Source: Synechococcus sp. CS-1330 (GTDB lineage: Bacteria > Cyanobacteriota > Cyanobacteriia > PCC-6307 > Cyanobiaceae). From it: a stretch of 39,121 nt of DNA. A model generated the notes under the pieces. The model saw only the letters and a list, made by a program, of their open reading frames with translations. It had not been told where the DNA came from and did not search any database. Both the position numbers and the translations under genes were made by a program. Shown one piece after another: positions 1 through 39,121 of this stretch (positions within the stretch are counted from its first letter, which is position 1; the number at the start of each line of letters is the position of its first letter). The stretch lies in contig JAHLYR010000064.1 in assembly GCA_025128025.1 (NCBI GenBank), positions 1 to 39,121 on the forward strand. Reading direction: 5' to 3'.

Positions 1-2
1 GC

Positions 3-293
3 CTAAAAAACCAGCCCAAAGTGGCTGAACATGAGACCAAAAGTCCTCAGAAAATGGCCTCAGAGGCAATTCTCGGTCAAAGGCACTCTTTCCTGCTCAC
101 TGCCTCCGCTCAAGCCCCGTTTGTCCAGAGATTCCCTAAGCCCCATCGCTTTACTTATCTATCAACTGCCTTGGCTGGACTAGTTGTCGCAACAACAATG
201 CTCGTGGTGGTTGAGCTGGATAATCCAATGGATGGCTTCTTTACGGTTTGGGTTGAGCCTTTGCAGAAAGCTGAGCTGTTGATGAATCAGTAA
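3..293 (+). CDS. C-terminal end of a membrane protein, possibly DUF4239-like (partial)
   Basis: The reading frame is open to the left edge of the window, so this is most likely the 3' end of a longer gene. The GTG at 21 is probably not a real start. The visible tail has one clear hydrophobic segment (around TYLSTALAGLVVATTMLVVV) followed by ELDNPMDGFF and a short polar end. That layout, a last membrane helix and then an acidic-Pro-Gly motif, resembles the end of DUF4239 (bestrophin-like) membrane proteins. The family assignment is an inference from a short stretch. The stop lies 5 bases before the cadD-like start, which suggests cotranscription. GC is lower than in the body of the window. Confidence 0.45.
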   Translation, partial: LKNQPKVAEHETKSPQKMASEAILGQRHSFLLTASAQAPFVQRFPKPHRFTYLSTALAGLVVATTMLVVVELDNPMDGFFTVWVEPLQKAELLMNQ

Positions 294-298
294 TCATC

Positions 299-943
299 AT
301 GGTTGTATCTGCTTCCCATTCCCTCAGCGCGGCGCTCCTCGGAGTAGGTCTCTTTGCCAGTACGAATATCGATGACATCTTCCTGACCATGGCATTTTTT
401 GCCGATCCCAGGCTCCGCCGTTCCGCGATTGTGGTTGGCAAGTTTGTGGGTATCGGTGCGCTAACGCTACTCAGCACGATTGCTGCGGCAGGTTCTTTGG
501 TGGTATCTCCCGAGTGGATCGCGCTGCTGGGCTTTGTGCCCCTTGGACTCGGCCTCCATGCTCTTTGGACGAATCGCCGCCCCGCCGTGGCACTTGAGGA
601 TGGTGATGGCATTGAGCAGGCACCTACTGCTTTTCTCGCTCAAGTTGGCGCCGTCGCCGGTGTCACGGCTGCAAATGGGGGAGACAACCTGGGTGTCTAT
701 GTTCCTGTTTTTGCTGAAGATTTCTCGGCGATCCCAGTCTTTGTGCTCGTCTTTGCCTTGATGACGCTGCTTTGGTGTGTGGCAGGCAACCTACTGGTCA
801 GTCATCCGCGCTTGATCGGCTCTATGCGCGGACTCTCTCGGCGATTGTTGCCCTATGTGCTGATCGTATTGGGCGTCTGGATTTTGAGTGGCGCCATCGG
901 TTTGGTTCTACCTACTGCTAAGGCTGCATCTATTCAATATTGA
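299..943 (+). CDS. CadD-family cadmium/heavy-metal transporter
   Basis: This is a 214-residue, very hydrophobic protein with about five to six membrane segments. Two family motifs are clear: FASTNIDDIFLTMAFF near residues 19-34 and NGGDNLGVYVPVF near 122-134, which match the conserved Asp-rich motifs of CadD-type permeases. CadD proteins of Gram-positive plasmids give low-level cadmium resistance; many bacterial homologues have no tested substrate, so Cd2+ is only a candidate here. The ATG at 299 lies 5 bases after the preceding stop and directly before the first helix. The next gene follows after 26 bases. GC is lower than in genes to the right, suggesting that this small cluster was acquired. 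The family call is firm; the substrate is inferred. Confidence 0.85.
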   Translation: MVVSASHSLSAALLGVGLFASTNIDDIFLTMAFFADPRLRRSAIVVGKFVGIGALTLLSTIAAAGSLVVSPEWIALLGFVPLGLGLHALWTNRRPAVALEDGDGIEQAPTAFLAQVGAVAGVTAANGGDNLGVYVPVFAEDFSAIPVFVLVFALMTLLWCVAGNLLVSHPRLIGSMRGLSRRLLPYVLIVLGVWILSGAIGLVLPTAKAASIQY

Positions 944-969
944 TCACCCTGAGGACTTCCACTTCCGCC

Positions 970-1914
970 ATGATCTCTCCCGTCGAACGCGCCCATGTTT
1001 CACGCCTCCGCCGCGGATCCCGGCGGATCAAGTTGATTTCCACTGACATAGCTCTTAGCTGCAATTTGTCTGCTGACACTGTGTGGGTGGTGGATCATGA
1101 AGTGCATATTCTTGATGGAGTCAAGCTCACCATTGATGATGGCGCGAGGATTCTGATATTGAATGGCGTTGTGCCCAGCAGCCGACTACAACGGGCTGCC
1201 TTGATCTTTGATCCGGGCTCGATGCTTTCGGCCGTACGCTTTGCTGTTTACGCTGGAAGTCCGCAGCACCGCATCTCGCGTACTTCCGACAATGGCGGAC
1301 TCTGGTTCCTTGGTACATATGCTGCAGGCGCTAGTGATGGCATCCATGTTTCTAAACAGCCAGCACAGCAGCCTTCTCTTTTTCAAGCAGTTTCCATCAC
1401 TGCCTCCCACCTTGGACGCAAAGATACGTATGTGAGCCCTAGCACAGGGCGTGAGGTTGATATTGGTGACGATATTGATGCTCTCAAGTTAATTGGTGTT
1501 GGACCTGATGAATGGCAGGTATCTCAGCTACGCAGCTTGCATTCTGCTGATGATGGTGTCGATCTAACCAATAGCTACATTCGTCTCAATCGCCTCGAGG
1601 TGCGTCAGCCCACTGAGGATGGTATCAACCTAAGCAGTAGCCGCATTGAGATTCGCCGGAGTCTTTGCTTGGATGTGCAGAAAACCTCAGTTACCGATCG
1701 TGATCTTTTCGATTTTGAGACGGATGATGGTGGCTCCTTCGTTGAACTGCCGCGTGGTTGCTGGGTCCGGCTTAATGGTGTATTTGGTGACCAACTATTT
1801 CTTTCCTCTCAAGACATGCATCCTCCTCTGGTGGCGGATGACAACGAAGAGCCATATTCTTTTTCTGGCCGACTCAAGTCGGATGCTATTGTATATTCGA
1901 TCTCTCGGGACTGA
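970..1914 (+). CDS. Predicted right-handed beta-helix protein of unknown function
   Basis: I do not recognise a named family. From the ATG at 970 it is 314 residues; a TTG at 940 is possible but would overlap the cadD-like stop. The middle and C-terminal half has repeated short strands with a DG-I/V-D/N-L pattern (ADDGVDLTNSYIRL, TEDGINLSSSRIEI) and a further DDGGSF turn. This is typical of parallel beta-helix repeats such as those in CotH-linked or polysaccharide-binding proteins. The N-terminal part also reads as beta-strands (VDHEVHILDGVKLTIDDGA). No signal peptide or membrane segment is seen. It follows a CadD-like gene in a low-GC cassette. Carbohydrate or surface binding is possible, but no catalytic motif can be named. 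Confidence 0.7.
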   Translation: MISPVERAHVSRLRRGSRRIKLISTDIALSCNLSADTVWVVDHEVHILDGVKLTIDDGARILILNGVVPSSRLQRAALIFDPGSMLSAVRFAVYAGSPQHRISRTSDNGGLWFLGTYAAGASDGIHVSKQPAQQPSLFQAVSITASHLGRKDTYVSPSTGREVDIGDDIDALKLIGVGPDEWQVSQLRSLHSADDGVDLTNSYIRLNRLEVRQPTEDGINLSSSRIEIRRSLCLDVQKTSVTDRDLFDFETDDGGSFVELPRGCWVRLNGVFGDQLFLSSQDMHPPLVADDNEEPYSFSGRLKSDAIVYSISRD

Positions 1915-1928
1915 GGGCTCTTAATTAT

Positions 1929-3542
1929 TTAAGGTCTGAGTTTTGCTGCAGAAAGGTCCGAGTTTTGCTGCAGAGATTGGCTCATCCAATCAGCCGCATT
2001 CAGCAGGGGGAATAGGCCATCTTCGATGGCTATTGCCTTGAGCCATTTGGCGGGTAGCTCGGTGCCGTTGTCGATCGCATCCAGCAGGCGCCAGAAACGA
2101 TCCAGATGGCGCTCGATCCTTTCTTTGGCTAGTCCGGTGGTGGTGCCGGCCCGCAGGATGAAGCTCCAATCAGAGCTTTGGGCCAGCAGCAGCTCCCGGC
2201 CGGCCTGGGTGAGTAGGTCTCGCTGGGCTTGGCTGCCAACGCCGCGCCCCACGCGAGCCACCATGGCCTGGGAGGCCCGTTGCCACTCGGCCACCACCCA
2301 GGCGTTGGTCTCGTTGAGCCAGTAGTCGTGGTAGCCCCCCTGGCCCCAGCTGCTGGGGGAGGGGCGGCACACCTGCAGGGGGTCGCTGCCGCTTAGGGAC
2401 TCCCGCAGGGTCACCAGGCGCACGCCGGCATCGCTGGCCTGGCGAAACAGTGCCGCCAGGAACTTGGGCCCCTCAAACCACCAGTGGCCAAAAAGCTCGG
2501 CATCGAATGGAGCCACCAGCAGCGGCCGCCGCTCCATCGAGTTGGCCAGGCTCGCGAGTTCTGTGGCTCGCCCCTTCAGGTAAGCGGCGGCATGCTCCTC
2601 GATTCGCTCGGCGGCAACTGCTGGTTCGTAGGGCTGTTTCTGGTCGAGGGGGCAGCCCTGGGCCGTGACCCGATGCAGCTTCAGTCCTAGGGGCCGGCGG
2701 CTGGCGATGGCATGGCTGGCTAGTTCGCTGTCGGGCAGATCCCAGCCCAGGTCGCGGTGAAACTCCCGGTAGGCGCCATCGCCGGGGTATCCCTCGCGGG
2801 CGCTCCACACCGGCAGGGTGGCGCTGCTGTCGCGGCCGAAGAAGGCCGCCCCGGCCGGCGAACAGATCGGTGCGAACACGCCATAGCGGGGGCGGGGCAG
2901 GGCGTGGAGCAGGCCGTGGGCATCGAGCACCGAGTAGCGCAGACCGCAGCTCACCAGCTGCTGGTCAAGGCCTTCGTAGTAGGCGCATTCCGGCAGCCAG
3001 ATGCCCATGGGCCGCTCACCCAGTAGGCGTTCGTGCTCGCGCACGGCGGTGACAAGCTGGGCCCGCACCGCCTCCGGCACCTGGCGCAGCAGGGGCAGGT
3101 AGCCGTGGGTGGCACCGCAGGTGATCAGATCGAGCACCCCCTGTTGGTGCAGCTTGCGGAAGCGTGGGATCAGTTTTCCCTTGGCCTGGCGCCACTGGTT
3201 CACCACCGCTTTAAGTTGGTCTGCTAGGTGACTGGCGGCTGGGACTAGGGCTTGCGGAGCTTGTAGCAGCAGCTCCTGCCGGACGGCGATCCAGGCCAGG
3301 AAGCGGCCATTGAGCTGGGGATCGGCCAGCAGGGAAAGCAGGGTGGGCGAGAGGCCGAGGGTGAGCCGGGGGCGCTGGCGCCGGTCAGCGGCGGCGGCCT
3401 CGAGCACAGCAAGCAGCGGCAGGTAGCACTCCTGTAGCGCCTGGAAATACCAATCTTCTTCCAGTGAACCGGGTTCACTGGAGCGCACGTATGGGAGATG
3501 CGCGTGGAGGACTAGGGCCAGATCGCCTGAGGCCATATCCAT
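1929..3542 (-). CDS. GH57 family 1,4-alpha-glucan branching enzyme-like protein
   Basis: This is a glycoside hydrolase family 57 enzyme (about 537 residues) of the DUF1957-containing branching type, which transfers alpha-1,4-glucan segments to make alpha-1,6 branches in glycogen. The N terminus has the family motif LVLHAHLPYVR. WLPECAYYEG carries the likely nucleophile Glu, and VAPFDAELFGHWW carries the likely acid Asp. A helical C-terminal domain follows, as in branching enzymes. I chose the ATG at 3542 (MDMASG) rather than an upstream in-frame codon because homology starts just after it. The gene is divergent from leuA. Its last codons are made by a 22-base tandem duplication (1933-1976) read in two frames. 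A role in glycogen metabolism fits malQ and zwf elsewhere in the window. Confidence 0.85.
   Translation of the reverse strand: MDMASGDLALVLHAHLPYVRSSEPGSLEEDWYFQALQECYLPLLAVLEAAAADRRQRPRLTLGLSPTLLSLLADPQLNGRFLAWIAVRQELLLQAPQALVPAASHLADQLKAVVNQWRQAKGKLIPRFRKLHQQGVLDLITCGATHGYLPLLRQVPEAVRAQLVTAVREHERLLGERPMGIWLPECAYYEGLDQQLVSCGLRYSVLDAHGLLHALPRPRYGVFAPICSPAGAAFFGRDSSATLPVWSAREGYPGDGAYREFHRDLGWDLPDSELASHAIASRRPLGLKLHRVTAQGCPLDQKQPYEPAVAAERIEEHAAAYLKGRATELASLANSMERRPLLVAPFDAELFGHWWFEGPKFLAALFRQASDAGVRLVTLRESLSGSDPLQVCRPSPSSWGQGGYHDYWLNETNAWVVAEWQRASQAMVARVGRGVGSQAQRDLLTQAGRELLLAQSSDWSFILRAGTTTGLAKERIERHLDRFWRLLDAIDNGTELPAKWLKAIAIEDGLFPLLNAADWMSQSLQQNSDLSAAKLRP
1933..1976. repeat. 22-bp tandem duplication at the 3' end of the GH57 gene
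   Basis: Two adjacent 22-base copies (1933-1954 and 1955-1976) beginning GGTCYGAGTTTTGCTGCAGA differ at only two positions. Because 22 is not a multiple of 3, the copies are translated in different frames (LQQNSDL and SAAKLRP), and the second translated copy supplies the stop codon. Confidence 0.85.
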
Positions 3543-3577
3543 CCTGCGATATCGGCACTCTAGGCGTAGTGCCCGCA

Positions 3578-3583
3578 TACAAT
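3578..3583 (+). promoter_or_regulatory. Possible -10 element for leuA
   Basis: TACAAT lies 40 bases upstream of the leuA start in the 80-base divergent gap with the GH57 gene and matches the sigma70 -10 consensus at five of six bases. No good -35 box is visible, so this is tentative. Confidence 0.3.
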
Positions 3584-3622
3584 GGGCTAACTCATAGTCA
3601 TTCCGCCTAGAGGGGCTCCCTT

Positions 3623-5266
3623 ATGGCCCGCGATCCCGGCCGCGTATTGATCTTCGACACCACCTTGCGCGATGGCGAGCAGTCGCCTGGCGCCAGTCTG
3701 AACCTCGAGGAGAAGCTGGCGATCGCCCAGCAGCTGGCCCGACTGGGGGTAGACATCATTGAGGCCGGCTTCCCCTTTGCCAGCCCCGGCGATTTCAATG
3801 CCGTGCAGCGCATTGCCGAAACCGTTGGCACGCCGGAAGGGCCGGTTATCTGCGGCCTGGCTCGGGCCGCTGCCGGCGATATCAAGGCCTGCGCTGATGC
3901 GGTGGCGCCCGCCGCTAAGCGGCGCATCCACACCTTTATCGCCACCAGCGACATCCATCTCGAGCACAAGTTGCGCAAGAGCCGCGCCGAGGTGCTGGCG
4001 ATCACCGCCGAGATGGTGGCCTACGCCCGCTCGCTGGTCGAAGACGTCGAGTTTTCCTGCGAAGACGCCGGCCGCAGTGATCCGGAGTTCATGCATCAGG
4101 TGATCGAGGCGGCGATCAATGCAGGCGCCACCACGATCAACATTCCCGACACCGTGGGCTACGCCACCCCGGCGGAATTCGGCGCCCTGATCGCCGGCAT
4201 CAATGCCCAGGTGCCCAACATCGACCAGGCTGTGATCTCGGTGCACGGCCACAACGACCTGGGCCTGGCGGTGGCCAACTTCCTCGAGGCGGTAAAAAAC
4301 GGCGCCCGCCAGCTGGAGTGCACGATCAACGGCATCGGTGAACGGGCTGGTAATGCCTCGCTCGAGGAGTTGGTGATGGCCCTGCACGTGCGCCGCAGCT
4401 ACTTCAACCCCTTCCTGGGGCGGCCAGCCGAGAGCACCGAGCCTCTCACTGGCGTGCGCACCGAGGAGATCACCAAGACCTCGCGGCTGGTGAGCAACCT
4501 CACCGGCATGGCGGTGCAGCCCAACAAGGCGATCGTGGGCGCCAACGCCTTTGCTCACGAATCGGGCATCCACCAAGACGGCGTGCTGAAAAACCGCCTC
4601 ACCTACGAAATCATCGACGCCCGCACGGTTGGTTTGGCCGACAACCGCATCTCCCTGGGCAAGCTGAGCGGCCGCAGCGCCTTCCGGGCCCGGCTCGAGG
4701 ATCTGGGCTACACGCTCGAGCGTGAGGACCTCGACGATGCCTTCGCCCGCTTCAAGGAGTTGGCGGATCGCAAGCGCGAAATCAGCGACCGCGATCTTGA
4801 GGCGATCGTGAGCGAGCAGGTGCAGCAGCAAGATGGCGGCAGCTTCACCCTCAAGAGCGTGCAGGTGAGCTGTGGCACTGGCTTGCAGCCCACCGCCACC
4901 GTCACTCTGGTGACGGCGGATGGGGCCGAGCTCAGCGAGGCGGCGATCGGCACCGGGCCTGTGGATGCGGTGTGTCAGGCGCTCAACCGCCTTGCCCAGG
5001 TGCCCAATGAGCTGGTGGAGTTTTCGGTGAAATCGGTGACCGAAGGCATCGATGCCATGGGCGAGGTGACGATCCGGCTGCGCCACGAGGGCGTGCTCTA
5101 TTCGGGCCACTCAGCCGACACGGACATCGTGGTGGCCGCCGCCCAGGCTTTCGTAAACGCCCTCAATAGGCTGGTGTCCGGTGGGCGTCACCAGCCGCTG
5201 CACCCCCAGAAGGCGCCTCTGCCCGTAGTGGGCGACCTGCCCCTGGCTGGTCGCCCACGGGTATAG
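3623..5266 (+). CDS. leuA: 2-isopropylmalate synthase
   Basis: The enzyme condenses acetyl-CoA with 2-oxoisovalerate, the first committed step of leucine biosynthesis. The 547-residue protein starts with the HMGL-like TIM barrel: [17 protein letters not shown] at residues 11-27 carries the conserved Arg-Asp pair, and VHGHNDLG near 207-214 supplies metal-binding histidines. After [20 protein letters not shown] comes the linker and the C-terminal LeuA regulatory domain (about 400-530), the site of leucine feedback inhibition in this family. AGGGG at 3611-3615 is a good Shine-Dalgarno 7 bases before the ATG, which fixes the start. The length is slightly above usual because of a Pro/Arg-rich tail. 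A long antisense open frame over this gene is a GC-rich artefact. Confidence 0.97.
5222..5261 (+). other. Strong inverted repeat at the 3' end of leuA
   Basis: GTGGGCGAC (5228-5236) and GTCGCCCAC (5250-5258) form a perfect 9-bp stem with a 13-base loop, and an outer CCC/GGG can extend it. It lies inside the last leuA codons. No T-run follows, so it is not a classical intrinsic terminator; it could protect the mRNA end. Confidence 0.45.
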
Positions 5267-5397
5267 GCAGCTGGTGGGTATGGCGTTTCAGTTTGGGATC
5301 ACGACCTGGGCTGTGTGTTGTTTTTGTTGATTAGCTAAGCCAAGCCTAAGCTAAGTGCCAAAACACGACCTCCCCCCTAGTCACCCCCTCCCCCGCC

Positions 5398-6246
5398 ATG
5401 AGCCAGCCCCTCTCAGGACCGCGCCGCTCACGGCTCAGTGCCGCCGCCCAGTTGATTCTGCTGTTGCTGGTGGCCCTGGCGATGCTGGTGCCGCTGCTGT
5501 GGCTGGTGAGCACCTCGCTAAAGGGACCGGCGGAGGACATTTTCACCAGCCCGCCAGCCCTCTGGCCCAGTCAGCCCAGTTTTGAGGCCTACAGGCGCCT
5601 TTTTAGCGACAATCCAATTGGCACCTACCTGCTCAACAGCACGGTTGTGAGTGGCCTGGCGGTGCTGGCCAATGTGCTCTTCTGTTCGCTGGCGGCCTAT
5701 CCCCTGGCCCGCATGAATTTTCGCGGCCGGGGCTTGGTGCTGGCCCTAGTGGTAGCAACGATTTTGATCCCCTTCCAGGTGGTGATGATTCCGCTCTATC
5801 TGCTGATGGTGCAGATCGGCCTACGCAACACCCTCTGGGCCCTGATCATTCCCCAGGCAGCCACCGCCTTTGGCATTTTCCTGCTGCGGCAGAGCTTCCT
5901 GGGGGTCCCGGTGGAGCTGGAGGAGGCAGCCCGTTGCGATGGCTGCACCCCGGTGGGGGAGTGGTGGAACGTGATGATTCCAGCTGCCCGGGCAGACCTG
6001 ATCACCCTGGCGATGTTCGTGTTCATCGGCACCTGGAGCGATTTTCTTTGGCCCCTGGTGATTCTCGATGAACCCGAGCTCTACACCCTGCCGCTTGGTC
6101 TGCAACAGTTGGCCAGCAGCTTTTCGCTCGACTGGCGCCTGGTGGCGGCAGGAGCGGTGATTTCGATCCTGCCGGTGCTGGTGGTGTTTATCGGCCTGCA
6201 GCGGTATATCCTGCCCAGCGCCGCCGGCGATGCAGTCAAAGGCTGA
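5398..6246 (+). CDS. Carbohydrate ABC transporter permease (MalG family)
   Basis: This 282-residue inner-membrane permease belongs to the MalG/GgtD type (binding-protein-dependent transport, subfamily 2). It has about six membrane helices, the first at residues 15-40. The cytoplasmic EAA loop that contacts the ATPase is clear: ELEEAARCDGCTPVGEW followed by IPAARADL near residues 175-203. The tail LQRYILPSAAGDAVKG is typical of the family, whose members end with a phrase like QR-F/Y-ILPGLTAGAVKG. No partner permease, binding protein or ATPase gene is adjacent, so its components must be encoded elsewhere. Glucosylglycerol/sucrose-type (Ggt) uptake is one candidate substrate class for cyanobacteria, but this is inference. 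No good Shine-Dalgarno is visible before the ATG. Confidence 0.88.
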   Translation: MSQPLSGPRRSRLSAAAQLILLLLVALAMLVPLLWLVSTSLKGPAEDIFTSPPALWPSQPSFEAYRRLFSDNPIGTYLLNSTVVSGLAVLANVLFCSLAAYPLARMNFRGRGLVLALVVATILIPFQVVMIPLYLLMVQIGLRNTLWALIIPQAATAFGIFLLRQSFLGVPVELEEAARCDGCTPVGEWWNVMIPAARADLITLAMFVFIGTWSDFLWPLVILDEPELYTLPLGLQQLASSFSLDWRLVAAGAVISILPVLVVFIGLQRYILPSAAGDAVKG

Positions 6247-6254
6247 AAACCTGA

Positions 6255-6689
6255 TCAGTTTGCAGTTGCAGGGGGGCGCAGGGGCGGCACTCCCAAGGGC
6301 AGCTCATCGGTTTTCGGGGCAGCTGCTTCGCTGGGGCGGGCTCCGCGCAACTTGCTGAGCTCGGTCCGCAGGTTGGCGGTTTCGCGGCTCAGCCCATCGA
6401 TGCGGGTGCCGTTGCGCTCCACCGCTTGCAGCCGCTCCACGGTGGAGCGCAGCTGCTGTTCCAGGCCAGTGGTGCGATCAAGGGCCCGACTGTTCTCCAA
6501 CCCCTGCACCCGCTCTTGCAGCTTGCGGATCGTGTCGTTCTGCTGGCGTGATTTGCCCACGATCACCAAAAAAAGCACCACCAGCATTGCTGTGACGCCA
6601 GCCTGAAGCCAGGGCACCCAGGCAAGTGAAGCGCCGTTGGGGCTGGCTTCGGTGCTGTTTGCGGCTTGGTCAGGGGCTGGGGTCATCAA
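6255..6689 (-). CDS. Conserved hypothetical membrane-anchored coiled-coil protein
   Basis: This 144-residue protein has a polar N-terminal stretch of about 25 residues, one membrane helix (WLQAGVTAMLVVLFLVIV, about 28-45), then a heptad-like helix from about 50 to 118 (DTIRKLQERVQGLENS, then LEQQLRSTVERLQAVE), and a Pro-rich tail. I know no function. The layout suggests a bitopic protein with a coiled-coil extension, and similar small proteins are common in picocyanobacteria. It ends 8 bases from the convergent MalG-type permease gene. Two adjacent ATG codons (6689 and 6686) could both serve as the start. Confidence 0.7.
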   Translation of the reverse strand: MMTPAPDQAANSTEASPNGASLAWVPWLQAGVTAMLVVLFLVIVGKSRQQNDTIRKLQERVQGLENSRALDRTTGLEQQLRSTVERLQAVERNGTRIDGLSRETANLRTELSKLRGARPSEAAAPKTDELPLGVPPLRPPATAN

Positions 6690-6819
6690 GGCAAGCAGCC
6701 AATTCTGTCTAGATGCTGGCGGGCAGAAGGACTTTTGTCAGGGGTGTCTGGGGGATTGTGAGGTGTGCGCATATGCCATGGGTCCGGTTTCAGCAAATCG
6801 ACTCACAAATAAAGCCCCC

Positions 6820-7257
6820 TCAGCAGGCGTCAAACACTCGCTTGCCATCGGCCCGTTTTTGGTTGTGGCGCCGCGCTTCTCGCCGCGTGTATTCACTCAC
6901 CGTCGGGTTGGCTACCACCGGATCCACGTGGGCCACCTGCTCCCACAGCTCCCGCGGCGCCCAGCGCACCTCGTGATCTACCCGATCGTGCTTGGTTATG
7001 TGGCACCAGCGGCTGCCTCCGCAGGCCGGGCAGAACAGCTCTTCCAGCCACTCGTTGGTTAGCACCAGCACCGGGTAGGCCTGGATCACCAACTTGGCTT
7101 TCTTATCTGCCATGCCGCGGGCCCTGAGCTGCTCGCTAGTGAGCAGGTGCAGGAAATACTTCCTGCCATTGCCTTCGATGCGTTGCTCCGGGTGGGCAGG
7201 GCAGCAAAGTTGGCGCCGCTGTGGCCGCCGCGAACGGCGAGGGGAGCTTTCAACCAT
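6820..7257 (-). CDS. Conserved hypothetical protein with two cysteine pairs (possible zinc binding)
   Basis: This is a 145-residue basic protein. An N-terminal CCPAH near residues 18-22 and a CPACGGSRWCH motif near 76-86 look like zinc ligands. Between them lies a well-formed segment (KYFLHLLTSEQLRARG) leading into KLVIQAYPVLVLTNEW. The C terminus is basic (YTRREARRHNQKRADG). The frame is open much further upstream, to 7839, but that part overlaps the lipoprotein gene and has no protein-like character. I chose the ATG at 7257, which keeps the first Cys pair; the ATG at 7113 would give a 97-residue form. The resemblance to picocyanobacterial conserved hypotheticals is from memory. No function is proposed beyond possible metal or nucleic-acid binding. 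Confidence 0.65.
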   Translation of the reverse strand: MVESSPRRSRRPQRRQLCCPAHPEQRIEGNGRKYFLHLLTSEQLRARGMADKKAKLVIQAYPVLVLTNEWLEELFCPACGGSRWCHITKHDRVDHEVRWAPRELWEQVAHVDPVVANPTVSEYTRREARRHNQKRADGKRVFDAC

Positions 7258-7280
7258 GCCGGAGCCAGAGGCTGTTGAAA

Positions 7281-7808
7281 TCAACGTAGCGACACTGCGG
7301 CAAGTTGTTGAGGTTCGCAGTTGCGCCACGCGTTGCGGGCAGCCTCTGAGCTGCCAACTCCTAGGGCCAGCAAGGCTTTTTCCGACTGCTGCTGGCGGGC
7401 CGTGCTGCGTTGCCTCTTGGCCTCCTGCTCCTCCTGCCAGTCGCGGCGCTCGGCGCGATCGCTGCTGCGCCAGGCGGCCAGCGCCTGCTCGTAGCGCTCC
7501 AGCTCCAGCTCCTGGTCTTCGCGGGTGAAGCGTGCCATTAGCTCCGGATCTGGAGCCGCGGGCCTCCGTAGGGGGGAGTAGGCCTGTTGCTTGAGATTGG
7601 CTAGCTCGCTGCTGCTGCGCTGGAGTTCCTGCAAATGACGCTGCACCGCTGGCTGCTGGCCGCGGCAGCGGCTCACCAGGGCACGCAGCTGCCGCTGGGC
7701 TGCCGCGGCCTGCTCGCGCTTTTTCTGCTCCGCGCCAGTGCAGCCCAGCAGCGTCAGCGCCATCAAGGTGGCGAAAAAAATGCTTGCTGTGGCGCGCCGT
7801 TGCTGCAT
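7281..7808 (-). CDS. Putative lipoprotein, charged coiled-coil, unknown function
   Basis: The 175-residue product starts with a signal peptide ending in a lipobox (LTLLGC, Cys 23), so it is probably lipidated and anchored in a membrane facing the periplasm. The rest is a Gln/Arg/Glu-rich helix, with stretches such as REQAAAAQRQLRALVSRC and EDQELELERYEQALAAW, likely forming coiled coils. Three further cysteines occur outside the lipobox (two early, one in WRNCEP). I do not recognise the family. It lies 8 bases downstream of a 56-residue small gene and 23 bases upstream of the Cys-pair gene, so the run 9560-6820 may be one transcript. Confidence 0.7.
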   Translation of the reverse strand: MQQRRATASIFFATLMALTLLGCTGAEQKKREQAAAAQRQLRALVSRCRGQQPAVQRHLQELQRSSSELANLKQQAYSPLRRPAAPDPELMARFTREDQELELERYEQALAAWRSSDRAERRDWQEEQEAKRQRSTARQQQSEKALLALGVGSSEAARNAWRNCEPQQLAAVSLR

Positions 7809-7816
7809 CGATGCCC

Positions 7817-7987
7817 TTAGGCCCCCAGGTCCAGATCACTCCAGCCGGCTAGCGCGGAGTTGCAGCTCTGGATTGCCTGGATTGGCTCCTGCCGTTTGCC
7901 TTGCAGGGCCTCCTTCCGCTGCATGGGTGCTCGAAAACTCCCTCCAACCAACCGGATCTCGCTGCCCCTGTCAAGCCACTCAGCCAT
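7817..7987 (-). CDS. Small protein of 56 residues, unknown function
   Basis: This short frame fills the gap between the PGM1-like ligase and the lipoprotein genes on the same strand. The translation begins MAEWLDRGSEIRLVGG, continues with SFRAPMQRKEALQGKRQE and ends CNSALAGWSDLDLGA. It has a balanced amino-acid composition, unlike the Ala/Arg/Gly-rich products of the other frames here, which supports real coding. It starts with ATG at 7987, ends with TAA at 7817-7819, and the lipoprotein ATG follows 8 bases later. It has no membrane segment; the middle is basic and amphipathic. No family is recognised. The support is composition and position only. Confidence 0.6.
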   Translation of the reverse strand: MAEWLDRGSEIRLVGGSFRAPMQRKEALQGKRQEPIQAIQSCNSALAGWSDLDLGA

Positions 7988-8027
7988 GCGGCCCTTGAGC
8001 CTGTGGCGCCAGGCGCTCCCTCCAGCT

Positions 8028-9560
8028 TCAAGCCGTTGGTCCCGTTGATCTGTGCCCCAGACGCCGGGCGCCCCTTAGCAGCTCCGCTTCCGTGTCCCCG
8101 TACACCGCTGCTGCTTCCGCGGCGCTGCGGCCAATGCAGGTCATGCCGAGCTTGCCGAATTCCGATAGGCAGCCCAGCAGGTGAAACACGCTGCCGCGCA
8201 ACTTAGCTGGGTCGAAGTGCAGCCCCGCCTCAGCCACGATGTCGATCAGATCCACCGGCAGCAGCCCGCGCAGGTGCGGCGCCGTGAGGTTGTCGGTGGC
8301 CTTGTAGTGCAGCGCCGGGCCGCTGGGGGCGTGATACAAACCGCTGGCTGAATCGAGACTGCCGCTGGTGATGGCGCTTAGCGCCATGTAGGGGTGGGTG
8401 GTGCCCCCCTGGCGCAGGTTCACCTCGATCGCCTGCAGGTCCCAGCGATCGCCAAAGCGCCGGGCGATGAAATCCACCGCATAGCGCTCCAGAGCCCCCT
8501 CTGCCGCTAGCGCCTCGCCCACCGCCTGGCCGTGGCGCATCAAGGCCTGCCGGTAGGTCTCGGCCGCCGGGAAGCTGCAGCCCAGGTAGGTCTGGCCGCT
8601 GGCGCCGCCCAGCACTTGCTCATGGCTCGAGAGCACCTCCACCAGCCCTGGCTGGCCCGCTGTGCCGGGATGAATCGTGCCTTGCACGCTCGGTGAGCTG
8701 AGCTCCTCCCCTCCTTCCAGCCAAGCCTCCACCAGCGCCCCCTGCCCCGCCAGCTGCTCCTTCCAGCTGGGGGAGGGCATCGGCAGCGCCTCAACGGACT
8801 GCCGCAACCGCCGGCGCCGCTCAGCGCCACTGAGCCCGGCCAGCTGCAGGGGTTCGAGCGGCAAAGGGGCATTGCCCTCGCCGCTGAAGCCCTCATTGAG
8901 CTTCACCACGCACTGGCGCAGCTCGGGGTGGGCTTCCCAAAGTTCAGCCGCTGCTTCTGTGAGGTCGTCGAGGTTGTGGGTGAGGGCCGAGCCGGGTGGG
9001 TGGGGCACGCCGCAGCGGGCGAAAAGCTCGCGGCTGCCGGCCTTGCTGCCCCAATAGCCCAGGGCTGGATCGGTGCCCAGCAGCGGTACCTGCAGCCGCT
9101 CCGAGAGCTGGCGTTCCAGGTCGCTCACCACAAAGCAGTTGATGAAGCTGCGCCCCGGCCGCAGCAGCTCGGCGATGCGCCCCAGCAGGGCCGGCCGCTC
9201 CAGCAGCTTGGCGGTGAGGGGCCGGTTGGAGGCGTCGTCGGTGTCGACCAGGTGCAGCCGCCGCCGCGCGTGGGAGGTGGGTACCCCCGGCAGCAGCTCC
9301 AACACCGCATCCACCACCAGCTCCCCCAGCGGTTTGCTGGTGGCGTACACCATGCGCACCCCCGGATCCCGCAGCCGGATCAGCGAAAACAGCTGGCGCT
9401 CCTCATAGTGGTGGGCGCCGGTCACCAGGTCGATCTGGTTCTGGTCCATCGACAGCGACGGCACCATCAGCACGTCCACATCTGGCCCCTGGGCTGCGGT
9501 GCTCTGGCCCCACTGCGGCTGCAGTTGGGCCTGGAGCTCGCGGAAGCTGAGCAATGTCAT
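8028..9560 (-). CDS. ATP-grasp ligase, peptide ligase PGM1-related
   Basis: The protein has about 510 residues from the ATG at 9560 (525 if an upstream in-frame codon at 9605 is used). It looks like the cyanobacterial proteins named after PGM1, the ATP-grasp peptide ligase of pheganomycin synthesis. In 525 numbering, YWGSKAGSRELFARCGVP (184-201) is the pre-grasp region, VVKLNEGFSGEG (233-244) is the nucleotide-binding strand with its Lys and a Gly-rich loop, and QAIEVNLRQGGTTHPYMAL holds the metal-binding Glu and Asn near the C terminus. Such enzymes join a carboxylate to an amine using ATP; the substrates here are unknown. No peptide-precursor gene is evident, although a 56-residue gene lies immediately downstream. 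The gene is divergent from the SemiSWEET gene. Confidence 0.75.
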   Translation of the reverse strand: MTLLSFRELQAQLQPQWGQSTAAQGPDVDVLMVPSLSMDQNQIDLVTGAHHYEERQLFSLIRLRDPGVRMVYATSKPLGELVVDAVLELLPGVPTSHARRRLHLVDTDDASNRPLTAKLLERPALLGRIAELLRPGRSFINCFVVSDLERQLSERLQVPLLGTDPALGYWGSKAGSRELFARCGVPHPPGSALTHNLDDLTEAAAELWEAHPELRQCVVKLNEGFSGEGNAPLPLEPLQLAGLSGAERRRRLRQSVEALPMPSPSWKEQLAGQGALVEAWLEGGEELSSPSVQGTIHPGTAGQPGLVEVLSSHEQVLGGASGQTYLGCSFPAAETYRQALMRHGQAVGEALAAEGALERYAVDFIARRFGDRWDLQAIEVNLRQGGTTHPYMALSAITSGSLDSASGLYHAPSGPALHYKATDNLTAPHLRGLLPVDLIDIVAEAGLHFDPAKLRGSVFHLLGCLSEFGKLGMTCIGRSAAEAAAVYGDTEAELLRGARRLGHRSTGPTA

Positions 9561-9620
9561 GGGAGTGGGGGCAGGATCGAGTGCCAGCTCCCATGCTGAC
9601 GGCACGCTCGCCCAATCCCC

Positions 9621-9908
9621 ATGGCAGTTCCTTTGGTTAGTCCTGCTGTGCGCGCCCTTGGATACCTGGCGGCGTTGCTCACCACCTTGAGCTTCTTCCC
9701 CCAGGCCCTCAAAACCCTGCGCAGTGGCGATACCAGCGCCATCTCCCTGCGCATGTACGGCCTGTTTGTCGCCGGCATTGCCCTGTGGGCCATCTACGGG
9801 TTTTACACAGGCGATGACCCTTTGATCGTGGCCAACCTGGTCACCCTGGTGCCCGCGGGGATCGTGCTGGAGCGCAAGCTGCAGTCACTGCGCGCCCCGC
9901 GCCGATGA
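9621..9908 (+). CDS. SemiSWEET-type sugar transporter (PQ-loop)
   Basis: This 95-residue protein has three predicted helices forming one PQ-loop triple-helix bundle. The FFPQALKTLRSGDTSAISL motif (residues 25-43) with its Pro27-Gln28 is diagnostic of bacterial SemiSWEETs, which dimerise to move sugars such as sucrose or glucose across the inner membrane. The length is exactly that of the family. The start is the ATG at 9621. The stop TGA overlaps an ATG (ATGA, 9905-9908) that opens a short, apparently frameshifted frame. The gene is divergent from the ATP-grasp gene. The transported sugar cannot be read from the sequence. Confidence 0.92.
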   Translation: MAVPLVSPAVRALGYLAALLTTLSFFPQALKTLRSGDTSAISLRMYGLFVAGIALWAIYGFYTGDDPLIVANLVTLVPAGIVLERKLQSLRAPRR

Positions 9909-10016
9909 GGACCCGGATCCGCCCAGCCCTGGACTCGCTGCTGCACGGCCTGGCGGCGCAAGCTGGCGGCCTACACCCTGCTCGAGGCCTGGCAGCAATT
10001 TGAGGAGCCGGCCTAG
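9905..10016 (+). pseudogene. Frameshifted micro-gene after SemiSWEET (about 36 residues if restored)
   Basis: An ATG overlapping the SemiSWEET stop opens MRTRIRPALDSLLHGLA and then runs into a frame ending at TGA after 32 codons. In the +1 frame the sequence continues as a very protein-like end, [19 protein letters not shown], with TAG at 10014-10016. Removing one G in the GGCGGCG run near 9950-9956 would join the two parts into a 36-residue amphipathic protein. The TAG overlaps the stop of the convergent 7TM-HD gene, as a normal convergent gene would. It may be a real frameshift, a sequencing error, or chance. A read-through of the SemiSWEET stop would reach the same TAG. Confidence 0.35.
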
Positions 10017-12082
10017 GCGCTATAGCCCTTTCTGGCTGGGATCGGGTAGGCGATCCGCCTGTGGCGCATTCGCCGCCACACCCGCACGAAGGCCCGGATC
10101 AGTAGTTCCAGTTCGGCCCGACTGATGCCACTTTCGGCTAGCTGGTTGTCGTCCTGGCGGGCTTCGATGATGCGGCGCACCATCTGGCGAGCCTCGCTTT
10201 CGCAAGTGCCGGGCGGCAGGGAGCGCAGGGCGGCTTCGCAGCCATCGGCCAGCATCAAGATCGCCGTCTCCCGGCTGCGGGGCGTTGGCCCCCGATAGCG
10301 GAAGCGCTCCTCGGCCACGCCCGGCTCCCGTTCGCGGGCATGGTGCAGGAAGTAGCCCATCTTCAAGGTGCCCTGGTGCTCTGGGATGAAGTCGGCCAGG
10401 GGGCGCGGCAGCCGGTAGCGGCGGGCCAGCTTCAACCCCTCATCCACATGGGCCTGCAGGATGGCGGCGCTGGCGAAGGGGTCGTCAAGGCTGTCGTGGG
10501 GGTTGGCGCCCTCGCCCTGGTTCTCAATAAACCATTGGGGGCCATGCAGCTTGCCCACGTCGTGATACAGCGCCCCGGTGCGCACCAGATCGATGTCGGC
10601 GTGGATGGCCCTCGCCCCCTCCTCCGCCAGGCCCGCGATCATCAAGGTGTGCTCGAAGGTGCCGGGTGCTTCCACCGAGAGCCGCCGCAGCAGGGGCCTT
10701 TGCAGGTCGGCCAGCTCCATCAACCGCGCCCGCGTCACCAGGCCAAAGAAGGTTTCCACCAGTGGCGCCAGCAGCAGGCCCGCCATCAGCAGTCCGCCCA
10801 GCAGCAGGGCTTCGCTCATGAGGTCCACCTGGGCCACCGCTCCCGGCCCCTGCAGCCCCCATTGCAGCAGTAACCACTGCACTAGCAGCCCAGCGCCGGG
10901 CAGCAGCACCGCCAGTTGCAATAGTTCGGCCCTGCTGCGCTGTCGTCCGGCCGCCAGGGCCGCCAGGCTGCCCACCGCTGCCGCCACCAGCAGCCGCACT
11001 CCCATCAAGGCCGTGATCGGCATCGGCCACAGGAAGCTGGCTGCCGCCAGCCAGGCCAAACCGCAGGGGGTGCCCAGGCCTTGGGCCAGCAGCAGCGCCG
11101 GGGGCACCAGCAGCACCAGCGGACTAGCCAGCGGCCCCAGCCACAGCGCAAAACCCTGTACTACCAGCAGGGCCCCCAGGGCCAGCAGCGCTTGCCGCGG
11201 CTCCAGGCAGGCCCGCCAGCGGCGCAGCACCAGCACCAGCACGCCAGCCATGGCCAGCGCTTCAAGAAAATGACCAAGCCAGGCCAGGGGCCGCGGCCGC
11301 CGGTTCACCAGCCCGAAGTAATCGAGTACGTCAAAGGCCTGGGGACTGATCTTGTCGCCCTGACGGGTGATCAGATCTCCCTGCTGCACCGTGATCGTGG
11401 GGATCCCCTGCTGGGTGATCAACGCCTCGATGCGTCGCTGGCTAAGGCCTGGATCACTGCGCAGGTTGGAGTGGCCTTGCAGGGAGCTAGCCAAAAGCCG
11501 TGCCCCCAGCCCCCGCGGTAGCGGTGCCAAGGGCTCGAGCTGCAGGGTGGCCGCCTGCAGCAGCTGGCCTTCTGCCACCCCAGCTGCCAGCCCCTGGCTG
11601 AGCATGCGCAGCTGGGCTTGACGCACTTCCCGGCCCCAGGCCGTGAGCTGGGTGCCCCCGGCGTTCCGCAGCCAATTGCGCTCCTCGGTGGTGATTGCCA
11701 CCGGTTCGATGCGCTGCTGGTCTGATTTGGCCTGCTGCTCCACCGCCTGCAGAACCTGCTCCAATTTCTGACGCAACTGCCCGTTGGCCTGCTCATCCAC
11801 CACTTGCACCGTGCTGCGAGGCACCAACTCCTGGCGCCGCTTCTCCAGGGCGTTGCTATCCACCACCATTGCCGCCTGTGGCGCCTTAGCAGTGAAGGGC
11901 GCCTCCATCCCGGGTCGCAGGCTTGGCTCCACCAACCAGGGCCAACTCGATACCAGGGCCACCAGGGAGCACACCAGCAGCACTGACGCTGTATCGCGAT
12001 TGCGCCAAAGTCCCGGCGAATGCCGCGGGCGCTCCAGCCGCAATAGCTGCCGCCACAGGGTTCGCAGCCGCCTTGACACCAT
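10013..12082 (-). CDS. 7TM-HD family membrane phosphodiesterase (PgpH/YqfF-like)
   Basis: The 689-residue membrane protein has the full domain order of the 7TM-7TMR_HD family: a short cytoplasmic N terminus, one helix (about 33-50), a large extracytoplasmic region (about 55-260) with [15 protein letters not shown], seven membrane helices (about 270-450), and a C-terminal HD domain. The HD metal ligands are visible: [14 protein letters not shown], then [13 protein letters not shown] (His507-Asp508), [16 protein letters not shown] and FIPEHQGT. Characterised relatives (Listeria PgpH) hydrolyse cyclic di-AMP. In cyanobacteria this activity is probable from homology. It is divergent from folD, with 69 bases between starts. 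Its stop overlaps the frameshifted micro-gene stop. Confidence 0.9.
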
Positions 12083-12151
12083 TCCAAAACGCTAGCGGGC
12101 CCTAGGCCGGGCGGGATTGCAAGCTGGGGAGGCGTGCTTGCTTTCTGCACC

Positions 12152-13030
12152 ATGGCCACCCGTATGGACGGCCGCCAGCTGGCCGGTGAGATCGAACTCC
12201 GGTTGCAGGCGACGATCGCTGAGCGACTGAAAGCTGTGGGTCGCCCGCCTGGTTTGGCGGTGTTGCGGGTGGGCGACGACCCGGCCAGCGGTGTTTACGT
12301 AGCTAATAAGGTGAAGGCCTGCGCCCGGGTGGGCATCACCAGCCTGGGCGCCCACCTCAATGCTGGCTCCAGTGCGGCCGAAGTGCTGGCAGCACTGGAG
12401 CAGCTCAACGCCGATCCCGCCTGCGACGGCATTCTGCTGCAGCTGCCCCTGCCTGCCGGCCTAGACGAAGGCCCGCTGCTGCTGGCGATCGACCCGGAGA
12501 AGGATGCCGACGGCCTGCACACCCTCAACCTGGGCCGGCTGCTCAAGGGCGAGCCTGGGCCGCGCAGCTGCACCCCAGCTGGTGTGATGGCCCTGCTGGC
12601 CCGCCACGGCGTGGCCCTTTCCGGCCAGCGGGCCGTCGCGGTTGGCCGCAGCATCCTGGTGGGCCAGCCGATGGCGCTGATGCTCCAGGCCGCCGATGCC
12701 ACCGTGAGCGTGGCCCACTCCCGCACCGCTGATCTCGCCGCCCTCACCCGCCAGGCCGACGTGCTGGTGGTTGCGGCCGGTCGGCCCCGCATGATCGGCG
12801 CCGAGCATGTCAAGCCTGGTGCCGTGGTGATTGATGTGGGCATCCACCGCACTGAGAGCGGCCTATGCGGTGACGTGCGCTTTGAGGAGGTGGAGCCCCT
12901 AGCCAGCGCCATCAGCCCCGTGCCTGGTGGCGTCGGCCCGATGACCGTCACCATGCTGCTGGTAAACACTGTGGTGGCCTGGTGCCGACGCGCCGGCGTT
13001 GCCCACAACCTGAGCGATCTGGTGCCTTAA
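12152..13030 (+). CDS. folD: Bifunctional methylenetetrahydrofolate dehydrogenase/cyclohydrolase
   Basis: FolD interconverts 5,10-methylene-THF and 10-formyl-THF using NADP(H), supplying one-carbon units in the cytoplasm. The 292-residue protein shows the family landmarks: [18 protein letters not shown] with the Tyr/Lys of the active site, [13 protein letters not shown], the NADP-binding segment [18 protein letters not shown], and the C-terminal [15 protein letters not shown] signature. I chose the ATG at 12152 (MATRMDGRQ), the usual beginning of the family, over a TTG at 12134. Length is normal. It lies 104 bases before crtE, an arrangement I recall from other picocyanobacteria. Confidence 0.97.
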
Positions 13031-13134
13031 CGGGAAGCCAGAGCTCTCGGCCGCAACGTTCCGCGCTCTTGAGCACCCTGCGCCACCCCGCCTGAGAGAA
13101 TCCCGCTAGCACGGAGGCCCCTGGCCGAAGCTCC

Positions 13135-14037
13135 ATGACCGCGGCGGACTCCAGCCTCTTTGACTTCGCCGCCTATCTGGAGGCGACTCGCCTGCGGGTG
13201 GAGGCGGCCCTTGATGGCTCCCTGGGGCCGGAGCGGCCCGAATCCCTGCGCGAGGCGATGCGTTATTCGCTGCTGGCTGGCGGCAAGCGGCTGCGGCCGA
13301 TCCTCTGCCTGGCGGCCTGTGAGCTGGCTGGCGGCGACAGCGAGCTGGCCATGCCCACGGCGGTGGCCCTTGAGATGGTGCACACCATGTCGCTGATCCA
13401 CGACGATCTGCCGGCGATGGACAACGACGATCTACGCCGCGGCCGCCCCACCAATCACAAGGTGTATGGCGAAGCCAACGCCATCCTGGCCGGCGATGCC
13501 CTGCTCACCCGCGCCTTTGAGATGGTGGCGCTGCGCAGCCCAGGCGTGCCGGCCGAGCGTTTGCTGGCGGTGGTGGGGGAGCTGAGCCTGGCCTCCGGTG
13601 CTCCCGGCCTGGTGGGCGGTCAGGTGGTGGATCTGGAGTGCGAGGCCAAATCCGTCGATCTCGACACCCTCGAATACATCCACCTGCACAAAACCGGCGC
13701 CCTGCTGCGGGCCTGCGTGCTCACCGGCGCCCTGATCGCCGCTGCCTCCGCGGAGCTGCTGGCCGCCCTGCGCACCTACGCCCGCGGCATTGGTTTGGCC
13801 TTCCAGATCATCGACGACATCCTTGATGTCACCGCCAGCAGTGAAGTGCTTGGCAAAACCGCCGGCAAGGACCTCACCGCCGACAAAACCACCTACCCCA
13901 AGCTGCTGGGCTTAGAGGAATCGCGCCAGCGGGCTGATGCCCTGGTGGCCGAGGCCAAGGAGGCCCTGGCTCCCTGGCAGGCCAGTGCCGCGCCCCTGCT
14001 TGCCCTGGCCGACTACATCACGAGCCGCGACCGATGA
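13135..14037 (+). CDS. crtE: Geranylgeranyl diphosphate synthase (polyprenyl synthetase)
   Basis: This 300-residue enzyme is a trans-isoprenyl diphosphate synthase that elongates allylic diphosphates with IPP. In cyanobacteria the CrtE/GGPS product feeds carotenoids, the chlorophyll phytyl tail and quinones. The first Asp-rich motif is DDLPAMD (Asp90, 91, 96), followed by [12 protein letters not shown]; the second is DDILD (Asp227-231). [12 protein letters not shown] near residue 48 is the IPP-binding GKR motif. FARM residues alone do not prove C20 chain length, so FPP synthase activity is possible, but context and length favour GGPP. Its TGA overlaps the next start (ATGA). Confidence 0.93.
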
Positions 14038-14519
14038 GTAACCCCGTGCTGATAGGCGTCTTCGACAACGGCGTGCTCTGGTGGGGCCTGGCGGCCTGTG
14101 GCGTTGCCCAGCTCTCCAAGCTGGTGATTGAGCTGGTGGTGCATCGCCGCTGGAATCCGCGGGTGCTGGTGGAAACCGGTGGCATGCCCTCGAGCCACTC
14201 GGCCCTGCTCACCGGCACCACCGCAGCCCTCGGTTGGGTGCAGGGCTTTGAGGGGCCCCTGTTTGCCCTGGCGGCCGTGCTTTGTTTTGTGGTGCTCTAC
14301 GACGCCTCCGGCGTACGCCGCGCCGCCGGCCTCACCGCCGCCCGCGTTAATGAGATGGGACCCGTCCCGAAGCCCCTCAAGGAAAATCTTGGCCACACCC
14401 GCCTGGAGGTGCTGATCGGTGCCCTGATCGGGCCGCTGGTGGCCTTGCCCGGGTTGGTGCTGGCTGGCTCGCCGCTGCATCTGGCCCAGGGCCTGGGTTG
14501 GTTCACCGCGGTTGGTTGA
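14034..14519 (+). CDS. Divergent PAP2 family protein (DUF212)
   Basis: The 161-residue membrane protein has about four helices and the DUF212 signature: [20 protein letters not shown], then [19 protein letters not shown] (residues about 48-66), then [14 protein letters not shown]. The SxxSH and RR-containing segments resemble the phosphatidic-acid-phosphatase 2 active site, so it may be a lipid or isoprenoid diphosphate phosphatase. No biochemical role is established to my knowledge. Translational coupling to crtE by a 4-base ATGA overlap makes an isoprenoid-diphosphate link attractive but unproven. The stop in turn overlaps the TTG start of the helicase gene. Confidence 0.88.
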
Positions 14520-15976
14520 CTCGGTTGGCTGACCCCGAAGCTCCCGACTCAGCCGTGGCCCTCACCGCCGACCAACAGGTCGCAGTAGCGGCTTTTGCCG
14601 CTTGGCTGGCGGCGCCCGCAGATGGCACGCCCTTTGTGCTCAGTGGCTACGCCGGCACCGGCAAAACCTTTCTGTCGATGCGCTTTCTGGCCCAGGTGGA
14701 GGCCACTGGCCTCTGCTGGACCGTGGTGGCCCCCACCCATAAGGCCGTGGGTGTGCTGCGCTCCTACCTGGCTGGGGCTGGCCTTTCGCCCACCTGGTTT
14801 CCTTCCACCATTCACCGTCTGCTGCGGCTGAAACTCAAGCGCCAGCGCGATATCGAGCGCTGTGAGGAAACCGAGCAAACCGCCGTCGCCCTCGAGCACC
14901 TGGGCCTGGTGCTGATCGATGAGGCCTCGATGGTGGACTCCACCCTTCTGGAGATCAGCTTGCGCTGCGCCCACCCTTTTCGCACCCGGCTTGTGTTTGT
15001 GGGCGATCCGGCCCAGTTGCCGCCGGTTGGTGAACCCGTGAGCCCGGTGTTCAGCCTGGGCCGGGCCAGCCGGGCCGAGCTGCGTCAGGTGGTGCGCCAC
15101 CAGGGGCCGGTGCTGCGCCTGGCCTCGGGGTTGCGCCAGGGCGACCTGCCCTGCCGCCGCCCGCCGCGGCTGCCGCCGATCCGCAACGCCAGTGGTCAGG
15201 TGGCCCTGCTGGAGCGCGGCGCCTGGCTGCAAGCCGCCCAGGCAGCCCTGCGCCGCAGCGCCGAAACCGACAACCCTGATCTAGCCCGCATCCTTTGCTA
15301 CACCAACCGCTCCCTCGAGCAGCTGGTGCCGATCGCCCGCCGCGCCCTGCACGGCGAAATGGCCGACCAGCTGCCGGTGCTGCCAGGTGAGGTGCTGATC
15401 ACCCGCGCCGCCGTGATGGCTCCCGCCTGCCGCGAGGGTGAAGATGCCGCCGAGGAGCCGGACATGCTGCTGGGCTCCAACCGGGAGCTGGTGGTGCGCG
15501 ATGTCATGCCCGATCGCTGCGATCTGGCCGACTTCGGCGTGACTGATGCGCCGGTGATCGATACCCTCACAGCCCGGGTGGAGGCCGGCGATAGCCAGCT
15601 GAGCCTGCGGCTACTGCCGCCCCTGGGCTCGGCGGCCAGGATCGCCCTTGAGGCTGTGTTGGCCCGCCTACGCCAGCAGGCCAAGGACGCCGGCAAGCAG
15701 GACGGCAAGGGCCTGTGGCGCCGTTTTTTCCTGGTGCGAGATGCCTTTGCCTCCCTCGGTCCGGCCGCCGTTCTCACCGTGCATCGCAGCCAGGGCAGCA
15801 CTTTTGCCGAGGTGTTTGTGGATGGCGATGTGTTCTGGCCCAGCGACACCGTGCTGCGCCGCCAGCTGGTGTATGTGGCTGTGAGCCGGGCCAGCCAGAC
15901 GGTGTCGCTGGTGGCGAGCCCAGGTCCCCTCGCCGAGCAGCAGCTCTGGAGCGACTGGCTGCAGGCTGATTCCTGA
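14516..15976 (+). CDS. RecD-like ATP-dependent DNA helicase (superfamily 1)
   Basis: This 486-residue protein is an SF1 helicase of the RecD/Pif1-like branch. Walker A is GYAGTGKTFLS, motif Ia is VVAPTHKAVGVLR, Walker B is LVLIDEASMVD, motif III is VFVGDPAQLPPVG, and motifs V/VI appear as LTVHRSQGSTFAEVFVD and VYVAVSRASQ. The N terminus is short and there is no RecBCD-type N-terminal domain, so it acts without the RecD2 N-terminal HhH region. The start is probably TTG at 14516, overlapping the previous stop by 4 bases; an upstream TTG (14498) is possible. The role in DNA repair or replication is inferred from the family. Confidence 0.9.
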   Translation: MTRLADPEAPDSAVALTADQQVAVAAFAAWLAAPADGTPFVLSGYAGTGKTFLSMRFLAQVEATGLCWTVVAPTHKAVGVLRSYLAGAGLSPTWFPSTIHRLLRLKLKRQRDIERCEETEQTAVALEHLGLVLIDEASMVDSTLLEISLRCAHPFRTRLVFVGDPAQLPPVGEPVSPVFSLGRASRAELRQVVRHQGPVLRLASGLRQGDLPCRRPPRLPPIRNASGQVALLERGAWLQAAQAALRRSAETDNPDLARILCYTNRSLEQLVPIARRALHGEMADQLPVLPGEVLITRAAVMAPACREGEDAAEEPDMLLGSNRELVVRDVMPDRCDLADFGVTDAPVIDTLTARVEAGDSQLSLRLLPPLGSAARIALEAVLARLRQQAKDAGKQDGKGLWRRFFLVRDAFASLGPAAVLTVHRSQGSTFAEVFVDGDVFWPSDTVLRRQLVYVAVSRASQTVSLVASPGPLAEQQLWSDWLQADS

Positions 15977-16008
15977 TCTTTGATCACTTCCCTGATGGCT
16001 CTGACCGC

Positions 16009-16695
16009 CTAGGCAAGCCGCAGGCCCTCAATTCCCTGCCAGCCCAGATACAGCGCCAGGGCCACGCTCACCAGGCCCACCAGCAGGTCGCCCTTGGCGA
16101 ACAGCCACTGCTTGCCCCGCTCCAGCAGGGGCAGGATTCGCTCCGGGCCAACCAGCAGCAGGGCCAGCAGCGGCAGCAGTAGCAGGCTGGCGCTTACCAA
16201 GCTGAATACCCCAGTTGCCAGGAGCTCCTGGCCGCGGCCGAGCCCCGCTGACAGCAGGCTGCTGGCGGACTTGGCAAACAGAAACAGATCGTCGGGGCTG
16301 GCCACCTGCAGGCCGGCACTGATGGCCAGCAGCAGCGGCAGGGGCAGGGCACAGAACTGATCGAGGCGGCGCGTCCAGCCCGGCGGCCCCGCACCCTCTT
16401 CATTTTTATTCAGCAGCTCCTTCACCCCCAGCCCCAGCAGGGCGCCGGCGGCCAGTAGGTCGAGGCCGGTGAGGTGGTCGCTGCCCTTGTCCATGCTCAG
16501 CAGCAGGCCGTGGCCAACCGTGAGCAGCAGGGTTACGGCCAGGGCGGCGGTGACCAGCCAGCCCGCCACAAACAGCCCGCCCCGCTGCAGCGGCTTGGGG
16601 CCGAGCAGGAGCAGCAGCAGCAGGCCGATGTGCAGCGGCGAAAAGCCGATCGCCAAACCAAAAGCTGATAGCTCGCCGAGCAGGTTGGTACTCAT
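16009..16695 (-). CDS. GAP family membrane protein (Sap/LysE-like)
   Basis: This 228-residue protein has about six membrane helices. It begins with LSAFGLAIGFSPLHIGLLLL and has matching repeats in each half (GFSPLHI and ASPDDLFLF). This pattern fits the GAP/Sap family (related to the LysE exporter superfamily), named after the mycobacterial sulfolipid-1-addressing protein. A transport role for an amphipathic small molecule or lipid is plausible; the substrate is unknown. It is the last gene of the probable zwf operon: its ATG overlaps the histidine phosphatase stop (16692-16695). The stop faces the convergent helicase gene 32 bases away. Confidence 0.75.
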   Translation of the reverse strand: MSTNLLGELSAFGLAIGFSPLHIGLLLLLLLGPKPLQRGGLFVAGWLVTAALAVTLLLTVGHGLLLSMDKGSDHLTGLDLLAAGALLGLGVKELLNKNEEGAGPPGWTRRLDQFCALPLPLLLAISAGLQVASPDDLFLFAKSASSLLSAGLGRGQELLATGVFSLVSASLLLLPLLALLLVGPERILPLLERGKQWLFAKGDLLVGLVSVALALYLGWQGIEGLRLA

Positions 16696-17306
16696 GGTGG
16701 GGTCGTTATCTGGGCATTCCAGCGCACGACCGTGCGTCGTTCCCGCTCGTGGCCGAGCACCGACAGCGTGGCCGTATTCAGGTTGAACAGGGCCCCGCCT
16801 GCAGCCCCCAGCCCCAGCCAGCTGCCCGCCAGGCTGCGCAAGATATGGCCGTGGGCCACCAGGGCTATCGCTGGGGCCTGGGGGGAGACCAGGGATTCAG
16901 CCAGGGCGATCACCCTCTGGCAGCGCGCCTCCACCTGGGGGCAGCTTTCACCGTCGGGGCAGCCATGGCTCCATACGGTCCAGTCGGGCACCTGGGCGCG
17001 GATCTCGGCGGTGCTGATGCCCTCGTAGCGGCCGTAGTCCCACTCCTGCAGGTCGGGGCAGATCTGGGCGCCCTCCCCCAGGCCCGCCAGCTCGGCGGTG
17101 CGCCGGGCCCGTTGCAGCGGACTCACCAGCACGGCGGCAAAGCGCTGGCTCGCCAGCCCTGGCGCTAGGGCCCGGGCCTGGGCCTCACCCTCCGGCAGCA
17201 AGGGCAGGTCGGTGCGGCCGGTGTGGCGCCCGTCGAGGGCCCATTCGGTCATCCCATGGCGCAGCAGCCACAGTTCGAGCTGGGGAGGGGTGCTCAATTG
17301 AGGCAT
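16692..17306 (-). CDS. Histidine phosphatase family protein (phosphoglycerate mutase-like)
   Basis: The 204-residue protein carries the branch-1 signature LWLLRHGMTEW (catalytic His17 from the chosen ATG), GRTDLPLLPEGEAQARAL, LVSPLQRARRTAEL, and the second catalytic His in ALVAHGHILRSL. Members include CobC (alpha-ribazole phosphatase), GpmB-like and sugar-phosphate phosphatases. The nearby cobB gene makes a cobalamin role possible and the zwf context makes a sugar-phosphate role equally possible, so I give no symbol. I chose the ATG at 17306 (MPQLST), one base after the acylphosphatase stop, rather than 17324, which would overlap that gene. It overlaps the GAP gene by 4 bases. Confidence 0.88.
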   Translation of the reverse strand: MPQLSTPPQLELWLLRHGMTEWALDGRHTGRTDLPLLPEGEAQARALAPGLASQRFAAVLVSPLQRARRTAELAGLGEGAQICPDLQEWDYGRYEGISTAEIRAQVPDWTVWSHGCPDGESCPQVEARCQRVIALAESLVSPQAPAIALVAHGHILRSLAGSWLGLGAAGGALFNLNTATLSVLGHERERRTVVRWNAQITTPP

Positions 17307-17307
17307 C

Positions 17308-17610
17308 TCAGCGGCGCACTTCAAACCAGTCGGTTCCGGCGGCTGCTATTTGACTATTGGCCACGCTGTTCACCACCGCTTCCGCCGGGCCCTTCTCGCA
17401 CCACAGCCGCAGCTCGGTGAGCTCCTGCGGGCAGCCCTCAGCTTCTATTTCCACCGAACCATCGGAGCAGTTGCGCACCCAGCCGCTCAGGCCCAGATCC
17501 TGGGCCCGCAGGCTGCAGGCTGCCCGGTAGCCCACCCCCTGCACCTGGCCGCGCACGATCAAACGCCAGCGCTCTTGCTGGATCTGGGGCCGGGGTTCGT
17601 GGGGCTGCAC
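17308..17610 (-). CDS. acyP: Acylphosphatase
   Basis: The core fits the small (about 90-residue) acylphosphatases, which hydrolyse acyl phosphates such as carbamoyl phosphate or 1,3-bisphosphoglycerate. RLIVRGQVQGVGYRAACSL contains the phosphate-binding loop and catalytic Arg, and LSGWVRNCSDGSVEIEAEG contains the catalytic Asn. The frame is open to 17733, but that extension is Arg/Ala-rich and lies inside cobB. The GTG at 17610 gives 100 residues and is my choice; ATG at 17682 is an alternative. Either way the start lies within the cobB 3' end (at least 52 bases of overlap), suggesting translational coupling. Confidence 0.88.
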   Translation of the reverse strand: MQPHEPRPQIQQERWRLIVRGQVQGVGYRAACSLRAQDLGLSGWVRNCSDGSVEIEAEGCPQELTELRLWCEKGPAEAVVNSVANSQIAAAGTDWFEVRR

Positions 17611-19049
17611 GAAGCGGCGCTCGTCGGCAGCGGCGCGGCGCGCGCGGCTGCGGCTGCCAGGCGTGAGGGAATCACCGGGCATCCAGCCCAGTGGAGGTGC
17701 AGCCAGCTGGCGTGCACGTTCGGCGCTGTCCATCCTTCGCTCCGGGTTGCGGTCCCCCAGCCGTCAAGCTGCCACAGCCCGTCGCCGGCCGCCACAGAGT
17801 TGTCGCAGTTGGATAGGGACTCAAGTTGCCAGCGGTGAAATTCATGGCCGCAAAAGCTCTCGCCCGGCCGCACCAGCAAGCCATTGGCCGTGGCGGTAGC
17901 CGTGCGATAGCCCAGGCTCAGGGCGCCTTTGCGGGCCTTGAAGGGCAGCACGCACGCCATCGGCTGCAGCTGCCCCTCGCCATCGGCCAGCTGCTCGCCC
18001 AGCAGCAGCAGGCCGCCACATTCGGCCACCAGAGGCAGTCCCGCCGCCGCCGCCCGGGCCAGGTCGCCCAGGCTGCGCCGGCTCGCCGCTAGCTGGGCCG
18101 CGTGCAGCTCCGGGTAGCCCCCCGGTAGCAGCACCGCCCGGCAGCCCGTCGGCAGCGGCTCATCGGCCAGGGGGCTCCAGGCCAGCGGTTCAAGCCCCAC
18201 CGCTTCCAGTAGCTCGCCGGCCTCTGGATAGCGGAAATGGAAGGCCGCATCGCTGGCGATCGCCACCGGCAGGGGCTGGGAGCTCGGCTGCTGGGGGGAG
18301 TCATGCCGCAGGCTCTGGGAGTTCTGGCCCAGGCACCAGCTGATCGGATTTTCGGCGCCTGGCTCGGCTGCTGGTGGGGCCAGCAGGGGCTTTAGCTGCG
18401 CCAGGTCTAGGTGGCGGGCGGCCAACTCGGCCCACTGCTCCTGGCGCTGCTCGAGGTCGTGCAGCTCCCCAGGCGGCAGCAGGCCCAAGTGACGGGAGGG
18501 CAGCTCCAGGCTGGGGTGGTGCGGTAGCACCCCCAGCAGCGGCACCTCGATGCTGGCCAGCGCTTCTGCTAGCAGGGCGTGGTGGCGCTCGCTGCCCACC
18601 CGGTTGAGCACCACCCCGGCGAGCCGCACCGCTGGTGGGCCATGGTCGCGGAAGCCCCGCACCAGCGCCGCCAGGGAGCCCGCCTGCCGCGACGCTTCCA
18701 CCACAAACACCACCGGCAGGCCGAGCTGGGCCGCCACCGCCGCCGAGCTGCCCTCACTGCTGGGGCCGCGGCCATCGAACAGGCCCATCACCCCCTCCAC
18801 CAGGGCCAGGTCGGCCCGGCTGCCGTGCCAGCTAAAGCAGCGCTCCAGCCACTCGGGCCCGCACAGCAGCGGATCGAGGTTGCGGCAGGTGTGGCCGCTC
18901 ACCCGGCTGAGCAGCTGGGGATCGAGGTAGTCGGGCCCCACCTTGAAGGGCTGCAAACCCAGGCCCTGCGCCCGGGCCCAGGCCGCCAGGCACAGCGACA
19001 GCAGGGTCTTGCCGCTACCGCTGCTGGGCGCGGCGATCAGACAGGCCAT
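17559..19049 (-). CDS. cobB: Cobyrinate a,c-diamide synthase
   Basis: CobB/CbiA amidates the a and c carboxylates of cobyrinic acid using glutamine and ATP, in corrin (pseudocobalamin in these cyanobacteria) synthesis. The 496-residue protein has the N-terminal dethiobiotin-synthetase-like ATPase (IAAPSSGSGKTLLSLCLAAW, FKVGPDYLDPQ, LALVEGVMGLFDG) and the C-terminal class I glutamine amidotransferase domain with the nucleophile in LVAECGGLLLLGEQ (Cys344) and the closing HEFHRW and LHLHW. The normal family end is about 20 residues after HLHW; a further Ala/Pro/Ser-rich tail of about 30 residues overlaps the acylphosphatase start in another frame. It starts directly after the opcA stop (no gap). 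Confidence 0.96.
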   Translation of the reverse strand: MACLIAAPSSGSGKTLLSLCLAAWARAQGLGLQPFKVGPDYLDPQLLSRVSGHTCRNLDPLLCGPEWLERCFSWHGSRADLALVEGVMGLFDGRGPSSEGSSAAVAAQLGLPVVFVVEASRQAGSLAALVRGFRDHGPPAVRLAGVVLNRVGSERHHALLAEALASIEVPLLGVLPHHPSLELPSRHLGLLPPGELHDLEQRQEQWAELAARHLDLAQLKPLLAPPAAEPGAENPISWCLGQNSQSLRHDSPQQPSSQPLPVAIASDAAFHFRYPEAGELLEAVGLEPLAWSPLADEPLPTGCRAVLLPGGYPELHAAQLAASRRSLGDLARAAAAGLPLVAECGGLLLLGEQLADGEGQLQPMACVLPFKARKGALSLGYRTATATANGLLVRPGESFCGHEFHRWQLESLSNCDNSVAAGDGLWQLDGWGTATRSEGWTAPNVHASWLHLHWAGCPVIPSRLAAAAARAAPLPTSAASCSPTNPGPRSSKSAGV

Positions 19050-20345
19050 TCAGGGCAGCAGTTTGGCGGCGAGGGGGGCGGCGGCTGCCAGCAGGGGGTT
19101 GGTGGAGTCGTGGCCACCGGAGAGCAGGCGGGCCATCTCCATCTCCTCGCTCTCATTGGGCAGGGGCACCACCTCCTCGGCCAGTTCCATGCTGGCCATG
19201 CCGCCCGATTCGAGCCGCATGCAGCCGCCCGATTCGGAGCAGAGGATCACGCATAGCGGTGAGCCCTGGCTGCTTTGGCAGATCAGCCGCAGCCCCACCA
19301 TGGCGCCGGGGTGGGTTTTGGGTACGCCCACTGGCACTGGCATCTGGCGGAAGCGCACGGTCTGGCCGTCGGTGCGCTCGAATTCGGCGCCGATGCCATC
19401 GCCCACCCCATCGCCATCCACCGCATAGGTGGAGATCAGGTGCCAGCCCAGCCGGTCGGCCAGCCAGGCCGCCAACAGCAAACCCTTCACCGGGTTGCTG
19501 CCCTCCACGTCGAGGTCGAGCTGCACCACGTGGTTGAGGGCATCACGCCGCGAGGGTGGATCAAACACCATCGCCAGCGATTCGCGCCAGCTGCGCAGCC
19601 GTAGCCAGTTGAGGTCGTTGATCGGCTGGCCCGCCGTGATCCGGTCCACCAGTAGGTCGAGGCAGCGGCGTGGATCCCCCAGCGACGAATCCACCACCAG
19701 GCGCCGGGCGCCGGTGGCTAGAGCCGCCATCACCTCAGGGGCCTCATCGAGGCTGCTGTTCCACCACACCCAGCAGGGCAGGTCGGGGGCGATCAGGGGT
19801 TGGACCAGCTCGAGGTTCTGGCGCAGGGCACCGGTGCCGCCCCTGAGCACCACAACGTCGCCGCAGGCGGAGCCGCCAGCGCCCTCCTCCGGCAGGGGGC
19901 AGTAGGCGGCCACCAGGGTTTCCAGCGGCTGGCCGCCGTCGAGGGTGGGGGCCAGGGTGATCAGCCGCCGGGGCATGTGGGCGCTGATCGCCCCTTCCAC
20001 AAACTGGCCGCGCTGGTCTTCGGCGTGGTGATTGCCGCCCAGCTGGCCGAGCGCCCAGGCCAGCTTGGGATCCATCGGTGCCGTGCTCAGGGGCAAGCCG
20101 CAGCTCACCGCTGCGGCGCGGGCCGCTTCGAGCACTGTTTCATTGAGCAGACCCGTGATTGGTCCATCGAGCCGGCCGCAGCGCACCAGCTGCTGCTCCA
20201 GCCAGGAGCCCTCCCACACCACCAGGGTGAAGGTGGCGGCGCCGGGGGAGCTGCCCAACTCTCGATCCCAGAGGCGCTCCAGGTAGCCGGGCACCTGGTC
20301 GGGGGGTAGGGCGAGGGGAGCCTGGAGGGTGAGCTGGGTCGACAT
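19050..20345 (-). CDS. opcA: Glucose-6-phosphate dehydrogenase assembly protein OpcA
   Basis: OpcA is the cyanobacterial activator that binds G6PDH (Zwf), promotes its oligomerisation and raises its affinity for glucose 6-phosphate. The 431-residue length is typical. Conserved segments seen are TLVVWEGSWLEQQLVRCG, GDVVVLRGGTGALRQNLELV, LPCWVWWNSSLDEAPEV and LNWLRLRSWRESLAMVFD. Cysteines 365, 369 and 375 occur in PLCVILCSESGGC; the six-residue step between Cys369 and Cys375 equals that of the thioredoxin-responsive cysteines known in Anabaena OpcA (from memory, Cys393 and Cys399), so light/dark redox control is likely. It lies 36 bases after zwf and abuts cobB. Confidence 0.96.
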   Translation of the reverse strand: MSTQLTLQAPLALPPDQVPGYLERLWDRELGSSPGAATFTLVVWEGSWLEQQLVRCGRLDGPITGLLNETVLEAARAAAVSCGLPLSTAPMDPKLAWALGQLGGNHHAEDQRGQFVEGAISAHMPRRLITLAPTLDGGQPLETLVAAYCPLPEEGAGGSACGDVVVLRGGTGALRQNLELVQPLIAPDLPCWVWWNSSLDEAPEVMAALATGARRLVVDSSLGDPRRCLDLLVDRITAGQPINDLNWLRLRSWRESLAMVFDPPSRRDALNHVVQLDLDVEGSNPVKGLLLAAWLADRLGWHLISTYAVDGDGVGDGIGAEFERTDGQTVRFRQMPVPVGVPKTHPGAMVGLRLICQSSQGSPLCVILCSESGGCMRLESGGMASMELAEEVVPLPNESEEMEMARLLSGGHDSTNPLLAAAAPLAAKLLP

Positions 20346-20381
20346 GGGGTCAGACTCGGGATGGGGTCAGGGCAACAGAAA

Positions 20382-21926
20382 TCAGGGGCGACGCCAGGCC
20401 AGGCCGTCTTCGGCCAGCAGGTTGTCGGCGGCGGCAGGACCCCAGGTGCGGGCCTCGTAGGGGTACACGGGCAGCTGGGAGGGGGCGTCCTCGATCAGTT
20501 CCAGTAGCGGTGTGTAGAGACGCCAGGCGGCCTCCACCTCGTCACTGCGGGTGTAGAGGGTGGGGTCGCCCAGCATGGCGTCAGCCAGCAGGCGCACGTA
20601 GCCCTCGTCGCTGGGTTCGCCGAAGCTGTCGTCGTAGGAGAAGGCCATATCCACCGGCCGGCTGCGCATGCCGGAGCCGGGGGCCTTCACCTCAAATTTA
20701 AATTCAGCGCCCTCATCCGGCTGGATGCGCAGGATCAGCTGGTTGGGGGTGGGGGCGCCGCCAGCGGCATCAAACAGGTGCACCGGCGCCTCGCGGAAGG
20801 TGAGCACCACCTCGGAGAGCCGTTTGGGTAGGCGCTTGCCGGTGCGCAGGTAGAAGGGCACGCCCTGCCAGCGCCAGTTGTTGATGAACAGCTTCATCGC
20901 CACGTAGGTCTCCGTGGTGCTTTCCGGGTTCACCCCCGGCTCATGGCGGTAGCCGGCGATCGGCCTACTGAGGGAGCCGCCAGGGGCGTACTGGCCCCGC
21001 ACGCAGCACTTCCAGGGCTCGTCTTCATTGGCTAGGCGCGCCGCCTGCAGCACCTTGGCCTTCTCGTTGCGCATCGACTCGGGGTCGAAGCGTCCCGGCG
21101 CCTCCATGGTGGTGAGGGCCAGCATCTGGGTGAGGTGGTTTTGCACCATGTCGCGCAGGGCGCCCGAGCTTTCGTAGTAGCCGGCTCGCTCCTCCACGCC
21201 CACGGTTTCGGCCGCCGTGATCTGCACGCTGGAGATGTAGTTGCGGTTCCAGATCGGCTCGAAGATCGTGTTGGCGAAGCGCATCACCAGGATGTTCTGA
21301 ACCGTCTCCTTGCCCAGGTAGTGGTCGATCCGGAAGATCTGGTTTTCCTGGGCGCTGGTCTGCACCACCCGGTTGAGTTCCTGGGCGCTGCCGTAGTCGC
21401 GGCCGAAGGGCTTCTCGATCACCACCCGGCTGCGGGCCGGGTCGCTGAGCAGGCCGGCGGCGGCCAGGGAGCGGCAGCCACTGCCGTAGAAGTTGGGTGA
21501 TACGGAGAGGTAAAAGGTGCGGTTGCCGCGGGTGGCCCGCAGCCGGTCGATGCCTTCTAGCCGCTGACCCAGGCGCACCACCGAGGCGGGATCCTCCAGA
21601 TCCACCGGCTCGTAGAACAGCCCGGCGGCAAATTGCTCCCAGGCCACCCGGTGCTCAGCCACCTCTGGGGCCATGGCCTCAGCCATCTTGCCGCGGAATT
21701 CCTCATCGCTCCAGGGGCGGCGGGCGCAGCCCAGCACCGCAAATTCACTGGGCAGGCGGCGCTGGCGAAACAGCTCAAACAGCGCCGGCACCAGCTTGCG
21801 ATGGGTGAGGTCGCCACTGGCCCCAAAAATCACCAGGCATTGGGGCGGGATAACCCGCTCCTGGCGGAGTCCTACCCGCAGTGGATTGGTGAGCACAGCG
21901 CCCATGAATGCCTGTCTGGTGCCCAT
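20382..21926 (-). CDS. zwf: Glucose-6-phosphate dehydrogenase
   Basis: Zwf oxidises glucose 6-phosphate to 6-phosphogluconolactone with NADP+, the entry to the oxidative pentose phosphate pathway that supplies NADPH in the dark. The 514-residue protein has the nucleotide-binding CLVIFGASGDLTHRKL (about 31-46), VIEKPFGRDYGSAQELN, and the active-site signature RIDHYLGKETVQN with Asp201/His202. The C-terminal domain ends with YPYEARTWGPAAADNLL, typical of cyanobacterial Zwf. The first ATG (21926) gives a standard length; ATG at 21905 (MGAVLTNPL) is equally credible. It is the first gene of a probable six-gene transcript (zwf, opcA, cobB, acyP, histidine phosphatase, GAP protein). The petH terminator lies 71 bases upstream. 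Confidence 0.97.
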   Translation of the reverse strand: MGTRQAFMGAVLTNPLRVGLRQERVIPPQCLVIFGASGDLTHRKLVPALFELFRQRRLPSEFAVLGCARRPWSDEEFRGKMAEAMAPEVAEHRVAWEQFAAGLFYEPVDLEDPASVVRLGQRLEGIDRLRATRGNRTFYLSVSPNFYGSGCRSLAAAGLLSDPARSRVVIEKPFGRDYGSAQELNRVVQTSAQENQIFRIDHYLGKETVQNILVMRFANTIFEPIWNRNYISSVQITAAETVGVEERAGYYESSGALRDMVQNHLTQMLALTTMEAPGRFDPESMRNEKAKVLQAARLANEDEPWKCCVRGQYAPGGSLSRPIAGYRHEPGVNPESTTETYVAMKLFINNWRWQGVPFYLRTGKRLPKRLSEVVLTFREAPVHLFDAAGGAPTPNQLILRIQPDEGAEFKFEVKAPGSGMRSRPVDMAFSYDDSFGEPSDEGYVRLLADAMLGDPTLYTRSDEVEAAWRLYTPLLELIEDAPSQLPVYPYEARTWGPAAADNLLAEDGLAWRRP

Positions 21927-21996
21927 GGTTTAACGGGCCTGGCGCCGTCGCCCACCGCTTGGCCCACTTTGTGATGGTTTCTGTGTGGGATTCGCC

Positions 21997-22023
21997 AAAA
22001 AAAAGCCCGCCTTGAGGGCGGGC
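21997..22023 (-). terminator. Intrinsic terminator of petH
   Basis: On the minus strand, GCCCGCC, a 5-base loop and GGCGGGC form a perfect 7-bp GC stem (22023 to 22005), followed directly by eight T residues (22004-21997). It starts 26 bases after the petH stop and separates petH from the zwf operon. Confidence 0.93.
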
Positions 22024-22048
22024 AGGGGAAGCGGCTTGGGCTTCGAAC

Positions 22049-23197
<1,149 letters not shown>

Positions 23198-23299
23198 TCA
23201 GTCCCCTCAAAAGCGCGCTGATCATAGGGAACACGGCCGCAGCGAATTCCCGGCAGACACCGCTAGGTTTGTGCCCCAGCACACTTACGCCGTGCGTCC

Positions 23300-23902
23300 T
23301 TGGCGCAGCTTCTTGCCCAATCAGGTCTGCCCGGCCAGCTGGCTGAGCCAGGTTTGCTGTCGAAGGGGCCTGCGGATGTGACCAATTCCGCCCAAACCTC
23401 CGTTTGCAGCCTCGACACCATCCAGCAGGAGATGGAGCGGCTGCCCCAGGGCACCAGGCGCCTGGCGGTGCAGTTGCGCCTACCGCTTGATCCCCGCTGG
23501 ATCTGGTCGGTGCTCACCGATTACGCCAATCTCAATAGCTTTATTCCCAACTTGGCCTCCTCCCGCCAGCTGTGGCGCCGCGGCAACCGGGTTGGTTTGG
23601 AGCAGGTGGGCACCCAGCAGTTCTGTGGGCTGCGTTTCAGCGCCAAGGTGGAGCTCGAGCTTGAGGAAGATCTCGAGGCAGGCGAGCTGCGCTTTTGCAT
23701 GTGCCGCGGTGATTTCCGCCGCTTTGAAGGCTGTTGGCAGATCGGTCGCACGGGCGAGATCACCCACCTGCTCTACGAGCTCACGGTGCAGGGCCGGCCC
23801 GGCATGCCGATTGGCTTGATCGAGCAGCGACTGCGCGAAGACCTGGCCAACAATCTGCGGGGAGTGCAGCGAGAGGCCGAACGCCGCGCTGCCAAGTCCT
23901 GA
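23300..23902 (+). CDS. SRPBCC/polyketide cyclase-like protein
   Basis: The protein belongs to the START/SRPBCC ligand-binding fold (COG2867/polyketide cyclase type). LRLPLDPRWIWSVLTDYANL, FIPNLASSRQL, GLRFSAKVELELEEDLE, and the long C-terminal helix MPIGLIEQRLREDLANNLRGV are typical. Such proteins bind hydrophobic ligands; no ligand can be named. The start is uncertain: TTG 23300 gives 200 residues, GTG 23378 gives 174 and ATG 23432 gives 156; the conserved fold begins just after the last. It is divergent from petH. A 9-bp inverted repeat spans its stop codon. Confidence 0.75.
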   Translation: MAQLLAQSGLPGQLAEPGLLSKGPADVTNSAQTSVCSLDTIQQEMERLPQGTRRLAVQLRLPLDPRWIWSVLTDYANLNSFIPNLASSRQLWRRGNRVGLEQVGTQQFCGLRFSAKVELELEEDLEAGELRFCMCRGDFRRFEGCWQIGRTGEITHLLYELTVQGRPGMPIGLIEQRLREDLANNLRGVQREAERRAAKS

Positions 23903-23917
23903 TCAAAGCAGGACTTG
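23893..23917. other. Perfect inverted repeat at the SRPBCC gene stop
   Basis: CAAGTCCTG (23893-23901), a 7-base loop and CAGGACTTG (23909-23917) form a 9-bp perfect stem covering the stop codon of the plus-strand gene and lying 10 bases beyond the tRNA-Glu 3' end on the minus strand. No T-run follows on either strand, so a bidirectional terminator or RNA-end stabiliser is possible but not certain. Confidence 0.5.
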
Positions 23918-23927
23918 AAATTGTGTA

Positions 23928-24000
23928 TACCCCCAAGGGGATTCGAACCCCTGTCGCCTCCGTGAAAGGGAGGTGTCCTAGGCCTCTAGACGATGGGGGC
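23928..24000 (-). tRNA. trnE: tRNA-Glu (anticodon UUC)
   Basis: The minus-strand 73-mer starts GCCCCCATCGTCTAGAGG and folds as a complete cloverleaf. The acceptor stem GCCCCCA/TGGGGGT has a G1-U72 wobble as in chloroplast tRNA-Glu, the anticodon arm is CCTCC-CTTTCAC-GGAGG with anticodon TTC, and the T arm is AGGGG-TTCGAAT-CCCCT. The discriminator base is A and CCA is not encoded. In cyanobacteria the charged tRNA also feeds tetrapyrrole synthesis through glutamyl-tRNA reductase. Confidence 0.97.
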
Positions 24001-24090
24001 GAGGCCACAACGCTGTAGGGCGTTGATGTATTGGAAGCTACGGGGCAGGGGGACCCTTCGTCAAGGCGAGCAGCGCTTCAGAGCCTGTTC

Positions 24091-25278
24091 TCAGTGGGGG
24101 GCGACACGACGATCAGGGCCCCTTGGCGTCAGCGCGCGTTGGGCCTGGCCGCTCCAGACCGGCACGCTGACGTGGAAGCAAGCCCCCTCGCCGGGCTCCG
24201 AAACCACCCAGATGCGCCCCCCGTGCACCTCGGCGATGCGGCGGCACACCGATAGGCCGACGCCGTAGCCCGAGGTGGTGCCGGAGGTTTGGGGCAGGCG
24301 CACCCGATCCAGAAAAATCCGTTGGTGCTCGGCTTTGGGGATGCCCGGCCCGGTGTCGCAGATGCTCAGCTGCACCCACTGGTCGGTGCGGTGCAGCAGG
24401 GTCAGGTGCACCCGGCCCCGGTCCGGGGTGAACTTCAGGGCGTTTTCCAGCAGGTTGAGCAATACCTGGCGCATGCGGCGCTGGTCGGCGAACACATCGG
24501 GCAGGTCGGCGGGGATGTCGGTGATCAGCTCCAAGTCGCGGCCGATCCAGAGTTTTTCCAGCTCCAGGATCGCCTCGGCGGCCACCTTGCCCAGCGCCAG
24601 GCGCTGGGGGTTAAACAAGGCTTCCCAGCGGGTTGTACCCACCTCCAGCAGGTCCTTGGAGAGTTCCTGGATGTCGTCGAGGCGGCGGGTGAGCACGTCG
24701 CGGAAGCGGGTCTCGTCGATCTGGCCGAGGGTGTGGCTTTGGAGGGCGAGCTTGGCGGCCGTCAGCGGCGTGCGCAGCTCATGGGCCACCATCCGCAGCA
24801 GGCGCTCCTGCACCCCAAGGCGCTCGATCAGGGTTTCGTTTTCCTGGCGCAGCACCAGCAGCTGGTCTTCCAGCTGCAGCTCGCGCTTGGTGCGGCTGCC
24901 ATCAATTTCAGCGGGCCGCAGGCTCATGCCCAGGCTGGTGACCACCTCCATCTGCTGCCAGCGCGGCAGCCAGCTGCGCAGCTTCTGGGTGATTGCATTG
25001 CCGGCGATCACCTGCTTGGGCAGGGGGGCAAATTTCACCAGTGCCGGGGTGGCCACCAGCCGGTGCAGCTCAAGCAGCTGGGGTTGGTGGCCCGGGTCGG
25101 CGATCTCCAGGCTCACCTTGAAAGCGCACTCCTCGCTTTTGAGGAACTTGATCAGGTTGCGCAGGTCCTGGCTGGCCAGGTGGTAGCTGGTGGCGACAAG
25201 CAGCAGCTTCAGTTCGGGGCGTTCGGTCGCTCCGTCGTTGGCCACCTGGGCGGCCGTGGTGGGGTGATCGGCGTTCAC
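24091..25278 (-). CDS. sasA: Circadian clock sensor histidine kinase SasA
   Basis: SasA couples the KaiC oscillator to transcription by phosphorylating RpaA. The 395-residue protein has an N-terminal KaiB-like thioredoxin-fold domain (about 20-110; [36 protein letters not shown]), a coiled linker, the HisKA box [17 protein letters not shown] (His166) and an HATPase domain with [11 protein letters not shown] (N box), CDTGPGIP (G1) and [18 protein letters not shown] (G2). The start is GTG at 25278. The tRNA-Glu gene lies downstream on the same strand. kaiABC and rpaA are not in the window. The order of domains is diagnostic. Confidence 0.95.
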
Positions 25279-25367
25279 GCAGCCAACCCTATGGGGATTT
25301 GGCCACAGCAGCTCGATTTCGCTATGACTAAAGCAATCAATGCCGTGCGCCCTAGGGCCGGGATGTC

Positions 25368-25928
25368 ATGAGCATGCTTTCAAACACCCCGCCAGTGGCG
25401 CCGCGTCCGAGGATTCAGCTCGACAGCAATCTGCGGCGCTGGTTTGCCCGCAACCTTGGCCTCTGGCGCTCGCGCCGGCTGTATTTCTTTGAGGATGGCG
25501 AGTCGCTGCGGCTCGACATGATGCTGCGGGTGGAAATATTCAGTGAGCCGATCGAGGGAGATGAGACCTATCGCTTTACTTGGTGGCCGGAGCAGGAGTT
25601 CGAATTTTTCGACAAAAAGCCCAGCTACCCTCCCACTGGCTCTATAGAGGCATCCCTGTGCGGCCACCAGCTCAGCCGTAGCTGTGGCTACCTGAGCGGC
25701 ACTCCCACCAAAAGCCAGATCCGCCAGGTGGATGAGCATGAGCTGATTTTTGAATCCAGCTACCAGGAGTGGCACATCCTTGAGCACATTCGCCTGGTCG
25801 ACCAGGACCGCTACCGCTCCCGTTCGATCTACTCCTGGAAGAACGGCGCCCTGGATGTGGCCGAAACCCACCACGAGATCCGGGTTGAAGAAGCGGGGGC
25901 GCCCATCCCGCCCGACGCCCCGTCCTGA
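25368..25928 (+). CDS. Conserved cyanobacterial protein, possible calycin fold
   Basis: This 186-residue soluble protein reads as alternating beta-strands: FARNLGLWRSRRLYFFEDGE, then RLDMMLRVEIFSEP, YRFTWWPEQEFEF, ELIFESSYQEWHILEHIRLV, and YRSRSIYSWKNGALDVAET. A helix with LWxSxR followed by a barrel-like strand series recalls the calycin-type CpeS/DUF3598 proteins of cyanobacteria, but the known CpeS signature is not present, so I do not call it a bilin lyase. It starts 89 bases from the divergent sasA, and its TGA overlaps the next ATG (TGATG). No function is assigned. Confidence 0.65.
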   Translation: MSMLSNTPPVAPRPRIQLDSNLRRWFARNLGLWRSRRLYFFEDGESLRLDMMLRVEIFSEPIEGDETYRFTWWPEQEFEFFDKKPSYPPTGSIEASLCGHQLSRSCGYLSGTPTKSQIRQVDEHELIFESSYQEWHILEHIRLVDQDRYRSRSIYSWKNGALDVAETHHEIRVEEAGAPIPPDAPS

Positions 25929-26443
25929 TGCAGCAGCATGCAGTCATTAAATTTTCTTTTCCGGTGTTCCTGATGCCCCGTAGTTTTCTGGCTCCCCTGC
26001 TGGTGCTTCCCCTGCTGCTGGTGCCCGCAGCGGCCCTGGCCGCTCCAGCCACTGAGGCGGAAATGAACCTGTACACCCGGATTGCAGCCGTAAACGTATG
26101 CATTGCCAGGGGGGCAGGGGTTCCCTTCGATAAAGCGGTGGGCATTGCTGGCGAAACCGTCGCCCAGCTGATTCAGGGCCAGCACGATGGTGTGATCAGC
26201 CAGGTGGGAGCTAAGCCGCTCAGCATCGACGACCTGCGCAAGGGATCGATCAACTCGGCTGTCCTCGGTGCCGCAGAGATCTGCCCCAAGGAGGTGCCCG
26301 CAGATGTGATGGCCAAGGTGCAAGACGCCATCAAGCAGTCGCCCGATGCCAAGCCAACAGTCCAGCCTGCCACTCCAAAGCCCGCCACCCCAAAGCCCGC
26401 CACCCCAAAGACCGCTACTCCCAAGCCCGCTACCACTAAGTAA
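25928..26443 (+). CDS. Secreted conserved picocyanobacterial protein with PATPK repeats
   Basis: A Sec signal peptide is visible (FLAPLLVLPLLLVPAAALAAP), with likely cleavage after ALA. The true start may be the ATG at 25973 (MPRSFLAP) rather than 25928, which overlaps the previous stop. The mature part (EAEMNLYTRIAAVNVCIARG, then VGIAGETVAQLIQGQHDGVI, ending EICPKEVPADVMAKVQDAI) has two Cys that could form a disulfide in the periplasm. Homologues in Synechococcus are sometimes mislabelled as phosphodiesterases, but no such motif is seen here. The C terminus is five repeats of PATPK type, probably a flexible linker or wall-interacting tail. It lies five bases before pepN. Confidence 0.7.
   Translation: MQQHAVIKFSFPVFLMPRSFLAPLLVLPLLLVPAAALAAPATEAEMNLYTRIAAVNVCIARGAGVPFDKAVGIAGETVAQLIQGQHDGVISQVGAKPLSIDDLRKGSINSAVLGAAEICPKEVPADVMAKVQDAIKQSPDAKPTVQPATPKPATPKPATPKTATPKPATTK
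26366..26440 (+). repeat. Five 15-bp tandem repeats encoding PATPK-like units
   Basis: Five consecutive 15-base units (26366, 26381, 26396, 26411 and 26426) encode PATPK, PATPK, PATPK, TATPK and PATTK. Units two and three are identical at the DNA level, so recent expansion or length variation between strains is likely. Confidence 0.9.
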
Positions 26444-26448
26444 TTCCC

Positions 26449-29106
26449 ATGCCGCTCGTGCGCCTCGCCGATTATCGTCCGGCGCCTTATCTGCTTGCGC
26501 GCACCGATCTAACGGTGCAGCTCCACTCCGGCCAAACCGAGGTGGTAGCGCAGCTGGCCTTCTTGCCCAACCCGCTGGCCCAGCCGGGGCCGTTGGTGCT
26601 GCAGGGAGTCGACTTGGAGCTGCTGGAATTGCGTCTCGATGGCGAGCTCCTGCCGGCTGAGGCCTTTCAGCTCAGCGCCGACCAGCTGGTGATCGCCCAG
26701 CCTCCCGCTGGAGCTTTTCAGCTGCAAAGCCGGGTGCGCATCCACCCGGAAACCAACAGCACCCTTGAAGGTCTCTACGCCAGTGGCGGGCTGTTCACGA
26801 CCCAGTGCGAAGCCGAGGGGTTTCGGCGCATCACCTTTCACCCCGACCGCCCCGATCTGCTCAGTCGCTTTCAGGTGCGGATCGAGGCCGATCGGGCCAG
26901 CTGCCCGGTACTGCTCTCCAACGGCAACTGCATCGAAGCCGGCGACCTCGACGCCGGGCGCCACTTCGCTGTTTGGGACGACCCCTTCCCCAAACCCTCC
27001 TATTTATTTGCCCTAGTGGCGGGCCAGCTTGAGGAGGTGAAAGACAGCTTCACCACCGCCAGCGGCCGCGCCGTGGCCCTGCGTATCCACGTGGAACCCG
27101 GCGATGCGCCTTACACCGCCCACGCCATGGCCTCCCTGAAACGCTCGATGGCCTGGGATGAGCAGCGCTACGGCCTCGAATACGACCTCGATGAGTTCAA
27201 CATCGTGGCGGTGCGCCATTTCAACATGGGTGCGATGGAGAATAAAAGCCTCAATATCTTTAATTCCAAGCTGGTGCTGGCCGACGCCGAAACCGCCACC
27301 GATGGCGAGCTTGAGCGGATCGAGAGCGTGATTGCCCACGAGTATTTCCACAACTGGACAGGCAATCGCATCACCTGCCGCGACTGGTTCCAGCTGTCGC
27401 TTAAAGAAGGCCTAACCGTGTTTCGCGACCAGAGCTTCACGGAAGATATGCATGGTGCGCCGTTGAATCGCATCGAAAATGTTTCGATGTTGCGCAATAG
27501 CCAGTTTCGTGAAGATGCCGGACCCACTGCCCATCCCGTGCAGCCTGATGCCTATCAGGCGATCGACAACTTCTACACCACCACGATCTACGAAAAGGGA
27601 TCGGAACTTATTCGTATGTTGCATACCCTGCTGGGTGAGGAGGTGTTCATGCGGGGGATGGCGCTCTATGTGAGTCGCCACGACGGCACCGCCGCTACCT
27701 GCGAAGACTTCGTGCAGGCCATGCAGGATGCCGCGCCCGTGCCGCCGCCCTTTGATTTCGCCCAATTTCGCCGCTGGTATCACCAGGCCGGCACGCCGCG
27801 GCTGCACATCCAGCGTCACTGGGATGGCGAAACGGGCGTACTGGAGCTGCAGGTGCAACAACACACTCCTGCGACACCCGGCCAGAGCGATAAGCAGCCG
27901 CTGGTGATTCCCCTGGCCCTGGGGCTGCTGGGTCAGGGCGGCGAATCCCTGCCCGTGCGGCTCGAAGGAGAACCAGCCCCAGCCCTGCTAGCTGGCGATG
28001 GCACCCGCCTGCTGGTGATCGACCAGCCCCAGCACAACCTGCGCATAGTGGGACTACCCCGCCAGGGCCATCCACCGGCCCTCTCCCTGCTGCGTCATTT
28101 TTCGGCACCGGTGATCCTGGAAATGGGCCGGCCCACCGCCGAGCTGGTGCACCTGCTGGCTGCAGACAGCGATCCTTTTGCCCGCTGGGATGCGGGCCAG
28201 GTGCTGCTGCGTCAAGCCGTGCTGGCCCGCGCCGCAGGCAGGGCCGATGGCCTGCTGGAAGAGGAGCTGATCGATGCCTTCGGCCGGATCCTGGCCGATC
28301 CCTCCCTATCTGAGGCCAGCCGCAGCGTGTTGCTGGCCTTGCCAGGCTTGCCCGAGCTCGAAGATGCCGCCGTTGCGGTTGGCGCTGAGCCCGATCCCCC
28401 GGCCCTGTTTGCGGCGCTGCTTGCCCTGCAGCAGCGTTTTGGTGCGGCCCTGGCCGTGCCCCTGACCGCTGCCCTAGAGCGCTGCACGCCCCAGTGGAGC
28501 CTGGCCTGGCCCGCTGGTAACGGGGATCGCATGCTCACGGGCACCGTGTGGAGCTGGCGGGTGGCCGCCGGTGATTCGCAGGTGGCGGCGGCCGCAGCGG
28601 CGGCGGTGCAAGGCCCCTCAATGACCCTGGCCCGGGCTGGCCTCAGGGCCCTGCAGTGCAATCCGATCGCTGAGCGCCAGCAGGCGGTGGAGGCTTTTTA
28701 CCAGCGCTGGCAGCACAAGCCGGTGATCCTTGATGCCTGGTTTGCCCTGGAAGCTTCCGCGCCCTTTGCCGACGGCCTGGAGCGGGTAGCGCGCCTGCTG
28801 GAGCATCCCCGCTTTGATCCAGCCGCCCCTAATTCGGTGCGGGCCGTGCTGGGGGGGCTTGCCGGTAACGCGGCGGTGTTTCATGCCGCCGATGGCTCCG
28901 GCTACCGCTTCATGGCAGCTCGCATCGCCGATCTCGACCAGCGCAACCCGATCACGGCCTCGCGCCTGGCCAAGGTGTTTAGCCGCTGGCAGAGCTACGG
29001 ACCGGCTCGTTCAGCCGCGATGCACGCAGCCCTCGAGCAGCTGGCTGCAGCAACGCTTTCGCCCAATACCGGCGAGGTGGTGAGCCAGTGCCTCGGCGCT
29101 GATTAA
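26449..29106 (+). CDS. pepN: Aminopeptidase N (M1 family)
   Basis: PepN removes N-terminal residues from peptides in the cytoplasm. The 885-residue protein has the M1 order: an N-terminal beta domain, then the exopeptidase motif GAMEN (residues 261-265), and the zinc site HEYFHNWTGNRITCRDWF (His297, Glu298, His301) with the third ligand Glu in LKEGLTVFRDQ. FYTTTIYEKGSELIRML holds the catalytic Tyr. The long helical C-terminal domain (DUF3458 type) is complete. Length is standard for the bacterial PepN type. It shares an apparent operon with the secreted protein upstream. Its TAA is directly followed by the stop of the convergent GHL10 gene. Confidence 0.96.
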   Translation: MPLVRLADYRPAPYLLARTDLTVQLHSGQTEVVAQLAFLPNPLAQPGPLVLQGVDLELLELRLDGELLPAEAFQLSADQLVIAQPPAGAFQLQSRVRIHPETNSTLEGLYASGGLFTTQCEAEGFRRITFHPDRPDLLSRFQVRIEADRASCPVLLSNGNCIEAGDLDAGRHFAVWDDPFPKPSYLFALVAGQLEEVKDSFTTASGRAVALRIHVEPGDAPYTAHAMASLKRSMAWDEQRYGLEYDLDEFNIVAVRHFNMGAMENKSLNIFNSKLVLADAETATDGELERIESVIAHEYFHNWTGNRITCRDWFQLSLKEGLTVFRDQSFTEDMHGAPLNRIENVSMLRNSQFREDAGPTAHPVQPDAYQAIDNFYTTTIYEKGSELIRMLHTLLGEEVFMRGMALYVSRHDGTAATCEDFVQAMQDAAPVPPPFDFAQFRRWYHQAGTPRLHIQRHWDGETGVLELQVQQHTPATPGQSDKQPLVIPLALGLLGQGGESLPVRLEGEPAPALLAGDGTRLLVIDQPQHNLRIVGLPRQGHPPALSLLRHFSAPVILEMGRPTAELVHLLAADSDPFARWDAGQVLLRQAVLARAAGRADGLLEEELIDAFGRILADPSLSEASRSVLLALPGLPELEDAAVAVGAEPDPPALFAALLALQQRFGAALAVPLTAALERCTPQWSLAWPAGNGDRMLTGTVWSWRVAAGDSQVAAAAAAAVQGPSMTLARAGLRALQCNPIAERQQAVEAFYQRWQHKPVILDAWFALEASAPFADGLERVARLLEHPRFDPAAPNSVRAVLGGLAGNAAVFHAADGSGYRFMAARIADLDQRNPITASRLAKVFSRWQSYGPARSAAMHAALEQLAAATLSPNTGEVVSQCLGAD

Positions 29107-30261
29107 TCAGCGCCGGTAGTTCTGGTGCAGCTGGCGAAAGGCAGCTTGGCGGTAGGCAGCTCCCTCTGGGCCGGCGTGCAAACCCCAAAGGCCCTCCCAG
29201 TAGAAATAGATCACGCCATGGCCCCGCTGCAGCGACAGCTGGGCTTTCTGGGCCAGGGTCGCCATGGATGGGGTGCGGCCACCGAAGCCCGCCAAGATGC
29301 CGATCTCCACTGGCATGCCCCAGCTGCGCGCCTTCACCAGGGCCGGTTGGTTGAGGTCCTTTTCGAAGCCCTTCAGCGAGTGGGCGTAGTTCTGCACTAC
29401 GAGGTCGTCGATCAGCTCGCCCAATGACCAAAGCTCCCAGTCCTGCAGCCAGTGGTTGTAAGCAAAGCGGAAGGGGCCCGGCGAGAGGCTGATCACCGTG
29501 CCAGAGGGCTTGAGCTGGCCCCGCAGCTCCCGCAGCAGGGCGGTGAGCTGCTGACGCCGCCAGCGCATCCAGGCCCGATCGGTGTGGTCGTCTGGGGGCT
29601 CCCGGCCCGTGGCCGCCCGGAATAATTGGCGACTGGTGGGGTCGTAGCCCAGCTCCACCGGCCAGGCGAAGTGGTCGTCGAGCTGGATGCCATCGACGCT
29701 GCAGCGCTGCACGATCTCGCCGATCAGGCCAAGAAAGCGCTGCCGCACCCCTGGGTGGGCCGGGTTGAGCCACACCATTGGCTTGCCGTGCATGACCATC
29801 TCAGTGCTGCCATCCCGGCGCTGCAACACCCAGTCGGGGTTTTGGCGCACAACGGCTGCGTCGGCGGGCTCCATCAGGCCGTACTCAAACCAGGGGATCA
29901 CCTGCAGGCCGCGGCGATGGGCGGCCTTGGTGAAGCGGCAGATCGGATCGAGGCTGGGGTTGGCCTTCTCCAGGGCCGGCTCCATCGGCGCATGGCGGGA
30001 GCGGTGGAAGGTGGTACCCCTGCTCCACACGTTGGGATAGAGGGTGTTGAAGCCCGCTTCGGCCAGCTCCTGCACCGCCCGATCGATGCGGGCGGGGTCG
30101 TAGTAGAGCGGGCTGGGGCTATTGGTGAGCCACACGCCGATGCGCCGGGGTGGAGCTGGCTGCGTTTGGGCCAGCAGCGGAGCGGTGGCAGCCCCAGGCA
30201 GGGTGAGCAAAATGCTCGCCGCAGCTGGCAAAAAGGCCTTCAAGCGGGCAAAACGGCGCAA
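29107..30261 (-). CDS. Secreted glycoside hydrolase-like protein (GHL10/DUF187)
   Basis: The 384-residue protein starts with a basic tail and a hydrophobic signal peptide (FLPAAASILLTLPGAATAPLL), so it is probably exported. The rest is a TIM-barrel of the GHL10 family: RIGVWLTNSPSPLYYD, EAGFNTLYPNVWSRGTTFH, FTKAAHRRGLQVIPWFEYGL, WLNPAHPGVRQRFLGLIGEI, DGIQLDDHFAWP (a likely catalytic Asp) and VISLSPGPFRFAYNHWLQDW. Relatives act on glycans, including peptidoglycan-like substrates, but the substrate here is unknown. It follows prs by 17 bases and its stop abuts the pepN stop. Confidence 0.88.
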   Translation of the reverse strand: MRRFARLKAFLPAAASILLTLPGAATAPLLAQTQPAPPRRIGVWLTNSPSPLYYDPARIDRAVQELAEAGFNTLYPNVWSRGTTFHRSRHAPMEPALEKANPSLDPICRFTKAAHRRGLQVIPWFEYGLMEPADAAVVRQNPDWVLQRRDGSTEMVMHGKPMVWLNPAHPGVRQRFLGLIGEIVQRCSVDGIQLDDHFAWPVELGYDPTSRQLFRAATGREPPDDHTDRAWMRWRRQQLTALLRELRGQLKPSGTVISLSPGPFRFAYNHWLQDWELWSLGELIDDLVVQNYAHSLKGFEKDLNQPALVKARSWGMPVEIGILAGFGGRTPSMATLAQKAQLSLQRGHGVIYFYWEGLWGLHAGPEGAAYRQAAFRQLHQNYRR

Positions 30262-30278
30262 CTTCAGCGGAACTGCTT

Positions 30279-31286
30279 TCAGCGGAACATTGAGCTCACC
30301 GAGCTCTCCTCGTGGATGCGCCAGATCGCTTCGCCGAGCATCTTGGCCACCGAGAGCACCTGCAGCTGGGGGAAGCGGTCGTCATCGCGGCGGGGAATGC
30401 TGTTGGTGACAATCACCTCCTCGAACAACCCAGGCTCCGACATCCGCTCGATTGCCGGCGGGGAAAACACCGCATGGCTGGCGCAGGCCAGCACCCGGGT
30501 TGCCCCCCGCTGCCGCAGCAGCCGGGCACCTGCAGAGATCGTGCCGCCGGTGTCGATCATGTCGTCGATCAGGATTGCGGTCTTGCCCACCACATCGCCA
30601 ATCACGGTGAGGCTTTCGGCCACGTTGTGACCGGAGCGACGCTTGTCGATGATCGCTAGGGGTGCATCATTCATCTGCTTGGCGAAGGCCCGGGCCCGGG
30701 CTACACCGCCCACGTCCGGGGACACCACTACCACTTCGCCCAGGTCGCGGGTGCGCAAATAGTCGACCAGCACCGGCGAGCCATAAATGTGGTCGCAGGG
30801 GATGTCGAAATAGCCCTGGATCTGGGCGGAGTGCAGGTCCATGGCCAGCACCCGATCCACCCCTGATTTAGCCAGCAGGTTGGCAACGAGTTTGGCGGTG
30901 ATCGACTCCCGTCCGGCGGTCTTGCGGTCGGCGCGGGCATAGCCGTAATACGGCACCACTGCGGTGATCTGCCGGGCCGAGGCCCGCTTGCAGGCATCCA
31001 CCATGATCAGCAGCTCCATCAGGTGATCGTTCACCGGGGCGCAGGTGGGCTGGATCAGGAAAACATCGCAGCCGCGGATCGACTCCTGAATCTGGATATA
31101 AAGCTCGCCGTCTGCAAAGCGTTTGATCACCCGCGGCCCATCTGGCACGCCCAGATAGGTGCCAATTTCTTTAGCTAGTGCTTGGTTGGCGGTGCCACTG
31201 AACAGCCGCAAACGCCGGGTGTCGTGATTCGACTGGCTCGCGCTGCCCTGGGGTGCCACGCGATCAGCGGTCAGAAAACTGGTCAC
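30279..31286 (-). CDS. prs: Ribose-phosphate pyrophosphokinase (PRPP synthase)
   Basis: Prs converts ribose 5-phosphate and ATP to PRPP for nucleotides, His and Trp. The open frame reaches 31496, but the upstream part overlaps the divergent gene. The GTG at 31286 (MTSFLTADRV) gives 335 residues, close to the family. Landmarks: LRLFSGTANQALAKEIGTYL, EIQ-type motif LYIQIQESIRGCDVFLIQP, the divalent-cation signature DLHSAQIQGYFDIPCDHIYG, VVVSPDVGGVARARAFA and the PRPP-binding loop ILIDDMIDTGGTI. It fits its class I form with SO4-like allosteric phosphate control. GHL10 follows. Confidence 0.95.
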   Translation of the reverse strand: MTSFLTADRVAPQGSASQSNHDTRRLRLFSGTANQALAKEIGTYLGVPDGPRVIKRFADGELYIQIQESIRGCDVFLIQPTCAPVNDHLMELLIMVDACKRASARQITAVVPYYGYARADRKTAGRESITAKLVANLLAKSGVDRVLAMDLHSAQIQGYFDIPCDHIYGSPVLVDYLRTRDLGEVVVVSPDVGGVARARAFAKQMNDAPLAIIDKRRSGHNVAESLTVIGDVVGKTAILIDDMIDTGGTISAGARLLRQRGATRVLACASHAVFSPPAIERMSEPGLFEEVIVTNSIPRRDDDRFPQLQVLSVAKMLGEAIWRIHEESSVSSMFR

Positions 31287-31354
31287 GGCGGGCGCTAACG
31301 CGTCGGCTGAAACCTGATGGTAGAAGCGAGCCCGCCCACCTAGTACAAAAATCC

Positions 31355-31858
31355 ATGACTCTTTCCCTGCCTGGTCGGCAACGCCCGTTGGTGCTGCTGG
31401 GAGCTGGTAAGGCGGCTGAGGTGGCGGCGCTGCAAGCAGAAGCAGGGCCACCGCTGGCCTTGGCCCTGGGCCTGCCCTGGGGCAAACCGCTCGCAATTGA
31501 GCAACCGCCCCAATCCCTGGCCTCCCTGGCTGAGCAGGGACCAGGCCTGGTGCCCTTGCCGCTAGATCCCGGCCTGGTGTTGCAGGGATTCGGCCACTGG
31601 GCCGAGGCCCTGGGGGCCTGGCGCCAGCCGGTGCTGCTGCTGCTGGCGGCTGAGCAGCTGCAGACGGGCCTGCCGGCGGCGATGGCTGCCCTGCTGGATC
31701 AATGGCAAGTGCCCTTGGCCGGGCTGGTGCAGGCTGGTGGCCCCTGGCAGCCAGACCTGCGCCGCGGCGATGGCCTGCCCTGGCTAGGAACCCTGGAGGA
31801 GCCTTTGGACCTGGCCCATGCTTTTGCCCTGCGCTGGCAGCTATTGCTGAGCCGTTGA
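31355..31858 (+). CDS. Conserved picocyanobacterial hypothetical protein
   Basis: This is a 167-residue protein from the ATG at 31355 (MTLSLPGRQ); the longer frame upstream lies over the prs start and is not credible. It begins VLLGAGKAAEVAALQAEAG, then a Leu/Ala/Gly-rich chain with LVPLPLDPGLVLQGFGHWAE and VLLLLAAEQLQTGLPAAMAA, with alternating strands and helices that suggest a small alpha/beta fold without membrane segments. I do not recognise a function. It lies 68 bases from the divergent prs start. Its 3' end overlaps the convergent LCP gene by 18 bases. Confidence 0.65.
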   Translation: MTLSLPGRQRPLVLLGAGKAAEVAALQAEAGPPLALALGLPWGKPLAIEQPPQSLASLAEQGPGLVPLPLDPGLVLQGFGHWAEALGAWRQPVLLLLAAEQLQTGLPAAMAALLDQWQVPLAGLVQAGGPWQPDLRRGDGLPWLGTLEEPLDLAHAFALRWQLLLSR

Positions 31859-32815
31859 GGTGGCCGGTGCCGGCCAGAGGGGCTCAGGGGCGCTGCTGCT
31901 GATCTCGCGCAAGCCGGCAGTGGTTGGTGTCGGTTCCGTTGCCGGTGCAAGGGGCAGGCTGGTGAATTGCACGCTCTCGGCCTGATCTAGGCCAGCTGCC
32001 AGCAGACTCAGGGTTTCTGGCTGGCTCAAGTTGGTGACAACCCCCTGGTTGTTGAGTGATTTGAGCAGATTGGCAAGTTGGGCCAGCTGCTCCGGCAGGG
32101 CCAGTTCCCGCAGCAAGCTGCGCATCACCAGCTGCTGGTTTTCCTGGCGACTCTCCTCGGGCCGGTCTGGATCGCGGTAGCGCACAAGTTGCTCCACCTG
32201 GTTGCCCTTGAGCCGTTGCAGCCCACCCTGAATGTTGATGCTGAAGCGCTGGCTCTTGTCGTTGTAGCGAAGAGCCAGGCTGGGATTGGCGGCGATGCTG
32301 CCTAGGCCATCCACCAGGCTGCGCAGGTTGGAGCGGCCCAGCACCAAAAAGCGCGCTGGCTGGCCCGAGTCGAGGCCCACCAGGTTGCGCGCCGCATCGG
32401 CGGTGAGGGCTACGCCGCCGATGCGATAGAGGCTGCCGAGACTCTGGGGGCGTTTCTGGCCCGGTAGTTGAACAGCCAGGTTGGGAGGCAGGCTGAGCAC
32501 CTGCAGGGGCCCCTGGGGATTAACTCGCACCAGCAGCAGGACATCGGCGTTGGCTGCCCCCCGGGGAGCGGCCTTGTTGAGTGGATCACCGGGACGCTCG
32601 CTGTCCAGTCCGATCACCAGCAGGGTGATGCTGCGGCTGGGGGGCTTGGCCAGGTCGGCTGGGGTGATCCGCTGCAGCGGTTCGGTTGCCCGGTCGCGTA
32701 TGGGCCAGAGCACACCGATCAGACCAGCGCCCATGGCCACGCCCACGGCTACCGCAGCCAGCCGCAGCAGGCTGGATCCCCGGCTGGGTTGGCTTGGGGC
32801 GGAACGTCGGGCCAT
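31841..32815 (-). CDS. LytR-CpsA-Psr (LCP) family protein with altered signature
   Basis: LCP proteins transfer undecaprenyl-linked polymers (teichoic acids, capsule, arabinogalactan) to cell-wall peptidoglycan. This 324-residue protein has a short cytoplasmic tail, one membrane anchor (LLRLAAVAVGVAMGAGLIGVL) and the LCP domain: TLLVIGLDSE, NADVLLLVRVNPQG, LQVLSLPPNLAV, GLGSI, and LVRYRDPDRPEESRQENQQL. The usual SIPRD box reads SLPPN, losing the conserved Arg and Asp. The ATG at 32815 (MARRS) suits the anchor; 32836 is an alternative. It overlaps the upstream convergent gene and is divergent from the bciB-like gene. The role in cyanobacterial envelope polymers is inferred. Confidence 0.82.
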   Translation of the reverse strand: MARRSAPSQPSRGSSLLRLAAVAVGVAMGAGLIGVLWPIRDRATEPLQRITPADLAKPPSRSITLLVIGLDSERPGDPLNKAAPRGAANADVLLLVRVNPQGPLQVLSLPPNLAVQLPGQKRPQSLGSLYRIGGVALTADAARNLVGLDSGQPARFLVLGRSNLRSLVDGLGSIAANPSLALRYNDKSQRFSINIQGGLQRLKGNQVEQLVRYRDPDRPEESRQENQQLVMRSLLRELALPEQLAQLANLLKSLNNQGVVTNLSQPETLSLLAAGLDQAESVQFTSLPLAPATEPTPTTAGLREISSSAPEPLWPAPATSTAQQ

Positions 32816-32906
32816 GGGGGCTTGTCGGCAATCCACTTTGGCCCACGCCTCTCCGCCCTATACCCGATAGGTTGTGGCTGCGCAGATGCGATGGGGAAAT
32901 CCGCTG

Positions 32907-34103
32907 ATGGCTGCCAGTGCTCCCCATGAGCGGGCCCGGCCCCTGGCTAAGGGCAGCGTCTACCCCGCCAAAGATCTATGCAGCCAGTGCGGTCTTTGTG
33001 ATAGCCGCTGGGTTGCTTACGTGAAAAACAGCTGCGCCTTTCTCGAGCAGCGCTTTGAGGCGATGGAGGCAGCGGCCCATGGTCGTAGCCGCGATCTAGA
33101 CAACGAGGAGGAGCTTTATTTCGGGGTGCAGCAGCGCATGCTCACCGCCCGGCTGCAGCAACCGATCGAAGGGGCCCAGTGGACGGGGATCGTCAGCCGC
33201 ATCGGTGTGCGGGCCTTAGAAACGGGTCTGGTGGATGCGGTGCTGTGCGTTGGCCAAAGCGAGCACGATCGCTTCACGCCCGTGCCCCGCCTTGCCCGCA
33301 CCCCGGAGGAGGTGCTCAGCGCCCGGGTGAATAAGCCCACCCTGTCCCCAAATCTGGAGGTGCTGGAGCAGCTGCCCGGCAGCGGCATCCGCAAGCTGCT
33401 GGCGATCGGCGTGGGCTGCCAGATCCAGGCCCTGCGGGCGGTGCAACCCACCCTTCCCCTCGACGAGCTCTACGTGCTGGGCTTGCCTTGCGTAGACAAC
33501 GTCAGCCGAGCGGGCCTGCAGACCTTCCTCGACAGCACCGTCAGCTCGCCAGAGACGGTGGTGCACTACGAGTTCATGCAGGACTTCCGCATCCACTTCC
33601 GCCACAGCGACGGCCGCGAGGAAACGGTGCCCTTCTTTGGGTTGGACACACCCAAGCTCAAGGATGTATTTGCTCCAAGTTGCTTGAGCTGTTTCGACTA
33701 CACCAACGCCGGCGCCGACCTGGTGGTGGGCTACATGGGCGCGACCTTCGGCCGCCAATGGCTCACCGTGCGCAACCCCAGGGGCCAGCTGCTGCTGGAT
33801 CTGGTGGAGGAGGAGCTCGACGTGGCACCAGTCAGCTCCAGTGGTGAGCGTTTTGCGGCGGTGCAGCAGGGCATCGAGGCCTACGACAAGGCCCTGAAGC
33901 TGCCCATCTGGCTGGCCAACCTGATCGGTTTAGTGGTGCAGCGGCTTGGGCCGAAGGGCCTGGAATACGGCCGCTTTTCGATCGACTCCCACTTCACCCG
34001 CAACGCCCTTTGGTTGCGGCGTAACCATCCGGAAAAGCTCGAATCTCACATCCCGGCGTTTGCCAAGGCCATCATTAGTAGATATCGGCTGCCGGCCTCG
34101 TGA
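32907..34103 (+). CDS. bciB: Ferredoxin-dependent divinyl (proto)chlorophyllide 8-vinyl reductase, BciB-like
   Basis: The 398-residue protein belongs to the coenzyme F420 hydrogenase beta-subunit family, in which cyanobacterial BciB (Slr1923 type) reduces the 8-vinyl group of chlorophyll precursors. It has LCSQCGLCD with a CxxCxxC (Cys25, 28, 31), LAIGVGCQIQALRAV, LGLPCVDNVSRAGL, FAPSCLSCFDYTNAGADLVV and GYMGATFGRQWLTVR, matching Fe-S and FAD sites. ATG at 32907 (MAASAPHER) is preferred; GTG 32874 is possible. Other family members include 7-hydroxymethyl chlorophyll a reductase, so the exact substrate is an inference. It overlaps the malQ GTG by 4 bases. Confidence 0.85.
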   Translation: MAASAPHERARPLAKGSVYPAKDLCSQCGLCDSRWVAYVKNSCAFLEQRFEAMEAAAHGRSRDLDNEEELYFGVQQRMLTARLQQPIEGAQWTGIVSRIGVRALETGLVDAVLCVGQSEHDRFTPVPRLARTPEEVLSARVNKPTLSPNLEVLEQLPGSGIRKLLAIGVGCQIQALRAVQPTLPLDELYVLGLPCVDNVSRAGLQTFLDSTVSSPETVVHYEFMQDFRIHFRHSDGREETVPFFGLDTPKLKDVFAPSCLSCFDYTNAGADLVVGYMGATFGRQWLTVRNPRGQLLLDLVEEELDVAPVSSSGERFAAVQQGIEAYDKALKLPIWLANLIGLVVQRLGPKGLEYGRFSIDSHFTRNALWLRRNHPEKLESHIPAFAKAIISRYRLPAS

Positions 34104-35626
34104 ATCAGGCCCACCGCCATGCCGGGGTGCTGCTGCACCCCACCGCCTTGCCCGGTAAAGGTGGCTGCGGCAGCTTTGGACAAGCTGCCCACGATTGGAT
34201 TGACCTCCTCGGTCGCCATCGCATTGGCATTTGGCAATTGCTGCCCCTCGCCCCCACCGACAGCACCGGCTCGCCCTACAGCTCTCCTAGCGGCTCGGCC
34301 CTCAACCCCTGGTTGCTCGATGGCGAGCGGCTGCGGCAGGAGGGCTTTCTGCAGCCAGAGGATCTCGAGGCCCTGCCCGGTGCGACTGCGGCTGAAGGGC
34401 CGATGGATTTGTCGCTGGTCGCTGCCCGCAGCACGGCGCTAGGGGAGGCCCTGGCCCGTCGCTGGGCTGCCCAGCCCCCAAAGCAGCAGCGTGAGTTTGC
34501 TCGCTGGCAGCGTCGCCAACGGCGCTGGTTGCCAGACCACGCCCTCTTCATGGTGATCCGCCGGCTCCAAGGCGGCCAGCCTTGGTGGCAGTGGCCGGCG
34601 CCCTTGGCCCAGCGTCGGCGCCGCGCCCTAGCGCGAATTGCCGCCGATCATGCCTATTTGCTCCTGCAGGAGCAATTGCTGCAATGGCAGCTGCAGCGCC
34701 AGTGGCAGCAGCTGCGCCACCAGGCAAGCCAGGCCGGCGTGCAGCTGTTGGGCGATCTGCCGTTTTACGTCGCCCACGACAGCGCTGACGTCTGGGCCCA
34801 CCCCTCCCTGTTCTCCCTGCGCCCCGATGGCTCGCTCACAGCCCAGAGCGGCGTGCCGCCCGACTACTTCTCGGCCACCGGCCAGCTGTGGGGCACCCCT
34901 GTTTATCGCTGGTCCAGGCACCTGCTCAGCGGATTTAGCTGGTGGCTGGCCCGCCTGCAGCGCCAATTCGAACTGTTTGACCAGCTGCGGCTCGATCACT
35001 TCCGTGCTCTGCAGTCTTTCTGGAGTGTGCCGGGTGATGCACTCACTGCCGAAAACGGAAGCTGGCGCTGGTTTCCAGGCTGGCCGCTACTGACCTTGCT
35101 CTGGCTGCGCCGCGGCAGGCACCTGCCCCTAATTGCCGAGGATCTTGGTGTGATCACCCCGGCGGTGGAGGCCCTGCGAGATGGTTTCGACCTGCCAGGC
35201 ATGAAGATCCTGCAGTTCGCCTTTGATGGCGACTCCACCAATCCCTACCTACCCGCCAACATCCGCGGACGCCGCTGGGTGGTTTATACCGGCACCCACG
35301 ACAACGCCACCAGCGTTGGCTGGTGGCAGAGCCTTGGTGACGACGCCCGCCAGCGGGTGGCCGATGCGGTGGGTGCACCGATCACGTCGCCGGCTTGGCA
35401 GCTGCTGGAGTTGGCCCTGGCCAGTTCTGCCGACCTAGCGGTGGTGCCCTTGCAGGATCTGCTCGAGCTCGACGACCGGGCCCGCTTCAATACCCCAGGC
35501 ACCAGCTCGGGCAACTGGACTTGGCGCCTGCAGCAGCCGGTGGCCAGCCTGGATGGGGCCCTGCAGGGCTACGGCGCCATGGCGGGGCGCTACGGCCGGG
35601 ATGCTTCTGCTGGTGAACTGAACTGA
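34100..35626 (+). CDS. malQ: 4-alpha-glucanotransferase
   Basis: MalQ (GH77, amylomaltase) transfers maltodextrin segments between glucans in glycogen turnover. The 508-residue protein shows GVLLHPTALPGKGGCG (residues about 8-23), WQLLPLAPTDSTGSPYSSPS, LLGDLPFYVAHDSADVWAHP, LRLDHFRALQSFW with the nucleophile Asp299, LIAEDLGVITPAVEALRD with the acid/base Glu347, and VVYTGTHDNATSVGWW. The start is GTG at 34100, overlapping the bciB-like TGA. It runs past the stop of the convergent RodZ-like gene, giving 37 bases of antisense coding overlap. With the GH57 gene it marks glycogen metabolism. Confidence 0.96.
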   Translation: MNQAHRHAGVLLHPTALPGKGGCGSFGQAAHDWIDLLGRHRIGIWQLLPLAPTDSTGSPYSSPSGSALNPWLLDGERLRQEGFLQPEDLEALPGATAAEGPMDLSLVAARSTALGEALARRWAAQPPKQQREFARWQRRQRRWLPDHALFMVIRRLQGGQPWWQWPAPLAQRRRRALARIAADHAYLLLQEQLLQWQLQRQWQQLRHQASQAGVQLLGDLPFYVAHDSADVWAHPSLFSLRPDGSLTAQSGVPPDYFSATGQLWGTPVYRWSRHLLSGFSWWLARLQRQFELFDQLRLDHFRALQSFWSVPGDALTAENGSWRWFPGWPLLTLLWLRRGRHLPLIAEDLGVITPAVEALRDGFDLPGMKILQFAFDGDSTNPYLPANIRGRRWVVYTGTHDNATSVGWWQSLGDDARQRVADAVGAPITSPAWQLLELALASSADLAVVPLQDLLELDDRARFNTPGTSSGNWTWRLQQPVASLDGALQGYGAMAGRYGRDASAGELN

Positions 35627-36399
35627 CCCGGCTGGCCCTTCACCGGCTGCAGGGGTGTGCCGTTCCAGTTCACTAGATCGCCGGCGCTGGGTGCAGGGTT
35701 GAGGCTGAGGCGGAAGCTGCCATTCAGGGGCAGGCTGAGGCTGCCGCTGCTGCTGCGCAGGTTGGTGCGAACTCCGCTGGCGCTCTCCAGCGTCAGCTGG
35801 CTGGGCTGGCTTAATTGCAGCTCCAGCACTCCGGCAGCTGGTGTTTGGCTTGGCTTTGCCCGCCGCAGTTGCCCTACCCCCTGGCCCCTGGCGGCCAGCT
35901 CCAGGGGGCGCAGCTCGGGATAAAGCTGCAGCAGGGCTTGCTCAGGCCGTGGCGCTTTGGCCTGGTCTCCGGCAGGCAGCGGCGCAATTGGCCGCAGCGC
36001 CAGCAGCCCCCGGGCTGCCAGTTGCTGCTGCTGCAGGTTCACCGCGTAGATCAAGCCCAGGGTCAGCAGGCCGTAGAGCAGCGTGCCCTGCCAGGTGGTG
36101 AATACATCGATTGAGCCCGGCGTAAAACGCACCAGCAGGGGCTCTCGCCTTTGGCCCTGAAAACGGTTTTTCTCACTGCTGGGCAGCACCGTTTCCAGGC
36201 TGCCCGGCGGCAGCTCTAGGTGCCGCTCGATCAGCGGCACCATGGTGCGCAGGTAGGTGGCTTCTGGTAGGCGGTCGCGCCAGCCTCGCTCGATGGCCTC
36301 CAGCACTGCCGCGCTGATGCGTGTTTGCAGGGCGAGGTCCCGCAGGCTCAGGCCCCGTTCTTCGCGCCGCAGCCGCAGTCGCTGGCCTGCTGCTATCAA
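35590..36399 (-). CDS. RodZ-like helix-turn-helix membrane protein
   Basis: The 269-residue protein has an N-terminal Xre-type HTH (GQRLRLRREERGLSLRDLAL, then VLEAIERG and YLRTMVPLIERHLELPPG), a membrane helix (WQGTLLYGLLTLGLIYAVNL, about 105-125), a Pro/Gln-rich linker, and a C-terminal beta-rich RodZ-type domain (VLELQLSQPSQLTLESAS, FRLSLNPAPSAGDLVNWNG). RodZ links cell shape to MreB; the N-terminal domain contacts the actin-like filament. The start is TTG at 36399, with no ATG in frame nearby. It lies on the same strand as the rluB-type gene, 128 bases away, and overlaps malQ at its end. Confidence 0.75.
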   Translation of the reverse strand: MIAAGQRLRLRREERGLSLRDLALQTRISAAVLEAIERGWRDRLPEATYLRTMVPLIERHLELPPGSLETVLPSSEKNRFQGQRREPLLVRFTPGSIDVFTTWQGTLLYGLLTLGLIYAVNLQQQQLAARGLLALRPIAPLPAGDQAKAPRPEQALLQLYPELRPLELAARGQGVGQLRRAKPSQTPAAGVLELQLSQPSQLTLESASGVRTNLRSSSGSLSLPLNGSFRLSLNPAPSAGDLVNWNGTPLQPVKGQPGQFSSPAEASRP

Positions 36400-36450
36400 C
36401 GGATCAGCCGGAGCCTCGGCAGGGCCACTTGGGGCCGCTGAATGACCAGA

Positions 36451-36486
36451 GCGCCACCAGCAGCCAGGGCGCCACCAGCGGCCGGG
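36451..36486. repeat. 18-bp imperfect tandem repeat between RodZ-like and pseudouridine synthase genes
   Basis: Two copies beginning GCGCCACCAGC (36451-36468 and 36469-36486) differ at a few positions. They lie in the 128-base gap of the two minus-strand genes. On the minus strand they can encode a LVAPWL-LVALWS hydrophobic stretch, but no convincing gene is present. Confidence 0.55.
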
Positions 36487-36527
36487 CCGGCCTCGCGGGC
36501 GCTTTGGTGGCAGCGGGGTGGAGGGGC

Positions 36528-37259
36528 TCAGGGTGGGGGCGGGGGATTAAGCGATTGCCATTCTTGGCGATCGAGGCGCCGCCAGCGCCCTTCGGGTAAT
36601 TCGCCCAGCTTCAGGGGGCCGATTGCCAGCCTCTGCAGATCGAGCACGGGGTGGCCAAGGGCCTCTGCGGTGCGCCGGATTTGACGGTTGCGTCCCTCCC
36701 CCATCCGCAGTTCGATTTCGGTTGCCTGGGGGCGCCTTTGAATCAGTACCAGCCCTACAGGTTGGCTGGCCTGGCCATCAAGGGGCACTCCGGCGGCCCA
36801 GCGCTCCAGCACCGAGTCCGTCGGTTGGCCCTTCACCCACACCCGGTAAGTCTTGCGGTGGCCGTAGCGGGGATGGGTGAGCCGCAGGGTTAGCTCCCCC
36901 TGGTTGCTGAGCAGCAGGGCGCCGCGGCTGTTGGCATCGAGCCGCCCCACCGGGTGGAGCCCGCTGCCGTGGCTCAGCTCCGCTGGCAGCAGGTCCAGCA
37001 CGGTGGTTCGTCCCTCGGGATCGTGGCAGCTGCAAACCACCCCCACCGGCTTGTTGAGCAACAGCAGCAGGGGTTGGGGCCGGGCCGCCAGGGGCTCTCC
37101 CCGCACGGTGATGCGATCGCGCTCGGGGTCAGCCCGATCGCCCAGCTGGACTACGGCACCATTTACCTGCACCAGGCCTTGAGCCAGCAGTTGCTCTGCC
37201 TGGCGCCGGGAGCAGAGCCCGGCGTTGGCCATCAGTTTTTGCAGCCGTTCAGAGGCCAT
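36528..37259 (-). CDS. RsuA/RluB-family rRNA pseudouridine synthase
   Basis: The 243-residue protein has an S4 RNA-binding domain (RLQKLMANAGLCSRRQAEQL, residues 5-24; LVQVNGAVVQLGDRAD) and the RluB/RsuA catalytic domain with LLLLLNKPVGVVCSCHDPEG, the catalytic-Asp motif GRLDANSRGALLLSNQGELT (Asp108), HPRYGHRKTYRVWVKG and EGRNRQIRRTAEALGHPV. It isomerises a uridine in ribosomal RNA; whether it is 23S (RluB-type) or 16S (RsuA-type) cannot be decided by eye. ATG 37259 is followed at once by the S4 domain, so the start is firm. The Pro-rich end is unusual but harmless. Confidence 0.92.
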   Translation of the reverse strand: MASERLQKLMANAGLCSRRQAEQLLAQGLVQVNGAVVQLGDRADPERDRITVRGEPLAARPQPLLLLLNKPVGVVCSCHDPEGRTTVLDLLPAELSHGSGLHPVGRLDANSRGALLLSNQGELTLRLTHPRYGHRKTYRVWVKGQPTDSVLERWAAGVPLDGQASQPVGLVLIQRRPQATEIELRMGEGRNRQIRRTAEALGHPVLDLQRLAIGPLKLGELPEGRWRRLDRQEWQSLNPPPPP

Positions 37260-37321
37260 GGTTTGCGAATCAATAGACTTGATTGGTTAATTCTTTATAG
37301 AAATAAGTGAAAGCAATGCCT

Positions 37322-38710
37322 TTATGTATTGGAAGTGAATCCTTCTAATGGTATTTGATGGCCGCCCATGGGTTTGTAGAAGCTTTTCCAGTCAATTTGG
37401 TAGCCGTAGCTATATATTTTGCCTAAGCTGCTTAAAATAGTTTCCCAGTTGTTTTTGCCATAGCGCAGGCTTGGCCACCAATTGCAGTTATTTATGTTAG
37501 CTAGGCCTGAATTTTTTAAGCATTGACGGCCTAGGCTCAAAAGGGTTGAACTTGCTCCCAGCTCTATAAAGTTGCGGACGCCATTGGTTGCCAACGTGTT
37601 CATTCCTTGTGCGAAGCGCACCGGGCTGGTTACGTGATCACACCAGTAGTCGCTACTGGCTATCTCTGGGCCTACCTGTCTGCCAGTTACATTGCTAACA
37701 AATGGACGAATGGGTTGCTGGAAATTAATTTGGCACAGAGTTTTTCTGAGTTCTGGCACTAGCGTCTTCATAGCAGCTGAATGGAATGCATGTGAAACCT
37801 CTAGTCTTTTGGTTTTGATGCTGCTGGAAGTTGTGTGGGCTAGGAGTTGATTGAGTGCCTCCTCTGGGCCTGATACCACAGTGTTGCTAGGACCATTGTA
37901 TGCAGCTATCACCAAGTTGTTGCAACCATCATTAGCATTAGAAATTAGCTCTCTGACCTCTTCCGGCTTAGCAACAAGCATGAGCATGCCGCCATTGCTG
38001 GGTTGAGACTGCATTAGTTTGCTCCGGACTGTCACGATTTTCAGGGCGTCCTCTAGGCTGAAAACTCCGGCCAGATAGGCAGCCATAATCTCGCCAGCGC
38101 TATGGCCGATTAAGAAGTCAGGCCGTATTCCCCAGCTGGACCACATTTCGCTTAATGCGTAGCCCAACACAAAAAGGGCTGGTTGGGTGAATGCTGTTTG
38201 TTTGATTAATTCAGCAGCTTGATCTGCCTGTCCTGTTTCGGGATACAACACAGAGGCAAGAGGACGATCTAGATGCGGATCAAGCAGTATTGAGCAGCGC
38301 TGGAAAGCCTCTCTAAATACGGAGTGAGTGGTGTAAAGAGAATGAGCCATGCCGACATACTGGGAGCCTTGTCCGGCAAGCATAAAAGCTAATTTTTCTT
38401 GTCTCGATGATGATTTGTTGCTGACTGCGCCGATGTCTGTTGCTGCATTTGGACCGCCTAATTTGTAAGCTTTTAATTGGTTTAGGATGCTTGGATAGTC
38501 TTTCCCTATGCATACAAGTCTATGTTTTAAGTGTTTGCTGTTGGTGTTGATTGTTTCGCAGATATTTCCTAGTCCTAGTTCCTCATTGGCTTCAATAAGC
38601 TTCGTCAATGTCGACGCTTGCTTTCTTAGCTCGAATTCTGTTCCGCCTGATACGCAAAGGAGATTTAACGGCGTCGAGTTTTCTGGCATTGAGCTCGGCG
38701 GCCTAGCCAT
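37322..38710 (-). CDS. Free-standing type I polyketide synthase acyltransferase (AT) unit
   Basis: About 462 residues from ATG 38710 (MARPPSSM; 38689 is an alternative). It contains only the AT part of a modular type I PKS: a KS-AT linker-like N terminus (LLCVSGGTEFELRKQ, HLKHRLVCIGKD), then the AT domain (KLAFMLAGQGSQYVGMAHSL, the nucleophile motif GHSAGEIMAAYLAG, and SHAFHSAAMK, whose HAFH favours malonyl-CoA), and the post-AT linker ending IDWKSFYKPMGGHQIPLEG. No ketosynthase, reductase or carrier domain is attached. Codon use is visibly AT-richer than all neighbours, indicating transfer. A trans-acting AT for another PKS or a relic of a larger gene are both possible. Its leader is shared with the sigma factor. 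Confidence 0.85.
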   Translation of the reverse strand: MARPPSSMPENSTPLNLLCVSGGTEFELRKQASTLTKLIEANEELGLGNICETINTNSKHLKHRLVCIGKDYPSILNQLKAYKLGGPNAATDIGAVSNKSSSRQEKLAFMLAGQGSQYVGMAHSLYTTHSVFREAFQRCSILLDPHLDRPLASVLYPETGQADQAAELIKQTAFTQPALFVLGYALSEMWSSWGIRPDFLIGHSAGEIMAAYLAGVFSLEDALKIVTVRSKLMQSQPSNGGMLMLVAKPEEVRELISNANDGCNNLVIAAYNGPSNTVVSGPEEALNQLLAHTTSSSIKTKRLEVSHAFHSAAMKTLVPELRKTLCQINFQQPIRPFVSNVTGRQVGPEIASSDYWCDHVTSPVRFAQGMNTLATNGVRNFIELGASSTLLSLGRQCLKNSGLANINNCNWWPSLRYGKNNWETILSSLGKIYSYGYQIDWKSFYKPMGGHQIPLEGFTSNT

Positions 38711-38792
38711 CAGAAAGTTTCGGACTCCTACCGTAAGGGTGTACAGGGGGCCTGGTGGGACCGCTTGCGGAGGCCAACCCAAAACGGTGGTA

Positions 38793-38816
38793 GGTTTGCG
38801 AAACCAAAGAGTTTCG
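38793..38816 (+). promoter_or_regulatory. Overlapping alternative inverted repeats before the sigma-factor gene
   Basis: GGTTT-GCG-AAACC (38793-38805) and CGAAAC-CAAAGA-GTTTCG (38799-38816) share the central GAAAC and cannot form together. They lie 15 to 38 bases before the sigma-factor ATG, in the 120-base divergent gap. They could be an operator palindrome or a leader hairpin; the function is a guess. Confidence 0.35.
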
Positions 38817-38830
38817 TAACCCGGCTCGCC

Positions 38831-39121
38831 ATGCCCGCCCTGTCCGCTCTTGGCTCCAGCACCAGTGCCGGTACTGCCTCGGCCCAATCAGGCGGCGACC
38901 TAGTGCGCAGCTACCTGCGGGACATCGGCCGAGTACCGCTGCTATCCCATGAGCAGGAGATCACGCTGGGCCGCCAGGTGCAGGAGCTGGTGGGTTTGGA
39001 GGAGTTGGAGCAGGAGTTGGAGGTGCAGCTGGGCAACAAGCCAAGCCAGGCGGAATTGGCCCAGGCTGCTGGGCTTAGTGCGCCCCTGCTTAAGAAGCGC
39101 TTGCAGGCGGGCCGTCGGGCC
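38831..39121 (+). CDS. Group 2 sigma-70 factor, N-terminal part (runs off the window)
   Basis: From ATG 38831, 97 codons are open to the right edge. After a short Ser/Ala-rich leader comes the region 1.2 motif DLVRSYLRDIGRVPLLSHEQ, then EITLGRQVQELVGLEELEQE, and region 1.2/2.1-type helices (KPSQAELAQAAGLSAPLLKK). This is how the non-essential SigB/C/D/E-type group 2 sigma factors of cyanobacteria begin; the group 1 SigA has a longer acidic N terminus. The member cannot be chosen without the rest. It is divergent from the PKS-type AT gene, with 120 bases between starts. Confidence 0.88.
   Translation, partial: MPALSALGSSTSAGTASAQSGGDLVRSYLRDIGRVPLLSHEQEITLGRQVQELVGLEELEQELEVQLGNKPSQAELAQAAGLSAPLLKKRLQAGRRA

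Follow-up and report, generated by a model that had tools for sequence, protein, structure and literature searches.

A stand-alone type I PKS acyltransferase gene with both modular linkers, probably acquired horizontally by a Synechococcus without a detected PKS partner

How does a type I PKS acyltransferase (AT), still carrying the linkers that flank it in a modular enzyme, come to stand alone between two housekeeping genes, and what could it do there? We address this for a gene in the window, which is the entire contig C10 (39,121 bases). We consider it probable, at roughly 0.6, that the gene encodes an intact malonyl-type AT that was acquired horizontally without a PKS partner, and that would be a spare transacylase if expressed and a passenger otherwise. 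The gene and its neighbors are as follows:

37322..38710, minus strand: stand-alone type I PKS acyltransferase gene (462 aa; KS-AT linker, AT and post-AT linker), delimited from the open reading frame, Pfam and NCBIfam, CurL and the limits of homology
36528..37259, minus strand: pseudouridine synthase gene (RsuA/RluB type), native left neighbor, from the open reading frame and congener matches; family read from sequence
38831..39121, plus strand: start of a sigma-70-type sigma-factor gene, native right neighbor, cut by the contig end; family read from sequence

The open frame runs from 38887 to 37322 on the minus strand (521 aa), and the ATG at 38710 is a plausible start, from which a 462-aa protein would be counted. 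An earlier, sequence-only reading had taken the gene as 37260-38830; this interval is the space from the pseudouridine synthase gene to the likely sigma-factor gene start. Pfam assigns the product to the AT family PF00698 (E = 2e-55; 189 bits against a cut-off of 32.7) and finds a CurL-like KS-AT linker above cut-off (PF22621, E = 1.2e-8), with no KS, DH, KR or ACP above cut-off. GQGSQ, GHSAGE, RSKLMQ and HAFHS are all found in the product. The protein therefore has the family match, the GHSxG and the HAFH of a type I PKS AT domain, and PF22621 and the alignment limits show linkers before and after it that are homologous to those of modular PKSs; no module containing KS and ACP surrounds it. 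HAFH goes with malonyl specificity, and this motif suggests that the window AT would prefer malonyl. The neighbors of the catalytic site differ from those of the sisters, since GHSAGE and RSKLMQ stand here where four aligned sister ATs have GHSVGE and RGRLMQ. The predicted model has a mean pLDDT of 91.3 and a pTM of 0.91; its first 10 residues and its final two are poor. Among solved structures, the CurL KS-AT didomain is the best relative, with a match (E = 1.1e-99) that spans residues 75-514 in the 521-aa frame. The model aligns with CurL over 449 columns (TM 0.87 by query length) and with the structure of the excised ZmaA AT (436 aa) at TM 0.91 by target length.

The borders of the gene coincide with domain borders. 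In the sister PKSs of genomes G095 and G168, the KS ends in GTNAHVVL and is followed by xDAPKPPPPP and then by the AT linker; the start of the window gene, MARPPSS, falls about where the sister KS ends, and its match to sister PKSs begins at residue 5 (tblastn) or residue 14 (blastp). At the 3' border these sisters read ALPGYPFQRQRYW, where the window gene reads PLEGFTSNT and then stops, and the homology to PKSs ends just short of the post-AT motif PFQRxRYW. Translations of the 120 bp upstream and of the 86 bp ending or following the gene contain no remnant of KS, DH or ACP. In-frame KS or ACP codons outside the gene, which the sequence-only reading had named as evidence against itself, are thus absent from these flanks, and its description of an AT with both linkers, GHSAGE and HAFH, free of flanking PKS domains, is confirmed by Pfam, motifs and flank translations. 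Because PKS homology starts and stops at domain borders and the flanks hold no KS or DH remnant, the gene reads as one AT unit, cut much as crystallographers cut their constructs. A random passenger fragment need not start or end at domain borders, so the placing of these cuts hints that selection favored a free enzyme, whether this preceded the transfer or followed it.

By sequence comparison, the window AT is PKS-derived and not a FabD. It scores 175.9 bits against the fabD equivalog TIGR00128 (NCBIfam), whose cut-off is 260.9, and is 31% identical to the only other PF00698 protein of the genome. The closest ATs, at 50 to 53% identity, belong to PKS genes of genus g47 in the same picocyanobacterial family, and the two nearest-PKS long frames that were scanned whole (L080 and L081) are KS-AT-DH-ER-KR-ACP by Pfam. 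In the tree, the window AT falls within a clade of 28 rows, all of the same family (support 100/96). Its end branch is long (0.79) and its exact position within the clade is unsure; the tree tool flags both the long branch and an unusual letter make-up. Clustering with ordinary FabD, another outcome that would have counted against excision, is contradicted by the TIGR00128 score and the 31% identity rather than by the tree, which was made without FabD. Homology, domain borders, tree and fold together support the earlier suggestion that the AT was cut out of a cis-AT megasynthase.

In the sampled genomes of the family, order and phylum, and among the best 80 of 537 loci from a wider scan, we saw no relative that has the linkers and stands alone. 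At E = 1e-60 or better, 28 of 400 family genomes had a match, including the window's own, and the other 31 places all lie inside open frames of at least 1253 codons. The order draw (399 genomes) largely overlaps the family set; it gave 25 genomes with a match, the window's own included, and 25 other places in frames of at least 1253 codons. Across the phylum, 14 of 386 genomes, again counting the window's own, had a match at E = 1e-100. Their 21 other places lie in frames of at least 923 codons, the shortest of which (923) begins 10 bases from a contig end. Note that in some genomes of these three scans the candidates exceeded those scored (for example, 4 of 92). The wider scan covered 84,980 species and yielded 537 passing loci; among the best 80, which were analyzed, none sits in a frame shorter than 900 codons and 67 have a KS-end motif in frame upstream, and at two (L110 and L124) the sequence ends too near the AT to judge the KS. 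Single-sequence scans of genome contigs and viral contigs, and an alignment scan of viral contigs, returned no relative. Phage records gave 18 distant matches, none covering 80% (the 15 listed are all below 31% identity), and 804 plasmid records had a match, all below 60% identity and at most 41% among the 15 matches listed. A DNA search with the insert in 16 genomes of the genus found no second copy and no donor; it returned short matches in PKS ATs and weak, chance-like ones. The donor was thus not found in our searches, whose best identity was 52 to 53%, and none of the titles retrieved from open-licence papers concerns a free-standing AT of this kind.

Despite this distance, the protein retains most positions that PKS ATs hold fixed. 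Constraint was counted over 47 PKS ATs as columns identical in at least 97%, one of 48 loci (L016) having been removed by the coverage/stop filter. The window AT keeps 57 of the 64 constrained columns while being at most 53% identical to any of the 47. Its seven changes are the most among 48 rows, and none falls in GQGSQ, GHSAGE, RSKLMQ or HAFHS; the remote rows L033, L032 and L031 have five, four and only one. This count indicates a lineage that was constrained along most of its branch, with perhaps a slight relaxation.

The base composition of the AT gene is foreign to the locus. Its GC is 0.467 (0.495, 0.436 and 0.471 by codon position), whereas the four neighboring genes have 0.637 to 0.678. 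The difference in composition that had been noted from the sequence is therefore confirmed, most clearly at third positions (0.471 versus 0.763 to 0.795), and the donor genome probably had a lower GC. Composition varies within the insert: the 75 bp directly upstream of the gene have a GC of 0.60, which is not low; the 62 bp downstream have 0.32. A second lower-GC stretch (GC 0.50 to 0.54) occupies 1-1924, at the other contig end, and contains a membrane-protein-like frame of 214 aa and an unknown frame of 324 aa, both judged from sequence.

The locus itself is empty in related genomes. The insertion and the repeats around it are:

37260..38785, no strand assigned: inserted segment, limits approximate (GC 0.468), missing in the congeners fetched
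37260..37269, plus strand: 10-bp direct repeat GGTTTGCGAA, new left copy, directly next to the pseudouridine synthase ATG
38793..38802, plus strand: right (native) copy of the 10-bp repeat, within one arm of the sigma-side inverted repeat
38793..38822, no strand assigned: inverted repeat GGTTTGCGAAAC-N6-GTTTCGTAACCC upstream of the sigma gene, native and retained here

The pseudouridine synthase gene was matched in 13 of 15 congeners, and the locus was compared in 10 of these 13 (G002, G010 and G011 were left out). In all 10, the spacer between the two flanking genes is 38 to 73 bp, against 1571 bp in the window; the 38-bp value, for G004, was obtained by extrapolation, because the sigma match there begins at residue 22. 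None of the 10 has an AT at the locus (no match better than E = 5). Comparison of the locus with related genomes, suggested earlier as a check, thus shows the AT insert to be missing from every congener fetched. Because the flanking genes lie so close together without an AT in all 10, the AT segment is most simply a lineage-specific insertion, with one insertion as the simplest account. Judged against nine empty sites, the insert replaces about 20 to 25 bp of native spacer beside the pseudouridine synthase start, and the native start of that gene may have lain three codons further upstream and been lost in the insertion.

The 10-bp repeat GGTTTGCGAA has two matches in the window against 0.08 expected, and in the nine empty sites a version of it occurs solely on the sigma side. 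We tried a simple target-site duplication and a Campbell integration at this repeat and rejected both. The native TGGTA beside the repeat occurs only on the right, and the locus has lost some of its native spacer, so the left copy is not explained as a plain duplication. The sigma-side inverted repeat is present, with changes, in the nine congener sites compared and has one site in the genome at up to two mismatches; with its arms taken as GGTTTRCGAAAC-N6-GTTTCGTAAACC (38793-38822), it looks like an operator. A promoter and terminator scan found nothing. As the AT gene lies upstream of the pseudouridine synthase gene on the same strand, it may be read from the former promoter side of that gene.

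We found no PKS for the window AT to load. The host genome is a 2.51-Mb draft of 72 contigs, 99.91% complete, with a reported contamination of 0.04%. PF00698 occurs at two places in it, the window AT and a protein on contig C39 that is presumably FabD. Searches of the draft show a single PF00109 ketosynthase and, adjoining it on contig C33, a single PF00550 carrier protein; the two are probably FabF and AcpP. Given this single adjacent pair, no PKS with AT-less modules, of the kind that a trans-AT system would have, was found in the 99.91% complete draft; being in 72 contigs, the draft may lack a small PKS-bearing plasmid. Within these limits a trans-AT role in the host cell is unlikely. The proposals that the AT could load a PKS elsewhere or serve a pigment or membrane-lipid pathway are not supported.

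AT-less genes do occur in sister clusters of related picocyanobacteria. At L081:1332-6284, L078:110-4831 and L082:2958-8078, AT-less KS-KR-ACP-thioester reductase genes adjoin AT-bearing PKS genes. In L081 and L078, the gene before the AT-bearing PKS encodes KS, linker, KR, ACP and a thioester-reductase-like domain (PF07993), with no AT (Pfam). The L081, L078 and L082 proteins have no GHSxG or HAFH and never align to the window AT better than E = 0.2; LPTTPFxRxRCW, which resembles the end of the post-AT linker, persists in all three, and the AT is reduced to a remnant between its linkers. Presumably the AT of the neighboring sister-cluster protein loads both PKS proteins, which makes the ATs of this clade plausible as in-trans enzymes; the window gene gains no partner thereby. 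Derivation of the window AT from such an AT-less gene was considered and rejected, the remnant linker failing to align to it. The passages of PMC11804610 consulted do not settle a pathway name for the sister clusters, and we assign none.

We therefore favor the following account. The AT unit of a picocyanobacterial type I PKS, both linkers kept, would have been acquired horizontally as a free-standing gene, as the foreign composition and the empty sites suggest, and inserted into the short spacer between the pseudouridine synthase and sigma-factor genes. Were the gene expressed, the active-site Ser of the enzyme would take up malonyl from malonyl-CoA, and the fatty-acid ACP, the sole carrier found, would receive it; the enzyme would then act on AcpP as a spare malonyl-CoA:ACP transacylase beside FabD. 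It is equally possible that the gene is a passenger without effect, and it probably brings the host no strong benefit.

The reading nearest to this account is that selection has fixed the gene as a second malonyl-CoA:ACP transacylase, additional malonyl loading being of use in fatty-acid synthesis. The cuts at domain borders, the intact core motifs, the 57 of 64 constrained columns kept and the presence of one carrier protein, presumably AcpP, that could serve as substrate all speak for selection. However, the genome already has a second PF00698 protein, presumably FabD, the gene is missing at this site in the 10 congeners fetched, and the constraint, which was counted along the entire branch, may stem from time inside a PKS; we regard selection as possible but on balance unlikely. 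Somewhat more doubtful is a broader idea, that a cis-AT became a free enzyme naturally and with domain-exact borders. In this view the linkers allow the AT to exist by itself and to spread among picocyanobacteria as one gene, and it would supply malonyl to a fatty-acid ACP or to an AT-less module of foreign origin.

A genuine trans-AT, loading an AT-less PKS module in the host or in a partner cell, is far less probable. ATs of this kind may already work across proteins in the sister clusters, whose PKS genes without an AT domain favor the idea, but here the only ketosynthase and carrier protein are adjacent to each other, and the AT gene stands alone between housekeeping genes. An assembly artefact or contamination, with a foreign piece misjoined near the contig end, is slightly less credible again. 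The insert does lie about 340 bp from that end and is foreign in composition; both flanks, however, are native neighbors that are adjacent in congeners, and reported contamination is 0.04%. Moreover, the contigs of G014, G009 and G005 also end within the sigma gene, so the break is plausibly due to that gene. We regard as hardly believable that the gene is the remnant of a PKS once at this locus and deleted down to its AT: PKS frames that contain related ATs occur in six of 15 congeners, but elsewhere in their genomes, no AT occurs at the locus in any of the 10 congeners fetched, the flanks contain no KS or DH remnant in any frame, and the GC is foreign. A horizontally acquired AT without a partner thus remains our preferred reading.

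If the enzyme is active, a cis-AT can leave its megasynthase near the borders chosen by crystallographers and persist as a gene of its own, a finding relevant to the origin of trans-AT systems. If the conversion from cis-AT to free enzyme is real, the gene would be a living intermediate on the road from cis-AT to trans-AT, other than by recruitment of a FabD-like enzyme. If the enzyme is inactive, the gene is simply a further foreign addition to a picocyanobacterial genome. In-trans loading can be tested with the AT-less KS-KR-ACP-reductase genes that adjoin related PKSs.

Among known systems, the window AT shares fold, linkers and catalytic motifs with the AT of CurL from the curacin PKS (37% identity over 449 columns) and with other type I cis-ATs that have a CurL-like linker; the CurL AT is fused to a KS in one protein, whereas the window AT has no KS, DH, KR or ACP. 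The single-domain trans-ATs DisD and PksD are, like the window gene, free-standing acyltransferases. They match the AT core only (about residues 162-458 of the 521-aa frame, E = 5.6e-33 to 9.1e-31) and lack the two linkers. These trans-ATs serve a PKS, whereas no PKS was found in the draft genome here. With FabD, the window AT would share its likely chemistry and AcpP as a possible substrate, but it differs in having linkers. In its borders (linker, AT, post-AT linker) the window AT resembles the ZmaA AT and other ATs excised for crystallography; those are laboratory-made, whereas the window AT is natural.
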